A stretch of DNA of 64,000 nt, taken from positions 62,001 to 126,000 of the forward strand of contig CAITVK010000028.1 in the NCBI GenBank assembly GCA_903895845.1, written 5' to 3'. The notes beneath the pieces were generated by a model. The model searched no databases. It worked only from the letters and a program-made list of their open reading frames with translations, and was not told where the DNA came from. Source of the DNA: an uncultured Chitinophagaceae bacterium. Lineage in GTDB: Bacteria; Bacteroidota; Bacteroidia; Chitinophagales; Chitinophagaceae. A program made the position numbers and the translations under genes. Of this stretch, positions 1 through 64,000 are shown piece by piece (position 1 is the stretch's first letter; the number at the start of each line of letters is the position of its first letter).

Positions 1-8
1 AGAACAAT

Positions 9-1142
9 ATGGAACCTATACTAGAACAGTTGAGTGCATTGCAAAAGAAAGAGTCAACCTTTAGCGAAACGAGCAATAAGGCAAACTTGGGGGATGTGTT
101 TGTGGAGAGGCGATACGATAACTACAACGAATTTTATTTGTTTGCAGCCCACTTCAATACAATACCCAATTTGATAAGTGAGACTAATATTGATTGCAGG
201 AAGGCGAATAAATGGTTTTTATCACAGTATAGTTCGTTTGTCTCCGATTGTCATTTTACAAAACGTTACCTGTTAAGAACAAAGGTGACAGAACTGGATG
301 ACATCTTCTACATACTGTATGAGGACTTACTTGTTGACTTTCATACGAGTGGGGACAAGGTTCGCTTTTTGTTCAGACATACTGCTGTAAGTAAAATTGA
401 AGAGATCATTGCGGGCATTAAGAAATTTCAAAAGAGAGCGGAAGTTTATTTTGACCCCTCCATATCATTATTGATAAATAGCGGCAATGGTCTAACAAAA
501 AAGTCGTTGACAATTGCAAAGCCTAAATTGAGTATCGATGACAATTACAACAGTGACTTTAAATCTATTCACCAAATTATTCATAAAAGGCTTTCCAAAA
601 AGAATGATAAGGGGCTTGTCTTGTTGCACGGAAAGCCAGGGACTGGCAAAACATCTTATATCCGTTACCTGATAGCATCGCTTAAAAAGGAAGTTATTTT
701 CTTGCCACCCAATATGGCAACTTCAATTACCAACCCCGAACTTCTTACCTTTCTAATAGACAACCCTAATTCTATTTTTGTTATCGAAGATGCCGAAAAC
801 ATTATTGTCGATAGGGAGCAAAATGGCTATTCTCCAGTTTCTACCCTTTTAAATATATCCGATGGGCTTCTTTCTGATTGCTTGAACATACAAATCATCT
901 GTACTTTCAACACAGATATTTCAAAAGTTGATGCAGCTTTGTTGCGTAAAGGAAGAATGATTGCCCAATATGAGTTTAAGGAATTGGAAACAGTGAAGGC
1001 ACAAGCCCTTTCAAAGAAGTTGGGGTTTGATAGAATCATCACTAACCCAATGACGCTGACAGAAATATACAATCAGGAGGAGCAAGACTTTTCTCAACAA
1101 AAGAAAAAGAAGATGATAGGGTTTAATAGTGGAAGAGGGTAG
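9..1142 (+). CDS. AAA family ATPase, BCS1-like core
   Basis: A 377-residue protein with an unrecognised N-terminal region (about residues 1-190) and a C-terminal AAA ATPase core. Walker A is GKPGTGKT at residues 208-215, Walker B is IFVIED at 256-261, and an arginine-finger-like LLRKGRM follows. The overall pattern resembles the BCS1/AAA group rather than ABC-type ATPases. No membrane segment or signal peptide is visible, so it is probably cytoplasmic. The next genes (small basic protein, TIR/NDT-like protein) follow on the same strand with short gaps, suggesting one transcript. The ATG lies only 9 bases from the window edge, but the N-terminus looks natural. ATPase identity is certain; the substrate is unknown. 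A role in a defence cassette is inference from context. Confidence 0.85.
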   Translation: MEPILEQLSALQKKESTFSETSNKANLGDVFVERRYDNYNEFYLFAAHFNTIPNLISETNIDCRKANKWFLSQYSSFVSDCHFTKRYLLRTKVTELDDIFYILYEDLLVDFHTSGDKVRFLFRHTAVSKIEEIIAGIKKFQKRAEVYFDPSISLLINSGNGLTKKSLTIAKPKLSIDDNYNSDFKSIHQIIHKRLSKKNDKGLVLLHGKPGTGKTSYIRYLIASLKKEVIFLPPNMATSITNPELLTFLIDNPNSIFVIEDAENIIVDREQNGYSPVSTLLNISDGLLSDCLNIQIICTFNTDISKVDAALLRKGRMIAQYEFKELETVKAQALSKKLGFDRIITNPMTLTEIYNQEEQDFSQQKKKKMIGFNSGRG

Positions 1143-1225
1143 TATTTGTATTCTCAATTAGATTAATAATGAGAATGATGGTTTTTAAAGTGTATATTCG
1201 TTTTTTTAATAGAAAAAGAATTTAT

Positions 1226-1381
1226 ATGGCAGAGATAACATTAAAAAGAGCTAAAAGACGTGTGACATCTGTCCCTAAGTCAAAAATAAGAACTGCTGTT
1301 AAAAATGTATTTGCTAAATACAGGATTGCAGCAATCAAAACCGCCATACCCTCCATTAAAGTAGTTGAAAGCAACAATTAA
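1226..1381 (+). CDS. Small basic protein, 51 aa, unknown
   Basis: The product starts MAEITLKRAKRR and is rich in Lys/Arg, with no Cys, no membrane segment and no recognised domain. An upstream ATG at 1169 would add 19 residues; I prefer 1226 because the shorter form starts directly at the charged segment. The gene ends 9 bases before the next ATG, so it is probably co-transcribed with both neighbours. It could be a nucleic-acid-binding accessory or the small component of a toxin-type system. Both ideas are guesses from charge and position only. Confidence 0.55.
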   Translation: MAEITLKRAKRRVTSVPKSKIRTAVKNVFAKYRIAAIKTAIPSIKVVESNN

Positions 1382-1390
1382 AATAGCCTA

Positions 1391-2026
1391 ATGACTGGAA
1401 AGGATGGTTACAATGACAATGTATTTATTAACTGTCCTTTCGATGAAACATTCAAGCCATTGCTTTATGCCATAGTTTACACCGTTTATCGATGTGGTTT
1501 CTTCCCTTTAAGTGCCTTGAGTGATGATGATGGCACTGAAAATAGGCTCGATAAGATTTACAGAATAATAGCCAATTGTCGTTATGGTATCCACGACATA
1601 TCCAATACAAGTTCAAATAAAGAAGGATTGCCAAGATTTAATATGCCCTTTGAATTAGGATTGTTTTTTGGTGCAAAGAGATTTGGTGATAAAATACAAA
1701 ACAATAAAAAGGCACTTGTCTTCGAAAGAGAAAAATACCAATATCAAAAATACATCTCAGATATAAATGGAATAGATACCAAAGCGCACAATAATGAAGA
1801 AACCACTGTAATAAGAGAAACCAGGGATTGGCTGAAAACTGCTACAAGACGTACCACGATAGTTGGTAGTGAAATAATAATAGCAGAATACCTTGTGTTT
1901 AAGCAATTCCTTCCAGAGTTTGCAACGGAAGCTGGCTTTAATGTTGAGAATATTTTATTCAACGACTATTGTGAGATTGTTGAAGAAGCCATTAACGAAA
2001 GACTTGCACTAAGTAAGTTGCCTTAA
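1391..2026 (+). CDS. TIR/nucleoside 2-deoxyribosyltransferase-like protein
   Basis: A 211-residue soluble protein that starts with a Rossmann-like strand (VFINCPFD) and continues with an acidic SDDDGTENRLDKI block, a CRYGIHDIS segment and NMPFELGLFFGAKRFG. The arrangement D..S then ELG..xGA is what NDT-fold and TIR-like nucleotide-cleaving enzymes show around their catalytic Glu. I know the family as a common stand-alone bacterial protein without an assigned substrate. It is the third gene of a likely operon with the AAA ATPase. Its last 18 bases overlap the 3' end of the convergent WYL gene, so the two transcripts run into each other. An NAD- or nucleotide-hydrolysing effector role is inference. 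Confidence 0.7.
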   Translation: MTGKDGYNDNVFINCPFDETFKPLLYAIVYTVYRCGFFPLSALSDDDGTENRLDKIYRIIANCRYGIHDISNTSSNKEGLPRFNMPFELGLFFGAKRFGDKIQNNKKALVFEREKYQYQKYISDINGIDTKAHNNEETTVIRETRDWLKTATRRTTIVGSEIIIAEYLVFKQFLPEFATEAGFNVENILFNDYCEIVEEAINERLALSKLP

Positions 2027-3034
2027 CACCATTTCTGATTGTTCCTTGATAAATGCTTTCAAAGATTCAGGTGTAATCACTTTAACATCTGCCCCAAAAC
2101 TTAATATCAATTGCTTGAGTTCGTTATTGATACTTAGTTGTAGTGTCACTTGTAAACTTCCATCTTGCAACAATATATGTTGTTGTGTTTCGTGTATAGG
2201 TTTGGTAATGATATAAGGCGCTCGTTTGCCAGTAAATACCAGTTTTATCTCTTCCACAGGCGCATCTTCAAATCGGGTAACTCCAATGATGTTTTTGAAA
2301 TAAGTATTCGCATCAAATAATCCTTCCGCAGTTTGATAGGCTTTGTTTATAGCTTTAGGCTTCTTGATAAAACGATCCAAGGCCAAAGTAGAAATTGCTT
2401 TTCTAACCTCATCATACCCAAAGAGAAACCATCGGTTATTGTATTGTCTTAAATGATAAGGGTGTATTGTTTTTGTTTCTGCCTCTTGGTTAAAGGGTTG
2501 ATAGGTAATCTCTAAAACGTTTTGTTCAATGATCGCCTCGTACAAATCATCCACAAACTGGTATCCATCAGCCGTCTGTGTTTGCTGAAACCCTATTGCA
2601 TAAACTTCTTTGTTTCGGTGATATTTAATTTGTGTATGAAGTCTTTGCAAAATATCGGTCAATTCGTTATCCAAGTCTATTCCTTTTATCTGTTGCAACA
2701 GTTTCACAGCATCCACTAACTTACCAACTTCCCTTTTGGTTAGTGAGGCATCTAAGACTGAGAATTCAATATTGCTGTATCTGTAATATACTTGTTTCCC
2801 TTTTTTCCAGCGATTTAAAGCAAGTCTTGCATCTTCTAAGGCATCTTTTATATACTTCCAATCCTCATCAAAAGTTCGTGTACTGATTTGTTTGCCGCCA
2901 TCAAACTCTATGGCAATGGCTTCATTAAGGTCTAGTAGTATCATTTCCTTAGTGTAGTCTTTCATGTTATTCTGCAAACAGGCTTCTATAAATTTAATCC
3001 TAGACGCTCTTAGTTTTGTATGTATTATTTCCAT
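2009..3034 (-). CDS. WYL-domain transcriptional regulator
   Basis: A cytoplasmic regulator of 341 residues from the ATG at 3034; a TTG at 3061 in the same frame is a weaker start. The N-terminal third carries a winged-helix-like segment. The middle and C-terminal part matches the WYL/WCX architecture: ITYQPFNQEAETKTIHPYHLRQYNNRW is the typical WYL core (here read as separate pieces ITYQPF, IHPYHL and NNRWFLFGYD), followed by the LDRF turn. WYL regulators sense ligands such as nucleic acids and often control defence or DNA-damage genes. It faces the AAA/TIR-like operon tail to tail, so it may regulate that cassette or itself through the inverted repeats at 3074-3118. Confidence 0.85.
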   Translation of the reverse strand: MEIIHTKLRASRIKFIEACLQNNMKDYTKEMILLDLNEAIAIEFDGGKQISTRTFDEDWKYIKDALEDARLALNRWKKGKQVYYRYSNIEFSVLDASLTKREVGKLVDAVKLLQQIKGIDLDNELTDILQRLHTQIKYHRNKEVYAIGFQQTQTADGYQFVDDLYEAIIEQNVLEITYQPFNQEAETKTIHPYHLRQYNNRWFLFGYDEVRKAISTLALDRFIKKPKAINKAYQTAEGLFDANTYFKNIIGVTRFEDAPVEEIKLVFTGKRAPYIITKPIHETQQHILLQDGSLQVTLQLSINNELKQLILSFGADVKVITPESLKAFIKEQSEMVLRQLT

Positions 3035-3073
3035 TGAATTTCGTATTAAATTTCGGTGCAAGCTATACCATCT

Positions 3074-3118
3074 AGTCCATGAATGTCGGCATCTCGTTCA
3101 TGAATCCTTTCATGGACT
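3074..3118. promoter_or_regulatory. Inverted repeat upstream of the WYL gene (candidate operator)
   Basis: Two perfect 10-bp arms, AGTCCATGAA at 3074-3083 and TTCATGGACT at 3109-3118, enclose a 25-bp spacer that holds a third related copy, TTCATGAA (3096-3103). The site lies 40-84 bp upstream of the WYL start, where an autoregulatory operator is expected. It could instead act as a hairpin ending the MFS transcript that arrives from 3185. No transcript data are available to choose. Confidence 0.4.
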
Positions 3119-3184
3119 GCATGTTACTAAAGTTTGAATAGAAAGATGTTACTTGATAATGAAGTATCATTAGATTCGACATTC

Positions 3185-4420
3185 CTAATACTCCATCTCT
3201 TTCAACGCTGGTGCCTTAAACCAAGTGGTGGTTACCACCAGTAAAGTCATACAGCCACCAAACACTACGGATGGGATTACACCCAATAGCTTTGCTGCCA
3301 CACCACTTTCAAATTGTCCAAACTCGTTGCTGCTATTGATAAACATAGAGTTTACGCTCATCACCCGTCCGCGCATATTGTCGGGTGTTTTTAGTTGGAG
3401 GATAGTACCACGGATAACAACACTGATGCCATCGAGCAAACCACTGATAACCAATGCCGCAAAAGACAGCCAGAACATTTTGGAGAGGGCAAAGGTGATG
3501 ATGCAGATGCCGAAACCTGCTATGGCATACATTAGTTTCTTGCCTTGTCCGCCATTGATTGGGAAAAAAGTGAGGGTGATGATGATGGTTACAGAGCCAA
3601 TGTCCGAAGCAGCATTCAGCCAGCCATAACCCACAGGGCCGCATTTGAGAATATCTTGTGCAAACACCGGAATCATCGCTACTGCCCCACCAAAGAAAAC
3701 AGCAAACAGATCGAGCGATAAAGCACCAAGTAATTCTTTGGTCTTGAATACGAAGCGGACGCCCTCTTTCACGCTGTCCCATGTTTTCTTTTCAGTATTT
3801 AGATTTAATGCAGGTTTTTTGGGTAAGTTAAACAGCAGACAAAAGCCCACTGCTGCCAATGCTGCCACTACACTTAATGCACCCGTGTTTCCAAAACCTG
3901 CAATCAGGAAACCTGCACCGGCATGACCTATTACCGAAGCCGAAAGCCAGCAACCTTGGTTCCAGGTAATGGCATTTTGTAAAACTTCTTTGGGTACGGT
4001 GGTAGGAAGGATGGTATTGAAAACAGGGCTTACGAATGAACGCAAGATGCCTGTGAGAAATATAATAATATAGATGCAGAAAACGATAATGTGGCTGCTG
4101 AACATAGCAAAAGATACTTTGGACGAAAGGGCAATCAACGCCAGAACAGCCAAGAAGTAAAAGGCTACCCCACGAAGCATTAGTTTTCTTTTTTCGCTGA
4201 TGTCTATCACATGGCCCGCATATAGTGCCAAGGACAATGCAGGGATTACCTCACTTAAGCCAATCAATCCGATAGCAAATGGTTCGTGGGTTAATTCAAA
4301 AACCCACCAGCCAACCAGGGTGCCGAGCATTCTTAATGCCATGATAAAAGAGAATCTGCCAAAAAGAAAGTTCCGGAATTCTGGAAATTGTATTGCAGCG
4401 AAAGCTTTGTGTCTACTCAT
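3185..4420 (-). CDS. MFS transporter, EntS-like (MFS_3) group
   Basis: A 411-residue inner-membrane protein with about twelve hydrophobic segments. The N-terminus (FPEFRNFLFGRFSFIMALRM) and the loop AGHVIDISEKRKLM, which corresponds to MFS motif A, fit the EntS/MFS_3 group of proton-driven exporters. A TTG at 4447 extends the frame by 9 residues; I chose the ATG at 4420, which starts MSRHKAF. The gene stands alone between the WYL regulator and the GH5 gene. The substrate cannot be read from sequence; siderophore, drug or metabolite export are all possible. Confidence 0.85.
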   Translation of the reverse strand: MSRHKAFAAIQFPEFRNFLFGRFSFIMALRMLGTLVGWWVFELTHEPFAIGLIGLSEVIPALSLALYAGHVIDISEKRKLMLRGVAFYFLAVLALIALSSKVSFAMFSSHIIVFCIYIIIFLTGILRSFVSPVFNTILPTTVPKEVLQNAITWNQGCWLSASVIGHAGAGFLIAGFGNTGALSVVAALAAVGFCLLFNLPKKPALNLNTEKKTWDSVKEGVRFVFKTKELLGALSLDLFAVFFGGAVAMIPVFAQDILKCGPVGYGWLNAASDIGSVTIIITLTFFPINGGQGKKLMYAIAGFGICIITFALSKMFWLSFAALVISGLLDGISVVIRGTILQLKTPDNMRGRVMSVNSMFINSSNEFGQFESGVAAKLLGVIPSVVFGGCMTLLVVTTTWFKAPALKEMEY

Positions 4421-4504
4421 TAATAAAGTTGTGTGTGATGGGTACAAAAGTATTGCTGTACTACTTACAATAAAGCACCTTTAAAGGTTGGGGGAAAACT
4501 CTTT

Positions 4505-5602
4505 TTATTCCTTGTTTTTACGTTCAAGCCAGAGTCTTATTTCTTTCATTATCTTCTCGTTGCGGATAACGATGCTAAATTTCTGATCATAATCCCATAA
4601 CAGAAGAGGAATGCTTAGTTCATCCATCACAGCTGTAATATCTTCCAGATAGTTGCGGCGATACTTTTCATCTGCCTCATTTATCACGCCCGCTTCGGTG
4701 CATATCAAAGGCATATTTCTTTTTTTGCACTCTTCTGCAATGCGACGAAGCCTGACGGTAATATATTCCTTGGTTCCTTCTGCCGGGTATTTTGCATAGT
4801 CTTGTTCTATGTCGGTACCATTGTATGCCTTATCCAAGGTTGGCATTCTTCTTTTCTCATACGGGTAGGGTATATTGGTAACATAAGTATGATCTTTTAC
4901 CCATTCCGCCCCTTGATGCGTAAAAATATAAGGTTCATAAAAGTGGATAGTATAAAGAATTTTGTCGTCATCAATTTTTCCTAGGTCCAATAATTCGTCG
5001 GCATTGTTGTAGTTGGTCCCCCCTATTATATAATACCTGTCTTTTTCTTCCCAGCGTAATCCTTTTACAATATAATTAATATCTTCTTTCCAGGCAGACC
5101 GTTCTTCGGTAGGTTCATTGTATAGTTCGAAGAATAAAGACTGATACCCCATGCCGCGAAACTTATTCTGCATCTGTTTCCACATCCACATAATCCGATC
5201 CCTTTCTGTGTAACGGTTATCGCTGCCGTAATATATTTTACCATAGTGATAGGTAATGATTAATGTTAGCCCTAGTTTTTCGCAGGTATTGTACGCATCG
5301 CCTAGTTTGTCGAGCAAGGCAACCTGAAAATTGGATGAGTTTGGTTGTAGGTACATATCAAAAGCAACAGGCAATCGAACACTTTTGAAACCAGCATTTT
5401 TGATAGCAGTAAGTTTGCGTGTAATATCAGTCTTCAATAAGTCGTCCGCTTGCTCCCAAGTATGTTCCAATAGCGATAAGTTGACTCCAGCACCCATATT
5501 TGGGGGTATCTGTGCCACCTTGTATTTTTTGTTGAAGCAGTTATCCACACTGTTAGCAAAAAGTGGGTGTGCTATGATAGAAAATAGGACTATTAATATC
5601 AT
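4505..5602 (-). CDS. Glycoside hydrolase family 5 (cellulase-type), secreted
   Basis: A GH5 (beta/alpha)8 hydrolase. The acid/base Glu sits in FFELYNEPTEE and the nucleophile Glu in LICTEAGVIN; an early GAGVNLS strand and the VRLPVAF segment carry the usual GH5 Arg. The chosen ATG at 5602 starts a hydrophobic signal (MILIVLFSIIAHPLFA), but that signal lacks a positive n-region. A GTG at 5629 or an ATG at 5665 would add Lys/Arg residues and are real alternatives. It is divergent from the exopolysaccharide operon, so a role in trimming the polymer made there (as endoglucanases do in cellulose export) is likely but inferred. Confidence 0.82.
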   Translation of the reverse strand: MILIVLFSIIAHPLFANSVDNCFNKKYKVAQIPPNMGAGVNLSLLEHTWEQADDLLKTDITRKLTAIKNAGFKSVRLPVAFDMYLQPNSSNFQVALLDKLGDAYNTCEKLGLTLIITYHYGKIYYGSDNRYTERDRIMWMWKQMQNKFRGMGYQSLFFELYNEPTEERSAWKEDINYIVKGLRWEEKDRYYIIGGTNYNNADELLDLGKIDDDKILYTIHFYEPYIFTHQGAEWVKDHTYVTNIPYPYEKRRMPTLDKAYNGTDIEQDYAKYPAEGTKEYITVRLRRIAEECKKRNMPLICTEAGVINEADEKYRRNYLEDITAVMDELSIPLLLWDYDQKFSIVIRNEKIMKEIRLWLERKNKE

Positions 5603-5663
5603 ATTTGTATGAATTACATCTAATTTCACAAAAAAATTTGAATTTGTTTCTTTAACCCGTGTC

Positions 5664-7043
5664 ATGCTAAGTGATTTAAAGTTCTCTTTTGTAAATATAG
5701 ACCAAGAAAGTCTATCCAATGAACTTGGGGCTAAAGTAAAATATTATGCCAATGTTATACACTGGACGTTAATATATTCTTTGCCGCTGTTTTGGTTGTT
5801 GGATTATTCTTTTTTGTCAACAGACTGGCTGCCACTTTTCGGTACCAGGATTGTCTTGGCAATTCTGTGTCATAGCATTTATTTGTACGGCGGGATGCCA
5901 AAGAATAATTGGGATACGGAAGTTTTGATGTCTTTTGTTATAGGGCTCAATACTGTTTTTTACGCTGTGGTTTGTTCTGTAATATCCGTCTCGTCGGTGT
6001 TGCCTTACTTCTTGATGTTTTCAGTGTACTTTTTGTTACTGAATATTTCTATTTTCTGGAAACCCGTTTATTCCATCATTCAGTGTGGGGTAGCCTATTT
6101 TCTGATTATTGTGATTTTTAGGGTTATTAACCGGTATGATGGATATGCAGTGCTTATTTCTAATGGAGGAGGACTCTTTTTTGTGATTTCTTCTTTTTCT
6201 TGTCTCATTGGGTTTAACCGTTATCAGTTGGCAAAGAGAGAAGTAGCCAAGAATGTAATGATCGAAATGGCAAATAATAGACAGATTGATCAGTATGAAA
6301 AAATAGTTGACCAGCAGAAGCAGATAAACGAAGCAAATAGAAAGTTGACAAAATTGAGCCAGTACAGGTACGATACCTTGAACATGGTTCTGCACGATTT
6401 TAGAAACTTCACAGGGTCAATTCAGATGTCATTAGACCTGTTAGGGCAAACAAATAGCAATCTGACTGAAGAGCAGAAAGAGATTTTAGGATATATTGGT
6501 GTAGGAAATGATAAACTTAAATATCTATCCGAAAAACTTTCATCGTCTGCTATTTCAGATGCAGAGAAGATAGACTACAACTACACTCAGATTGATTTGA
6601 ATAGAAAGGTCGAACAGACTGTGATTGATTTGTCGGATGCGGCAACAATGAAACAGATTAACCTGCAACTGAATATCGATCCTTCTTCGATGATCATCTT
6701 TCTGGATGAGATATTCCTGGATCAGGTTTTAGCTAAGTTGTTATCTAATATTATCAGGTATGCTAGTAGTGGAACTATTGTTAGTGTGCACTTGCATAAA
6801 ACAGAGACTAAGGCAATTATAGACATCGCGAATAAAGGGAAATTGTTGGGGCGTCAGAGGTTGGACGAGTTGTTTAGTGAAATTGAAAATAAGAAGGATT
6901 CTTCTACGAATTCTTATTCTGATAATACTTCCGGGTTTGCAGTATCAAAAACGTTGGCAGAGCAAATGGGGGGTAAATTAACCTACAACAGTGATGAAAG
7001 TACGGGAAACTTTTATCGTCTGGAGTTTAATATTTATAAATAA
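5664..7043 (+). CDS. Membrane sensor histidine kinase, orphan
   Basis: A 459-residue kinase with about six N-terminal membrane segments (residues 35-190), a short coiled-coil (DQYEKIVDQQKQINEANRK), an H-box VLHDFRNFTGSIQMSL, an N-box LAKLLSNIIRYA and a degenerate G-box near GFAVSKTLAEQMGG. No receiver domain and no response-regulator gene is adjacent. It ends directly at the ATG of the BcsB-like gene (TAA then ATG, no gap), so its translation is coupled to polysaccharide synthesis genes and it probably regulates them. The ATG overlaps a possible start of the divergent GH5 gene (CATG shared at 5663-5665). Confidence 0.85.
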   Translation: MLSDLKFSFVNIDQESLSNELGAKVKYYANVIHWTLIYSLPLFWLLDYSFLSTDWLPLFGTRIVLAILCHSIYLYGGMPKNNWDTEVLMSFVIGLNTVFYAVVCSVISVSSVLPYFLMFSVYFLLLNISIFWKPVYSIIQCGVAYFLIIVIFRVINRYDGYAVLISNGGGLFFVISSFSCLIGFNRYQLAKREVAKNVMIEMANNRQIDQYEKIVDQQKQINEANRKLTKLSQYRYDTLNMVLHDFRNFTGSIQMSLDLLGQTNSNLTEEQKEILGYIGVGNDKLKYLSEKLSSSAISDAEKIDYNYTQIDLNRKVEQTVIDLSDAATMKQINLQLNIDPSSMIIFLDEIFLDQVLAKLLSNIIRYASSGTIVSVHLHKTETKAIIDIANKGKLLGRQRLDELFSEIENKKDSSTNSYSDNTSGFAVSKTLAEQMGGKLTYNSDESTGNFYRLEFNIYK

Positions 7044-9086
7044 ATGAAAATGAAATTCAAATTTATTTTATTGGTTGCCCTTGTGCTGGGTGCGATTGGT
7101 GTGAATGCACAATCTATTCGATCTTTCGAGTCAATGGGGTATGAAGATGCAGCTATCACTGGTATAAACGGTTCATTAACCTATTTCATTAAGGTTAAAC
7201 CAGATGATGATGTAAACAAAAGTCGTCTCATTCTTAATTTCTCAGCATCACAGGTGCTTAATCCTAATTCCTCATTTATAGTTGTAAGTATAAAGGATTT
7301 GCCTGTATATACCCAGCGGATTAGTGTTTCTCCTACTGATACTTTATTTAGAATAGAGGTCCCTTTAAATCAGAGTGAAGTGCAGCCGGATGGAAGGTAC
7401 ATCAAAGTAAAAATCTCTGCTAGTATGAGTATTCATGAGGAGCAGTGTAGAGATATTGACAACATCTGTTTATGGGTAAGTGTTAAGAACAGTTCATATG
7501 TAAATGTGGTGAGTCAGGATATTGTAGGGTATCAACGTAGCTTGAAAGAGTGGATACAAGAGTTTACCTCTGTTTACACGCCTGCTGTGGCAGACCTGAA
7601 TGATATGACTTCGGGAGGTGTTTTATACACTATCCTAAAACAAGCTACTCAAAAAGAAATTTATACAGGCGTTTATACATCTTCCGATTCACTTCCTTAT
7701 GGTGTAGTTACAGGGGTTGCAGAGAAGCTTCCTTATTCTGTACGTCAGGTAATCCCTTCAATGGGTAAAGGACAAGGATTGATTTCCCTTGCCCGGGTAA
7801 ATACGGGGTTGGGACTAAGAACAATTATGGTAGTAACTGGTGCAGATGTGGAAGGATATAAAAAAGCCATCAATGCATTAACAAGTAATAAAAGGCTGAA
7901 CAGTACTTTCTCGGAAAAGATGTTGATTGATGAAGCCGTACCTAGTTACGCAAATATTGAAAACAAATCTCCATTAATAACTAGCTTGGAAAGTTTAGGT
8001 GCTACGCCATCATTGATGGAGGGAATAGGTTCCCTGAAAAGTAAGTACATCTTTTCATTGACTGAATTCAATGCAATCCCAACTAAGTTGACTTTCCACC
8101 TGGAAAGCTATTTCTCTAATCTTAGACAAGACGACAGAGGATTCATCAATGTTTATTTGAATCAGAACTTGGTATATAGTTCCAACCTCGTAAATAGAAC
8201 TAGTTTTATTGAGGATATTGATTTGAAACCATATATGCTGAGCAAATTCAACACGCTGGAAGTTGAGTTTAGATTCCACCCTTATACAAAAGCTTGTGAA
8301 AGTGGCTTTAGTAGCTTCTTTGCCTTTACAAACGTGAAGACGTCGACCTTAACATTTGTTGGTGAACAAGAAAATAAGTTCTATAGCTTCTTCAACTTCC
8401 CTGCTGAGTTCAGAAAAGTGCCGACTAAGATTGTAGTTTCTCCAATGTTGTATAATTCAAACATTATATCATCCATCGGTGAATTGTTTTATCAGCTAAA
8501 CGCACCATTCAATCCAAATTATAGTAGGATAATTGTGCCGCCACTTGTTTCCGCAGATAAGACCACTATGGATGATTTAAAAGGGTTCAACGTAATTGCA
8601 CTATTGAATAAGAATGATAAGTTTGTTGACAACTTTAAACAGTTGCCTGTAAACTTCAAGAAGGATTTTCAATTGTACAAAGATGACCAAGGTAAGTTGA
8701 CCTACGAAATAAATGATTTCTCCAATAGTGGTCTGGCAGAGATTTTTAAAGAACGGGGTAGTACTGTTTTGATGGTTACCTCATTGGGTGGAGACAGCGC
8801 AAACAAATCTGCTTTTGAGAGTGTGGTAAAGAACTTTAGTACTCAGTTAACAGAGATAGAAAGTAATGTTTGTATAGCAAATAGTGGTGGTAAGAGTAAT
8901 TACTTCTTCAAGCTTCCAGAAGACAATGACTTGGTAACTTATCGCGGTGAAACAAACGGCTTCCAGGTATTCTATGAGAAGTATAAATGGATATTATTAG
9001 GTCTGTTATTGGTTTTAGTATTGTTAGCATTCTTGTTTGTTCGTAACAAGGTTAAGGAATCTCAGGAAACATTTAAGGAACTTTAA
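7044..9086 (+). CDS. BcsB-like cellulose/exopolysaccharide synthase regulatory subunit
   Basis: A 680-residue periplasmic protein with a signal peptide (MKMKFKFILLVALVLGAIGVNA, cleaved before QS) and one C-terminal anchor (WILLGLLLVLVLLAFLF) with a short basic tail. The jelly-roll-like start and the CRDIDNICLWVSVKNSSYV segment match BcsB, which guides the emerging glucan through the periplasm and holds the synthase. It is directly followed by the glycosyltransferase, as bcsB and bcsA are neighbours in other bacteria. Sequence divergence means the polymer need not be cellulose. Confidence 0.78.
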   Translation: MKMKFKFILLVALVLGAIGVNAQSIRSFESMGYEDAAITGINGSLTYFIKVKPDDDVNKSRLILNFSASQVLNPNSSFIVVSIKDLPVYTQRISVSPTDTLFRIEVPLNQSEVQPDGRYIKVKISASMSIHEEQCRDIDNICLWVSVKNSSYVNVVSQDIVGYQRSLKEWIQEFTSVYTPAVADLNDMTSGGVLYTILKQATQKEIYTGVYTSSDSLPYGVVTGVAEKLPYSVRQVIPSMGKGQGLISLARVNTGLGLRTIMVVTGADVEGYKKAINALTSNKRLNSTFSEKMLIDEAVPSYANIENKSPLITSLESLGATPSLMEGIGSLKSKYIFSLTEFNAIPTKLTFHLESYFSNLRQDDRGFINVYLNQNLVYSSNLVNRTSFIEDIDLKPYMLSKFNTLEVEFRFHPYTKACESGFSSFFAFTNVKTSTLTFVGEQENKFYSFFNFPAEFRKVPTKIVVSPMLYNSNIISSIGELFYQLNAPFNPNYSRIIVPPLVSADKTTMDDLKGFNVIALLNKNDKFVDNFKQLPVNFKKDFQLYKDDQGKLTYEINDFSNSGLAEIFKERGSTVLMVTSLGGDSANKSAFESVVKNFSTQLTEIESNVCIANSGGKSNYFFKLPEDNDLVTYRGETNGFQVFYEKYKWILLGLLLVLVLLAFLFVRNKVKESQETFKEL

Positions 9087-9108
9087 GTTGCCTTAATCAA
9101 AAAGAAAT

Positions 9109-10962
9109 ATGGCTCAGTGTGTATTGCATAAAATGACATCAGAAGGTTCATTTTCGGATGAAAAGCTCGAAACTGTATTACATATTTCGGATGTTTATAG
9201 CTATGCTCCCATAAAAGCCGCGCTGAACTTTGGCTTTTTGGTAAGGCGTGATTACCTGAACTTTCTAGAGAAGCACAATCAAGGTATCATTGATATCAGG
9301 AACGAAGAATTGGATGATATATATATCAACCAATGTGACATATCCCACATGAATTCGTTCCTCTATCTCCCATTGCGAAAAAACGCAAGCGGAGAATTGC
9401 TGGTGGCAGCAGCTGATCCTTTTGACGAAAAATTGATTACGAGTCTTGTCATTAAGTTTAAGTGCAAGATTAAGTTGCTTGCTGCTTCGGATCTGGACAT
9501 TACTTGGTTAGCACACAAGCTGAGAGGTGAGTTCTTTGTTAAAGAGGCCGTTTTCAGTTTGATGAAAACACACCCTGAGAGTTCTGCCCTGATTACATTT
9601 ACAGATGCACAGCTATACTTCATTTTTGGGTTCATAGGGCTTGCTTTTGCATTCATCATCTTGTTTTTCAAGCCCACTTTTATAGTATTGAACTTGCTTT
9701 CATCATTGTTCTTTCTTTTCTCAATACTTTTCAAATTGTACCTTGCCCTTACCGGATCTAAGTCGGAATTGCATTCTGTGGTTTCCAAAAGTGAGATAAA
9801 AGGGGTTAATGAATCCACTCTTCCGGTATATACCATTTTACTGCCAGTGTATAAGGAGGACAAACTTATTCGTAAACTAATTTGGAACTTAAGAAGTCTC
9901 GATTATCCTAAAGAGAAATTAGATGTAAAACTGCTGATTGAAGAGGACGATGATAAGACTTTGAATGCGGTAAGAAACCTTGACTTCCCAGCAAACTTCG
10001 AAGTTATTGTTGTGCCTTTTCACATGCCTAAAACAAAGCCAAAAGCCTGTAACTACGGCTTGCACTTCTCTCGAGGTGAATATTTGGCGATCTACGATGC
10101 AGAAGATGTGCCAGATAGTGATCAGTTGAAGAAGGTTGTGTGCCAGTTCCGAAAATTGCCAGAGGAGTTTGTGGTACTCCAGGGAGCATTGAACTACTTT
10201 AATAAAAATGAAAATCTACTGACAAGGATGTTCACATTAGAATATTCTTATTGGTTTGACTATATGCTTAGTGGGTTAGAAACATTGGACGTGCCAATTC
10301 CTTTGGGAGGAACATCCAATCACTTTAAACTCGCAACATTGCTTGAGTTAGGTGCTTGGGATCCTTTTAATGTAACTGAGGATGCCGATTTGGGATTACG
10401 AGTGTTTGATAATGGATTGAAAGTGGGTGTTGTGAATAGTACCACATTGGAAGAAGCAAACAATGAATTCTTTAACTGGATCCGTCAAAGAAGCCGTTGG
10501 ATTAAAGGATACATGCAAACATATCTGGTTCACATGCGCGATCCAGCAAGGTTGGTCAGACAAGTTGGTTGGAGAGGCTTCTTTGGGTTCAACTTCTTTA
10601 TTGGAGGTACCTCTTTTACTTTCTTGCTATATCCGATATTGCTACTGTTTTTTGTCATTTACATGATTTTTAAGTTCGCATTCATTCGTAGCATATTCCC
10701 GGACTGGGTATTATATATATCCATATTCAATTTCGTAGCAGGTAACGTATTAATGATTTATGTAAACATGTTGGCCGTGTTCAAAAGGCGCTATTATGAG
10801 TTGATATTGTTTTCAATCCTAAATCCTATCTATTGGTTAATGCACTCTAGAGCTGCTTATATGGGATTATGGCAACTAATCACCAAGCCGTTCTACTGGG
10901 AAAAAACAAACCATGGATTGAGTAAATTGTCATCTACAAGTGCTGTTGTAACCCCTGAATAA
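9109..10962 (+). CDS. Cellulose-synthase-like family 2 glycosyltransferase with GspE-N/MshEN-like N-terminus
   Basis: A processive GT2 enzyme of 617 residues. Residues 1-150 are soluble and resemble the GspE N-terminal/MshEN fold (YLPLRKNASGELLVAAADPFDEKLI is the recognisable core, residues 85-107). Two membrane segments follow at about 163-210, then the GT-A domain with DAED (330-333), TED (423-425) and QRSRW (460-464), and three or four C-terminal membrane segments. No PilZ domain is present. The stop overlaps the next gene's ATG (TAATG), so the two are translationally coupled. A UDP-glucose donor is expected from the BcsB neighbour but is not shown by sequence. Confidence 0.85.
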   Translation: MAQCVLHKMTSEGSFSDEKLETVLHISDVYSYAPIKAALNFGFLVRRDYLNFLEKHNQGIIDIRNEELDDIYINQCDISHMNSFLYLPLRKNASGELLVAAADPFDEKLITSLVIKFKCKIKLLAASDLDITWLAHKLRGEFFVKEAVFSLMKTHPESSALITFTDAQLYFIFGFIGLAFAFIILFFKPTFIVLNLLSSLFFLFSILFKLYLALTGSKSELHSVVSKSEIKGVNESTLPVYTILLPVYKEDKLIRKLIWNLRSLDYPKEKLDVKLLIEEDDDKTLNAVRNLDFPANFEVIVVPFHMPKTKPKACNYGLHFSRGEYLAIYDAEDVPDSDQLKKVVCQFRKLPEEFVVLQGALNYFNKNENLLTRMFTLEYSYWFDYMLSGLETLDVPIPLGGTSNHFKLATLLELGAWDPFNVTEDADLGLRVFDNGLKVGVVNSTTLEEANNEFFNWIRQRSRWIKGYMQTYLVHMRDPARLVRQVGWRGFFGFNFFIGGTSFTFLLYPILLLFFVIYMIFKFAFIRSIFPDWVLYISIFNFVAGNVLMIYVNMLAVFKRRYYELILFSILNPIYWLMHSRAAYMGLWQLITKPFYWEKTNHGLSKLSSTSAVVTPE

Positions 10963-12548
10963 TGAATAGATTTATTGAGAAATATATAAATGGATTCCTG
11001 GCACTTGTTCTACTAGTGTTTTACTTGCTATTGTCATGGGCAATACACAGGGCAGGTTTTGACCATTCTGAAAACTTATTTATCGCAGAGAAGATAAAGA
11101 TTCTATTTGATGCTACCGAAAATAACTTGGTTACGGTGGGTACAACATTTCCAACGGTAGTTTTTTTATCTTCATTGTTGTTTACACCTTTCGGTTATTT
11201 GTTTGCGACAGTTCTTGCTTCAATATCCTTGACGGTGATACTTTATTATACCATTCTGAAAGATTTTAAGGAAACTTCAAAGCTGCCTGATTTTGTGTAT
11301 ATCCCATTGGTCTCCTTGCTTTTTTTCATGCATCCGGGATTGATATATGCTGCAATCTCTGGTAGGGGAGTAGCTGCAATTCTTCTTTTCTTTTATTATG
11401 TTTTCAGAAGTCTTTTCAGGTATTACAGAACTCAGACAACGTTTTACCTTTCAATGGCGAGTATCTATCTAACGGGTCTCGTTTTCTGCGACTTCAACTT
11501 TATATGGCTGTTACTGGCATTCTTTCCGTTTATCGTATTTGTTTCACTGGAAGGATTGAAAATTAATAAAGATCAAGCACCAGTAGCACAGTATTTTGAG
11601 TCAGTTAATAATACTTCTCAACGACGTAAGCTTACCAACAGGGCCGTAGCTATTTATATCATTATCTTCTTGTTGCCTGCGGGTGCCTTGCTTTTGTTTG
11701 GATACCTGAATGATAGCCATGCCGGTAATTCAACTTACTTTTTATATAGCCAATATGCAAACTGGCACGTGCTGGGAAATATTCCTTTGGGTGATGTAAT
11801 TAGTCAAAAAGGAACAAATGCTTCTTTACAATCACAGATTGTTTTTCAGGCTTATGTTCTCTTCCTGAATCCATTATTGGTACTTGCCTTCTACTATTTT
11901 AAAGGGAAGCTTTATGAGTTTTTTACACTTGTAGCACCTTTTATACTAGTTGCTATATTGATTATTAATACACAGTTTTATTTTCTGATTGAGTATTACC
12001 TTATCTTTTTGGTATTAGGTATTATTGGTCTTACGTTTTACGCTGGTAAACAATTTACCAAAAAAGTTACTTGGTTCATATTCTTCTTTGTAGGCTTGTT
12101 GAATGTGTTTATGGGTATCTTTTATTTCAAAAGAACAAATGATGAAGAAGAGAGGATGTTCTTTTCTACACTTAGAAATTATAAGAGTTGGGGTAGAACT
12201 AAAGAGACGGATGAAGACTTTAGAGTTGCCAGATATATTAATGAGATTGCAGACGTAAATAATAAGGTATTGGTTGATGACGCTGCTGCTTTTAAAATTG
12301 TAGCCCATCTTAAATCTTTGGAAGGCATTGAGTTGCCAGCAAATAAAAGCTTTGGAACGGTAGTAGAAAATCCGTTGGTGGGTGTGAAGTATATGTGCGT
12401 AGCTAAACTGGAAAATAAATACAAGAATTTCACGGTTCTCAATTCCTATAACCTTGTTATGATGCAGGCAAAAGGACAATTTATAACTGAATTAGTGTAT
12501 CAGACAAATAATTGGGCCATCTATAAGTTGTATCCAGCAGAAGAATAA
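10962..12548 (+). CDS. Polytopic membrane protein of the exopolysaccharide operon
   Basis: A 528-residue protein with roughly ten membrane segments (residues 10-395) and a C-terminal soluble domain of about 130 residues. The topology and early acidic loop recall GT-C-type glycosyltransferases, but I see no diagnostic motif, so this stays unassigned. It starts inside the stop codon of the glycosyltransferase gene and is the last gene of the operon. A job in polymer modification, lipid-linked sugar transfer or export is inferred from position only. Confidence 0.7.
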   Translation: MNRFIEKYINGFLALVLLVFYLLLSWAIHRAGFDHSENLFIAEKIKILFDATENNLVTVGTTFPTVVFLSSLLFTPFGYLFATVLASISLTVILYYTILKDFKETSKLPDFVYIPLVSLLFFMHPGLIYAAISGRGVAAILLFFYYVFRSLFRYYRTQTTFYLSMASIYLTGLVFCDFNFIWLLLAFFPFIVFVSLEGLKINKDQAPVAQYFESVNNTSQRRKLTNRAVAIYIIIFLLPAGALLLFGYLNDSHAGNSTYFLYSQYANWHVLGNIPLGDVISQKGTNASLQSQIVFQAYVLFLNPLLVLAFYYFKGKLYEFFTLVAPFILVAILIINTQFYFLIEYYLIFLVLGIIGLTFYAGKQFTKKVTWFIFFFVGLLNVFMGIFYFKRTNDEEERMFFSTLRNYKSWGRTKETDEDFRVARYINEIADVNNKVLVDDAAAFKIVAHLKSLEGIELPANKSFGTVVENPLVGVKYMCVAKLENKYKNFTVLNSYNLVMMQAKGQFITELVYQTNNWAIYKLYPAEE

Positions 12549-12707
12549 CCAATTCTTTCTGATTCATAAAGAGTTTAGCAATACCTGCAATTCTTTCGAC
12601 CATGAATTGTTTAAAACTTTCATTATTCTCCGAAGGTTTTCATAAAACACGACGTCTTAATAGCATAATGGTTAATAAATTAGCTATTTAAATAACGCAA
12701 CAACCAT

Positions 12708-13280
12708 TTGAACGAGCAATTACTTATACAGCAACTACAACAAGGTGTAGAGCAAGCGTTTGCCCAAGTGGTGGATGCTTACCAGCATTTGGTGTACAAT
12801 ACTGTTTTAGGTCTTTTGCAAAGTAAAGAGGAAGCAGAGGATGTCTCTCAGGAGGTATTCATCCAGATGTATCAATCTATTGGTCAGTTTAAGGGAGAGT
12901 CTAAGCTTTCTACCTGGTTGTACCGGATAGCAGTTACCAAATCGCTGGATTGGCAAAGACGGAAGAACAGAAAGAAACGTTTTGCATTTATAGAAGGGCT
13001 GTTTGGTGCAGATGATCGCATCAGACATGATCCACCAGAATTTAACCATCCAGGTGTGGCAATGGAGAGCAAAGAAAAGGCTGCTTTTCTATTCAAAGCA
13101 ATCAAGTCGTTACCGGATAATCAAAAGGTAGCTTTTACACTAAACAAGATAGAAGGGTTGAGCTATCAGGAAGTGGCAGAAGTGATGCAGGTAACTGAAG
13201 CTTCGGTAGAGGCATTCTTACACAGGGCAAAACAAAACCTACGAAAGGAGTTAGGCGATTATTATCATAAACATAAATAA
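12708..13280 (+). CDS. ECF RNA polymerase sigma factor
   Basis: A 190-residue sigma-70 family ECF protein. Region 2 is seen in VYNTVLGLLQSKEEAEDVSQEVFIQMYQ and the YRIAVTKSLDWQRR block, region 4 in LPDNQKVAFTLNKIEGLSYQEVAEVM followed by SVEAFLHRAKQNLRK. The start is a TTG (12708): no in-frame ATG lies near the N-terminus and MNEQLLIQQLQQG is a normal ECF beginning, so the TTG is well supported. The gene is followed 6 bases later by a small membrane protein and then a CpxP-like protein, a layout matching sigma factor, anti-sigma factor and periplasmic sensor. Confidence 0.92.
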   Translation: MNEQLLIQQLQQGVEQAFAQVVDAYQHLVYNTVLGLLQSKEEAEDVSQEVFIQMYQSIGQFKGESKLSTWLYRIAVTKSLDWQRRKNRKKRFAFIEGLFGADDRIRHDPPEFNHPGVAMESKEKAAFLFKAIKSLPDNQKVAFTLNKIEGLSYQEVAEVMQVTEASVEAFLHRAKQNLRKELGDYYHKHK

Positions 13281-13286
13281 TTTCTG

Positions 13287-13643
13287 ATGGAACATTTACA
13301 CAATCAGGAGGAAGAGATAGAGGCAATCATCAATAGCCTCAACCATATTTCGAGGGCAGAAGCTCCTCCATTTTTCTATACCCGCTTGCATGCAAGATTG
13401 CATGAGGAGGTAAAACCAACGCAGCTGCAACAGTTAATTGGCATCCTTACCCGTCCTGCTTTTGTCGTAGCCACCCTTTCTTTTTTTGTTGTGCTTAATG
13501 GGATTGCCATCTCTTCGGTTTTGAAAGAAAGTAAAGGAATAACTGAAAGCAATACTGGCAATGATGGCACAATACAATCTTTTGCGAGGGAGTTCGATTT
13601 ATCTGTTTCAACGCTTTACAGCGATACAAAAACGAATGAATAA
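13287..13643 (+). CDS. Single-pass membrane protein, candidate anti-sigma factor
   Basis: A 118-residue protein with a cytoplasmic N-terminal part of about 55 residues, one membrane segment (PAFVVATLSFFVVLNGIAI, about residues 56-75) and a short periplasmic tail. No zinc-binding HxxxCxxC motif is present, so it is not a ZAS-type anti-sigma factor. Size, topology and place after the ECF sigma gene point to an anti-sigma factor such as CnrY. The stop overlaps the next ATG (TAATG at 13641-13645). Confidence 0.6.
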   Translation: MEHLHNQEEEIEAIINSLNHISRAEAPPFFYTRLHARLHEEVKPTQLQQLIGILTRPAFVVATLSFFVVLNGIAISSVLKESKGITESNTGNDGTIQSFAREFDLSVSTLYSDTKTNE

Positions 13644-14215
13644 TGAAAAATATAAATTCAAAGGCAGGATGGATTATAGCTATTCTGGTACTTATCAATA
13701 TCGCCACCTTAGTAACAATCTGGCATATCTTCAGAGAACATCGCCCACCTCAGAATGGACATGATACTGCCCACTTTTTAATAAAAGAATTGGGATTTGA
13801 CAGTTTGCAAAAAGAAAAGTACCTGCTATTAGTAAAACAGCATCAGCAAGACATCCAGGATATAAAGGAGCAAGCAAAAGAGTCGAAAGAGGCTTTTTTC
13901 TTTTTACTTGCTGACACAACAATTTCTGAAGACAACATCAAAGCTCGGGCACGAACAGCTTTTGAAAGTGAGGGTGAAATTGCTATAAAGACTTTTCATC
14001 ATCTGCAACAAGTACGGGCTCTCTGTACAGCGGAACAGAAGCATAAGTTTGATCGTATTATAAAAGATGTAATCAGAATGATGGGAAGACAAGCAGGTGG
14101 GCCACCACCACCTCATCCTGATAGATTGGTGGGAGATGGTGATAGGGATCAACATCTCCCACCAAGAGATGATGGATTTCCACCACCACCAGACGATAAT
14201 CGCTCACCTAGATAA
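13643..14215 (+). CDS. CpxP/Spy-like periplasmic sensor (heavy-metal resistance family)
   Basis: A 190-residue protein anchored by one N-terminal membrane segment (GWIIAILVLINIATLVTIW). The periplasmic part is all-helical with the LTxxQ-like repeats of the CpxP/Spy/CnrX family (GFDSLQKEKYLLLVKQHQQD and CTAEQKHKFDRIIKDVIRMMG) and ends in a Pro/Asp-rich tail with PPPPHPDR and FPPPPDD. Together with the two genes before it this reproduces the CnrH-CnrY-CnrX arrangement, in which CnrX senses metal and releases the sigma factor. Metal binding is not proven; several His residues (EHRPPQNGHDTAH) follow the membrane segment. Confidence 0.7.
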   Translation: MKNINSKAGWIIAILVLINIATLVTIWHIFREHRPPQNGHDTAHFLIKELGFDSLQKEKYLLLVKQHQQDIQDIKEQAKESKEAFFFLLADTTISEDNIKARARTAFESEGEIAIKTFHHLQQVRALCTAEQKHKFDRIIKDVIRMMGRQAGGPPPPHPDRLVGDGDRDQHLPPRDDGFPPPPDDNRSPR

Positions 14216-14232
14216 GATTTGTTTGTTCTTAG

Positions 14233-14946
14233 ATGTACAGTATGAAAAACAAAAGAATACACTACATACAGCATGTTGCCTATGAAGGATTGGGTAGCAT
14301 TGAAGAATGGGCTTTTACCAATGGATACCTGCTGAGTGCTACAAGATTGTACGAAACTCCTGTTTTTACTAACATACCCGAATTTGACTGGTTGATAGTA
14401 TTGGGTGGACCAATGGGTGTATATGATGAGGACAAGTTTGGATGGCTAAAGGAAGAAAAGCAACTTATTAAGCAGGTTATCGATGCTGACAAAAAAGTAC
14501 TCGGTATCTGTCTCGGGGCTCAGTTGATTGCAGAGGTATTAGGTGCATCAGTTTATTCAAACAAAGAAAAGGAGATTGGATGGTTTGAGGTAAGCTTCAC
14601 TAAGGAGGCGGCTTCTACAGAGTTATTTTTTGATGCCCCATCCAATACTACAGTGTTTCATTGGCACGGCGATACTTTCAATCTTCCTGACGGCTCCACT
14701 CATCTGGCATATTCAGATGCCTGTACAAATCAAGCATTTGTGTACAAAAGAAAAGTAGTTGGATTGCAGTTTCACTTGGAAAGTACTGAACATTCTTTGG
14801 AAGATATTTATACTGCTGGAGCAGCAGAACTCGTGAGTGGTCAACCGTACATTCAATCGGCAAAAGAGATATATGAACAAAGGGGGTTTGCCAAACAAAA
14901 CAAAGCGTTGTTGTTTACACTTCTTGACAGATTAGCATCCTTATAA
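14233..14946 (+). CDS. Class I glutamine amidotransferase-like protein
   Basis: A 237-residue protein of the GuaA-like GATase-1 type. The nucleophile elbow is GICLGAQL, the oxyanion strand DWLIVLGGPMGVYDED, and the His/Glu of the triad lie in GLQFHLEST. The family's members hydrolyse glutamine to supply ammonia or act on gamma-glutamyl compounds. No synthetase domain is attached and no biosynthetic partner is adjacent, so the acceptor is unknown. Starts at ATG 14233; a second in-frame ATG at 14242 is possible. Confidence 0.85.
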   Translation: MYSMKNKRIHYIQHVAYEGLGSIEEWAFTNGYLLSATRLYETPVFTNIPEFDWLIVLGGPMGVYDEDKFGWLKEEKQLIKQVIDADKKVLGICLGAQLIAEVLGASVYSNKEKEIGWFEVSFTKEAASTELFFDAPSNTTVFHWHGDTFNLPDGSTHLAYSDACTNQAFVYKRKVVGLQFHLESTEHSLEDIYTAGAAELVSGQPYIQSAKEIYEQRGFAKQNKALLFTLLDRLASL

Positions 14947-15169
14947 TCAATAAAATTAACCTGACAGCCAATTAAATAATATAACGGATTCGCCTGCTAA
15001 ATGGAGCATTTTGATGCTTAGAGGCTATGTACACCCCTTCAAACCTTAGGTTCTTTGGTTGCTATTTAGTTGCTAACTAAAATTTAATATCCATCAATTA
15101 AATAGTTTGGTATTATTGCAAACATCATTTAGCACTAATACACAACAACCTCTAAGCAAAATAACAATA

Positions 15170-15928
15170 ATGAAAAACATATTTAGGCTTTGTTTAGTCT
15201 GGATTATCCTTGCAGGGATTTCAACTTGTGCAGTTGCACAGGGTATTCCTGTTGCGGCTGGAGGCGATGCTAAGGGAAGTGGTGGAACGGTTAGTTACTC
15301 TGTTGGAGAAGCCGTTTATACTACAAAAAAGTCTGCAAGTGGATTTGTTATAGAAGGTATTCAGCAAGGATATTCCAATGCAGAGCTACCTATTTCTCTA
15401 TTGGCATTTACTGCTACGGTTGCCAATAAATCGCAGGTGCAACTCTCTTGGGAAACAGCTTCTGAAACTAATAGCCAATACTTCCAAGTGGAGCGTTCTT
15501 CTGATGGGGTCTCTTTCACCAAGATTCTGGTTGTAGACAGCAAAGGCAATAGTGCTGGCTCCCAATCATACATAGCAGAGGATAATTCGCCTGTTACAGG
15601 TATTTCTTATTACAGGTTAAAACAAACAGATATTGATGGCAAAAGTATTTATTCAAAAAGTATCGCTATCAACATCGCCCCGGGGGATAATGAACTGAAG
15701 GCATTTCCCAATCCAACGACATCAATATTAAATTTACAAGTTGACAATGCTTCTGCAAGGAAGCTAGTTTTTGCACTATTTACTATCGATGGAAAGTTAG
15801 TTACACAGCAAAACATAATTAACAATACAACTACTATCACTACTTCTGGTCTTGCCGTTGGTACTTATATGCTACAGGTAAGGGACAAGGGTAACCTGAT
15901 AAAATCATTCAAAATAATAAAGAACTAA
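15170..15928 (+). CDS. Secreted protein with T9SS type A sorting domain
   Basis: The 252-residue product starts at the ATG at 15170 with a signal peptide (MKNIFRLCLVWIILAGISTC, cut after AVA). A beta-rich middle (VQLSWETASETNSQYFQVERS, here cited in part as LSWETASE and FQVERSSDG) is the segment commonly found just before Bacteroidota sorting domains. The C-terminus KAFPNPTTSILNLQV...GTYMLQV is a T9SS type A signal, so the protein is exported through the outer membrane and attached or released. An upstream in-frame ATG at 15107 would bury the signal and is rejected. It is 6 bases from the next gene and probably co-transcribed. Confidence 0.85.
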   Translation: MKNIFRLCLVWIILAGISTCAVAQGIPVAAGGDAKGSGGTVSYSVGEAVYTTKKSASGFVIEGIQQGYSNAELPISLLAFTATVANKSQVQLSWETASETNSQYFQVERSSDGVSFTKILVVDSKGNSAGSQSYIAEDNSPVTGISYYRLKQTDIDGKSIYSKSIAINIAPGDNELKAFPNPTTSILNLQVDNASARKLVFALFTIDGKLVTQQNIINNTTTITTSGLAVGTYMLQVRDKGNLIKSFKIIKN

Positions 15929-15934
15929 CAAAGT

Positions 15935-17923
15935 ATGAAACAAATAATTTACCTCATTACAATTCTCTTTTTATCTGTTGGGGCAGTTGCACAGTCCCCG
16001 CAATTAATCAGCTATCAAGCTGTTGTACGAAATAGTAGCAATGTGCTTGTTGCCAATTCTACGGTAGGGGTGGCTATTAGTATTGTAAAGGATTCTGCCA
16101 ATGGAACAACTGTTTACAGCGAACTGCAAACAGCTTCGACCAATGGGAATGGCCTATTTAGTATTGTTATTGGCAATGGCCTTTTTGCAAGTGGGAGTAT
16201 TGCTGCCATCAACTGGGGAAATGGGGTTTATTATATCAAGTCGCAGATTGATCCCAATGGAGGCATCAACTTCACTATATCTGGTACGACTCAGTTGTTG
16301 AGTGTTCCTTATGCTTTGTATGCTGCCAATGGCAATCCTGCTGGCAAAAACAAGGGCGACCTGCAATATTGGGACGGTAGTAAGTGGGTTGTGTTACCCG
16401 CTGGTGCCAATGGCACTGTATTGACAATGGCTAACGGTGTACCCACTTGGACAACGCCAACAACAACGCCAACTACTACAGCAGCACCTACTGTAACAAC
16501 CATCTCTGCTGCTGCCAACAGCTCTACAACTGCCACTGTCTATGGCTTGGTTACGGCCAATGGTGGTGCAACGGTTACTGCCAGAGGCTTTTGCTGGTCT
16601 ACTTCCAACGCTAGTCCTACCTTGTCCGATAATAACAAAACAGGTACTTTCACCACGGCAGCTGCCGATACTTTTTATGCCAGCTTATCTAGCCTCACTG
16701 CAAGCACTACTTATTATGTGAGAGCCTATGCCACTAATAGTGTGGGTACATCGTATGGTTCACCACTTAGCATTACGACTCCTTCGGCAACAACAACTCC
16801 TACAGTTAGCTTGCTTTCTGCTGTTGCACCTGTATTTACGCCAGGTGTTTTCGTTGCGGGGTATGGGGCTGGCTTATTGGTTTCCAATGGTGGTTCGGCT
16901 GTTACGGCTCAAGGTATTTGCTGGTCTACAAGTCCTAGCCCAACTTTGTCTAACTTTTATATTGGGGGTACTTTTGTTGCTACCAGAGATACTTTCAATA
17001 CAACTTTGTCTGGGATGAATCCATCATCACCCACTACCTATTATCTCAGGGCTTATGCTACCAATAGTGTAGGTACCAGCTATAGCAATCAGATTACTTT
17101 GCAAGTGCCAGGTTATGTAACCAGTACTACTGCCCCTACTGTAAGTACTCTTTCTGCAAGTTCCACAGGCGCAACAAGTGGTAGTCTTTCTGGAATCATA
17201 AGTGCTACTGGTGGTACAACTATTACTGCACAGGGCTTTTGTTGGTCGTCTACCAATTCTACTCCTTCTTTGTTGGATAATATTGTTTCTGGAACGATTG
17301 TTACACCTGGTTCAGATACCTTTTATGCCAGTTTATCAAACCTTGCAAATGGTACAACCTATTATGTGAGGGCCTATGCCACCAATAGTGTGGGTATTTC
17401 TTATGGGTCTACAATTTCTTTTACCGCTTCGTCAGGCACCACAGGCACTCACAAAGTAGGGGATAGCTATGGAGGTGGAACAGTTTTTTATGTTGATGGC
17501 ACTGGGCATGGATTGATTGCTGCCTTGGGTGATCAAGGAAACGTTCCATGGGATTTGAGTAGTAGCGGATCGTTTAAGGTGACAGGGGCTACCGACACCT
17601 CTGTGGGTAGTGGTGCTGCAAATACTGCCACCATTAAAACAGCCTTATCTTCTTCGGGTTCTTATGCAGCAAATCTGGCAGCGCAGACTGCAAATGGCTA
17701 CAGCGATTGGTATTTGCCATCATTGGGCGAGTTGCAGTTGATGTACATCAATCTGGCAACATCCAAGCTTGGCAATCTCTCTCCAAGCAATGTCTATTGG
17801 TCTTCTTCCGAATATCTGGCCGATGGTTCGCATCAGGCATGGGTAAAAGACTTCGGGCATAACAGTATTTATGGTTATTGGAAAAGCAACAATGCCTACG
17901 TACGAGCTGTCAGGAAGTTTTAG
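15935..17923 (+). CDS. Large surface protein with FN3-like repeats and Lcl/DUF1566 C-terminus
   Basis: A 662-residue exported protein: signal peptide (MKQIIYLITILFLSVGAVA), an N-terminal domain (residues 20-165) of the type often found in Bacteroidota tail-fibre-like proteins, and three repeats of about 95 residues each carrying ARGFCWST...YYVRAYATNSVGTSY. The last ~150 residues (GGGTVFYVDG, ANGYSDWYLPSLGELQLMY, VYWSSSEY) form an Lcl/DUF1566 domain, known from a Legionella collagen-like adhesin. No C-terminal T9SS tag is evident. Adhesion or ligand binding at the surface is the likely role. Confidence 0.8.
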   Translation: MKQIIYLITILFLSVGAVAQSPQLISYQAVVRNSSNVLVANSTVGVAISIVKDSANGTTVYSELQTASTNGNGLFSIVIGNGLFASGSIAAINWGNGVYYIKSQIDPNGGINFTISGTTQLLSVPYALYAANGNPAGKNKGDLQYWDGSKWVVLPAGANGTVLTMANGVPTWTTPTTTPTTTAAPTVTTISAAANSSTTATVYGLVTANGGATVTARGFCWSTSNASPTLSDNNKTGTFTTAAADTFYASLSSLTASTTYYVRAYATNSVGTSYGSPLSITTPSATTTPTVSLLSAVAPVFTPGVFVAGYGAGLLVSNGGSAVTAQGICWSTSPSPTLSNFYIGGTFVATRDTFNTTLSGMNPSSPTTYYLRAYATNSVGTSYSNQITLQVPGYVTSTTAPTVSTLSASSTGATSGSLSGIISATGGTTITAQGFCWSSTNSTPSLLDNIVSGTIVTPGSDTFYASLSNLANGTTYYVRAYATNSVGISYGSTISFTASSGTTGTHKVGDSYGGGTVFYVDGTGHGLIAALGDQGNVPWDLSSSGSFKVTGATDTSVGSGAANTATIKTALSSSGSYAANLAAQTANGYSDWYLPSLGELQLMYINLATSKLGNLSPSNVYWSSSEYLADGSHQAWVKDFGHNSIYGYWKSNNAYVRAVRKF

Positions 17924-17940
17924 AAGTATTATTAAATGCT

Positions 17941-17989
17941 AATCGGGTATGCGTTAAGCACATTGTTCGTGCTTAACGCATACCCGATT
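17941..17989. terminator. Perfect 21-bp inverted repeat, probable terminator
   Basis: Arms at 17941-17961 and 17969-17989 are perfectly complementary over 21 bp, with a 7-base loop (ATTGTTC). It lies 18 bases after the stop of the surface protein gene. There is no long T-tract, so it could be a stability hairpin rather than a classic intrinsic terminator; the arm length is unusual for either. Confidence 0.65.
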
Positions 17990-18350
17990 GTATAGAGACA
18001 ATTAGCCACCAAACAACTTTAAGCCATCAATTGCTAGATTCTAGGCACCATCTCTTTATCTGTCTTTTCTTTCTTATCCTCGAGTATGAATCAGCTTGAA
18101 TCTTTTAAATTGTAGTAACGAGTAGCCCATGATGGGGTTATACACTATGTGTTCTGGGTCTGATTGGGTGAATACACTAAACTGGTGAGGTAGTACCTAT
18201 CGATAGTAGTGATTGGTTTTAACAAGCAAGGGGAGCATTGAAGTATGTTAAGGATTGAGATATACAAGCTAGATTAATTACTTTACTAATGCATAATCTT
18301 TCGACTTTCAAAAAAATGATCTTTCCAATAACCCACTAATCACTTCCTCT
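17990..18350. other. Gene-free stretch, no feature recognised
   Basis: About 360 bases between the hairpin and the promoter-like box at 18351. I see no tRNA cloverleaf, no open frame with coding character, no tandem repeat and no recognised riboswitch. It could be an eroded remnant or a long upstream regulatory region. Confidence 0.5.
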
Positions 18351-18358
18351 TATATTTG
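18351..18358 (+). promoter_or_regulatory. Bacteroidota -7 box (TATATTTG)
   Basis: An exact match to TAnnTTTG, 15 bases before the ATG at 18374, with an AAGGAA Shine-Dalgarno-like run between them. No clear -33 TTTG is seen at the right distance. The box overlaps a TTG (18356) that would otherwise lengthen the reading frame, which argues for the downstream ATG. Confidence 0.45.
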
Positions 18359-18373
18359 TCCAAAAGGAACTTT

Positions 18374-19549
18374 ATGCAGGTAATAAAAGTGTCGGACGCA
18401 AGTGCCGAAAAAGCTTTTCTCGAAATCAATTACACACTTAACAAACACAATCCTGCTTATATCCGTCCAATGGATAATGAAGTGAAGGATTATTTCGATC
18501 CAAATAGAAATAAACACTTTAAATACGGCGAAACCGACAGATGGCTACTAAAGGATGATTCCGGCAAAACAATTGGCCGTATTGCAGCATTTATAAGTGA
18601 AAGATATATCAGCAAAGGCACCGACTATCCAATTGGCGCGGTGGGATTCTTCGATTGTATCAATAATCAGGAAGCCGCTAATTTGTTGTTTGACACAGCA
18701 AAAAGTTGGTTACTGTCAAAAGGCGCAGAAGCAATGGATGGGCCTATCAACTTTGGTGATCGCGACAAATGGTGGGGACTTTTGGTGGAAGGTTTTGAGA
18801 AGCCTCCTGTTTATGGAATGGCTTTTAATCCAGATTATTACCAGCAATTGCTGGAGGGATATGGTTTTAAGGATTATTACAACCAATACTTTTATACGAT
18901 GGAGGTAGATGCTGCTTTCTCGGAAAAGATTGTGGAGCGTCATGCCAGATTTAAAGCAAAGCCCGAATATAGTGCCCACCATGTAGACTTGAAGAATATT
19001 GAGAAATATGCCAATGACTTTGCAACTGTTTACAATGCGGCTTGGGCGCAACATGGAGAGGCAAAAGAGGTAACAAACAAGGACATATTAAATTTGTTTA
19101 AGCAGATGAAGCCAGTGATGGACGAGCGACTAATCTGGTTTGCCTATTATAAGGAAGAACCGATTGCTATGTTTGTAAATATCCCCGACCTCAATGAGTA
19201 TTTTAAACATTTCAATGGGAAACTAGGACTTATACAAAAGCTGAGATTGTTGTGGATGAAAAAGACGGGTTATTGTAAAAAAGCAACAGGATTAGCTTTT
19301 GGAGTAGTACCTAAGTTTCAATCGTTGGGTATTGATAGTTATATTATTCAAGAAGTAGGGCTTGCAATTCAAGGGAAGGGTTGGTACACTGAATATGAAA
19401 TGGGTTGGGCCGGAGAATGGAATCCAAGAATGATTAATATCTATCGCAGCCTCAATGGCATTCAAAGTCGCCGACTGATTACATATCGCTACATTTTTGA
19501 TGAAAGTAAGCACCCATTCGAGCGTCACCCTGTGATGGATTACAAATAG
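18374..19549 (+). CDS. GNAT-fold acetyltransferase-like protein
   Basis: A 391-residue cytoplasmic protein from the ATG at 18374, which has AAGGAA just upstream. The N-terminal half (NPAYIRPMDNEVKDYFDP, GKTIGRIAAFIS, MDGPINFGDRDKWWGLLVEG) and the C-terminal GLAFGVVPKFQSLGIDSYI segment resemble the tandem GNAT-like proteins described as YghO-type hypothetical proteins. The C-terminal piece has the V.P..q..Gi pattern of acetyl-CoA binding. The substrate is unknown. The gene stands alone. Confidence 0.7.
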   Translation: MQVIKVSDASAEKAFLEINYTLNKHNPAYIRPMDNEVKDYFDPNRNKHFKYGETDRWLLKDDSGKTIGRIAAFISERYISKGTDYPIGAVGFFDCINNQEAANLLFDTAKSWLLSKGAEAMDGPINFGDRDKWWGLLVEGFEKPPVYGMAFNPDYYQQLLEGYGFKDYYNQYFYTMEVDAAFSEKIVERHARFKAKPEYSAHHVDLKNIEKYANDFATVYNAAWAQHGEAKEVTNKDILNLFKQMKPVMDERLIWFAYYKEEPIAMFVNIPDLNEYFKHFNGKLGLIQKLRLLWMKKTGYCKKATGLAFGVVPKFQSLGIDSYIIQEVGLAIQGKGWYTEYEMGWAGEWNPRMINIYRSLNGIQSRRLITYRYIFDESKHPFERHPVMDYK

Positions 19550-19555
19550 GCACAA

Positions 19556-19655
19556 TAGGCAAGGACGGAATAGGGGAAGAGGAAATAGGGAAAGAGGGGG
19601 AAAGAGATTCTATATTGTTTTTTAGCTATTTGCCCCTGTTTATTACCTCTTTCCA
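19556..19655. repeat. Purine-rich 7-bp-like repeat with weak inverted repeat
   Basis: G/A-rich units of about 7 bases (GGAATAG, GGGAAGA, GGAAATA, GGGAAAG) run from 19567 to about 19606. A 9-bp arm GGAAAGAGG at 19589-19597 pairs with CCTCTTTCC at 19646-19654, so the gap may fold into a hairpin ending the upstream transcript. Confidence 0.4.
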
Positions 19656-19672
19656 CTTTTAAATATACAGCA

Positions 19673-20368
19673 ATGAAACGTCTTATTACAATAGGCATTA
19701 CAGACTGCAGCAAATACGACAATTACAGTAAATGGATACTGGATGCGTCGATAAAAGTTGTAAAGCTTTCCTATCAACTGGATAATCTGGCGGTAGTAGC
19801 GAGTTGCAACGCCATCATTCTATCTGGTGGTGAAGATGTGCATCCTGCTTTATATGGAAAACCGGAATACCTCCACCTACTTGACCCTCAAATGATTGAT
19901 GAGAAAAGGGATGCCTTTGAACTAAAGGTAATAGAACAAACCTTGCAAGGGAATAAACCCATATTGGGTATCTGTCGTGGTCTACAGATTGCCAATGTCT
20001 ATTTTGGGGGCACTCTGGTGCCAGATATTCCTACTGTAATTGACAGTAAAGTTCATAATAAGATAGATGGAAAGGATCAACTTCATCCTGTAAAACTATC
20101 TGAGGCTTCACTGATAAACACTATCACTGGGCAGCAGCAGGGGGAAGTTAATTCTGCACACCATCAATCGGCGCAGGAGGTTGGGAGCGGACTTGTGGCT
20201 ACAGGATTTGCTAACGACAAGGTGGTTGAAGCAATAGAGTGGGAAGAACCCGCCAACAAATCGTGGCTTTTATTAGTACAATGGCATCCCGAAAGGATTG
20301 TTGGGCATACCCCCTTTTCTACAACTATAAGAGAGCGGTTTTTGAAGGAAGCAGGGAGAGAAGATTAG
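19673..20368 (+). CDS. Gamma-glutamyl-gamma-aminobutyrate hydrolase family protein (peptidase C26)
   Basis: A 231-residue class I GATase-fold hydrolase. The nucleophile is in GICRGLQIANVYFGG, the strand SGGEDVHPALYG is typical of the PuuD/GGH group, and the His/Glu pair lies in VQWHPER. Family members cleave gamma-glutamyl bonds, as in putrescine breakdown or folate polyglutamate trimming. No polyamine genes are adjacent, so the physiological substrate is open. Confidence 0.88.
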   Translation: MKRLITIGITDCSKYDNYSKWILDASIKVVKLSYQLDNLAVVASCNAIILSGGEDVHPALYGKPEYLHLLDPQMIDEKRDAFELKVIEQTLQGNKPILGICRGLQIANVYFGGTLVPDIPTVIDSKVHNKIDGKDQLHPVKLSEASLINTITGQQQGEVNSAHHQSAQEVGSGLVATGFANDKVVEAIEWEEPANKSWLLLVQWHPERIVGHTPFSTTIRERFLKEAGRED

Positions 20369-20428
20369 TAACCATAAATACAATTGAAAATATTAGCTTT
20401 AATCATTCAATGCTATCAATGATTACTC

Positions 20429-20671
20429 TCATTTATCATCATATACATCAAAGTCTTCTTGTTCCTTCCAAAGCTTTATCAAGTACCAGATCATTAATGG
20501 AAAGCTTATTATCAACCATATATAAAAGATAATATTGCCCAGGTCAACTCTTTCTTCTATATAGGCATAACCCATCATTATCCCGAAGGTAGAGTTCATC
20601 CCCATCCAAAAGAGTACAATCCCAATGGTTGTTAATATGCGCTTTAAAAATGCCGCTACTTCGGGTTCCAT
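20429..20671 (-). CDS. Small membrane protein, 80 aa
   Basis: Two hydrophobic segments (ILTTIGIVLFWMGMNSTFGI and IIFYIWLIISFPLMIWYLI) and an acidic C-terminal tail (EQEDFDVYDD). It follows the POT transporter on the same strand, separated by 59 bases that hold a heptamer hairpin. I do not recognise a family. An accessory role for the transporter is possible but only positional. Confidence 0.6.
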   Translation of the reverse strand: MEPEVAAFLKRILTTIGIVLFWMGMNSTFGIMMGYAYIEERVDLGNIIFYIWLIISFPLMIWYLIKLWKEQEDFDVYDDK

Positions 20672-20683
20672 TGTGTTTATTTT

Positions 20684-20725
20684 AGTTGTAAGTTTTGTAT
20701 TACTTAATACTTATGACTTACAACT
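20684..20725. repeat. Heptamer (GTNNTAA-type) hairpin
   Basis: Perfect 10-bp arms AGTTGTAAGT (20684-20693) and ACTTACAACT (20716-20725) with a 22-base loop that itself continues the 7-base phasing (ATTACTT, AATACTT, ATGACTT). It lies between the POT transporter and the small membrane protein gene and could weaken read-through between them. Confidence 0.7.
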
Positions 20726-20730
20726 TGTTT

Positions 20731-22233
20731 TTAGTGCATCATCTTTTGCAACTTCTTAGTCAATAAAAATAAGATGAGCGAAGCGATGCCTGCCATAAAA
20801 ACGAATAACATAAAGAAACTATAAAGGTTGCTCATTTCATAGATACCCAAAAAGTTTGTTGATTTCTTGTCGGGATATAAACTGCTCAATACGCCTGCAA
20901 ACTTATTTGCAAAGGCATTGGCTGTAAACCATACTGCCATTAACAAGGAAGCAAACTTTGCCGGTGCCAACTGGTTTACCAATGATAACCCTATGGGCGA
21001 TAAACACAACTCGCCACAGGTATGCAAAAAGTACATACCAACCAACCATATCATACTTACCTTAATGCCTGGCTGCACGTTCTTTACGCCAAATGCTATC
21101 CAGAAATAGCCTAATGCCAACAAGAATAACCCCAATGCCATTTTGGTTGGGGATGAAGGTTCTTTCTTACCAAGCTTTAACCAAAACCAAGCAAATATTG
21201 GTGCCAAAGTCACTATAAATACAGAGTTTATTGACTGAAACCAACTAGCAGGTACTACAAAAAATCCAAGGTCGCGATTAGTTTGCTCGTCTGCAAAAAA
21301 GGTAAGCGAAGCTCCGGCTTGCTCGTAGGCACTCCAAAAAAAGATTACAAAGAAGGAGACTATAAATATGACTGCTACTTTTGATTTCTCAATCGGATTC
21401 AATGTTTTGTCGGAGAATATGACGATTGCGATAAAGGTAACCGAGCCAATGAGCAGATAAAAGAGATAATTAAATACTTTGGCATCTATATAGATTAGTC
21501 CTATCGTTACAAAGGAAAATAATAACAAACCACCAATGATGGTAACAGGTTTGGTAGCAATGGCTGGAGAGTTTTCTGGGGTTAGTCCTAATGTATTTCC
21601 TGCAGGGTCTTTTACATATTTATGGTGAAACAGCATTTGCACAATCACACTCAACAACATTCCGATACATCCTATCAAAAAGCCCCATTTAAAGTCGGCA
21701 GGGTTGCCGGTATCACCAAACAATCCACAGAGAAATGGTCCAAAAGCGCCGCCCACATTAATTCCCATATAAAAGATGGTATAGGCAGCATCCAATCGTC
21801 GGTCACCTTTAGGGTATAACTGACCCACCATCGAAGAGATATTTGGCTTGAAGAAGCCATTGCCAGCAATCATCAATCCCAGCCCTGTAAAAAATAATAG
21901 GGTAGAGAGATGAGGAGCTGAATGATAAAACAAACTGCAGAAAAACAATACCAGCTCGCCCAGTGCCATTACCAAACCACCCGCAATGATGGAGCGTTGA
22001 TTGCCCCAGTATCTGTCTGCCACATAACCACCAATCAATGGGGTCAGGTAGACCAAGCCCGTATAGCTGCCGTATAAGTTGGAGGCAAAAGCTTTGTCGA
22101 ACAACAAGGCTTTGGTCATGAATAAAATGAGGATGGCGCGCATGCCATAATAATTGAAGCGTTCCCACATTTCGGTAGCAAACAAAATATATAAACCTTT
22201 GGGATGCCCTTTTTGAGCTACGGGTAAATTCAT
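20731..22233 (-). CDS. Proton-dependent oligopeptide transporter (POT/PTR family)
   Basis: A 500-residue inner-membrane protein with about twelve to fourteen membrane segments. The family signature appears as EMWERFNYYGMRAILILF near the N-terminus (ExxERxxYY, proton coupling), with the PTR2 segment GGAFGPFLCG and the C-terminal HTCGELCLSPIGLS. It imports di- and tripeptides using the proton gradient. Starts at ATG 22233. Confidence 0.93.
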   Translation of the reverse strand: MNLPVAQKGHPKGLYILFATEMWERFNYYGMRAILILFMTKALLFDKAFASNLYGSYTGLVYLTPLIGGYVADRYWGNQRSIIAGGLVMALGELVLFFCSLFYHSAPHLSTLLFFTGLGLMIAGNGFFKPNISSMVGQLYPKGDRRLDAAYTIFYMGINVGGAFGPFLCGLFGDTGNPADFKWGFLIGCIGMLLSVIVQMLFHHKYVKDPAGNTLGLTPENSPAIATKPVTIIGGLLLFSFVTIGLIYIDAKVFNYLFYLLIGSVTFIAIVIFSDKTLNPIEKSKVAVIFIVSFFVIFFWSAYEQAGASLTFFADEQTNRDLGFFVVPASWFQSINSVFIVTLAPIFAWFWLKLGKKEPSSPTKMALGLFLLALGYFWIAFGVKNVQPGIKVSMIWLVGMYFLHTCGELCLSPIGLSLVNQLAPAKFASLLMAVWFTANAFANKFAGVLSSLYPDKKSTNFLGIYEMSNLYSFFMLFVFMAGIASLILFLLTKKLQKMMH

Positions 22234-22406
22234 ATCAACTTAAATTTAATAAATAATTAGTGCCTCAAAGTAAGATATATTTTCCTACCGACAATAAAAT
22301 ACCCCCGAAATGATGACTTGAATGGTAAAAATAGTTGTAACAGATACGAGCAGGACAGAAGTACTGCTCAAGTTCCTGATTTTCTATACATTAGCCCTTG
22401 TAGATT

Positions 22407-23120
22407 TTAGGGGGTTTGGTGAGGACTAGTTGAGCCAAACCTAATGTTGCCTGCTGGCTTTTTTTCAAGTCTGTCGTTTATAATGTTTTTGAGTTCTCCA
22501 ACTCCAATTACTTTTGCACCCTCTCTAAATTCAAACTTCATTCCTTTTTCTAAACTGTCTGCGAAGAAGTCTGGTGAAAGAATTTTTATTTTTGCTAAAA
22601 CTCTCTCTCCTGGATAAACAATTTCTTTGTCAATAAATGTCTGTTGCCCAGAAGTTTGCTTTTCAGTGAAGTCAAATTTAACTTGTGGTCTGTAACCTGA
22701 CGATGCAGGTGTTTTTCGCCCACCTTGTTCTGTCGTAAAGTAAGTGAGTTCTGCTATAAAGTCAACTTTCCTAAATTCATGTGTGTAATAGTTTATGAAA
22801 CTTTCAATGATTTTTTCAAAGTCAGATTGGTTACAAAACTTTGATGAAATGTCAATTAATTCTGCAATTGAACTTCCTGCTTCTATTTTCCAAGCATTGT
22901 GTCCATCAAATTTCATTTTAGTAACTTTATCGAATGTCAATGGTGTCCCAAAATATTGTTTTAATTCATTGATAAAGTTTGCAATTTCAGTTTGATTATA
23001 AGTGTCCCAATCATCCATTGCATTTAGAAATAAAGTTGCAATATCTTTTTGCTTATGGTCTTTTGTGTCAATGTCAACCAAGTTCCAAAGTGTCGAGTAA
23101 GTGGTAATCGTGTTGTCCAT
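22407..23120 (-). CDS. Protein with C-terminal EF-Tu domain III-like module
   Basis: A 237-residue soluble protein with no GTPase domain. Residues 1-110 are unrecognised. From about 120 onward it follows the elongation factor Tu domain III pattern: FIAELTYF then GGRKTPASSGYRPQVKF (compare GGRHTP..YRPQ of EF-Tu), EIVYPGERVLAKIKILSP and KFEFREGAKVIGVGELKNII. The final strand motif REGxxxxGxG is nearly identical to EF-Tu. It stands alone between long gaps. Possible roles are mimicry of EF-Tu as decoy or bait, or binding of an EF-Tu partner; none is shown. Confidence 0.75.
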   Translation of the reverse strand: MDNTITTYSTLWNLVDIDTKDHKQKDIATLFLNAMDDWDTYNQTEIANFINELKQYFGTPLTFDKVTKMKFDGHNAWKIEAGSSIAELIDISSKFCNQSDFEKIIESFINYYTHEFRKVDFIAELTYFTTEQGGRKTPASSGYRPQVKFDFTEKQTSGQQTFIDKEIVYPGERVLAKIKILSPDFFADSLEKGMKFEFREGAKVIGVGELKNIINDRLEKKPAGNIRFGSTSPHQTP

Positions 23121-23583
23121 TGTCTAAATTATATCGTCAAACGGAATTTTCATATAAGCTTGCAGCCAACTCTTAAATATGCGCATGTTTTTAACCTTAC
23201 AAACTAGCGTATTTTTTTGCTACATCACTACTCAACCAATTAAAAATATACGCTAGTTTATTCCAGTAGCCCAAATACAAATCTAAGGTAATTTACATCT
23301 CCAAATTTAAACTATCCAAAGTGCTTAGCATCCAGCCCAAAACCCTCTCCAAAAACTATTTTCAAAATGTGTACAACTTTATAAGCATAATACGGAATCT
23401 TTCTGTGAACCTTTGCTTGTGCTCTACAAATTATTGGTTGCCCCTGTCAAAAACCCTCCCGTGGCAACCAACACTACCAAGCCCCGTTCAGTAGCAACTT
23501 TTCTCTCTTTTGTTTCCCTTTCTTTTTTGGTTCAGATACTTATTTACTGCCGCCAAGGAATGACCCAAGGAGTTCCTAGAATT
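23121..23583. other. Gap upstream of array A with a strong inverted repeat
   Basis: The main structure is an inverted repeat: AAACTAGCGTA (from 23201) pairs with TACGCTAGTTT (to 23258), the arms continuing with mispairs into A/T runs, loop about 30 bases. It lies 80 bases upstream of the EF-Tu III-like gene, so it may be an operator. The rest contains no convincing gene; the frame open at 23413-23841 is kept open mostly by the repeat array. Confidence 0.5.
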
Positions 23584-23751
23584 ATTTCTGGTGCTCCAGA
23601 ATCCATTTCTGGTACTCCAGAAGTCATTTCTGGTACTCCAGAAACCGTTTCTGGTACTCCAGAAACCATTTCTGGTGTTCCGGAAACCATTTCTGGTACT
23701 CCGGAAGTCATTTCTGGAAGTCCAGAAATCATTTCCGGAGTTCCAGAAATG
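23584..23751. repeat. Array A: eight 21-bp tandem repeats with internal palindrome
   Basis: Eight head-to-tail units, each exactly 21 bp, with no spacers; a degenerate copy precedes them. Most units contain TTCTGGTACTCCAGAA, an inverted repeat with 6-bp arms. Units differ at a few positions, mainly in the last three bases (TCC, GTC, ACC, ATC). Frames are open on both strands (plus strand would read ISGTPEx heptapeptides), as expected for a 21-bp period free of stops. The array ends 101 bases before the ATG at 23853. Confidence 0.95.
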
Positions 23752-23852
23752 ACCCCGTGGGGAGCCAATTTGATCTTTTTTAAGCGTTCTGTCGCCAATA
23801 TTCATTTTTTATTAAACAATAACCCCCTTTTTCACACTTAAAACTTTCAATT

Positions 23853-24533
23853 ATGGCTTATTTCGTACAAGAAAACAATGGTTTGTTCAGTCTTCAAATT
23901 ACTATCTTTTCAGAAGAGTTGCCACACTACCAAACGTTGCTAGGGTTTAATGCTGCCGAGGTTTTGGAGGCAGTGAATGACGCTGCTTTTATGGCGTGGA
24001 TGGAAAAGTGCGATGCCACCGTGGCAAAGTATAAACTGGGTTGGAAGGCTTTTGAGGACACGGGCAGGGGAGGCTCTAAAACCGTGTTGGTATTGACCCC
24101 GCCAGTGGCACCTGTTTTTGATGCTATGCCCACCTTGGTGCTGCCGGGCATACAGATGCGGTTTGCCCAAAAAGCGGCAAAAGCAAAGGCAAACCCCAAT
24201 TGTTCTGACGGCATACAAAAGATATTGGGCATATTTACAGCGCCTGATTCGGCAGTGACCACAGCCCCAGACTTGAAGGTGAAGGAAGAAGCGGGCTATC
24301 CACAACTTAGTTTTCACAAATATGGCCACGCAGCCATCAACATATACCGTAACACGGGTACAGGGTATGGCAGCACCCCTTTTAAAACCTTGACAAAAAG
24401 CCCCTTTCTGGATACCGATTTGCCTGCCATTGGCATAGCAGGGCAGTATAAGTACAAGGGAATCTTTCTTGTAAACGATGTGGAAACGGGTAGTTTCAGC
24501 CCAGAAATAAGCGTTAATGTAGTAGGTAGATAA
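23853..24533 (+). CDS. Uncharacterised protein, 226 aa, downstream of array A
   Basis: A soluble protein with no signal peptide. The N-terminal half is mixed alpha/beta with Trp-containing LGWKAFEDTGRG; the C-terminal half (AAINIYRNTGTGYG, KYKGIFLVNDVETGSFSPEISV) looks like an FN3-type beta sandwich. I do not recognise a named family. It is a single gene between array A and a strong terminator, so it is its own transcription unit and the array may be part of its 5' region. Confidence 0.7.
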   Translation: MAYFVQENNGLFSLQITIFSEELPHYQTLLGFNAAEVLEAVNDAAFMAWMEKCDATVAKYKLGWKAFEDTGRGGSKTVLVLTPPVAPVFDAMPTLVLPGIQMRFAQKAAKAKANPNCSDGIQKILGIFTAPDSAVTTAPDLKVKEEAGYPQLSFHKYGHAAINIYRNTGTGYGSTPFKTLTKSPFLDTDLPAIGIAGQYKYKGIFLVNDVETGSFSPEISVNVVGR

Positions 24534-24560
24534 TGATAGCGTTTAGTGATTAATAACTTA

Positions 24561-24596
24561 AAAAAGCCCCCGAAGCGATTGTTTCGAGGGCTTTTT
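24561..24596 (+). terminator. Intrinsic terminator
   Basis: A stem of AAAAAGCCCCCGAA paired with TTCGAGGGCTTTTT (one mismatch) around a short loop, ending in T-rich sequence. It closes the 23853 gene. Confidence 0.85.
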
Positions 24597-24696
24597 GTTG
24601 TAAATATCTTTTTCAACCGATAAAAAAATTAATTATTGCCATGGTTATCAATCAAAAAAATAGAAAACACTATCTTGCCGCCCTCTAACCAATAAT

Positions 24697-24930
24697 ATGT
24701 ACACAGAGAACAACTTTGAGGGAAGGAAGAAAAGAAAATGGGGCGTGCAGGCTATTGCAGATATTACTCGTGCTGTGATAATATTGGCAGTTGCCATTAC
24801 TTTACTCTTTGGTAGCTTACTGAAAATAGATTTTGTGTTACAGATAGATAGTTTTCTACGCTACGGCTTTGGGGGTATCAGTTTATTGTACGGTAGTTTT
24901 AGGTTGTATAGAGGAGTGGTTAATGATTAA
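24697..24930 (+). CDS. Small membrane protein, 77 aa
   Basis: A basic N-terminus (EGRKKRKWG) is followed by two membrane segments (AVIILAVAITLLFGSLL and YGFGGISLLYGSF). It precedes the PstS-like lipoprotein by 66 bases. In related genomes this place often belongs to ExbB/ExbD/TonB genes, which are absent here; this protein is not one of them. Family not recognised. Confidence 0.65.
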   Translation: MYTENNFEGRKKRKWGVQAIADITRAVIILAVAITLLFGSLLKIDFVLQIDSFLRYGFGGISLLYGSFRLYRGVVND

Positions 24931-24996
24931 TGTTAGGCATAACTTACAACCTAAAATTTTTTATGGAAAAAGGAAGGAATTGTATCTGATTATATT

Positions 24997-25929
24997 ATGA
25001 GCGAAAAGATGATTTATGGAAGATGGCTAGCGTTTCTCTCAGTTATAATATGTATTGTTGTATTTTGTGGTTGTAGCAATACTAAAAGTAAAGCACAAAC
25101 AGATACACCGCAACAAGGTACCATCAACATAAGTGTAGACGAAAGCTTTGAACCGGTAATTGAAGAGGAGATAAAAGTGTATGAATCTACTTATCCCGAT
25201 GCACATATCATCGCACACTACAAACCGGAAGCAGATTGTTTTAAAGACTTTCAGAGCGATAGTACCCGATTGATAATTGTGGATAGGCCACTGGATAAAA
25301 AAGAAAGGGATTACTACGAAGCAGCGCTTAGCTTCAGACCTCAGTTTTCTTTGATAGCCTACGATGCAGTGGCAATAATATTAAACCAAAAATGCAAAGA
25401 CAGCGTATTTACTATTAGTCGCCTTCATGATATTTTGAGTGGCAAGGAAAACCTGATAGCAGTAATGGATGGTAAAAATGCAACGAGTACCGTAAGATAT
25501 TTGCAGGATAGCATACTGAAGGGTGAACAATTTGGCAAAAATGTGGTTGCTTCCAAGAATAGTGAAGATGTAATAAATATTATCACCAACAGAACAGATG
25601 CAATTGGCTTTGTAGGACTGAATTGGGTGGGCGATAACTACGATAGAAAGCAACAGGAATTGCTAAAAAAAATAAAATTAGGGCTGGTAGAGTGCGTTCG
25701 TTGCGAAGAAAAGGGTTTATTTGCCAAACCTTCGGCTGCATCGGTAAGTTTTGCGCAGTATCCGTTGGCTCGTCCGTTGTACTTTATAGTTAAGGAGAAC
25801 GCCACAGGACTGGGTACAGGATTCACTAATTTCCTGAGTATGGAAAGGGGACAATTGATTTTTAGACGCTCTTTTTTGATTCCGGCAATTATGAACTTTA
25901 ATAAAAGAACGAGTAAGATAGAGGAGTAG
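24997..25929 (+). CDS. PstS-like periplasmic binding lipoprotein
   Basis: A 310-residue lipoprotein with a lipobox (VVFCGCSNTK, lipidated Cys in CGC). The mature part matches the PBP-like/PstS fold: GTINISVDESFEPVIEEEI, the D.F..LQSDSTR-type loop and DAIGFVGLNWVGD. It has no Pst permease genes nearby. In many Bacteroidota a PstS-like protein sits with ExbBD/TonB and a TPR protein; here only the TPR gene follows. Phosphate binding is not certain. Confidence 0.75.
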   Translation: MSEKMIYGRWLAFLSVIICIVVFCGCSNTKSKAQTDTPQQGTINISVDESFEPVIEEEIKVYESTYPDAHIIAHYKPEADCFKDFQSDSTRLIIVDRPLDKKERDYYEAALSFRPQFSLIAYDAVAIILNQKCKDSVFTISRLHDILSGKENLIAVMDGKNATSTVRYLQDSILKGEQFGKNVVASKNSEDVINIITNRTDAIGFVGLNWVGDNYDRKQQELLKKIKLGLVECVRCEEKGLFAKPSAASVSFAQYPLARPLYFIVKENATGLGTGFTNFLSMERGQLIFRRSFLIPAIMNFNKRTSKIEE

Positions 25930-26006
25930 ATAGATAGTAGATAGATATTAGATAGTAGTTATGAGTTATAAGTTATGAGTGATGAGTCACAAGTCATAAG
26001 TGGTAA
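25926..26006. repeat. Tandem short repeats: TAGATAG run then seven GTNNTAA/GTNATGA heptamers
   Basis: A run of TAGATAG-like units (25926-25957) is followed by seven 7-base units from 25958: GTTATGA, GTTATAA, GTTATGA, GTGATGA, GTCACAA, GTCATAA, GTGGTAA. It directly follows the PstS-like gene. A related run in the opposite orientation occurs at 26086-26113. Confidence 0.8.
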
Positions 26007-26085
26007 GGAAGAAGAATTTAAAAAAAACAAGCAATATAAACAAGCAGGTAATCGTAAAGTGTGTCATTAATTTAGTTGTATTTAC

Positions 26086-26113
26086 TTACGACTTATGACT
26101 TACAACTTAATAC
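26086..26113. repeat. Inverted run of four heptamers
   Basis: Units TTACGAC, TTATGAC, TTACAAC, TTAATAC are the reverse complement class of GTNNTAA and can pair with the run at 25986-26006. The pair encloses about 80 bases upstream of the TPR gene. Confidence 0.75.
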
Positions 26114-26140
26114 TTACCTTAAATTAAAACAATAAGAAAA

Positions 26141-27892
26141 ATGAACAAACTAAACAAGCTGTTTTCATTGATTATCGTGGCTTTATTAGTAGTAAATTTT
26201 GCAATGGCGCAAAATCTTAGCGACGGTATCAAAATGTTGGACTATCAAAAGAATCAGTCGGCAAAAGACATCTTCAAGAAATTGTATGATGCCGATAGCA
26301 AGAATCCTGAAGTAATTTATTGGTACGGTCAGGCTTTTTTGGCATTTGATGACTATGCAGGTGCTAAGGCAGTTTATCAAAAAGCATTGCAGGATGGTAT
26401 AAATGATCCTTGGATAATAGTTGGTATGGGTCATGTTGAGATTATGGAAGGTGGCGACATCAACTCTGCCAAGCAAAAGTTTGAGCAAGCCATCACCATG
26501 ACAAAAGATATAAAGGGAAAGAAGAAAGCGAAAGTTTATCCACAGATTTTGGATGCTATCGGACGTGCAAATGCTGATGGTGGTTCTAAAAAAGGCGACC
26601 CTACTTATGCTATAGACAAACTGAAAGAAGCTGCAACGTTGGATGATAAATCTGCGGATATATTAATCAATATGGGTATTTGCTACTTAAAGATGGGCGC
26701 AGACGAAGGCGGTGACGCTGTAAAATCTTACATGGATGCAGCTACAAGGGAGCCAAAGAATCCGTTGCCTTCTTACAAAATTGGTAGAATCTATCAAAGT
26801 CAGAATAACAAGGAATTGTTTGATCAGTTTTACAATGCAACTATTGCAAACGACCCTGCTTTTCCCCCCGTTTATCTTTCGTTATACGATTATTATGCGT
26901 ACAGGGATGTTCCGAAAGCAAAAGAATGTATAGAGAAATATATTCAATATGCTGATAAGTCTTGCGAAACAGACTATTTCTATTGTGATTATCTGTTTAG
27001 GGAAGGTAAATACCAAGAAAGCCTGGACAAGGTAAAAGCATTGGAAACAGGAGATTGCAAGGGCTATTATCGCAACAACCTATTGTTTGCTTATGATTAC
27101 GACAGATTGGGAGATTCTGCAAATGCAAAGGCATCTATCGATAAATATTTCTCGAATGTTAATGCTAGCAAGATTACCAATAGCGATTATGATATTGCCA
27201 TCACCATCTATTCTAAAATTGCTGGAAGCGATTCTTTGGCTGTAGGATACATACAAAGAGCAATTGAAGCTGATACTGTTTTGGCTGATAAGGTTAAATA
27301 TGCTAACCAAGCAGCCGAAATTTACGGAAAGGCAAAAAAATATAGAGAGCAAATAAAATGGCTACAAAAAGCAGTAACATTGAAAGGGGGAACAATGGGT
27401 GAAGTAGACTATTATAAATTGGCAAGCACAGCATTGAGTGGTAAGGATTATGAAGCTACTTTAGAAATAGCTAAGAACTACGTAGTTGCTTTTCCAGACA
27501 AACCACAAGGCTACTACTTTAGTGTAAAGGCAGCAAAAGGAATTGATACAAGCGCTACTTTAGGTACTGCGATAGAACCAATTTTGCAACAAGATTCTTT
27601 CTTGGTGAAACAAAATGAGACTTTATTGAAGGATTCAGTCACCAACAAGAAAACCATAGACAGAAACACAAGCATCTTGTATTCTAACTTGTGTTATCTG
27701 ATGGGTTATTACAATGATGTGCAGAAAGATGTTCCAAAAGCAATTGATGCTTGCGAGAAAATTATTGCACTTTATCCTGATGCAACTTCCGAGCAAAATA
27801 AGTTTGCGGTCCACATCAAGGATGTATTACAAAAATCTTTATCTAAGCCTTCTGGTAATAAGACAGGAGCTAATTCTAAGCCTCAGAAATAA
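26141..27892 (+). CDS. Secreted TPR-repeat protein
   Basis: A 583-residue periplasmic protein with a signal peptide (LFSLIIVALLVVNFAMA, cut before QNL) and many TPR helices (VIYWYGQAFLAFDDYAGAKAVYQKAL is a clear unit, seen from about residue 60). It follows the PstS-like gene, a pairing seen in other Bacteroidota near energy-transduction systems. It is probably a scaffold for an envelope complex. Confidence 0.85.
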   Translation: MNKLNKLFSLIIVALLVVNFAMAQNLSDGIKMLDYQKNQSAKDIFKKLYDADSKNPEVIYWYGQAFLAFDDYAGAKAVYQKALQDGINDPWIIVGMGHVEIMEGGDINSAKQKFEQAITMTKDIKGKKKAKVYPQILDAIGRANADGGSKKGDPTYAIDKLKEAATLDDKSADILINMGICYLKMGADEGGDAVKSYMDAATREPKNPLPSYKIGRIYQSQNNKELFDQFYNATIANDPAFPPVYLSLYDYYAYRDVPKAKECIEKYIQYADKSCETDYFYCDYLFREGKYQESLDKVKALETGDCKGYYRNNLLFAYDYDRLGDSANAKASIDKYFSNVNASKITNSDYDIAITIYSKIAGSDSLAVGYIQRAIEADTVLADKVKYANQAAEIYGKAKKYREQIKWLQKAVTLKGGTMGEVDYYKLASTALSGKDYEATLEIAKNYVVAFPDKPQGYYFSVKAAKGIDTSATLGTAIEPILQQDSFLVKQNETLLKDSVTNKKTIDRNTSILYSNLCYLMGYYNDVQKDVPKAIDACEKIIALYPDATSEQNKFAVHIKDVLQKSLSKPSGNKTGANSKPQK

Positions 27893-27899
27893 TTTTTAC

Positions 27900-27930
27900 A
27901 AAAAAACCCTTCTTTATTGAAGGGTTTTTT
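27900..27930 (+). terminator. Intrinsic terminator before nuoA
   Basis: AAAAAACCCTTC pairs perfectly with GAAGGGTTTTTT around TTTATT. It ends the TPR transcript and separates it from the nuo operon. Confidence 0.9.
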
Positions 27931-27951
27931 ATTTTGTATCCCCCGTATCCT

Positions 27952-27959
27952 TATTTTTG
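27952..27959 (+). promoter_or_regulatory. Bacteroidota -7 box (TATTTTTG) of the nuo operon
   Basis: An exact TAnnTTTG match 21 bases before the nuoA ATG, directly after the upstream terminator. A TTTG at 27933-27936 could be the -33 element, but the spacing is short. The box overlaps the TTG at 27957, which argues against the longer start. Confidence 0.5.
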
Positions 27960-27980
27960 CACACCGTAAACGTTCACATT

Positions 27981-28379
27981 ATGACTTGGCTAACCCTTCT
28001 TTTAGATGTTCAGGATACTTCAGCGGCCAGTTATCTCCCTATCGCAATACAATTAATTTTCGCAGCAGGTTTTGTTGCTGCAATGATTGGTATGTCTGCT
28101 TTGGTTGGTCCTAAAAGACAAACAAAAGATAAATTAGAAACATTCACTAGCGGTATCACTACGCACGGAGATGCACGTCAGCCAATGGCTATCAAGTATT
28201 TTTTGGTAGCGATTCTGTTTGTTTTATTCGATGTGGAGGTAATATTCTTTTATCCTTATGCCGTAAACTTCAGAAGTTTGGGATGGGCAGGTTTTGTGGA
28301 AGTATTGATGTTTGTAGGGTTCTTCTTAATAGGATTTACTTATATCATCAAGAAAGGAGCTTTGACTTGGGAAGATTAA
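27981..28379 (+). CDS. nuoA: NADH-quinone oxidoreductase subunit A
   Basis: A 132-residue membrane subunit of complex I with three membrane segments. The diagnostic loop is KLETFTSGITTHGDARQPMAIKYF followed by FDVEVIFFYPYA (acidic residues in the second membrane helix). I chose the ATG at 27981; a TTG at 27957 lies inside the promoter-like box. First gene of the nuo operon. Confidence 0.95.
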   Translation: MTWLTLLLDVQDTSAASYLPIAIQLIFAAGFVAAMIGMSALVGPKRQTKDKLETFTSGITTHGDARQPMAIKYFLVAILFVLFDVEVIFFYPYAVNFRSLGWAGFVEVLMFVGFFLIGFTYIIKKGALTWED

Positions 28380-28449
28380 TGAAAAACAATTTCAGATAGA
28401 TTGGGTTATTTGTAAGGGTAATTACAATCGAATCTAAAAAGTATAACTT

Positions 28450-29031
28450 ATGCGTCCGGTACGTTTTAATATCAATGCGAAAACAGCAAATATTGCAGAT
28501 GCAATAGGCGCTCCACCACCAGGTTTTGCTGGAGAAGGTTTCTTTACTACTAAGATGAGTGATGTTGTAGGGTTGGCTCGCAAGAATTCATTGTGGCCAT
28601 TGCCTTTTGCAACTTCCTGTTGTGGTATTGAATTTATGGCCACTATGGCTTCCCATTATGATTTGTCTAGGTTTGGTGCTGAAAGAGTAGGTTTCTCTCC
28701 TCGTCAGTGCGACTTATTAATGGTAATGGGTACGATCTCCAAGAAGATGGGTCCTGTTTTGCGTCAGGTGTATTTGCAAATGGCAGAACCTCGCTGGGTT
28801 ATGGCGGTAGGTGCTTGTGCAAGTAGCGGTGGTATTTTTGATACTTACAGTGTATTGCAAGGAATTGACCAGGTAATACCTGTAGATGTATATGTGCCGG
28901 GTTGCCCTCCAAGACCAGAAGCCATCATTGATGGTTTTATGAGAATACAAGATTTGGTAGGACAAGAAAGTGTGCGCAGAAGAAACGGCGAGCAATACAA
29001 AGCTTTATTAAACAGCTACGGAATAGAATAA
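28450..29031 (+). CDS. nuoB: NADH-quinone oxidoreductase subunit B
   Basis: A 193-residue peripheral-arm subunit that binds the last Fe-S cluster (N2). The paired cysteines are in [10 protein letters not shown], with further ligands in VGACASSGG and [10 protein letters not shown]. It passes electrons to quinone at the junction with NuoD and NuoH. Confidence 0.97.
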
Positions 29032-29032
29032 A

Positions 29033-29539
29033 ATGGCAATAACTAATTCATACATACAAGAAAAGCTTACAGAGAAATTTGGCGAACAAGTAACCAATTT
29101 CGAAGAAACGTATGATATGCTTTCATTTGAGTCTCCAAAAGAGCTGAACCTGAAAGTATTACAGTTTTTGTATGACGAACCTACTTTGAGCTTTCAGTTT
29201 ATGACTGATTTAACTGCTGTTCATTATCCCAAACAAGTAGGAAGGGAATTGGCAGTTGTTTACCATTTGCATAATTTGGTTGAGAATGTTCGTTTGAGGT
29301 TTAAAGTCTTTACAGATGTAAATACACCGGATGTTTTCACAGCTTCTAAACTGTTTGAAGCAGCAAACTGGATGGAAAGAGAAACGTATGATTTCTTTGG
29401 GATAAATTTTGTTGGACATCCTAATTTGAAAAGAGTATTGAACGTTGACGAAATGGATTATTTCCCTTTAAGAAAAGAATTTCCATTGGAAGACCAGACA
29501 AGAATTGATAAGGATGATGAAATGTTTGGTAGGGGATAA
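29033..29539 (+). CDS. nuoC: NADH-quinone oxidoreductase subunit C
   Basis: A 168-residue, 30-kDa-type subunit. The family pattern is seen in WMERETYDFFGINFVGHPNLKRVL and the C-terminal PLRKEFPLED. It starts one base after the nuoB stop and is separate from nuoD, unlike the fused nuoCD of enterobacteria. Confidence 0.96.
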   Translation: MAITNSYIQEKLTEKFGEQVTNFEETYDMLSFESPKELNLKVLQFLYDEPTLSFQFMTDLTAVHYPKQVGRELAVVYHLHNLVENVRLRFKVFTDVNTPDVFTASKLFEAANWMERETYDFFGINFVGHPNLKRVLNVDEMDYFPLRKEFPLEDQTRIDKDDEMFGRG

Positions 29540-29541
29540 GA

Positions 29542-29597
29542 GTTGTAAGTAGTAGGTTTTAAGTATTAAGTAATAGGTTTTAAGTAATACGTTAAGA
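29542..29597. repeat. Eight heptamers (GTNNTAA) between nuoC and nuoD
   Basis: Units in order: GTTGTAA, GTAGTAG, GTTTTAA, GTATTAA, GTAATAG, GTTTTAA, GTAATAC, GTTAAGA. The phase is exact over 56 bases. It fills most of the 91-base gap inside an operon and must be transcribed. Confidence 0.85.
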
Positions 29598-29630
29598 AAA
29601 TAAAAGAGTTCCTTCAGTGGAACATCGCTT

Positions 29631-30851
29631 ATGGATCATCATGTAAAACTGCCGGAAGGCTCGATAGAAAGACAGACAACCACCTTGAACTTGGGGCCTA
29701 CGCACCCTGCAACACATGGTGTCTTCCAGAATATCCTTGAATTAGATGGTGAACGTATTGTTAGTTCCGAACAAACCGTCGGTTATATTCACCGTGCTTT
29801 TGAAAAACTAGCAGAAAGAAGACCACTTTACCAAATTACGCCCATCACTGACCGTCTGAATTATTGCAGTAGCCCCATCAACAACATGGGCTGGCACATT
29901 GCCTGCGAAAAATTACTGAAGATAAAAACACCAAAGAGAGTTGATTACCTACGTATCATTATCATGGAGTTGGCTCGGATTTCAGATCATTTGATTTGTA
30001 ATTCTATCGTTGGTGTGGATAGTGGAGCTTACACGGGATTTTTATATGTAATGCAATATCGTGAATTGATTTATGAGATTTACGAAGAAATATGCGGTTC
30101 TCGTTTAACAACTAATATTGGTCGTGTTGGTGGGTTTGAAAGAAATTTCAATGCTACTGCTTTCAATAAACTAGAAAAGTTCTTAAAGGAATATCCAAAG
30201 GTTTTGAAAGAGTTTGGTGACTTATTTATCCGTAACAGGATATTTATGGATAGACTTCAAAACACAGGGGGCATTAGTGCTGAAAGAGCTTTGAATTATG
30301 GATTTACTGGGCCAAACTTAAGAGCAGCAGGCGTTGACTACGATGTTCGTGTCCATTCGCCATACAGTAGCTACGAAGATTTTGATTTTACTGTTCCGGT
30401 TGGTAAAACAGGAGATAACTACGATAGATTCCTAGTAAGGGATCAGGAAATGTGGCAAAGCTTAAGCATTATTGAACAAGCATATAAAAAGGTTCAAGAG
30501 TTTAAGGGTTCAGAAGCAGAGATTTATCACGCAGAAGTTCCTGAATTTTATTTGCCTAAGAAAGAGGACGTTTACACAAAGATGGAAGCGCTCATCTGGC
30601 ATTTTAAAATTATCATGGGCGAAACTGCTATTCCGAAAGGAGAGGTTTACCAGAGTGTGGAAGGCGGAAATGGTGAATTAGGATTCTATTTCATCAGTGA
30701 TGGTGGAAGAACGCCTTATCGTTTACACTTCCGCAGACCATGCTTCATTTACTATCAGGCCTACAGTGAATTGACAAGAAATGGAATGTTAAGCGATGCA
30801 ATCATTACAATGAGTAGTTTGAACTTGATTGCAGGAGAGTTGGATGCATAA
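29631..30851 (+). CDS. nuoD: NADH-quinone oxidoreductase subunit D
   Basis: A 406-residue 49-kDa-type subunit forming much of the quinone site. Recognised by LNLGPTHPATHGVFQ near the N-terminus, ITDRLNYCSSP, the GGFERNF loop and the C-terminal GELGFYFISDGGRTPYR and LIAGELDA end. Confidence 0.97.
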   Translation: MDHHVKLPEGSIERQTTTLNLGPTHPATHGVFQNILELDGERIVSSEQTVGYIHRAFEKLAERRPLYQITPITDRLNYCSSPINNMGWHIACEKLLKIKTPKRVDYLRIIIMELARISDHLICNSIVGVDSGAYTGFLYVMQYRELIYEIYEEICGSRLTTNIGRVGGFERNFNATAFNKLEKFLKEYPKVLKEFGDLFIRNRIFMDRLQNTGGISAERALNYGFTGPNLRAAGVDYDVRVHSPYSSYEDFDFTVPVGKTGDNYDRFLVRDQEMWQSLSIIEQAYKKVQEFKGSEAEIYHAEVPEFYLPKKEDVYTKMEALIWHFKIIMGETAIPKGEVYQSVEGGNGELGFYFISDGGRTPYRLHFRRPCFIYYQAYSELTRNGMLSDAIITMSSLNLIAGELDA

Positions 30852-30870
30852 TTTATAAAGAAATTGATAA

Positions 30871-31368
30871 ATGAAATTTTCAGAAGATAAATTGGCAAAA
30901 GTTAGTGAGATAATAGCTCGCTATCCCGAAGGCAAACAAAAGAGTGCTTTATTGCCGCTATTGCATTTGGCACAGGAAGAATTTGGTGGTTGGTTGAGTG
31001 CGGATACAATGGATTATGTTGCTGAATTATTAAGCATCACACCCATCGAGGTTTATGAGGTAGCTACTTTTTATAGTATGTATAACTTGAAGCCAGTTGG
31101 AAAGTATATGTTTGAGGTTTGCCAAACTGGACCTTGTATGGTTAGAGGTTGCGATGACATCATTGCTTATATCACAGAAAAATTAGGCATTAAACCAGGT
31201 GAAACAACTACTGACGGTTTGTTTACTTTAAAAACTGTAGAATGTTTAGGGGCATGTGGATATGCGCCTATGATGCAGTTAGGGAAGTTTTATAGAGAAC
31301 ATCTTACCAAACAAAGGGTTGATGAGATTATAGAAGAGTGTAGAAATAAAGCAGCGTTGAATAACTAA
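30871..31368 (+). CDS. nuoE: NADH-quinone oxidoreductase subunit E
   Basis: A 165-residue thioredoxin-fold subunit with one 2Fe-2S cluster. Its four ligands are in CQTGPC and in CLGACGYAPMMQ. It forms the NADH-oxidising head together with NuoF and NuoG. Confidence 0.97.
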   Translation: MKFSEDKLAKVSEIIARYPEGKQKSALLPLLHLAQEEFGGWLSADTMDYVAELLSITPIEVYEVATFYSMYNLKPVGKYMFEVCQTGPCMVRGCDDIIAYITEKLGIKPGETTTDGLFTLKTVECLGACGYAPMMQLGKFYREHLTKQRVDEIIEECRNKAALNN

Positions 31369-31374
31369 TTTATT

Positions 31375-31815
31375 ATGAAAAAAATACTGATACTCATTTT
31401 GGTTTGTTTTAGTGGACTTGTTGTAAAGGCACAAGAGTCTTATGATAAAGTAATAACTGAAAAGGTTCAAGCACTTAACAGTGCCATATTTGTAAAAAAG
31501 GATAGTGCTGCATTAGAAAGCTTATTGGGCAAAGAAGTAATTTATTGTCATTCTAGCGGAAAGGTAGAAACAAGGCAAGAGATGATTAAGAACGCTTTAG
31601 CGAATGCGTCTACTTACTCAGATGTAAAAACAGAAGTTACAAATATCGTTGCGCATAAAAAAACAGTAGTTGTTAGACATATAATCACAGCTACTGAGAA
31701 TTTGAAAGATGGTAAAACTTCGCCTTTGAAACTTGGTGTTGTTCAAACTTGGATAAGTGAGGATAAAGAGTGGAAGCTGATAGGAAGGCAAGCAGTTAAG
31801 TTACCGCTTCAATAG
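31375..31815 (+). CDS. Secreted SnoaL/NTF2-like (DUF4440-type) protein inside the nuo operon
   Basis: A 146-residue protein with a signal peptide (MKKILILILVCFSGLVVKA, cut before QES) and an NTF2-like cone fold: FVKKDSAALESLLGKEVIYCHSSGKVETRQEMI and the late VVQTWISEDKEWKLIGRQAV strand pair. It starts 6 bases after nuoE and lies 56 bases before nuoF, so it is almost certainly co-transcribed. It is not a complex I subunit that I know. Its exported location makes a direct part in the NADH head unlikely. Confidence 0.8.
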   Translation: MKKILILILVCFSGLVVKAQESYDKVITEKVQALNSAIFVKKDSAALESLLGKEVIYCHSSGKVETRQEMIKNALANASTYSDVKTEVTNIVAHKKTVVVRHIITATENLKDGKTSPLKLGVVQTWISEDKEWKLIGRQAVKLPLQ

Positions 31816-31871
31816 AAAATATTAGAATTAATTAATAAAGCTTTTTGCTTCAAGCTCACAAGCAGTAGGAT

Positions 31872-33230
31872 ATGGCAATAAAATTATTATTAGAAAAGGC
31901 TCACGTTCAAGGCATTCGTACCTACGAAGTCTATCGTCGCGAAGGCGGATATACTGCTTTGGAAAAGGCTTTAAAAGAAATGAGTCCAGAAGCCATTGTA
32001 GAGGAATTGAAGAAAAGTGGTATGCGTGGTCGTGGTGGCGCAGGTTTCCCTACAGGCATGAAATGGAGCTTTATTGCAAAACCAGAGGGTGTTCCTCGTC
32101 ATTTGGTTTGTAATGCCGATGAAAGCGAGCCAGGTACTTTCAAGGATAGATACTTAATGGAGTTCTTACCCCATTTATTAATAGAAGGCTTAATCATTTC
32201 TTCTTTTGCACTAGGGTCTAATGCAACCTATATCTATATTAGAGGTGAATATGCTTGGATTCCTGATATTCTAGAAGAAGCCATCAGAGAAGCAAAAGCG
32301 GCAGGGTTCTTAGGTAAAAATATTTTGGGAACTGGTTTCGATTGTGAAATATATGTTCAACGTGGTGCTGGTGCTTATATCTGTGGTGAGGAAACAGCCT
32401 TGATTGAAAGCCTTGAAGGCAAACGTGGTAATCCAAGAATTAAACCGCCGTTCCCAGCTATTAAAGGTGTTTGGGATAGACCAACTGTGGTAAACAATGT
32501 AGAAACCTTGGCTGCTTTAGTTCCAATCATCAAAATGGGTGGTGAGGAATATGCTAAGATTGGGGTAGGTCGTTCCACTGGTACAAAACTAATTTCTGCT
32601 TGTGGTAATCTTAATAAACCTGGTGTTTATGAAATAGATATGACCATCAGCGTGGAAGAATTTATTTATAGTGATGAGTATTGCGGTGGTATTCCTAATG
32701 GAAAAAGGCTGAAAGCTTGTATTCCTGGTGGATCATCAGTGCCAATTCTTCCTGCAAACTTATTGTTGAAGACTGCTAAAGGCGAAACACGTTACATGAA
32801 CTACGAGAGTTTGAGTGATGGTGGATTTGCTACTGGTTCAATGATGGGTAGTGGTGGATTTATCGTTTTGGATGAAGACCAGTGTGTGGTTAAACATACC
32901 CTAACACTAGCAAGATTCTATCGCCACGAAAGTTGTGGTCAGTGTAGTCCTTGCCGTGAGGGAACTGGTTGGATGGAAAAGATTTTGAAGAATATTGAAA
33001 CTGGAAAAGGAAAAATGTCTGACATTGACCTTTTGTGGGATATTCAAAGGAGAATAGAAGGAAACACCATTTGTCCGTTGGGAGATGCTGCCGCTTGGCC
33101 AGTAGCTGCTGCCATCAGACATTTTAGAGATGAATTTGAATGGCATATAACTAACCCGCAGGAAGCACAAATAAGAAACTTTGGTTTGGCACATTATGCC
33201 GACCCAATCCATGTTCCTGTAACAGCATAG
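31872..33230 (+). CDS. nuoF: NADH-quinone oxidoreductase subunit F
   Basis: A 452-residue subunit that binds FMN, NADH and a 4Fe-4S cluster. The glycine-rich GRGGAGFPTGMKW is the NADH site, GAGAYICGEETALIESLEG the FMN-side motif, and ESCGQCSPCREGT with the late CPLGD Cys supplies cluster ligands. Confidence 0.97.
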   Translation: MAIKLLLEKAHVQGIRTYEVYRREGGYTALEKALKEMSPEAIVEELKKSGMRGRGGAGFPTGMKWSFIAKPEGVPRHLVCNADESEPGTFKDRYLMEFLPHLLIEGLIISSFALGSNATYIYIRGEYAWIPDILEEAIREAKAAGFLGKNILGTGFDCEIYVQRGAGAYICGEETALIESLEGKRGNPRIKPPFPAIKGVWDRPTVVNNVETLAALVPIIKMGGEEYAKIGVGRSTGTKLISACGNLNKPGVYEIDMTISVEEFIYSDEYCGGIPNGKRLKACIPGGSSVPILPANLLLKTAKGETRYMNYESLSDGGFATGSMMGSGGFIVLDEDQCVVKHTLTLARFYRHESCGQCSPCREGTGWMEKILKNIETGKGKMSDIDLLWDIQRRIEGNTICPLGDAAAWPVAAAIRHFRDEFEWHITNPQEAQIRNFGLAHYADPIHVPVTA

Positions 33231-33239
33231 TAAAAGTAT

Positions 33240-34322
33240 ATGAGCGAGCAACAATTATTTAAAGTAACCATTGATAATATTACGATAGAAGTTCCAGCAG
33301 GAACCTCTATTCTGGAAGCTGCCCGTAAAATTGGTGGAGAGGTTGCGCCACCTGCTATGTGTTTCTACAGCAAACTAAAAGGTAGTGGTGGTAAATGCCG
33401 TACTTGTTTGGTAGAGGTTTCTAAAGGTTCTGAAAAAGATCCTCGTCCAATGCCTAAATTGGTAGCAAGCTGCAGAACAACGGTGATGGATGGCATGGAA
33501 GTAAAAAATATCACGAGTCCAAAAGTGGTAGATGCTAGAGCAGGTGTAGTTGAATTTCTTTTATTGAATCATCCACTAGATTGTCCTATCTGCGACCAAG
33601 CTGGTGAATGTCATTTGCAAGATTTAAGCTACGAGCACGGAAAAGAAGGTACTCGTTACGAGTTTCAACGCCGTAAATTTAAAAAACATGATTTAGGTCC
33701 TTATATTCAACTACACATGACACGTTGCATTATGTGTTTCCGTTGCGTATATACTGCAAATCAGGTTACAGATAGCAGGGTTCATGGCGTTTTGGATAGA
33801 GGAGACCATGCTGAAATTGCCACTTACATTGAGAAGAGTTTAGATAATGACTTTATAGGAAACGTAATTGATGTATGCCCTGTAGGTGCATTAACCGATA
33901 AGACTTTCCGCTTCAAAAACCGTGTTTGGTTCTTGAAACCAATGGATGCGCACAGGGATTGTCCTAAGTGTAGCGGTAAAGTTACTTTGTGGAATAGGGG
34001 TGAAGAAGTGTTTAGGGTTACAGCACGCAAGGACGAGTGGGGTGAGGTAGAAGATTGGATTTGTAATGAATGTCGTTTTGAAAAGAAAAATTCAAGCGAT
34101 TGGGTGATAGAAGGGCCTAGAGAGATTAGCAGACATTCTGTTATCTCTCAAGGACATTATGTGAATACGGTTAAGCCAACAGAAACTTTCTTGGCGGTGA
34201 ATGATGGACGTGCACCTCACTTGTTATTGGATATTCATTCAGAAAGTGATGTAAACAAACCTGAAATTGAGTTGAGTCTCATCAATGGCCCTGCTCATTC
34301 AAATAATTTTAATTCTAAATAG
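33240..34322 (+). CDS. nuoG: NADH-quinone oxidoreductase subunit G, short form
   Basis: A 360-residue subunit with the N-terminal ferredoxin part (CFYSKL, GGKCRTCLVEV), the His/Cys-ligated cluster region (CPICDQAGECHLQD) and the RCIMCFRCVY cluster, then CPVGALTDK and two further CxxC-type pairs (CPKCSGK, CNEC). The molybdopterin-oxidoreductase-like domain of the enterobacterial protein (about 900 residues) is absent. Short NuoG forms occur in Bacteroidota, so this is not read as a truncation. Confidence 0.93.
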   Translation: MSEQQLFKVTIDNITIEVPAGTSILEAARKIGGEVAPPAMCFYSKLKGSGGKCRTCLVEVSKGSEKDPRPMPKLVASCRTTVMDGMEVKNITSPKVVDARAGVVEFLLLNHPLDCPICDQAGECHLQDLSYEHGKEGTRYEFQRRKFKKHDLGPYIQLHMTRCIMCFRCVYTANQVTDSRVHGVLDRGDHAEIATYIEKSLDNDFIGNVIDVCPVGALTDKTFRFKNRVWFLKPMDAHRDCPKCSGKVTLWNRGEEVFRVTARKDEWGEVEDWICNECRFEKKNSSDWVIEGPREISRHSVISQGHYVNTVKPTETFLAVNDGRAPHLLLDIHSESDVNKPEIELSLINGPAHSNNFNSK

Positions 34323-34348
34323 AATTAACGGATTAATTAGAGAATATT

Positions 34349-35404
34349 ATGACAATACTTGCACTAGACTGGTTTTTACTGATAGAAAAATTGATACTCA
34401 TTGCTATCATCATTTTCGCAAGTTTGGGCGTTGCGTTATATACCACTTTCGCTGAAAGAAAGGTAGCTGCCATCCTTCAAGACAGACCAGGACCTAACCG
34501 TGCCGGACCATTTGGTTTGCTTCAACCATTGGCTGATGGTCTTAAACTAATCACTAAAGAAGAAATTATTCCTACTCACGCCAACAAATGGTTGTTTATT
34601 TTAGGTCCTGGTTTGGCAATGACTGCTGCATTAATGACTTGCGCCGTTGTGCCTTGGGGTGGAACCATTGAAGTACTTGGCCATCAGGTAGATTTACAAA
34701 TTGCAGACGTAAACATTGGTATTCTCTATGTTTTTGCAGTAGTAAGTATGGGGGTTTATGGTGTAATGATTGGTGGTTGGGCTAGTAATAATAAATTTTC
34801 TTTGATGGCTGCTTTGCGTGCGGCTAGTCAGGCAATAAGTTACGAATTGGCAATGGGGCTTTCTTTAATTGCTCTTTTAATGGTTACTGGTTCGCTTAGT
34901 TTGCGCACCATCGTAGAACAACAAGTGGGGCATGTTTGGAACATTGTTTACCAACCTCTTGGGTTTCTTATCTTCTTTATTTGTGCTTTGGCTGAATGTA
35001 ACCGTACACCTTTCGATTTGCCTGAAGCAGAAAATGAATTGAACTTTGGTTATCACCAGGAGTATTCTTCTATGAAGCTTGGGTTTTACCTCTTTTCAGA
35101 ATACATCAATATGTTCATCAGTAGTACCATCATGGCTACAATGTTCTTTGGCGGTTACGATTTACCTTTTGTTACTAGTCATTTATCTATTCCCGGTACT
35201 GCTGCTATCGTTGGTATAGTTGTATTGATGGCTAAGGTGGTCATGTTTATCTTCTTGTTTATGTGGATTAGATGGACAATACCAAGGTTTCGTTATGATC
35301 AATTGATGGATTTAGGTTGGAAGAAGATGATTCCTTTGGCTTTGGCTAACATGTTGGTGACAGGATTCTTTATTTTGTGGCATCAGAATAACTGGCATTT
35401 TTAA
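34349..35404 (+). CDS. nuoH: NADH-quinone oxidoreductase subunit H
   Basis: A 351-residue membrane subunit with about eight segments linking the peripheral arm to the membrane arm. Seen in ERKVAAILQDRPGPNRAGPFGLLQPLADG and the loop ECNRTPFDLPEAENEL. Array B lies between its stop and nuoI. Confidence 0.97.
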   Translation: MTILALDWFLLIEKLILIAIIIFASLGVALYTTFAERKVAAILQDRPGPNRAGPFGLLQPLADGLKLITKEEIIPTHANKWLFILGPGLAMTAALMTCAVVPWGGTIEVLGHQVDLQIADVNIGILYVFAVVSMGVYGVMIGGWASNNKFSLMAALRAASQAISYELAMGLSLIALLMVTGSLSLRTIVEQQVGHVWNIVYQPLGFLIFFICALAECNRTPFDLPEAENELNFGYHQEYSSMKLGFYLFSEYINMFISSTIMATMFFGGYDLPFVTSHLSIPGTAAIVGIVVLMAKVVMFIFLFMWIRWTIPRFRYDQLMDLGWKKMIPLALANMLVTGFFILWHQNNWHF

Positions 35405-35442
35405 GTATTACTATCTATAGTTTAGTTTGCCAAGAAAGGCTT

Positions 35443-35652
35443 TTGGGATACTAAGGAGAGACCTTGGGATATGAAGTAGAGGCTTTGGGATACAAAGGAA
35501 CTGTTCCGGGATACAAAGGGAAAGCTTTGGGATACAAAGGAATGATTGTGGGATATGAAAGAAGTCTTTTGGGATATAAAGTAAAGGTGTTGGGATACAA
35601 GGGAAAGGATTTGGGATATAAAGGAGAAAATTTGGGATACAAAGGGAAACAG
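35443..35652. repeat. Array B: ten 21-bp tandem repeats between nuoH and nuoI
   Basis: Ten contiguous units of exactly 21 bp, starting TTGGGATACAAAGG in most copies, with the last seven or so bases more variable. Strand composition is strongly purine-biased on the plus strand. A plus frame open from 35464 runs through the array into the nuoI start (would read GYKGK-type heptapeptides) and a minus frame is open too. The last unit ends 31 bases before the nuoI ATG. It is transcribed as part of the nuo mRNA. Confidence 0.96.
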
Positions 35653-35683
35653 CTAACTTATATTATAAAGAAGAAAAACGCTT

Positions 35684-36217
35684 ATGCAAGCATTAACAAA
35701 TAGGGCGAAACAAGTAGATCGTGCACCAATGACTTTCATTGAGCAACTTTACTTATGGAATATTGTGAAGGGCATGGCGATTACTTTTATGCACATGTTC
35801 AAGAAGCAACCTACTATCAGGTATCCTGAACAAAAGCGTGAGTTTAGTCCTGTTTTCAGAGGATTACACGTTTTGAACAGAGATGAAGAAGGTAAGGAAA
35901 GATGTACTGCATGTGGTTTGTGTGCAGTGGCTTGCCCTGCAGAAGCCATCACAATGGAAGCGGCAGAACGTTTGGAAAGTGAAGAACATCTGTATCGTGA
36001 AGAAAAATATGCGGCCAAGTATGAGATTAATATGCTTCGTTGCATCTACTGTGGATTGTGCGAGGAGGCTTGCCCTAAAGATGCCATTTACTTAAGCGAA
36101 ACATTTACGCCTGCTGATTTTAACAGAAAGAACTTTATTTATAAAAAGACTGATTTATTAATTCCTAACCCTACAACGGATGCACAAGGTTTTGCAGCGG
36201 CTAAAGGATTAAATTAA
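35684..36217 (+). CDS. nuoI: NADH-quinone oxidoreductase subunit I
   Basis: A 177-residue ferredoxin-type subunit with two 4Fe-4S motifs: CTACGLCAVACP and CIYCGLCEEACP. The amphipathic N-terminus (LYLWNIVKGMAITFMHMF) sits on the membrane. The start ATG at 35684 follows array B; the frame through the array overlaps the first 20 bases. Confidence 0.96.
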   Translation: MQALTNRAKQVDRAPMTFIEQLYLWNIVKGMAITFMHMFKKQPTIRYPEQKREFSPVFRGLHVLNRDEEGKERCTACGLCAVACPAEAITMEAAERLESEEHLYREEKYAAKYEINMLRCIYCGLCEEACPKDAIYLSETFTPADFNRKNFIYKKTDLLIPNPTTDAQGFAAAKGLN

Positions 36218-36238
36218 TAATGATTATTAAGTTATAAA

Positions 36239-36739
36239 ATGGCTATCACTCACATTATATTCTGGTTTCTAACTGCATTGGCTTTGGTAAGTGCATTGAT
36301 GGTTTTGTTAAGTAAAAACCCTGTTTACAGTGTTCTTTGGCTCATCGCGGTATTCTTCGCTATCTCCGGTCACTATATTCTTTTGAATGCACAGTTCTTG
36401 GCAATCGTAAACATGATTGTTTATGCGGGTGCTATCATGGTACTCTTCTTATTCGTAATCATGTTGATGAATCTGGATAAAGAAACTGAACCACAAAAAG
36501 ACATCTGGATGAAGGTAGCAGGTGTTATTTCTGGTGGGTGTTTATTAATTCAACTTGTAAGATTGGCAAAAGATGCACCAGAAATGGTAAACAAAACTGC
36601 CTTGCTTAAGACAGGTAGCATAGGGTTGATTGAAAATTTGGGTAAAGTATTGTTTAGCGACTATGTGGTGCCTTTCGAAATAAGTAGTGTGCTATTTTTA
36701 AGTGCAATGGTGGGTGCTGTGGTAATTGGGAAAAAATAA
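36239..36739 (+). CDS. nuoJ: NADH-quinone oxidoreductase subunit J
   Basis: A 166-residue membrane subunit with five segments. The conserved piece NMIVYAGAIMVLFLFVIMLMN is the pi-bulge helix of NuoJ. Next to nuoK as usual. Confidence 0.96.
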   Translation: MAITHIIFWFLTALALVSALMVLLSKNPVYSVLWLIAVFFAISGHYILLNAQFLAIVNMIVYAGAIMVLFLFVIMLMNLDKETEPQKDIWMKVAGVISGGCLLIQLVRLAKDAPEMVNKTALLKTGSIGLIENLGKVLFSDYVVPFEISSVLFLSAMVGAVVIGKK

Positions 36740-36748
36740 AAGTTTATT

Positions 36749-37084
36749 ATGCCGATACAATATTATATCTATTTAGCATTATCACTTTTCAGTATTGGAG
36801 TGGTAGGGGTGTTGACACGCAGAAATGCCATCATCATTTTTATGTGCATTGAGTTGATGCTGAATGCCACTAACTTATTGTTGGTTGCGTTTTCGAAGAT
36901 GCACCACGCTGTTGCTTTGGCTAGCAATACTGCCACACAAGTTGGTATAGAAGGACAATTATTTGTATTCTTTATTATGGTGGTGGCTGCCGCTGAGGTA
37001 AGTGTTGGTTTGGCAATTATCGTAATGATGTATCGTAATACTCATTCGGTTGATATTAACTTTTTGAACCGCTTAAAAAATTAA
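36749..37084 (+). CDS. nuoK: NADH-quinone oxidoreductase subunit K
   Basis: A 111-residue membrane subunit with three segments and the conserved Glu residues in [18 protein letters not shown] and [17 protein letters not shown], which take part in proton translocation. Confidence 0.96.
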
Positions 37085-37138
37085 TGGTGTATTGGTTTAT
37101 AGAATCCCTATTTACTAATTACTGTTCTAACTAATTGT

Positions 37139-39061
37139 ATGAATAATTTGGTTTTTTTAGTTCCTCTTTTTCCTTTAATCGGTTTTTTAATAAACGGATT
37201 AGGCAGAAAGTCCTTAGCAAAGCAAGCTATCGGTGCGATAGGTAGTGCATCTATTTTAGCTTCTTTTGTAGTGAGCATTATCTTGTTTCTTCAGGTTAAA
37301 TCTTCGGGTGCTATCATCGCCAACTACTTTAACTTTATAGATGTTGCGTCTCTTAAAATTCCTTTTGCTTTTCAGATCGACCAATTATCTTCTCTTTTCT
37401 TATTAATCATTACAGGTATTGGTTTCTTAATCCACCTTTATTCTACTGCTTACATGACGGATGAGGAAGCCCCTCATTATGCTCGCTACTTCGCTTATCT
37501 CAATCTTTTTGTTTTCTCTATGTTACTGTTGGTGATGGGAGGAAACTATGTAATCATGTTCATCGGTTGGGAAGGAGTAGGTCTTTGTTCTTATTTATTA
37601 ATTGGATTCTGGTTTAAGAACGATGCTTACAACTATGCAGCAAAGAAGGCTTTCATCATGAACCGTATTGGAGATCTGGGTTTCTTGTTGGCAGTTTTCT
37701 GGTTGATTAATAAACTAGGTACTGTTACTTACGGTGAAGTGTTTGCAAACATTGGCAAGCTGTCTCATCAAGATATTACCATCATCACCGCGTTGTTATT
37801 TGTGGGTGCAATGGGTAAGAGTGCTCAGTTGCCTTTATACACTTGGTTGCCGGATGCGATGGCGGGTCCTACACCGGTTTCTGCTTTGATACACGCTGCC
37901 ACCATGGTTACTGCTGGTATTTATATGGTTTCTCGTAGCAACTTATTATATACATTGGCTCCCGCTACCCAAGGCTTCATTGCCATCATCGGTTTAGCAA
38001 CGGCTTTGTTTGCAGCTACTATTGCCTTAAAGCAAAATGATATTAAAAAAGTATTGGCTTATTCTACAGTAAGTCAGTTGGGTTATATGTTCTTAGGTTT
38101 AGGTGTTGGTGCGTATACTGGTGCTGTTTTTCATGTGATGACGCACGCTTTCTTCAAAGCTTTATTGTTCTTGGGAGCAGGTTCTGTTATACATGCCATG
38201 CACCACGAACAAGACATCCGCAAGATGGGTGGTTTGAAAAAATACCTACCAATCACCAATATCACTTTCTTGCTGGGTTGTTTGGCAATTGCAGGTGTGC
38301 CTCCTTTCTCTGGTTTCTTTTCTAAAGATGAAATATTGGCTGCGGCTTACGAAAAGAACCCAATCCTTTATTTCTTAGGTGTTGCTGGTGCATTAATGAC
38401 TACCTTCTATATGTTCCGTCTATATGCTATGACTTTCTTAGGAAAGTTCAGAGGAACACACGAACAAGAACATCATTTGCACGAAAGCCCTTCTGCTATG
38501 ACAATTCCTTTAACTGTTTTAGCAATATTGGCGGTTGTAGGTGGTTTCATCGGAATACCTGAAGTGTTTGCAAAAGATAGCCATTGGTTAGAAAGTTTCT
38601 TAGCACCTGTATTTGCTGGTTCAAAGGCGTTGACTGAGCAAAAGGTTTCTAGTCACTCTACAGAATTAATGATGATGGGTGTGGTTACAGGTTTGGTATT
38701 GGTAACAATTGCCATCACTTGGAACAAGTTCAGCAAGTATGAAGCGACTACTACAGAAGAAACTGGTTTGGGTAAAGTACTAGAAAACAAGTGGTATATC
38801 GACGAATTATACAATGCAATCGTGGTGAACCCATTAGATGCCTTGGCTGGATTCTTCAAGAATGTGATAGAGAAGAGCGGTATTGACGGTATTGTAAATG
38901 GCGTTGGAACTTTTATCAACTATTCTTCCCGTCAGTTGAGGTTAATTCAGAGTGGTCAGGTAGGTGCATACATATTAATGATGGTATTGTCTATGTTGGG
39001 TATATTGTTACTCTGGATTAATGATAGCACTATCGTTCATTTTTTACACAAAATATTTTAA
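37139..39061 (+). CDS. nuoL: NADH-quinone oxidoreductase subunit L
   Basis: A 640-residue antiporter-like subunit with about sixteen membrane segments including the long lateral helix near the C-terminus. Seen in FIGWEGVGLCSYLLIGFW, QLPLYTWLPDAMAGPTPVSALIHAATMV (cited as its parts LPLYTWLPDAM and PVSALIHAATMV) and THAFFKALLFLGAGSVIH. Confidence 0.97.
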   Translation: MNNLVFLVPLFPLIGFLINGLGRKSLAKQAIGAIGSASILASFVVSIILFLQVKSSGAIIANYFNFIDVASLKIPFAFQIDQLSSLFLLIITGIGFLIHLYSTAYMTDEEAPHYARYFAYLNLFVFSMLLLVMGGNYVIMFIGWEGVGLCSYLLIGFWFKNDAYNYAAKKAFIMNRIGDLGFLLAVFWLINKLGTVTYGEVFANIGKLSHQDITIITALLFVGAMGKSAQLPLYTWLPDAMAGPTPVSALIHAATMVTAGIYMVSRSNLLYTLAPATQGFIAIIGLATALFAATIALKQNDIKKVLAYSTVSQLGYMFLGLGVGAYTGAVFHVMTHAFFKALLFLGAGSVIHAMHHEQDIRKMGGLKKYLPITNITFLLGCLAIAGVPPFSGFFSKDEILAAAYEKNPILYFLGVAGALMTTFYMFRLYAMTFLGKFRGTHEQEHHLHESPSAMTIPLTVLAILAVVGGFIGIPEVFAKDSHWLESFLAPVFAGSKALTEQKVSSHSTELMMMGVVTGLVLVTIAITWNKFSKYEATTTEETGLGKVLENKWYIDELYNAIVVNPLDALAGFFKNVIEKSGIDGIVNGVGTFINYSSRQLRLIQSGQVGAYILMMVLSMLGILLLWINDSTIVHFLHKIF

Positions 39062-39091
39062 TAACTGTAGCTTAAGTTTATTCTAAATAAG

Positions 39092-40501
39092 ATGATCCCT
39101 TTATTACTCATATTAATTCCGGTTGTAAGTGCAATACTTACCTTCTTTTTAAAGAATGGTAATGCAGCTAAAAACTGGGCTTTAATCGCTTCTACTGCCA
39201 CATTGATTGTTGGATTGTACGCCTTATGTCCTGTTTGCAAATTGGAGTTCGACGCAACCTGGCTTCCTCTTTTGGGTAGTCGCTTTTCCTTGTCTTTGGA
39301 TGGATTGAGCAAAATGCTGGTTTTATTGACAGCTATCTCTTTCCCGGTTGTATTTGCTTCTACTTACAATAATGAGTACAAACAATCGAACGCTTTCTAT
39401 GGCTTAATGCTATTAACGCAAGCTGGATTGATGGGGGTTTTCTTGGCTAGTGATTGTTTATTGTTCTACTTCTTCTGGGAATTGGCTTTGATTCCTGTTT
39501 ACTTCTTATGTTCTATCTGGGGTGGTGAAAAACGTATCGCCGTTACCTTTAAGTTCTTCGTTTATACGTTTGTTGGTTCTTTATTAATGTTGATAGGCAT
39601 CCTTTATTTATACTTTCAAACGCCGGATCATTCATTTGCTATCAAATCATTTTATGCGTTAAAGCTTTCTGCTTCACAACAGAACTTAGCTTTTTGGTTG
39701 TTCTTCATCGCCTTTGCTATCAAGATGCCGATATTTCCTTTACATACCTGGCAGCCCGATGCTTACGAGCAATCACCTACTGCGGTTACCATGATATTGA
39801 GTGGGGTAATGGTAAAGATGGGTATCTATGCAGTTATCCGTTGGTTAATTCCTATTTTCCCTTCGGCAACTGTAAAGTATGCTGACATAATTATCATCGC
39901 TAGTGTTATTGGAATGATTTACGCTTCTTTAATCGCTATCAAACAAGATGATGTAAAACGTTTAGTGGCTTATTCTTCTATAGCTCACATCGGTTTGATG
40001 AGTGCTGTTTTGTTCTCTTTAAAAACAATTGGTTGGAATGGGGTAATGATTCAAATGTTCAATCACGGTATCAATGTAATTGGTTTGTGGATAGTAGCAG
40101 ACGCTATCGAACAAAAACTAGGTACACGTAAGTTCAGTGAATTGGGTGGATTGGCTCAAAAAGCACCGGTATTAGCCATCTTGTTAGTTGTTTTGGCTTT
40201 TGCAAACGTAGCTTTACCGCTTACCAATGCTTTTGTAGGTGAGTTCTTAATGTTCAATGGATTGTTTCAGTATAATTTCTGGATTGCTGGTGTTGCCGGT
40301 ATCAGCATCATATTGGGTGCGGTTTATACATTGAATATGGTTCAAAAGATATTCTACGGACAAACAGTTCCTGCTACTCAAAATGCTTTGGAGATAAAAG
40401 GTAATGTACAGTTTGTATTGATAATATTGGTATTGGTGATTATTGGTTTTGGGGTATATCCTCAACCGATGATTGATTTAACGAAGCATATTCATCCTTA
40501 A
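39092..40501 (+). CDS. nuoM: NADH-quinone oxidoreductase subunit M
   Basis: A 469-residue antiporter-like subunit with about fourteen membrane segments. The Glu in FFWELALIPVYFL and the motif FPLHTWQPDAYEQSPTAV identify NuoM. It starts 30 bases after nuoL. Confidence 0.97.
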   Translation: MIPLLLILIPVVSAILTFFLKNGNAAKNWALIASTATLIVGLYALCPVCKLEFDATWLPLLGSRFSLSLDGLSKMLVLLTAISFPVVFASTYNNEYKQSNAFYGLMLLTQAGLMGVFLASDCLLFYFFWELALIPVYFLCSIWGGEKRIAVTFKFFVYTFVGSLLMLIGILYLYFQTPDHSFAIKSFYALKLSASQQNLAFWLFFIAFAIKMPIFPLHTWQPDAYEQSPTAVTMILSGVMVKMGIYAVIRWLIPIFPSATVKYADIIIIASVIGMIYASLIAIKQDDVKRLVAYSSIAHIGLMSAVLFSLKTIGWNGVMIQMFNHGINVIGLWIVADAIEQKLGTRKFSELGGLAQKAPVLAILLVVLAFANVALPLTNAFVGEFLMFNGLFQYNFWIAGVAGISIILGAVYTLNMVQKIFYGQTVPATQNALEIKGNVQFVLIILVLVIIGFGVYPQPMIDLTKHIHP

Positions 40502-40531
40502 TCGATTGATAAAGGGATTTCAACTTTATAT

Positions 40532-41929
40532 ATGAACGCAATTATTCTTTCAGCTTTATGTGGTGTGGTAATGATGTTTAGTGGCATCTTACTCAAAAAC
40601 AAATCGGCTATCAAATACGTAGCTATTGCTGCGTTGTTGGTTTTAATTATTGGTAATCTATTCCAGTTCTACGGCATCTATACTATCGACATAGATAGCA
40701 AGGGCTTATTATCCTTCGATAGAACAGGCCTCTTCTTCAATACTATCATTTTTGTAGCAACTCTGGCATATTTCATCCTTAGTGGAAGCGATATTGAGCG
40801 TGCAGGGCCTGATGTCGCTGAATACTTCGCCCTTATCTTCTTTGTATTGTGTGGTGTCACCATTCTCACCTCTTTCAATGGTTTATTGATGTTCTTTATC
40901 GGTATAGAAATCTTGTCTATCCCTTTGTATATTCTTACTGGTTCTGATAAAAAGAACCTGAAAAGCAATGAAGCTTCTCTCAAATACTTCTTAATGGGAT
41001 CTTTTTCTACAGGTATCTTATTGATGGGTATTACCCTTATTTATGGGGCTACCGGTAGCTTTGGTTTGCAATCGACTACTATCAAATCTGCTGTTACTGG
41101 TTTTAGCAGTGCTGGTATTCTTGCCCCGGTTGGTTTGGTGTTGTTGTTTATCTCTATGTGTTTTAAGGTATCTGCTGCGCCGTTCCATTTCTGGGCGCCG
41201 GATGTATATGATGGTGCGCCAAGTGTGTTCACTTCTTTCATGGCTACCATCGTTAAGGCGGCAGGGTTCTTTGCCTTTATTAAATTATTTGCTGCAAAGT
41301 CTGAAGATTTCGGTCCTGGGCCAGCTTGGAAACTTATCTTATTTGTAATCATTGTAGCTACTTTGTTTATCGGTAATATCACTGCCGTTTTCCAACAAAG
41401 TGTAAAGCGCATGTTGGCTTACAGTAGTATTGCCCAAGCGGGTTTTATGTTGTTTGCACTCTACAGTACCAATGATTTTACCAAGGATGGTATCTTGTTA
41501 TACACTGCCGCTTATAGTTTTGCGACCATCGGTATCTTCTCTATTCTTACCAAGATGGAAGATTATTCCTTGGATGGTTTCAATGGTTTATCTAAGTCAC
41601 AACCCGTTTTGGCGTTCACCAATACGGTTTTCTTCTTGTCTTTATCTGGGATTCCGCTTACGGCAGGTTTCTTTGCTAAGTATTATATGTTGGCTTCTGC
41701 CATCAAGGGAGGCGGTTCTTTAAGTCTGGTAATTATTGCGGTTTTATTTGCTGCGGTGAGTGTTTATTACTACTTCAAGGTAATTCAAGCCATGTACTTC
41801 AAAGAAGGGGTTGCTGCTACCAATACCCCAATCACTGGTAACTTCAAAGTAGCTTTGATTGTTTTGGCTGCAATTATTGTCATTCTAGGTATCTATCCTA
41901 CGGCGTTGTTAGGGTTCTATTATTTCTAA
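40532..41929 (+). CDS. nuoN: NADH-quinone oxidoreductase subunit N
   Basis: A 465-residue antiporter-like subunit, last gene of the nuo operon. Recognised by GIEILSIPLYIL, FKVSAAPFHFWAPDVYDGAPS and AYSSIAQAGFML. With it, all fourteen nuo genes A-N are present in canonical order, interrupted only by the SnoaL-like gene. Confidence 0.97.
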   Translation: MNAIILSALCGVVMMFSGILLKNKSAIKYVAIAALLVLIIGNLFQFYGIYTIDIDSKGLLSFDRTGLFFNTIIFVATLAYFILSGSDIERAGPDVAEYFALIFFVLCGVTILTSFNGLLMFFIGIEILSIPLYILTGSDKKNLKSNEASLKYFLMGSFSTGILLMGITLIYGATGSFGLQSTTIKSAVTGFSSAGILAPVGLVLLFISMCFKVSAAPFHFWAPDVYDGAPSVFTSFMATIVKAAGFFAFIKLFAAKSEDFGPGPAWKLILFVIIVATLFIGNITAVFQQSVKRMLAYSSIAQAGFMLFALYSTNDFTKDGILLYTAAYSFATIGIFSILTKMEDYSLDGFNGLSKSQPVLAFTNTVFFLSLSGIPLTAGFFAKYYMLASAIKGGGSLSLVIIAVLFAAVSVYYYFKVIQAMYFKEGVAATNTPITGNFKVALIVLAAIIVILGIYPTALLGFYYF

Positions 41930-42192
41930 GATACTAATTCCCTACAAATAAAATTGTTCTTAAACAATCTCTAAAGTCGCTTTAAAAATTCAACATGGGT
42001 TTGTAAACTATTGTTGCACTCAAAATAGCCAATGAACCCAATCTACACTGCTAGAATCTATTTTCATTTTGCTTTTTAAAACTTTGGCAGTATTCACAAT
42101 GTCTAATTCAATCCTGTTTGTACAACCTAATTTTATCCTTGCTAATTATCGCTTGTAGATACTTCTGAATGAAGTAAACAACCTTTAAGTAA

Positions 42193-42729
42193 CTAATTGA
42201 CCTTCTTTTTAAGCATTCTTTGTAATTCCCCAGAAGTGTCATGTCTAATCAGTATACTAAATAACTCAGCTGTAGCTAGAGCATCGTCCGATGCCCGATG
42301 GTGTCCCTTTAGTTTTATATTTAACTCTTTACACAATGTTCCCAATCCATATTTAGGCAATCCAGGAAATATTTTCTTGGCTAGTTTTATCGTACAGAGC
42401 TTATTGGTATTTAGATCAATCCCAGACAAGGCCAATTCTTGTTTTACTATTGGATAATCAAAACTTACATTGTGCGCTACAAAGATTCTGTCTTTTAATA
42501 GATTGTAAATATTAGGGGCCAACTGATTAAACTTGGGCGCAGTAGCTACCATTTCATCTGTAATTCCAGTAAGTCCTTGCACATATTTCTGTATGGGCAT
42601 ACAAGGATTCACAAGCGTTGCAAATTTTCCTTCTATCTCATTTCCGTTGTATAATACAATCGCTATTTCCGTAATGTTGTTGGCTCCTACTTGGCCGCCC
42701 GTTGTTTCAATATCTACAATCGCAAACAT
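42193..42729 (-). CDS. DnaQ-type 3'-5' exonuclease domain protein
   Basis: A 178-residue DEDDh exonuclease. Motif ExoI is IVDIETTGG, ExoII FVAHNVSFDYPIVKQE, and ExoIII HHRASDDALATAELF with the catalytic His and Asp. It is a stand-alone domain; longer relatives in Bacteroidota carry a GIY-YIG nuclease extension that is missing here. It may proofread or process nucleic acid ends; it is not clearly the PolIII epsilon subunit. Confidence 0.88.
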   Translation of the reverse strand: MFAIVDIETTGGQVGANNITEIAIVLYNGNEIEGKFATLVNPCMPIQKYVQGLTGITDEMVATAPKFNQLAPNIYNLLKDRIFVAHNVSFDYPIVKQELALSGIDLNTNKLCTIKLAKKIFPGLPKYGLGTLCKELNIKLKGHHRASDDALATAELFSILIRHDTSGELQRMLKKKVN

Positions 42730-42835
42730 TTGTGGTAATTTTATTACTGTCCATTCAAAATGAAAACATTCTAATATCTATCTTCCAATAGCGGTACAAT
42801 ATCCATTAATAAACTGTAATAAACAAATTAAATAA

Positions 42836-42863
42836 AAAGAGCAACGACATTCCGTTGCTCTTT
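42836..42863 (-). terminator. Intrinsic terminator of the Spy-like gene
   Basis: AAAGAGCAACG (42836-42846) pairs with CGTTGCTCTTT (42853-42863) around a 6-base loop. Read on the minus strand it is followed by a T-rich stretch, so it fits the end of the gene at 42879. Confidence 0.85.
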
Positions 42864-42878
42864 CAGTATTTAAATACC

Positions 42879-43279
42879 CTAATTTGCTGGTGGAGGTGCC
42901 TGCTCTTTTGGGTGATGGGGGCGCAATTTTTTCTCAACTATTACATACTTTTTATATTGTTCTTCCGTAAGTACCTCCTTAATCTTTGCATCCCTTTCCC
43001 CACTTAATTTGTCAGCAACTTCCTTGCTTACTGGTGGTGGAGGAGGTGGTGGTAATTGTTTCTCATCTTTCCGATGTTTGTCAATTTCAGTAAAAAAGGT
43101 TTTATAGGCAGACAACACTTTCTCTTTTTGAGCAGGTGTCAACTCCAGCGTTTTGTCTAATTCTGCACTTACTCTTCCATTGTAGGAGGTTTAGGAGGAC
43201 GTTGCTCCTCATTAGGTTGGGCATTACTAATAGTAACCATCACAAGAAAGATGGCTATAAGAAAGACGTTCTTCTTCAT
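42879..43279 (-). pseudogene. Spy/CpxP-like secreted protein gene, broken by a frameshift
   Basis: From the ATG at 43279 the frame gives a signal peptide (MKKNVFLIAIFLVMVTISNA) and QPNEEQRPPKPPTMEE, then hits TAA at 43169-43171. Shifting by one base near 43172-43177 restores a frame that continues RVSAELDKTLELTPAQKEKV and runs to 42879 with the helical LTPAQ/LTEEQ repeats of the Spy/CpxP family and a Pro run. The two halves therefore belong to one gene of about 133 codons. No slippery heptamer is visible, so either a mutation or a sequencing error is likelier than programmed shifting. Confidence 0.75.
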
Positions 43280-43424
43280 AATTAATTTTTTAATTGTTAT
43301 TTAAAATATTGATTAATAAGAAGTTTACTGTTGAGAAAACCTTCGGGTTGATTTGTTAAAGATTATTAATGAGATCTACCACAAAATACTCAAGCAGTTT
43401 GTAAAAGAGATTATTGGATTTAGT

Positions 43425-46400
43425 TTACTTTATCAATACAGTTGTTCCACTAGCAGATTTGGGCATGCCATTCGGAAGAATATAATCCAAGAACCATATA
43501 TAAGTGCCAGTTTCTTGCAAAACACCATTAACTCGTCCATCCCAACCACTAAATAAATCGTGGCTCTCAAACACCACATTCCCATAGCGATTTAAGACCC
43601 GGAAGTGAACCGTTTTAATTGTATTGCCACCACCATAAGGTCTCAAAAGTTTGGTGACACCAGTAACATTTGTGCTTGTGGGCACAAAACCCTGAGGGAT
43701 ATAAATGGTATCGCAGTTGGCATCTTTATCAAGTAAAAGAATAATACCGGTTACGCTGTCTACCAAACAACTAGCTCTGTTGTAGACATAAATAGCATAA
43801 GTGCCTTGCGAGAGATTACGGATTGTATATGGATTGGTATAGTTGTTATTTAGGAAAGAGAACTGAAAAGGTCCCTCATTTCCTTGTATGGCAACATCCA
43901 GTGAACCCCCAAAAAGATTGGTACAACTTGCATCGTGTGGAATTGCGGTACTTTGAGGCTGCACGCCCAGCACTGGCATTATCCTGCTGGCAGTTACGGT
44001 GCCACACTGAAAGTGAACAGTGTAGGAAATGGTTGTTGAGCCAATATTCAACCCATTCAACTTGCCCTTGCTGCTATCGATTGAAGCTATGGTTGTATCG
44101 GAACTTTTCCAGATACCACCTGCCGTGCCATCAGCCAGTGGGATTGATTGATTGATACAGACGGCATTATTACCCGTTATGGTATCAATTGTATATCCAT
44201 AAACAACTGTCAATTCTAGTTTGGCAGTGCTATCACAACCTACACTATTTGTGAGATGTGCCGTATATGTGCCACTTGCATTGTAACTGCTACCATTAAA
44301 AATGTAGGTACTTCCGCCGCAGATAGTTGCCCTTGTAACAGAAGAGGTAGTATCCTTAATGTAAAGAATAAGTTGGGCAGTACTATCACAACCAACACTA
44401 TTTGTTAGATGTGCATTGTATATGCCAGCATTAGAATAGGTAATACCATTGAATGTATATGAACTACCTGGACAAATACCTACTGTGGTGATAGAAGAAG
44501 TGGTGTCTTTGATTGAAAGCACCAGATTGGCAATACTGTCACAGCCTGAACTATTGGTAAGATGTGCAACATAGGAACCTGCAATTGAATAACGATTGCC
44601 ATTGAATGTATATGAACTTCCTGGACAAATACTGGCAATTGTTGTGGAAGTAGTTGGTAAGTTGATGGTAAGGTTTAAGGTAGCCGTATTGTCACAACCA
44701 GCAGCATTTTCACTTGCATAGGTATAAGTTCCACTTTTGTTATAGGTCGTGCCATTCCAAGTGTAATTGCTACAAGCTTTTATTGTTGTTGAAGTGGTGG
44801 TTGGACTGTTTATCGTTAATACTAACGTAGCAGTACTATCGCAGCCAAAGGAATTTTTGATGGTATAGGTGTAGGTGCCACTAGTAGTGTAGGTAGTATT
44901 GTTCCAGGTGTAGCTACTGCAAGCAGTAATATTTGTTGAGGATGAAGTTTTATAATTGATTGTAAGATTTAGGGTAGCAATACTATCGCAGCCAAGGGCA
45001 TTTTTTGTGGCGTAAGTGTATGTGCCGCTATTTGTATAAGTTCTGTTATTCCATGTATAACTGCCACAAGCTGTGATGTCGGTAGAGGAGGTAGTTGGAT
45101 AGGTAATTGTCAACAATAATCTGGCAGTATCGTAACATCCTTGTCCATTCTTTGTGATGTAGTCATAAGTGCCACTCGTAGTGTAGGTTGTTCCGTTCCA
45201 AGTATAACTGCTACAAGCAGTAACGGTTTTTGGTGTTGTAGTAGGATAGTGTACTGTTAAAATCAAGGTTGCAGTACTGTCACAGCCCTTTGCATTTTGG
45301 GTTGAGAAGTTGTAGGTACCACTTTTTATGTAGTTAGTGCCATTCCATGTATAGCTACTGCAAGCAGTTATTGAAGTTGACGAAGTGGTAGGGTTGTTAA
45401 TGGTCAATATCAATGTTGCAATGCTGTCACAGCCCTTTGCATTTTGGGTTGAGTAGGTGTAGGTACCACTTTTTGTGTAGGTGACACCGTTCCAAGTGTA
45501 GTTGCTGCAAGCGATTATTGTTGTGGAAGAAGTTGATGGGTTGTTGATGGTCAGATTTATTGTCGACGTACTATCACAGCCCTTTGCATTCAAGCTGTCA
45601 AAGGTGTAAGTGCCACTTTTTGTATATGTTGTTCCATGCCAGGTATAATTACTACACGCTGTAATTATTGTGGAAGAGGTTGTTGGGTTGTTTACTGTTA
45701 ATACCAAGGTAGCCAAGCTATCACACCCAGCACTAGTATTTAGAGATGCTGTTTTAGAGCCAACTGATGTAAAAGTCAAGCCATTCCAATGATATGGAAG
45801 TTGAGCTGAGCAGATACTTAAATTAGTAGTAGAGGTTAAAGTATTGCTGACTGTTAATACCAAAGTCGCCGCACTGTCACAGCCTACACTATTGGTAAGA
45901 TGGGCAGTTTGGGTTCCTGCTGCTGTAAAAGTTAAGCCATTCCAGCTGTAAGGTATTCCACTAGGGCATGTAGTAATGTTTGTTGTCGATGCACTTTTGG
46001 CTTTTACTGTTAGTATCAGCACGTCGGTACTGTCACAGCCCAAGGTCGTAAGTATGTGCGCTGTGTATTTACCAGCAGTTGTGTAACCAACCCCGTTAAA
46101 TGTGTAGCTGTCTCCAGCACAAATGCTAGCATAAGTAACATGGCTGGCAGTATCGCCCACTTCTATGGTATTACTAGTGTCTATTTGCCCATTGTAGTGT
46201 GTTATAGTTGCATAGTAAGTTCCTTTTTGTGTAGGATAATAGGCAGTGTCAATGGAGGATGCCCACTTTTGAACACGTGAATTTCCATAATCGCCCACAT
46301 AGATGACCCCGTCTTTAACCCACACACTACAAGGGCCATAAAGTTGGTTGGCAGCATTGCCAGCACCATTCTTTCCTATGGCTACAATTGGTGTAGTAGA

Positions 46401-48581
46401 TCCAGACGGGTATTTTAGAAGTTGATAGTCGGGAACAATTAGGCCACGGAGTGTTACATACATATCATTCAATTCATCAAAGAAAACAGAAGTTGGATAA
46501 TTCAAATTACTAGCTATTGTTGTTCCTGCAGTGGTAGCTGTAGAATTTGCTGGATATTTTATAATTGTACAGTTGCCTCCTATAAGAGGAGGGTCATTCA
46601 CAACGTACAAGTTCCCATTTTTATCTTGCGAAACAGCAATTGGACCTGTTAAGCCATTAGCAGCCACGGTAACTCCAACAGTATCTCCAGGAGCCCACTT
46701 TTGTATGCGATTATTGCCATAATCGGCAATAAATACATTTTTGCTTGCATCTATATAAATGCTATTGGGGGTATTTAGCTCATCAGGGGTTGCTCCCCTT
46801 GTACTTTTCAAATCTGCAACTATTATTCCGGTATCACCATTGGGATAAGGCGGAAACTTGATTATCCTGCTATGATTCATATCCGTTACATATAATGAAT
46901 CGTCCGTGTCTACATATAAGCCTCCCGGATTGTACAGATGGATTGGGTTTAGTGGATTGGTAGAGGGCCTGACTGCACCAGTACCTGCAATTGTGTCTCC
47001 AACTACTGCGCCTGGTTTAAATCGTAATACTACATTTCCGTTTATTGTGAATTTTGTGGTTGTGTCCCAGTCGCTTACAAATACATTCCCACTTTTATCA
47101 ACTGCAACTCCCATGTAACCTAAAAAATTATATCCACTTTTGGTCTTTGCAACTGTAACACCTTGTGTGGGAGCTAACGATATTGCCGTTTTAAGCGGGG
47201 CAGAAGAGCCTTCTTTATACCAAACTATTTTGGAAGAAGTTGAAACACCAGTAAGCCTCAAGCTATCTTTTGAACTTAAACATTGGCTAGTCTTTTTGAA
47301 AGCAGGTATAATTACTTTCACCGAAACAATGCCATAGGGGCTGCATTTTGCCGTATTGGGTGTAAAAGTGTAATTGGTTGTTCCTGACGTGGACGTATTT
47401 ACCAGGGAATTCCAAGTGCCAGTGATAGGAGGGATGTTGGTGGAACTGGTAGGCAATATTGGCGCGACTGAACCTAACATAATATCGGCAATAGGAGAGA
47501 AGGTGGGTGTAATACTTTCGCCCACATTGATAGTGTCTGTTTGTGAAAGTGGGCAAATGCCTGTGCCTGAATTATAATTGATTAAATAGTTGATTGCATA
47601 GTTCCCGGCCAATCCAAAAGGGTTAAATAATCCTCCTCCAGATACTCCTGTACCACTCCAGCTACCTCCTTTTGTTCCTGTAACCAGTGTATTTAAATCT
47701 AATGTACCACTGGCGGTACAATAAATACTTTTGGGACTAGACCAGGTGGGTGTTGGTACCAATCCATTGGCATTGATTTTTAATTTTAATGTGCTAAAGT
47801 CAGGTGCTGCGGCAAAATATCCATTGGAAGTGGTGTACGTATTCCAGTTACTTGTGTTATTGATTCTAGCCAGCCACTCTGTTTGTGTACCTCCGGCTAA
47901 AGAGCCTGTATATTTATTGTATTTGGATGCACCCGCAATGGCATCGCTAAAACAACCCATCCCCGGATATAATCCAGACTCACCAGTAGATGTTTGTAGA
48001 GATTGCCAGCTACCACTAGTTGAAAATCCAAAAAGTATCCTTCCGTTCAATCCAGGATAGTTACCATTAGGTGTGGTAGTAGAACCTCCTGCAGTGCTGC
48101 TGACTGTACAGCTAGTGCTATCAAGCATTGTCCAGATACCATTTTGCGCCATATACATCTGGTCGCCTTTCGAGTTTAAGTCCAAATAAGATGCTTTTAC
48201 AATACCTGGCAACAAATCTTCGGTAGTCCAACCTGCATCGGGCGAAGTGAAGCGTATAGGATTGCCACTTGTATAGGCGTCTCGCAAGGTCATCACGGTT
48301 CCGGCAGGTATCGTTCCTCCTGTTCTTGTGAATGTGGCTCCCCCTTCGGCACTGCTCCATTGGTTGGGTGTGCAGGCTTCATAACCATTATCGGTAATTT
48401 GTAAAGTGGTACCTTTTGTAATATCTTTAAAACAAACAAAGCTTATCTCGTCTTGTGTAGAAGGGGTGATGGTACTATTGACGCCCAATATAGCCAAATC
48501 GCCTCTGTTGAGTGTTGTTTGTGCAACAAGACTCAAGCTGCAAACAGTAAATGTGATTAATGCTAATAGTCTATTGAACAT
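43425..48581 (-). CDS. Giant secreted protein with NHL propeller, 13 Ig-like repeats and T9SS type B sorting domain
   Basis: A 1718-residue protein from the ATG at 48581 (signal MFNRLLALITFTVCSLSLVA); a TTG 39 bases upstream is rejected because it would bury the signal. Order: an N-terminal lamin-tail-like part (GDLAILGVNSTITPS), a region with NHL beta-propeller blades (GLYVDTDDSLYVTDMNHSRI and NVFIADYGNNRIQKW), thirteen repeats of about 49 residues (SYTWNGTTYTTSGTYTY...GCDSTATLILTI), a BIG2-like segment and a C-terminal gliding-type (type B) sorting domain (VLNRYGNVVFES, GWDGRVNG, TGTYIWFLDY). It is exported through T9SS and probably works at the cell surface. Confidence 0.9.
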   Translation of the reverse strand: MFNRLLALITFTVCSLSLVAQTTLNRGDLAILGVNSTITPSTQDEISFVCFKDITKGTTLQITDNGYEACTPNQWSSAEGGATFTRTGGTIPAGTVMTLRDAYTSGNPIRFTSPDAGWTTEDLLPGIVKASYLDLNSKGDQMYMAQNGIWTMLDSTSCTVSSTAGGSTTTPNGNYPGLNGRILFGFSTSGSWQSLQTSTGESGLYPGMGCFSDAIAGASKYNKYTGSLAGGTQTEWLARINNTSNWNTYTTSNGYFAAAPDFSTLKLKINANGLVPTPTWSSPKSIYCTASGTLDLNTLVTGTKGGSWSGTGVSGGGLFNPFGLAGNYAINYLINYNSGTGICPLSQTDTINVGESITPTFSPIADIMLGSVAPILPTSSTNIPPITGTWNSLVNTSTSGTTNYTFTPNTAKCSPYGIVSVKVIIPAFKKTSQCLSSKDSLRLTGVSTSSKIVWYKEGSSAPLKTAISLAPTQGVTVAKTKSGYNFLGYMGVAVDKSGNVFVSDWDTTTKFTINGNVVLRFKPGAVVGDTIAGTGAVRPSTNPLNPIHLYNPGGLYVDTDDSLYVTDMNHSRIIKFPPYPNGDTGIIVADLKSTRGATPDELNTPNSIYIDASKNVFIADYGNNRIQKWAPGDTVGVTVAANGLTGPIAVSQDKNGNLYVVNDPPLIGGNCTIIKYPANSTATTAGTTIASNLNYPTSVFFDELNDMYVTLRGLIVPDYQLLKYPSGSTTPIVAIGKNGAGNAANQLYGPCSVWVKDGVIYVGDYGNSRVQKWASSIDTAYYPTQKGTYYATITHYNGQIDTSNTIEVGDTASHVTYASICAGDSYTFNGVGYTTAGKYTAHILTTLGCDSTDVLILTVKAKSASTTNITTCPSGIPYSWNGLTFTAAGTQTAHLTNSVGCDSAATLVLTVSNTLTSTTNLSICSAQLPYHWNGLTFTSVGSKTASLNTSAGCDSLATLVLTVNNPTTSSTIITACSNYTWHGTTYTKSGTYTFDSLNAKGCDSTSTINLTINNPSTSSTTIIACSNYTWNGVTYTKSGTYTYSTQNAKGCDSIATLILTINNPTTSSTSITACSSYTWNGTNYIKSGTYNFSTQNAKGCDSTATLILTVHYPTTTPKTVTACSSYTWNGTTYTTSGTYDYITKNGQGCYDTARLLLTITYPTTSSTDITACGSYTWNNRTYTNSGTYTYATKNALGCDSIATLNLTINYKTSSSTNITACSSYTWNNTTYTTSGTYTYTIKNSFGCDSTATLVLTINSPTTTSTTIKACSNYTWNGTTYNKSGTYTYASENAAGCDNTATLNLTINLPTTSTTIASICPGSSYTFNGNRYSIAGSYVAHLTNSSGCDSIANLVLSIKDTTSSITTVGICPGSSYTFNGITYSNAGIYNAHLTNSVGCDSTAQLILYIKDTTSSVTRATICGGSTYIFNGSSYNASGTYTAHLTNSVGCDSTAKLELTVVYGYTIDTITGNNAVCINQSIPLADGTAGGIWKSSDTTIASIDSSKGKLNGLNIGSTTISYTVHFQCGTVTASRIMPVLGVQPQSTAIPHDASCTNLFGGSLDVAIQGNEGPFQFSFLNNNYTNPYTIRNLSQGTYAIYVYNRASCLVDSVTGIILLLDKDANCDTIYIPQGFVPTSTNVTGVTKLLRPYGGGNTIKTVHFRVLNRYGNVVFESHDLFSGWDGRVNGVLQETGTYIWFLDYILPNGMPKSASGTTVLIK

Positions 48582-48776
48582 TTGTATACCTAATTTATTG
48601 GGTTGTAAATATAAGCACAAGAAAAGGGAATTGTTTCTTGCTATTTCACCTTGCTTATTATTCTTTTTGTGTTGTAAATAGGAAAACTAATATTTTCTAC
48701 GTTATCGTAGGTTATTATTAATTACTAATCCTTCATTAACCTCAATTTATTTAACTTGCGCCCCGAAAGTACTCAA

Positions 48777-49844
48777 ATGAAGAAACACAACTTTAATTCA
48801 GGGCCTTCTATTCTGCCAAAAAGCGTGATGCAGCAAGCAGCAGAGGCAGTAATTGAATTCAACAACACAGGATTATCTATTCTAGAAATTGGTCACCGAA
48901 CTTCTTTCTTTATGGAGGTGATGGAAGAAGCTAGGGCATTGGTAAAAGAACTGATGCAACTGGATGATAGCTACGATGTACTGTTTTTGCACGGTGGCGC
49001 TACCACTCAGTTCATGCAAATACCTATGAACCTACTAGATTCGGATGAAACGGCTGCCTATTGCGACGATGGCGTGTGGGGAAGCAAGGCAATCAAGGAA
49101 GCTTCGCTGTTTGGGAAGGCTAGTGTGGTGGCTTCTTCCAAAGACAAAGGATATACCTACATCAATAAAGGGTTTTCTGTTCCAGCAGATGCCAAATACC
49201 TTCATATTACCTCTAATAATACCGTAGAAGGTACCCAATACTTTGCTGCGCCGGATGTTTCTGTACCATTGATTGCCGATATGAGTAGCGATATATTCAG
49301 TCGTCAATTAGATTTCAGTAAATACTCCTTAATTTATGCAGGTGCACAAAAGAATATGGGTGCAGCCGGCGTAAACGTGGTCGTAGTGAAAAAAGAGATT
49401 CTGGGTAAGATAAAAAGACCTATTCCTGCTATCATGGATTATCAAAAGCACATTGAAGCAGGTTCTTTGATGAATACGCCACCCGTTTTTGCGGTGTATG
49501 TTGCTTTATTGACATTGCGTTGGATAAAAGCAAGCGGTGGTTTGGCAGAAATGGAACGAAGCAGCATTGAGAAGAGTAGCCTACTCTATAATACCATTGA
49601 TGCACTTCCACAATTCACTTGCAAAGTAGCAGTTGAGGACAGAAGCCGCATGAATGCCGTGTTCTTTTTAAACGATAGTTCACTAGAAGCACCATTCTTA
49701 GACCTTTGCAAACAAGAAGGAATGGTAGGCGTAAAAGGATACCGAACCGTTGGAGGAATAAGGGTGAGCATGTACAACGCTTTACCACTAGAAAGTGTGG
49801 TTGCATTTACAGATTTGATGAAACATTTTGCAGAAAAAAAATAG
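48777..49844 (+). CDS. serC: 3-phosphoserine/phosphohydroxythreonine transaminase
   Basis: A 355-residue PLP enzyme of serine biosynthesis, turning 3-phosphohydroxypyruvate and glutamate into phosphoserine. Typical pieces are the start HNFNSGPSILPKSV, GLSILEIGHRT, FLHGGATTQF and the PLP-lysine region LIYAGAQKNMGAAGV. I chose the ATG at 48777; a TTG at 48756 is weaker. A DUF1015 gene follows, a common partner of serine genes. Confidence 0.95.
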   Translation: MKKHNFNSGPSILPKSVMQQAAEAVIEFNNTGLSILEIGHRTSFFMEVMEEARALVKELMQLDDSYDVLFLHGGATTQFMQIPMNLLDSDETAAYCDDGVWGSKAIKEASLFGKASVVASSKDKGYTYINKGFSVPADAKYLHITSNNTVEGTQYFAAPDVSVPLIADMSSDIFSRQLDFSKYSLIYAGAQKNMGAAGVNVVVVKKEILGKIKRPIPAIMDYQKHIEAGSLMNTPPVFAVYVALLTLRWIKASGGLAEMERSSIEKSSLLYNTIDALPQFTCKVAVEDRSRMNAVFFLNDSSLEAPFLDLCKQEGMVGVKGYRTVGGIRVSMYNALPLESVVAFTDLMKHFAEKK

Positions 49845-49926
49845 TCGTAAGTGGTAAGTCATAAGTCGTAAGTAATGCAATTGCATTATTTCCTGACTTA
49901 CGACTTACTACTTATGACTTACGACT
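49843..49926. repeat. Heptamer hairpin with palindromic core between serC and DUF1015
   Basis: Left arm: GTCGTAA, GTGGTAA, GTCATAA, GTCGTAA (49844-49871). Core: TAATGCAATTGCATTA (49873-49888), a perfect palindrome. Right arm: TTACGAC, TTACTAC, TTATGAC, TTACGAC ending at 49925. The outer 10 bases (AGTCGTAAGT and ACTTACGACT) pair perfectly. The element fills the whole gap between the two genes. Confidence 0.85.
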
Positions 49927-49937
49927 AAAAAAACATT

Positions 49938-51173
49938 ATGAGCAATATTAAACCGTTCAAAGCATTACGTCCGCAGGTACAGATAGCAAAACAAGTGGCT
50001 AGTCGCCCGTACGATGTACTAAACAGTGCCGAAGCCCGTGTAGAAGTACAGGGTAATCCCAATTCGTTTTTGCATATCACCAAAAGTGAGGTGAGTCTGC
50101 CCGAAACAGTAGACATCCATAGCGCAGAAGTGTACGAAAAGGCAAAGGATAACTTGTCTACGTTTATCAGAAATAAGATTTTGTTCAGAGAAGAGAAGCC
50201 TTGCTACTATATCTATCAGTTGATAATGAATGGTCGTAGCCAGACGGGTTTGGTGTGTGTGAGTAGTGTGGATGATTACGAAAACGACATCATCAAGAAG
50301 CATGAGTTCACCCGTCCGGAGAAGGAATTGGATCGGATTAACCATATCAAGACGTCTGGTGCACAGACTGGCAATGTTTTCTTGGCATACAAGAACGTTG
50401 CGGAAATAGATGCGTTGATAGACAAATGGAAAACGACCAAAACACCGGTGTATGATTTCTTAGCCGATGATGGTATTCAAAATACAATCTGGTTGGTGAA
50501 TGACGATAAGACTATTGCAAGCATTACCAACCTGTTTGATACCGTTGTTCCTTGCACTTATATTGCAGACGGTCACCACAGAGCGGCTTCTGCAGCAAAG
50601 GTTCGTAAAGCATTGGGCGACAAGAAAACAGAGGGTAGTGATTATTTCCTTACCACCTTATTCCCTTCCAATCAGTTGTTTATTATGGATTATAACCGTT
50701 TGGCGAAGGACTTAAATGGTTTATCTAAGGAAGATTTCTTTGCTGCTGTGGAGCAAAAGTTTACAGTAGAGCGAATTGGGATGGAAGCCTACAAACCAAC
50801 TACACTGCACGATTTTGGAATGTTTATAGATAAGGTTTGGTATAAACTAACTGCCAAAGAAGGCACTTATACTACCGACCCAATTGGTATATTGGATGTG
50901 ACCATCCTTCAAAACAATATTTTGGATGCGATTTTGGGCATCAAAGACCCACGTACCGATACTAGGGTTGATTTTGTGGGCGGTATCCGTGGACTGAAAG
51001 GCTTGGAAGACCGTGTAAATGGTGGTGATTGGGCTGTTGCGTTTAGCCTATATCCCGTTACAATCAACCAGCTATTTGATATTGCAGATAGTGGCAATGT
51101 AATGCCTCCAAAGAGTACTTGGTTTGAACCTAAACTAAGGGATGGCGTATTGACGCATTTGATATATGAGTAA
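49938..51173 (+). CDS. DUF1015 family protein
   Basis: A 411-residue cytoplasmic protein matching DUF1015 from the start (IKPFKALRPQ, SRPYDVLNSAEA, NPNSFLHITKSE) through the central YIADGHHRAASAAKVRK segment to DPRTDTRVDFVGGIRG. The family often lies beside serA or serC, as here, but its reaction is not established to my knowledge. Confidence 0.92.
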   Translation: MSNIKPFKALRPQVQIAKQVASRPYDVLNSAEARVEVQGNPNSFLHITKSEVSLPETVDIHSAEVYEKAKDNLSTFIRNKILFREEKPCYYIYQLIMNGRSQTGLVCVSSVDDYENDIIKKHEFTRPEKELDRINHIKTSGAQTGNVFLAYKNVAEIDALIDKWKTTKTPVYDFLADDGIQNTIWLVNDDKTIASITNLFDTVVPCTYIADGHHRAASAAKVRKALGDKKTEGSDYFLTTLFPSNQLFIMDYNRLAKDLNGLSKEDFFAAVEQKFTVERIGMEAYKPTTLHDFGMFIDKVWYKLTAKEGTYTTDPIGILDVTILQNNILDAILGIKDPRTDTRVDFVGGIRGLKGLEDRVNGGDWAVAFSLYPVTINQLFDIADSGNVMPPKSTWFEPKLRDGVLTHLIYE

Positions 51174-51176
51174 TAG

Positions 51177-51211
51177 TCGTAAGTTATAAGTGGTAAGTCG
51201 TAAGTAAAGAG
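51177..51211. repeat. Five heptamers after the DUF1015 gene
   Basis: GTCGTAA, GTTATAA, GTGGTAA, GTCGTAA, GTAAAGA in exact 7-base phase, starting 4 bases after the stop and running into the terminator stem. Confidence 0.8.
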
Positions 51212-51249
51212 GTTGGATAGGAAGTTTAGTTTTTTATCCAACCTCTTTT
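51207..51249 (+). terminator. Intrinsic terminator of serC/DUF1015
   Basis: AAAGAGGTTGGATA (51207-51220) pairs perfectly with TATCCAACCTCTTT (51236-51249) around a 15-base loop, followed by TAATTTG. It closes the unit. Confidence 0.85.
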
Positions 51250-51349
51250 AATTTGTAGCATTTCTATTCCAGCTTATTTCTTCCCATAACCTAAAAACCA
51301 ATAAAACTCCCTCTCGTTACCCTTGTCAGGCTAATTTACCCCTATCCCT

Positions 51350-51559
51350 GAGTAAAGTACAGGACTTACTGGGTAAAGTAAAAGTCTTACTGGGTAAAGT
51401 ACAGGACTTACTGGGTAAAGTACAGGACTTACTGAGTAAAGTACAAGTCTTACTGGGTAAAGTAAAAGACTTACTGAGTAAAGTAAAAGTCTTACTGGGT
51501 AAAGTACAAGTCTTACTGGGTAAAGTAAAAGGTTTACTGAGTAAAGTACACAACCAACA
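51350..51559. repeat. Array C: nine full 21-bp tandem repeats plus a partial copy
   Basis: Nine contiguous units from 51350 to 51538 and a partial tenth. The core is GTAAAGTACAGGACTTACT; variable bases are concentrated at two places (GAG or GGG at the start, ACAGGAC, AAAAGTC or ACAAGTC in the middle). TTACT at the end of one unit and AGTAA at the start of the next make a short palindrome across each boundary. Two minus frames stay open across it, as expected from the period. The array lies upstream of the M16 gene. Confidence 0.96.
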
Positions 51560-51693
51560 GTCCTCATTTCTTCTTTGTGCTTCTTCCTGTCTTTGCCCCA
51601 TTGTGGCTCACATCCAATCTAACTCATTCGCTCCTACAAAAAAATCTACACTAAGTATTTCTTATCCTAACTTATGCCTTACGCCTACTGCCT
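51560..51693. other. Gap between array C and the M16 promoter box
   Basis: No gene or clear structure recognised. The array, this gap and the box at 51694 together form the 5' region of the M16 peptidase gene. Confidence 0.5.
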
Positions 51694-51701
51694 TATATTT
51701 G
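51694..51701 (+). promoter_or_regulatory. Bacteroidota -7 box (TATATTTG)
   Basis: An exact TAnnTTTG match, 26 bases before the ATG at 51728. No clear -33 partner. If used, array C lies outside the transcript, 135 bases upstream of the box. Confidence 0.45.
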
Positions 51702-51727
51702 CCATCTTTTATAAAATTATTCAGTAG

Positions 51728-52966
51728 ATGGTGCACTATAATAGGTTTGTTTTGGATAATGGATTGAGGGTGTTGGTACACGAAGACAGTAGTACCCCAA
51801 TGGCCGTTGTAAATGTGATGTATGATGTAGGTGCCAAAGACGAAGACCCCAACAAGACTGGCTTTGCCCACCTTTTTGAGCACCTGATGTTTGGTGGAAG
51901 CATCCATATTCCCGACTACGACGAACCACTTCAAAGGGCAGGAGGAGAGAATAATGCCTACACCACCAACGACCTCACCAATTACTATTGCAGTCTCCCG
52001 GCAGAAAACATAGAGACGGCCTTTTGGTTGGAAAGTGACCGTATGCTGAGCCTTGCCTTTAGCAAAAAGAGCCTCGAAGTACAGCGCAAAGTAGTATGTG
52101 AAGAGTTTAAGGAACACTATATCAATAAACCTTACGGCGACTTGTGGTTCAAGATGCGCGAACTTGCTTTTACCACCCACCCCTACAAATGGATGACGAT
52201 TGGTAAGGAACTAAGCCACGTAGAAAACGCCACTATAGACGATGTAAAAGCATTCTTTCATAAACATTATAACCCTGCAAATGCCATCTTGGTAGTGGCA
52301 GGAAACGTAACGACCGAACAAGTGAAGGGCTTGGCAGAAAAGTGGTTTGGGCCGATACCAATGGGCGAAAAATATAATCGTAACCTGCCCGAAGAACCCA
52401 AGCAAACAGCAGCAAGATTCTTGGAAGTAACTGCCGATGTACCGTTGGATTCTTTGGTAAAGACCTGGCATATAGAAGCCCGTTTGGACAAAGGATATTA
52501 TGTTGCCGATTTAATTACAGAAATATTGGGAGGCGGCGGTTCGTCCAGAATGTATCAGGCATTGGTGAAGGAAAAGCAATTGTTTTCTAGCTTGGATTGT
52601 TATCATTTTGGTAGTATAGACAAAGGTTTGTTGGCAATAGAAGGCAAGTTGGTAAAGGGTGTAAAGATTGAAGATGCCGACAAAGCTGTGTGCGAACAAC
52701 TGCAAAAGATACAGGCCGATTTAATAGAAGACAGTGAACTACAGAAGGTAAAAAACAAAACGGAGAGCATCATTGCCTTCGAGGATATGAGCATTATGAG
52801 CCGTGCAAGTAGTCTTGCCAATTACGAACTATTGGGCGATGCCGACCTGATGAATACCGAGTTGGATAGATACCAGGCAATCACATCAGAAGACATCAGG
52901 GAATACAGCAAACTGATTTTTGATGAGGCTAATAGTAATACGCTCTATTACAGGAGTAAGAATTAA
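51728..52966 (+). CDS. M16 family zinc peptidase (catalytic subunit)
   Basis: A 412-residue insulinase-type peptidase. The inverted zinc motif HLFEH lies at residues 48-52 and the distal Glu in VVCEEFKE at 125-126, the usual spacing for M16B. No signal peptide is seen. It is followed by a second M16 gene that lacks the zinc motif, the normal catalytic/non-catalytic pair of M16B enzymes, so the two were probably a heterodimer. Confidence 0.93.
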   Translation: MVHYNRFVLDNGLRVLVHEDSSTPMAVVNVMYDVGAKDEDPNKTGFAHLFEHLMFGGSIHIPDYDEPLQRAGGENNAYTTNDLTNYYCSLPAENIETAFWLESDRMLSLAFSKKSLEVQRKVVCEEFKEHYINKPYGDLWFKMRELAFTTHPYKWMTIGKELSHVENATIDDVKAFFHKHYNPANAILVVAGNVTTEQVKGLAEKWFGPIPMGEKYNRNLPEEPKQTAARFLEVTADVPLDSLVKTWHIEARLDKGYYVADLITEILGGGGSSRMYQALVKEKQLFSSLDCYHFGSIDKGLLAIEGKLVKGVKIEDADKAVCEQLQKIQADLIEDSELQKVKNKTESIIAFEDMSIMSRASSLANYELLGDADLMNTELDRYQAITSEDIREYSKLIFDEANSNTLYYRSKN

Positions 52967-52996
52967 TGCGTAGAGGGAAATTGAAAAAAATAAACA

Positions 52997-53050
52997 CATA
53001 GGAACATAGATACATAGAACACATAGAAAGCCAATAATCTCTATGTGTTC
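52997..53050. repeat. CATAG repeats with hairpin between the two M16 genes
   Basis: Four CATAG-ending units about 8 bases apart (52997-53026) and a perfect 10-bp inverted repeat: GAACACATAG (53017-53026) with CTATGTGTTC (53041-53050), loop 14 bases. This is another short-period repeat class, distinct from the heptamers. Confidence 0.75.
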
Positions 53051-53064
53051 AAATTAAAAGACAG

Positions 53065-54345
53065 ATGCTAAATAGAAAGAAGAGTCCCGAGATAGTAGAT
53101 GCAGTTGAGTTTCACCTGCAATTGAAACCCTACACCAAGTTCACGTTGGACAATGGTGTAGAAGTATATAGCCTGCATGCAGGTGCCCAAGAGGTAGTGA
53201 TGGTGGAATTGGTGTTCTTTGCAGGGAACTGGTACGAAGAAAAGAATATTGTTGCTGCTACTACCAACTTTATGCTTAAGAATGGCACCAAGCAAAAGAC
53301 AGCCTTTGCCATTAATGAGCATTTTGAGTTTCATGGTGCATACCTGAACAGGGGTTGCCAGAACGAGACAGCAACCATGACATTGCACACTTTGGGCAAA
53401 CATTTGCCAAAGTTATTGCCGGTAATGAGTGAATTGTTGACGGACAGCATTTTCCCCGAAGATGAATTGGCTATCTACAAACAGAACCAGAAACAACGGT
53501 TGACCATCAACCTAAAGAAGTGCGACTTTGTTGCCAATCGGTTGATTGACGAGTATTTATTTGGGAAAGATCATCCCTATGGTAAATATTCTTCTGCAGC
53601 AGATTATGATGCAATCAATCAAGCAGATCTAATTAAGTACTACAATTAGTTTTATACCAACGGCAAGTGCATCATCTTCACGGCGGGGATATTGCCTGCG
53701 GATATTCGGGAACAATTGAATAATGCATTTGGTAGTCTTCCACTTAATCAGAAGCCTTTGCCCGAGATTGTTCATCCAACAATACAAGCAGTAGAAAAGA
53801 AATATAACATCAGTAATGATGCAAATGGTGTACAAGGTGCCATCCGTTTGGCTCGTCCTTTCCCAAACAGGCATCACCCCGATTTCTCCAAAGTGCAGGT
53901 GTTGAATAACCTGTTTGGTGGATTCTTTGGTTCTAGATTGATGAGCAATATCCGTGAGGACAAGGGATATACGTACGGTATTCATTCTTATCTGCAAAAT
54001 ATGATTGAACAATCTGCCTGGATGATCAGTACCGAAGCCGGAAAGGATGTGTGTGCTGCAACCATCTCAGAAGTGTATAAGGAAATGACAAGGTTGAGAG
54101 ACGAAAAGATTGAAGAGACGGAACTGCACTTGGTAAGGAATTTTATGATGGGAAGTTTATTGTCGGACCTTGATGGACCTTTCCAAACTATTTCACGCTG
54201 GAAGAGTTATATTTTGAATGGGTTGGATGAGCACTATTTTCATAAAGCAATCAATACCATCAAAACTGTTTCTGCCGACGAGTTGAAGGAATTGGCTAAG
54301 AAGTATTTGAATGAAGAAGCATTTTATGAATTGGTAGTGATCTAG
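53065..54345 (+). pseudogene. M16 family peptidase-like gene (non-catalytic subunit) interrupted by TAG
   Basis: The frame from the ATG at 53065 stops at TAG 53647-53649, but the same frame continues without shift to 54345 and keeps M16 character across the stop: LIKYYN before it and FYTNGKCIIFTAGILPADI after it form the segment that leads to the family's central strand. Without the TAG the product is about 426 residues. The HxxEH position reads NFMLKNG, so it is the non-catalytic partner. The second half (residues 210-426) keeps RLMSNIREDKGYTYGIHSY, the substrate-binding loop of M16. Either a nonsense mutation, a sequencing error or read-through. Confidence 0.8.
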
Positions 54346-54411
54346 TTGTATGACGATTGTCATAAATTTTAAACCTGACACCCTATTACATTCGCTTCTA
54401 AATTATTTGTT

Positions 54412-55047
54412 ATGAGTATTGCAGACATTAGGAAAGAGTATAAGCTAAAAAGTTTGGGTGAACAAGATGTTGATCTGGACGCAATTGATCAGTTTACCAT
54501 CTGGTGGAACGATGCATTGGATAGTAATATAGATGAGGTAAATGCAATGACACTTGCCACTGCATCAAAAGAGGGTATTCCGTCGGCAAGAATTGTCTTG
54601 CTAAAAGGATATGATAAGGATGGCTTCGTTTTCTATACCAACTATAACAGCCAAAAAGGAAAGGAAATTGCAGAAAATAACAATGCAACCATTCTCTTTT
54701 TCTGGAAAGAACTAGAGAGACAAGTAAACATAAAGGGTACCATAGAAAAGGTTTCTGAACAAGAAAGCGATGAATATTTTTACATACGTCCCGCTGCTAG
54801 TAGGATAGGCGCTTGGTCATCACCACAAAGTGCTGTAATAAGTAGTAGAAAAGTTTTGGAGGAAAACGAAATTAAATTCAGGGAGCAATATGGCAATGAT
54901 GCACCTCGTCCCCCTCATTGGGGTGGCTATAGACTAAAACCACACACTATAGAATTCTGGCAAGGACGCGAAAGCAGATTGCACGACAGATTGCTATATA
55001 CGCCACAAGAAAACGGAGGTTGGAAGATAGAAAGACTGGCTCCTTAA
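54412..55047 (+). CDS. pdxH: Pyridoxamine 5'-phosphate oxidase
   Basis: A 211-residue FMN enzyme that makes pyridoxal 5'-phosphate. Seen in SARIVLLKGYDKDGFVFYTNYNSQKG (cited in parts RIVLLKG and FYTNYNSQKG), FFWKELERQVNIKG and the C-terminal WGGYRLKPHTIEFWQGRESRLHDR block with the FMN/PLP residues. Complete and normal length. Confidence 0.96.
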   Translation: MSIADIRKEYKLKSLGEQDVDLDAIDQFTIWWNDALDSNIDEVNAMTLATASKEGIPSARIVLLKGYDKDGFVFYTNYNSQKGKEIAENNNATILFFWKELERQVNIKGTIEKVSEQESDEYFYIRPAASRIGAWSSPQSAVISSRKVLEENEIKFREQYGNDAPRPPHWGGYRLKPHTIEFWQGRESRLHDRLLYTPQENGGWKIERLAP

Positions 55048-55170
55048 AGAGAAACGCTCATTTTTTTTAGTAGTAAATACGCTAATAAATTACTAATGTG
55101 TAGCAATAAAACAGGATAAGTGGCGTTTAGAAATTATCTTGCCGACTTAACCGTTGTATACATCTACATT

Positions 55171-56007
55171 ATGCGTTTTAAAATTGTTGTCTTTATTTTA
55201 TTCTTAATAGTTTCCGGTTCTGTTAATGCACAACTAGAAGAGACATTCTCGCACAGGGGGGAATACGGTTTTTCTGTTGGTACAGGTCATTATTTTGGTG
55301 ACTTAAACCCCAATGCTTCAATTGGTCATCCCAAATTTGCCGCTGGAATTTTCTATTTAAGACAATTGAATAATTATGTAGGTATCAAAGTAAATGCTGA
55401 TTATACATTCCTTGGCTATTCAGATTCGTACAGTGACAATATTGTTCAAAAAATAAGAAACCTTAGTTTTAATACAGATGTGTATGAACTGAGTGTAACC
55501 GGTAACTTCAACTTCTTTAAATTCTTCCCACTTATTCCTCAATATCGCTTTACGCCTTACCTAAGTGCAGGATTAGGAGCTATTTATTTTAATCCATATA
55601 CTTACCTGGGGGGACAACGATATGATTTAAATCCATTGAAAACTGAAGGACAAGCAAGCCCTTATAGTTTAGTTTCCTGGGTGGTACCAATAGGATTTGG
55701 TGTAAAATATAACGTTACTGACAGGATTAATATTTTCTCTGAACTAACCTACCGTTTTACGGGTACTGGTTATCTGGATGATGTAAATGGTACTTATGCA
55801 GGTGCTGCTAGTTTTGATGCAGGTAGTATTGCTTATCAACTACAAGATAGGAGTAATGTATATACTATCCCGAATATTACTACGCCAATTGGAATAAAAG
55901 GTCGCCAAAGAGGTAATGGCAGAAATGATTCCTATGCTACATTTCAAGTAGGTATCTCATTCAATTTGCAAGAAGGATACAATTGTCCTGCCTATTCTAC
56001 TTACTAA
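55171..56007 (+). CDS. Outer-membrane beta-barrel protein (DUF6089-like)
   Basis: A 278-residue protein from the ATG at 55171 with signal peptide MRFKIVVFILFLIVSGSVNA. The mature part alternates beta strands (EYGFSVGTGHYFGDLNP, RFTPYLSAGLGAIYFNP, YATFQVGISFNL) as in the DUF6089 barrel family of Bacteroidota. An upstream in-frame ATG at 55120 is rejected because it would bury the signal. The family is often found with isoprenyl transferase and BamA genes, which are not adjacent here. Confidence 0.82.
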   Translation: MRFKIVVFILFLIVSGSVNAQLEETFSHRGEYGFSVGTGHYFGDLNPNASIGHPKFAAGIFYLRQLNNYVGIKVNADYTFLGYSDSYSDNIVQKIRNLSFNTDVYELSVTGNFNFFKFFPLIPQYRFTPYLSAGLGAIYFNPYTYLGGQRYDLNPLKTEGQASPYSLVSWVVPIGFGVKYNVTDRINIFSELTYRFTGTGYLDDVNGTYAGAASFDAGSIAYQLQDRSNVYTIPNITTPIGIKGRQRGNGRNDSYATFQVGISFNLQEGYNCPAYSTY

Positions 56008-56052
56008 AATCTGGTTCTAAGGGTTCGTTTAAACAATTTATTTATAATTTTT

Positions 56053-56086
56053 AAAGGGTCTAGTCACGAAAGTGGCTAGACCCTTT
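56053..56086 (+). terminator. Intrinsic terminator
   Basis: AAAGGGTCTAGTCAC pairs with GTGGCTAGACCCTTT (one G-U) around GAAA, followed by a T-rich tail. It ends the barrel gene. Confidence 0.9.
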
Positions 56087-56299
56087 CTTTGTTTTTCAAA
56101 ATCCACAGCTAATACAAATTACTACATAGAATAAGCTTTCTGTGTTGACCCAACAGCACTAAAAATTAGGCATCAGATATAATATTCTCTTCAGTTTTTG
56201 TTCTCACCCCCTTGTTTAAGGGATTTACCACGTAATCATACTACTACATTTTTGTGGCGTATTTGGGGATAAACCATTTACCGATAATTTAAAAAAAAC

Positions 56300-59200
56300 A
56301 TGAACAAAATGAAAAAAGTTTTAACACAATTCCTTTCGTTGATAACAGTGTTACTGTTATCCAATTACTCCTTTGCACAGAGTCCAACAACGCCTGCATT
56401 GGGGTTTAACGCGTTTCTGCAGCAAAATGCAACCTTGGTAACAAATGAGTCCGAAGGGCCAATTGCTATCGGTGGAGATCTAACCGTTAATGGTAACTAT
56501 CAGGTGAATATCCATAACAATGGAACATTCGCTGTAAGTAGTGTACCCATTGGCTTATTTGTTGGAGGCAAGGTGAACTTATCTTCTGGCTCATTACAAG
56601 TTAATAGCGGCAGATATGTGAAGATTGGCAATTGTGCTTCTTCAAATATCAAAACATGGTATCGCGATAATAATAATGCCGCTTCCAACATCTACATTAC
56701 TGGTAGTGCTGCTTCTTATGCCTCTACTCCAAACATCAATATCAATTCAAATGCTTTTGCATGGGGTACAGAAGTTTCTGCTTCTAACAATCCTGTTTGC
56801 GATGCAAATACAGCTTCAGAGATAAGCTTTGCATCTGCTTTTACAAGTATGAAAGCAAGTGCTGCTAGTTTGGCAGCTTGCACAGGTACAGCTAATCTTT
56901 TGTCAAATCCAAATCAAGATAAGTATAGTTCTAATTGTGGGGATGTGAACACAGGTGGTCAAGTAAAAATTACGCTCGCAACTGGTACAAATGTGTTGAA
57001 CATCTCTGGCAGTGATTTGAATAGTGTAACCAATGGCATCACTTTTACCAATCAGCCAGATGCAAATCATGTGTTGGTTATTAATGTAAATGCTGCAGGT
57101 AGCTTCACATGGAATGTTTGGAATCAAGCTGGAATTGGTGGTACAAATGCACCTTATATCATTTACAACTTTTATAATACCACGTCTTTAAGCATCGCAG
57201 GTAACAGTACCATTGAGGGAACTGTTTTTGCGCCAAGTGCTGACATTACAAAAACTGTCAATCAATCTAACATTGAAGGTCAGGTAATTGGTCAGTCTTT
57301 TGTACAAAGTGGTGGTGAACTACATTATTATCCATTTACACCATCTGTTTCTGGTTGTGCGGTTACTTGTACACCAACCACTGCCACACTAGATGTATCA
57401 ACTTGTAATTCATACACATGGCACGGTACAACCTACACAACAAGTGGGGTTCATACTTTTGATAGTTTAAATAAAGGTGGTTGCGATAGCTTAACTACTT
57501 TGAATTTAACTATCAAATCCGCTAGCACATCAACAACCAATGCTAGTATTTGTGATGGCAGTTCATATACCTTCAATGGAACTTCTTATTCAGCGGCAGG
57601 TTCTTATACTGCGCATCTGACTAATGCAGCAGGATGTGATAGTGCAGCTACCTTAGTTTTGACCAAGAAATTCAAAAGCACATCAACAACCAATGCAAGT
57701 ATTTGTGATGGCAGTTCATATACCTTCAATGGAACTTCTTATTCAACGGCAGGTTCTTATACTGCACATTTAGCCAATGCAGCAGGATGTGACAGTGCAG
57801 CTACCTTGGTTTTGACTGTTAAATCCAAGAGTACCTCAACAACTAACGCAAGTATTAATGCTGGAGATTCTTATACCTTCAATGGAACTTCTTATTCAAC
57901 GGCAGGTACTTATACTGCACATTTAACCAATGCAGCAGGATGTGATAGTGCAGCCACTTTGATATTAAAAGTAAAAGCACCTACCACAGCTACAATCTAT
58001 GCTTCTGCGTGCAGCAGCTACACATGGCATGGCACTACATATACTACTAGTGGTTCTTACACATTTGATAGTTTGAACGCCGCTGGTTATGATAGTTTGA
58101 CCACCTTGAATCTTACAATTGGTTCTCCGTCTAACATTGTAGTTACTCAAACAGCAGCTACTTGTAATTCCTTGGGTAATCCTAGTTACAATGGTACACT
58201 TACCATTGCAAGTGGTAGTTATGCATCTAAGTTTGGTATTAGTTCTCTAAATGCTGCTTCTTACAATGGAGCTGATTATAATTCTGCAACATCAATTGGT
58301 TCTTTGCCTGCAACTGCAAAAACAGGTGTACCAAATACTGGTGGAACTTATATTGTGAGAGTATATGGTAGCGATGCAAGTTGCTATACCGATACCAAAG
58401 TAACTGTAGCAGAAGTTTTATGTGGTGGTAAATGTGACAACACAGTTTTCCCTGCTGGTTCTCCAATTGCAGATTTAAATTGGGTAGTACCTCCTTACAA
58501 TACAACTACATTTAATAATTTGTACGAGCCCGGTTCTTCTTCTCCTGTAGGTTCATTTACTGTATATGCTCCGGGTAACCTAAGCTTGCAAAGTCAGAAT
58601 TTATCTAACTATCCTGCTTTTTGTTCTGATCTTTCTAGAGATTTGTATATCAATACCAATTATACCAACTACACAGTAGAACCTTTGGAATATTTGGCTA
58701 AAGAAGACCAAGGGGTTGCTGGAACTCCTGGTATGCAAATTCCTGATGGTGGTATTGGGCCAGTAAGAGCAGGTATGGTTCGGTACTTGGTAGACCAACA
58801 CTATGTTTCTACTAACTCTACAGATTCTGGTTGGTTAACTAATAATCATGCAACTGCTTTCCAATTGGCTCTTTGGGAAATAACACACGATCAATACAAT
58901 GTTTCAAACATTAATTTCTCTGTTAAGAATGCAACAGCTAATGGTTTCTATTTCGATTACAATGCAAACTCTGCAACCAATCAAGCTATATTGGATACAG
59001 CAGAACTTTGGGTAAAAGATGTACAGAATAAGAATATAGATTGGACAGCTTATGTTTCTACTGTATGGCATGCTGTTGCTTTGAATACACCTCAAGCACA
59101 AGATTTAGTTACTGCCGAGCCAATTTCTGTTTGCGGCGTTACTACTCCGGTAAGTTCTGGTGGTTCTGGTGGATTGGAAAGTAAAAGCCTTGGTGCTGCA

Positions 59201-60880
59201 ATTGGTACCAGAAACTTCAACATCTACAAAAACAGCAAGAATGGTCCGGTTAAATATGTTGATGCCGAAAGAATTATAGCTCCTAAGAAGGGCGGTTATC
59301 AGACATTTGGTACGAGTGCTTCTCATTCTTTGACTGCAACAATGCCTTATAAAGTAAATGCTTCGTATGTTCCTTACGATAAAACAGCTGAAGTTGCTGA
59401 CCTTACCTCAATCACTAATGCTGTTGATGTTCGCACCATAGACTTTACATTAAACAACTCACCTAGGGCTGTTGCATTTGCTACCAAAACAATTGGCGGC
59501 ATCTACAGCCACACCAAACCAATCTGCGACAGATTGAAAGGTGCTCAGTTGTTGAACATTGAAAATATTTCGATTGAAAACATTTCTTTCATCCGCTATA
59601 CTATCCAACAACCTGATGGAAGCACTGAATATGCAGTTAGTTTCTCTGCTGGTCAAAAAGCTGGAAGAAGTACTTTCTCTATTCAAAGTGATTGGTTGAT
59701 GCCTGATTATGCAAGCGAAGACACCATGTATAACTATCAATTGTGGGCTTCTACAAAAGTGGATGTAAACACAATGGTAACAGAAGTATTAAGCAAATTG
59801 CAAGCAACAATGCCTGTAGCGCAGTTGAGCAGCAACAACGATTTGCCTGGTGCGTATGTTTCTGCCGCTAGCAGACAAGGTACAAACTTGAACTTGACTG
59901 TAAACAACAGGACTGCAAACACAACTGGCTACTTCCTGTTAACTCAAAGAGCAACGGAAACTACTTCTGCCAGTACTACTTTGACAGTTCCTTTCACTAT
60001 CGGTACAAATGGAAAAACAACAGTATCTGTTCCGGTTGGTGATATGTATGATGCAAATATCAGCATGGTATTCAACAACAACACAACAGATATGCTGTAT
60101 ATGGCGGATGGTATCTGGGGTACAAGTGGCGACAATGCAACAACTGTTTCTCAATTTAATGTAATCAACAACAGCACCAGACAAGTTGCTGCCAACGAAT
60201 ATGCTTTGATGAGAGATGTACAAGTGCAAGTGACTACACCTAGCTACTTATCTATCTACAAATACCTGAAAGGTGGTGCTGCTGCTGTTGATTTGAGTGC
60301 TTACAAATCGTTCCATTTCACTGCATCTACAAATACAGAAGGAATGAACCTGACAGTAACCATCACCAAGCAAAGTGTAGGTAACTGGAATAGTCAATAC
60401 ACTTACACCATCAACAATTTGCAAGATGGACAGACTTATGATATTGCTTTAAGCAGCTTTAAATCTGCCGATGGTACATTGCCAGCAACTATTGATGCGT
60501 CTGATATTACTTCGGTGGTTTACAATGTGGTAAACACTACTGGTCAAAGCCTCAGCATCAAAGCGGGCATCAGCAATGCAGCCTTTAGTACGGTAGATAT
60601 TGCTTACCAACAAGCTTTGGAAGTGAAGACAGTAAGTGTTAGTCCAAACCCCAACAATGGTAACTTCAAGGTGAGCTTTACAAGTGCTTCTGCTACACAA
60701 TTGCGTTTGGCAATTGTAGATATTACTGGTCGCATTGTAAGCAACACATTGGTAAATGCAGTAACTGGTAAAAATGAGGTTGCTGTAAATCTTGGTCAAT
60801 CAACAAAAGGAAATATCTACTTTGTTTCCTTGCAAGGTTCGGGTGCCAAGTACAATACACAAAAGATACTGATCAAATAA
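56300..60880 (+). CDS. Large surface protein: choice-of-anchor A, five Ig-like repeats, thioester-like domain, T9SS type A sorting
   Basis: A 1526-residue exported protein with signal peptide (LTQFLSLITVLLLSNYSFA). Residues about 30-345 match the choice-of-anchor A family (IAIGGDLTVNGNYQV, GLFVGGKVNL). Residues 350-608 hold five ~50-residue repeats (SYTFNGTSYSTAGSYTAHL, CDSAATLVL) shared with the 1718-aa protein. Residues about 710-905 resemble a Cys-Gln thioester domain: FCSDLSRDLY (C775) and AFQLALWEI (Q855). The rest is beta-rich and ends with a type A sorting domain (VSVSPNPNNGNFKVSF). Likely a surface adhesin. Confidence 0.9.
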   Translation: MNKMKKVLTQFLSLITVLLLSNYSFAQSPTTPALGFNAFLQQNATLVTNESEGPIAIGGDLTVNGNYQVNIHNNGTFAVSSVPIGLFVGGKVNLSSGSLQVNSGRYVKIGNCASSNIKTWYRDNNNAASNIYITGSAASYASTPNININSNAFAWGTEVSASNNPVCDANTASEISFASAFTSMKASAASLAACTGTANLLSNPNQDKYSSNCGDVNTGGQVKITLATGTNVLNISGSDLNSVTNGITFTNQPDANHVLVINVNAAGSFTWNVWNQAGIGGTNAPYIIYNFYNTTSLSIAGNSTIEGTVFAPSADITKTVNQSNIEGQVIGQSFVQSGGELHYYPFTPSVSGCAVTCTPTTATLDVSTCNSYTWHGTTYTTSGVHTFDSLNKGGCDSLTTLNLTIKSASTSTTNASICDGSSYTFNGTSYSAAGSYTAHLTNAAGCDSAATLVLTKKFKSTSTTNASICDGSSYTFNGTSYSTAGSYTAHLANAAGCDSAATLVLTVKSKSTSTTNASINAGDSYTFNGTSYSTAGTYTAHLTNAAGCDSAATLILKVKAPTTATIYASACSSYTWHGTTYTTSGSYTFDSLNAAGYDSLTTLNLTIGSPSNIVVTQTAATCNSLGNPSYNGTLTIASGSYASKFGISSLNAASYNGADYNSATSIGSLPATAKTGVPNTGGTYIVRVYGSDASCYTDTKVTVAEVLCGGKCDNTVFPAGSPIADLNWVVPPYNTTTFNNLYEPGSSSPVGSFTVYAPGNLSLQSQNLSNYPAFCSDLSRDLYINTNYTNYTVEPLEYLAKEDQGVAGTPGMQIPDGGIGPVRAGMVRYLVDQHYVSTNSTDSGWLTNNHATAFQLALWEITHDQYNVSNINFSVKNATANGFYFDYNANSATNQAILDTAELWVKDVQNKNIDWTAYVSTVWHAVALNTPQAQDLVTAEPISVCGVTTPVSSGGSGGLESKSLGAAIGTRNFNIYKNSKNGPVKYVDAERIIAPKKGGYQTFGTSASHSLTATMPYKVNASYVPYDKTAEVADLTSITNAVDVRTIDFTLNNSPRAVAFATKTIGGIYSHTKPICDRLKGAQLLNIENISIENISFIRYTIQQPDGSTEYAVSFSAGQKAGRSTFSIQSDWLMPDYASEDTMYNYQLWASTKVDVNTMVTEVLSKLQATMPVAQLSSNNDLPGAYVSAASRQGTNLNLTVNNRTANTTGYFLLTQRATETTSASTTLTVPFTIGTNGKTTVSVPVGDMYDANISMVFNNNTTDMLYMADGIWGTSGDNATTVSQFNVINNSTRQVAANEYALMRDVQVQVTTPSYLSIYKYLKGGAAAVDLSAYKSFHFTASTNTEGMNLTVTITKQSVGNWNSQYTYTINNLQDGQTYDIALSSFKSADGTLPATIDASDITSVVYNVVNTTGQSLSIKAGISNAAFSTVDIAYQQALEVKTVSVSPNPNNGNFKVSFTSASATQLRLAIVDITGRIVSNTLVNAVTGKNEVAVNLGQSTKGNIYFVSLQGSGAKYNTQKILIK

Positions 60881-60915
60881 TATTAAAAGCCTTTTCTAGT
60901 TTTAACATGGAATAC

Positions 60916-60945
60916 AGCCCCATCATTCTTGATGGGGCTTTTTTT
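60916..60945 (+). terminator. Intrinsic terminator
   Basis: AGCCCCATCA and TGATGGGGCT pair perfectly around TTCT and are followed by a T-tract. It ends the surface protein gene. Confidence 0.93.
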
Positions 60946-60980
60946 GTATCTAATTAATCGAAAATCCTAGTGTTTTCGCT

Positions 60981-61106
60981 TCTCCCAACCGTCTGGCCAT
61001 GTCTTCCAACGACCTGGCTATATGGCTGGGTCATCTGGCCAAATCTTCCAACGGCTTGACCACGTGGCTGAACCGTCTGGCTATATCTTCCAATGACCTG
61101 GCTATT
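60981..61106. repeat. Array D: six 21-bp tandem repeats of two alternating types
   Basis: Six contiguous units. Units 2, 4 and 6 follow TCTTCCAACGACCTGGCTAT; units 3 and 5 follow TGGCTGAACCGTCTGGCTAT; unit 1 is a mixture. The alternation gives a higher-order 42-bp period. A minus frame is open across it (SQVIGRY, GQAVGRF-type heptapeptides). It lies after the surface protein terminator and 299 bases before the GTG start of the ATPase gene. Confidence 0.95.
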
Positions 61107-61375
61107 TGTAAAAGCCATCCTGAAAGACGAAGTTGTGGTTGAAAGAAGCGATTTTTTATCCTGTGAAGCCGAAAAGAGTCTCAATTAGTGTGGCGGGTAG
61201 CGTTGGATAACCGTAAAAATGCAGAGTGGGTGACTTTTAATAAACCTATGAGATGAATCATTTTCTTTGAAGTGGTGGAGATGTGGGGGATGGAGGAAAT
61301 GGGAGAGAAAATGTTTTATATCAAGAAACTAAGACACCATTTCAATATAAAATGTCTTTTATCTTATCACTTCAC
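61107..61375. other. Gap between array D and the ATPase promoter box
   Basis: About 270 bases with no gene recognised. It contains a G-rich stretch (around 61272-61310) but no clear hairpin or RNA gene. Confidence 0.5.
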
Positions 61376-61383
61376 TATTTTTG
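61376..61383 (+). promoter_or_regulatory. Bacteroidota -7 box (TATTTTTG)
   Basis: An exact TAnnTTTG match. It contains the TTG (61381) that could otherwise start the ATPase frame, and it lies 21 bases before the in-frame GTG at 61405, the same distance as at nuoA. This decides the start in favour of GTG. No clear -33 partner. Confidence 0.45.
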
Positions 61384-61404
61384 AAATTCTTAAAACTATT
61401 AAAA

Positions 61405-62790
61405 GTGTACTATAAAGTAGAAAATTTAGGGAAGATAAAAAGTGCCACAATTGATCTATCAAAAGACCTAACCATCTTTTGTGGACCCAATAATACAGGC
61501 AAAACATTTCTGTCTTATGCGATATATGGGTTGAGTGACCCTATTTCTTGGGGGGTAGAAATTATACCCTCATTGCATTCACAATTGATGGAATTGGAAA
61601 GTAAAGGGGTAGTTGAAGTGAATCTATTCGATTTAATTTTTGAGAATAAAGAAATTATTTATAAAAATAACAGTAAAAGCTTAAAATCAAAGTTGCCCAT
61701 TTTGTTAGGTGTGGAATCCAATCAGTTTGAAAATAGCTCTTTAAAACTTTTTTGGGATGACTCTACTCTTTTTGATGAAATAAAGAAGGCAGATTTTCAG
61801 TTAAATTTCTCTAGTATGGGGCAATTTTCTGTAGATTTTGGAAAGGGAAATAATTCTGAATTTTTAAAGATAAGTTTCCAGAGATTGGCATTTAAAGAAA
61901 ATGACAATTTTAACTACGAATACTCTGTTGGCTTGATACACAACACAATTTTACAATTTTTAGCACTACCAATTGGTTTCCCTAGTTTTTTTCTTACAGC
62001 AGAGAGGAGCGGAGTTACTGTATTCGGAAAGGAGTTGTTATCAAATAGATTTGACGTTACTTCAAAATTACAGACATTAGAAGAAAGCAAAAGAAGTGAC
62101 TATTTGAAGAAAAAAACAAACCTATACTCCAAAGCTATCCAGGATGCGATACAGTTTCAAAACATTATTCCAAATTTTAAAAGTGAAGCTAAAATTTCTC
62201 AAATCGACTTTTTAGCGGATCAAATTGAAGAGGAAATCCTGAGGGGAAAAATATCAACCGACGATAGTGGAGATGTTTATTATAGTACAAATGAGATAAG
62301 AGTTTCTATACAGCAAGCTGCCTCTACCATAAAATCAATGACAAGCCTTATTTTGTTTTTGAGATACAGAGCTCGCTCAGGTAGTTCATTGTTTATTGAT
62401 GAACCCGAACTCAACCTTCACCCAGATAATCAAAGGTTGATTGCAAGGATAATTGCACAAATAGTGAATGCTGGCATTAAGGTATTTATAAGTACGCATA
62501 GCGATTATATAATCCGTGAGTTGAATAACCTTATTCTCTTAAAGAAATTCTCGGATACAGATAAAACAAAGGAATTAATGGATAGATATAGTTATGAGGA
62601 GAAAGAACTACTGAATCCTGATAAAGTTGGAGTCTATTCATTTGAGCATATTGAGGATGGTAAAGTAGTTGTAGAATCTTTGCCTCTGACTGATTCTGGA
62701 ATTAATATTAACTCGATTAATAAAGCTATAAACAACCAAAATGTCATTGCGCAAGACATTTATTATTCACTCGTTGAAAATGAAGGATAA
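61405..62790 (+). CDS. ABC-type AAA ATPase (AAA15/AAA21, OLD/PARIS-like)
   Basis: A 461-residue cytoplasmic ATPase with a split ABC head. The start MYYKVENLGKIKSATIDL is the usual first strand pair of this group. Walker A is CGPNNTGKT, Walker B LFIDEPELNLHPDNQRL, and the switch His is in FISTHSDYIIRE. GTG (61405) is chosen; TTG 61381 lies inside a promoter-like box. Such ATPases are core parts of defence systems (PARIS, Septu, Abi/OLD types). The next gene begins 3 bases after the stop and encodes a nuclease-like partner. Confidence 0.85.
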   Translation: MYYKVENLGKIKSATIDLSKDLTIFCGPNNTGKTFLSYAIYGLSDPISWGVEIIPSLHSQLMELESKGVVEVNLFDLIFENKEIIYKNNSKSLKSKLPILLGVESNQFENSSLKLFWDDSTLFDEIKKADFQLNFSSMGQFSVDFGKGNNSEFLKISFQRLAFKENDNFNYEYSVGLIHNTILQFLALPIGFPSFFLTAERSGVTVFGKELLSNRFDVTSKLQTLEESKRSDYLKKKTNLYSKAIQDAIQFQNIIPNFKSEAKISQIDFLADQIEEEILRGKISTDDSGDVYYSTNEIRVSIQQAASTIKSMTSLILFLRYRARSGSSLFIDEPELNLHPDNQRLIARIIAQIVNAGIKVFISTHSDYIIRELNNLILLKKFSDTDKTKELMDRYSYEEKELLNPDKVGVYSFEHIEDGKVVVESLPLTDSGININSINKAINNQNVIAQDIYYSLVENEG

Positions 62791-62793
62791 AAG

Positions 62794-63336
62794 ATGTCTT
62801 TATTAACCTACTTAAAGAGTACTCTCAATAATACATTCGAAGAGTTTGATTCATCGCCGTTTACATTAACTGAACCTGCAAATATTACTGGGTGTTTGGG
62901 TGTAACAATTGAAAGCAAGTTTCCAGATATTCTTGTGTACAAAGTTGATGTTTCAAAAAAAGATGTTAATGGAAACTATATTGAGAAGTTTCCATTTTTT
63001 AATAGCGGGGATTATAAAAGCATTTGCGATTATTTAATTTTTTATGAGAAAGAAAATGTACTTTATGTTCTTGCATGCGAATTAAAGTCCAGTACAACAA
63101 AAGGGGCAAAGAATCAATTGTATGCAGGATTATTGCTTTCAGATTATTTTATTAAAACCGCAAAACGATGCAACGATAATTTTGAACAACCAATAAAGTA
63201 CAAAGCATTACTATTTTCAACAAGAGATGTTTATAAAGAGATGACGCCAGACAAATTTTTCTCAGATGTTCATGGAACAAAATTTGGAGAGTTTCTTTGT
63301 AATTGTGAGTATAGCCTTGACTCTTTTTGTCATTAG
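62794..63336 (+). CDS. PD-(D/E)XK nuclease-like protein, partner of the ATPase
   Basis: A 180-residue soluble protein. CDYLIFYEKENVLYVLACELKSS holds an Asp (D79), a hydrophobic strand and ELK (E96, K98), the spacing expected of a PD-(D/E)XK nuclease core; a Gln in KNQLYAGLLLSDYF follows. I do not recognise a named family. It is tightly coupled to the ATPase gene (3-base gap), so both probably form one complex. HNH or TOPRIM motifs of Septu and PARIS partners are absent. Confidence 0.65.
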   Translation: MSLLTYLKSTLNNTFEEFDSSPFTLTEPANITGCLGVTIESKFPDILVYKVDVSKKDVNGNYIEKFPFFNSGDYKSICDYLIFYEKENVLYVLACELKSSTTKGAKNQLYAGLLLSDYFIKTAKRCNDNFEQPIKYKALLFSTRDVYKEMTPDKFFSDVHGTKFGEFLCNCEYSLDSFCH

Positions 63337-63397
63337 GTTAGTATTGCGTCCTAGTGTTCGCAATTTGCGAATTAAGAACACTTTGTGAAAAGACACC

Positions 63398-64000
63398 CTA
63401 AAACTGCAAGTAGATAGGTTTTATCACATCGGCTTGTTTGAACTGAATAGCGATGTATAAGCAAATGAAGAAATAGATAATTTTTAGAGGCATTGGCATA
63501 CGCACAATCAGTTGTTTGAAACTAACCTCTCGCTTGTTACTGATGCCGTGCAACAGAAAAGCAATGAATAACATTGCAAACACAGGCCAATAGGCCGGTA
63601 ACATTACTTTTAAAAGCTTTGGCTGGAAGTTGGTAGCAATTTGCTGTAGCATAATTCCACTATTACTAAAGGTATCACAGCGGAAGAAAATCCAGCAAAG
63701 ACATACAAAATGAAAAGTGATGATGGTAGCAAGTGCATTGGTTGCAATACTCGAACCAGGCAGAACTACCAAATGTTTTCTCCCAAAACTATTGCGTAGC
63801 TTTTCTAATGCAAGCGCCCCACCATGCAAGGTACCCCAAAAAATAAAGTTCCAGCTTGCCCCATGCCAGAAGCCACCAATAAGCATGGTGAGAAAAAGGT
63901 TTCTATATGTTTTGTATTTCCCATTCCTACTTCCTCCTAGCGGGATATATACATAATCCCTCAGCCACGAAGAGAGCGAGATATGCCAACGTTTCCAAAA
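63398..64000 (-). CDS. MBOAT family O-acyltransferase, C-terminal part (cut by window edge)
   Basis: The frame stays open to the window end, and the missing start lies beyond 64000. The last ~200 residues include [23 protein letters not shown] (seen as [12 protein letters not shown] and [10 protein letters not shown]) and the catalytic-His segment [15 protein letters not shown], both typical of AlgI/DltB-type MBOAT enzymes that acetylate polysaccharides. Several membrane segments follow. An internal ATG at 63886 is not the start. Confidence 0.9.

Follow-up and report, generated by a model that had tools for sequence, protein, structure and literature searches.

The array between nuoH and nuoI

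Why does a respiratory operon carry ten tandem units directly in front of one of its genes, and does this row of repeats act on the gene that follows it? The question is raised by an uncultured Chitinophagaceae bacterium (assembly GCA_903895845.1), of which we analysed a stretch of 64,000 nucleotides on contig CAITVK010000028.1, hereafter the window. On the plus strand, nuoH (NADHdh, PF00146; 34349..35404) and nuoI (4Fe-4S ferredoxin subunit with Fer4 domains; 35684..36217) are separated by a gap of 279 bp, from the nuoH end at 35404 to the nuoI start at 35684. This gap holds, also on the plus strand, an array (35443..35652) of ten 21-bp units, each consisting of the core TTGGGATAYAAAGG and about 7 looser bases. 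By TRF, the array extends over 35443-35645 with a period of 21, 9.7 copies and 69% matches. The lag-21 identity over 35443-35652 is 0.71. When the window was simulated 40 times by a first-order Markov model, no 189-bp stretch went above 0.46 at any of the lags 7 to 80; the array is real, far beyond chance expectation. A leader of 31 bp (35653..35683, plus strand), ending in AGAAAAACGCTT, connects the array to nuoI. An earlier sequence-only reading of this locus had the number of units, the array coordinates and the 31-bp distance correct, as confirmed by TRF and the ORF coordinates; the purine-rich coding strand that it described was measured at 70% purine, and the plus frame that it saw running into nuoI is present as a 79-codon open frame (35464..35703, plus strand) which crosses the array and overlaps the nuoI start by 20 bases. 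From the gene order, the array is probably part of an mRNA.

We found no second copy of this array in its own genome or in 11 genomes of the same genus (E <= 0.001), and its 600-bp flanks have no off-site match in a 576-kb sample of the own genome. The array is private to its locus in the 12 genomes searched. At the same site, it is absent from two relatives, G004 and G010 (NuoH 96% identical in both; gaps of 82 bp and 70 bp, respectively), and a third, G001 (NuoH 97% identical), carries a 21/42-bp array of unrelated AT-rich units in a gap of 289 bp. The bases AGAAAAACGCTT before the nuoI ATG are the same in G001 and G004 and have one change in G010, and they are present with or without an array; with two gaps free of arrays, a different array in a third and these bases kept in all four genomes, the proposal that the operon tolerates the array holds up. 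Both genes are present in 78 of 80 relatives' loci, where the median gap is 66.5 bp (53 gaps under 100 bp, 16 over 200 bp), so that the expectation of a gap of tens of bases was roughly right; a period-21 array occupies the gap in G001 only. The nuoH-nuoI gaps of L077 and L082 hold short-period repeats, which are not of the 21-bp kind.

Several other rearrangements were seen in this operon. On a 4.8-kb contig of G003 (L216:412-3360), another 21-bp array precedes nuoI, with three unrelated ORFs upstream, none of which is nuoH; this may be an insertion or a split of the operon. The nuoH-nuoI junction contains a foreign gene of the glyoxalase family in G007 (L006:1036-1428), an ORF with a marginal aspartyl-protease match, just below the family cut-off, in G012 (L010:2249-2632), and two nucleotidyltransferase genes with HepT-like partners (one partner checked) in G017 (L020:1993-3273). 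The nuo operon of G001 and G010 (L051:7010-7485 and L052:6902-7356) has a small-ORF-like insert of about 450-480 bp, and the window is without it at 31821-31844.

A genus-wide class of 21-bp arrays

The window holds three more arrays of this kind. A second period-21 array (23553..23773) has the dyad TTTCTGG-TACT-CCAGAAA and divergent genes on either side, and is spanned by a 142-codon open frame (23413-23841); a third (51320..51572) has a different unit, CTGGGTAAAGTACAAGACTTA; and a period-42 array of the same class (60977..61120) adjoins a flank that is conserved with other copies in the genus. A lag scan of the own-genome sample, which comprises the window and 40 stretches (576 kb), found 52 arrays, 41 of which belong to what we call class 21 (period 21 in 25 arrays, 42 in 11, 41 in two, and 43, 44 and 65 in one each). 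This corresponds to 7.1 arrays per 100 kb, a density which may be somewhat high since the stretches mostly begin at contig ends, which are rich in arrays, assemblies being broken by them; extrapolated from 41 in 576 kb, the genome would carry about 280. The next commonest period was 7, with six arrays. For 12 of the 41 arrays there is no called gene on one side, the coordinates placing them near contig ends, where the number of units may be too low.

Called ORFs (at least 80 codons, those more than 30% covered by an array being dropped) exclude the array in 40 of 41 cases. Where genes are present on both sides (n = 28), they are co-directional, divergent and convergent in 17, 8 and 3 cases, compared with 94, 33 and 16 for all gaps of at least 150 bp, and thus sit in much the same surroundings as intergenic gaps at large. 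Because the nuo array is one of many, lying in gaps of about the general gene orientation, a role specific to nuo is unlikely, and the suggestion that the array tunes nuoI translation is left unsupported.

At least one class-21 array was found in 10 of the 12 sampled same-genus genomes, the own genome included. Samples of 20-140 kb gave about 3-10 arrays per 100 kb in G001, G004, G010, G003, G007, G011, G012 and G006; G002 has none in the 10 kb sampled and one at a separate locus; the lag scan detected none in G005 (31 kb) and G008 (9 kb), nor in 40 kb of G022, which belongs to another genus. The counts for the relatives take in arrays whatever their coding status, and one of the two G012 matches (L232:685) appears to us to be coding. 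Across 77 other loci (1.2 Mb), which were fetched by NuoH similarity, are mostly labelled Chitinophagaceae or Bacteroidetes and include four from same-genus genomes, we found one array of the 21-bp kind (L067). A looser scan of the relatives also gave lag-21 segments in L082, L097 and L098, which proved to be heptamer arrays, and in L101, which is weak and mixed, leaving L067 alone. The relatives are mostly metagenome-assembled genomes; such arrays being found in many assemblies, an assembly artefact was set aside as an explanation. The unit sequence varies widely from array to array.

Repeats of other kinds are also present. The window has short 7/14/21-bp repeats at 25910-26008 and 29504-29595, which are heptamer-like, and period 7 is the commonest among the 77 other loci scanned. 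Tandem repeats of 147 bp and 153 bp (44827-45590 and 57524-57954) lie within very long ORFs (1731 and 1526 aa) and are perhaps repeat domains of surface proteins.

Unit length and copy number

The reading that we tentatively favour places the nuo array in a class of non-coding arrays, found between genes across the genus, which preserve their unit length of 21 bp (two turns of the helix) and in many cases their site, but not their sequence, helical phase and dyads being selected for a role at the level of DNA. A less probable account is that the arrays are functionless, neutral minisatellites, produced by a genus-specific habit of replication or repair with a 21-nt ruler, which arise in length-tolerant gaps and are replaced by new ones. 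The ordinary gene context is in keeping with neutrality, and so is the fact that close copies differ by whole units (a difference of one unit between L171 and L178, and between L179 and L180). The class has the marks of a minisatellite or VNTR, namely head-to-tail units of about 10-60 bp and a copy number that changes among close relatives.

The spacing of the units argues against neutrality. Cores were located freely in 67 array segments and 250 bp on either side, the segments having been picked for a 21-bp lag, a choice that biases towards exact spacing, and three arrays (L038, L198 and L216) entering as two segments, so that some spacings are counted twice; among the 493 spacings of at most 48 bp thus obtained, 484 were of 21 bp and six of 42 bp (a skipped unit), and 15, 33 and 41 bp occurred once each (15 and 33 both in L232, 41 in the T-rich L042). 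None was of 20 or 22 bp. Neighbouring units differ at 6.5 of 21 positions (about 31% substitution), roughly 3,000 differences in all, and neutral decay should also leave indels; even with segments selected in this manner, ordinary indel drift should leave 20- and 22-bp steps, and finding none speaks against drift. Of the 41 own arrays, 36 have a period divisible by 3; the periods of the other five (41, 43, 44 and 65) miss an even number of helical turns by no more than about 0.2 turn.

The site is often kept, the sequence often not

For the comparison of gaps between species we took those of the own genome for which both flanks had a counterpart in the fetched loci of G001, G004 or G010, leaving out cases where the relative's gap was 900 bp or more. 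A class-21 array was present in the relative's orthologous gap in 9 of 16 comparisons for own array gaps, which come from eight sites and are non-independent, versus 0 of 122 for own array-less gaps (Fisher p 3e-10); with the control gaps restricted to own gaps of at least 150 bp, the latter count was 0 of 18 (Fisher p 2e-4). Three of the seven negatives come from the weak, partly heptameric site 29504, without which the proportion is 9/13. A second matching that used no ORF calls (15 comparisons from nine sites, with two heptamer-like sites and one in-ORF array set aside) gave four related arrays, five unrelated ones and six gaps without an array. The contrast with the control gaps is difficult for the neutral account, while gain and loss, seen in the absence of the array from 4 of 13 orthologous gaps (without site 29504) or 6 of 15 by the second matching, is as neutrality would have it, as is the private nature of the nuo array.

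The related arrays are those of site B in three species and of the L146 site in G001. Five of the nine shared sites showed no BLAST similarity: the nuo site and site A in G001, and sites A and C and the L146 site in G010. At the L146 site, the three species are alignable in register with differing letters, and gradual rewriting of the array is possible there. The site A arrays of G001 and G010 are 98% identical to each other, and the surrounding 1.2 kb is 93-100% alike per 60-bp window. Along L213:1-2400 versus L212 (G001/G010), identity is 93-100% over about 1.2 kb through the array and 77-97% thereafter, which looks like a recent exchange with a breakpoint after the array; because of this apparent exchange, site A in these two genomes counts as one event. 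The notion that arrays are born already diversified, drawn from the 98% identity at site A, is weakened since the surroundings are similarly alike and look recently exchanged.

Conserved flanks could also indicate that the arrays ride inside mobile minisatellite elements, of which it is the flanks that move, in the manner of BrickBuilt and 464/PgRS of Porphyromonas gingivalis; we consider this improbable. The right-hand flank of one own array occurs at 15 places (L171-L185) in 7 of the 12 genomes and has an array adjoining it in 13 of the 15 (G003 L174 has none, and L172 is cut at the contig end), and several of the copies share their left side by eye. The 13 arrays fall into nine unit families by our sorting (four families twice; periods 21, 41 and 42), which is a further instance of one place with changing units. 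A precedent exists in that other Bacteroidete, where the available part of the source describes minisatellites of 23 and 41 nt inside MITEs (PMC4596501). Against mobility stand the many unrelated units of the class and the nuo array itself, which was found only once in the 12 genomes, and whose flanks match nothing else in the own sample and show no leader and tail common to copies as in BrickBuilt. Moreover, the recurring flank lies upstream of a paralogous gene in L173 and L182 (product start YYLPDADAER-like or YYLPHGDNER-like; no Pfam match for the L182 product) and may be a common 5' region instead of a transposon. The empty orthologous sites that we looked at are too diverged to give clean junctions for terminal inverted repeats or a target-site duplication.

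Symmetry, folding and coding capacity

Judged against shuffles of their own columns, 27 of 74 segments had a dyad at p<=0.05 and 61 of 74 were at or below 0.5 (25 of 67 significant in another run), an excess which weighs against neutrality. A significant dyad was lacking in 47 of 74 segments, so the dyad as a universal rule was rejected, a minority of arrays passing singly; the dyad of the nuo array, CTTTG-GGATA-CAAAG, is weak or borderline (p 0.06). Of the 35 units at site B, 15 have G-C and 9 have A-T at one position pair of the dyad, and 18 leave the outermost pair unpaired. Within arrays, identity is not raised at lags 7, 10, 11 or 14. An origin from 7-bp repeats was discarded, with a lag-7 identity of 0.287 versus 0.692 at lag 21 (34 arrays). 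Intrinsic curvature was not established, as lag-10/11 identity is flat and the surplus of AA/TT steps spaced 10-11 bp apart is weak (1.01 vs 0.86, sd 0.08), under 2 sd.

CRISPR arrays have a near-palindromic constant part and a variable part. Our arrays resemble them in this division, and the variable parts of the L179/L180 pair are common to both in the same order, but the variable part here is of about 7 bp. The contrast between the core and the remainder of the unit is real on average (0.208 vs 0.165, sd 0.006), with 12 of 67 segments passing singly, and in eight homologous pairs the core is mildly more conserved (134/1110 substitutions vs 99/559 in the rest). A strict constant core with random spacers, as in CRISPR, was therefore dropped as the main reading, few segments passing singly and the difference among homologues being mild.

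It is quite improbable, in our view, that the arrays are elements of RNA, either as a row of hairpins or as a purine-rich stretch of transcript that affects stability or ribosome access, nuoI included. Array segments do fold better than column-shuffled ones. Where the dyad has p<=0.1, the transcribed strand shows 42 G-T mismatches and 23 of the A-C type, and co-directional arrays lean towards purine on that strand (in raw figures, mean 0.54, with 16 of 38 above 0.55 and 2 below 0.45). However, the folding effect is larger in gene contexts that do not point to one transcribed strand (mean z -2.56 in these 36) than in the 38 co-directional arrays (-1.67), the nuoH-nuoI gap folds little better than its shuffles (z -1.07), and the gene contexts are those of gaps generally. 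A known RNA family was likewise rejected, as Rfam gave no match at gathering score in the three loci L179, L173 and L237.

Coupled translation through the array, which the sequence-only reading had thought possible, or a 7-residue repeat peptide, is very improbable: the open frame into nuoI, the predominance of periods divisible by 3 (36/41) and a mean of open frames per segment slightly above shuffles (1.55 vs 1.34, sd 0.10) suit it, but segments with an open frame are as frequent as in shuffles (52 of 67 vs 48.9 +/- 3.1), so that chance accounts for a frame like that into nuoI, the columns of 34 arrays do not vary with a codon rhythm, five of 41 periods are not multiples of 3, and nuoH does not overlap nuoI in the relatives without an array, so coupling was not inherited. 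Coding heptapeptide repeats were rejected on the same codon-phase test and open-frame count.

Possible role of the arrays

The class of 21-bp arrays exists and is dense, without codon structure; its spacing is near-exact, dyads are in excess, whole units are gained and lost, and the site is shared more than the sequence. The step from this pattern to a mechanism is inferred throughout. In the selective reading that we favour, an array would arise on the spot, a local stretch of 21 bp being duplicated in tandem several times over, and its units would then be rewritten together, with selection acting on the phase of the helix and the form of the dyad and not on the letters. The role would probably lie at the DNA level, where a phased stack of weak palindromes might either take up supercoiling or seat a shape-reading nucleoid protein. 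At nuo, the array would then amount to a spacer that the operon tolerates, shortly before a nuoI start region that is intact. The fullest version of this reading, a chromosomal element inherited by place, length and symmetry and not by sequence, whose phase and dyads would be under selection and read through their shape while the letters change jointly within each array and between species, with about 280 copies per genome, seems to us doubtful.

A functional account is favoured by the spacing, the sharing of sites and the dyads; a non-functional one by the ordinary gene context, the empty orthologous sites and the arrays without dyads. As 7 of 16 orthologous gaps are without an array, no single array is indispensable. 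Whether the arrays are functional, which we regard as possible, or neutral, which we regard as rather unlikely, the nuo array is on both accounts an insertion that the operon tolerates, and translation is required by neither.

Comparison with known repeats

From the available parts of the sources, the closest known systems are BrickBuilt and 464/PgRS, followed by the tandem repeats of archaeal Borgs and the intergenic heptamers. Like the arrays described here, BrickBuilt and 464/PgRS are found in a Bacteroidete, between genes, with tandem units of 23 nt or 41 nt, and BrickBuilt has conserved and non-conserved sites, leader and tail flanks, and gain and loss of whole units (PMC4596501, as far as the available part goes). 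In contrast, their element classes have one unit sequence each in some 10-20 copies per genome according to the same part of that source, whereas the 21-bp arrays are many, with unrelated units of one length that are replaced at the same site. Borg repeats, in the accessible portion of PMC9879509, are similar in occupying many loci with an own unit at each, in their fast turnover and independent origin, and in being often absent at the same place in relatives; unlike them, with units of 18, 20, 21 and 36 nt in largely identical copies, many within ORFs, the 21-bp arrays have a fixed length, units about 31% different and a position between genes. Intergenic heptamer repeats are likewise tandem, intergenic, unexplained and of fixed period, going by the portions at hand of PMC4679880 and PMC6344855, and they also occur in the Chitinophagaceae loci scanned here; they differ in their 7-bp period, the 21-bp arrays showing no raised identity at lag 7 or lag 14. 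Intergenic tandem repeats of lake Planctomycetota, in the part of PMC9426551 available, are not repeats of this sort. A single period across many unrelated, mutually replacing units is not described for BrickBuilt/464/PgRS, Borg or heptamer repeats in these partial sources, and among the matches listed for titles and abstracts of the open-licence literature we found no description of fixed-period arrays of changing sequence. The 21-bp arrays are a kind of bacterial minisatellite, with the holding of the period and the replacement of the units as their distinguishing feature.

A fixed 21-base rhythm and an often fixed place with replaced sequence are unusual for bacterial repeats. The conserved quantities are the period and the place, and repeat finders that group by sequence would miss the class. 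The arrays offer a natural test between DNA elements kept for helical phase or shape alone and a repair or replication machine with a 21-nt ruler. They also caution that a repeat array within a respiratory operon may be nothing out of the ordinary in the genus concerned.
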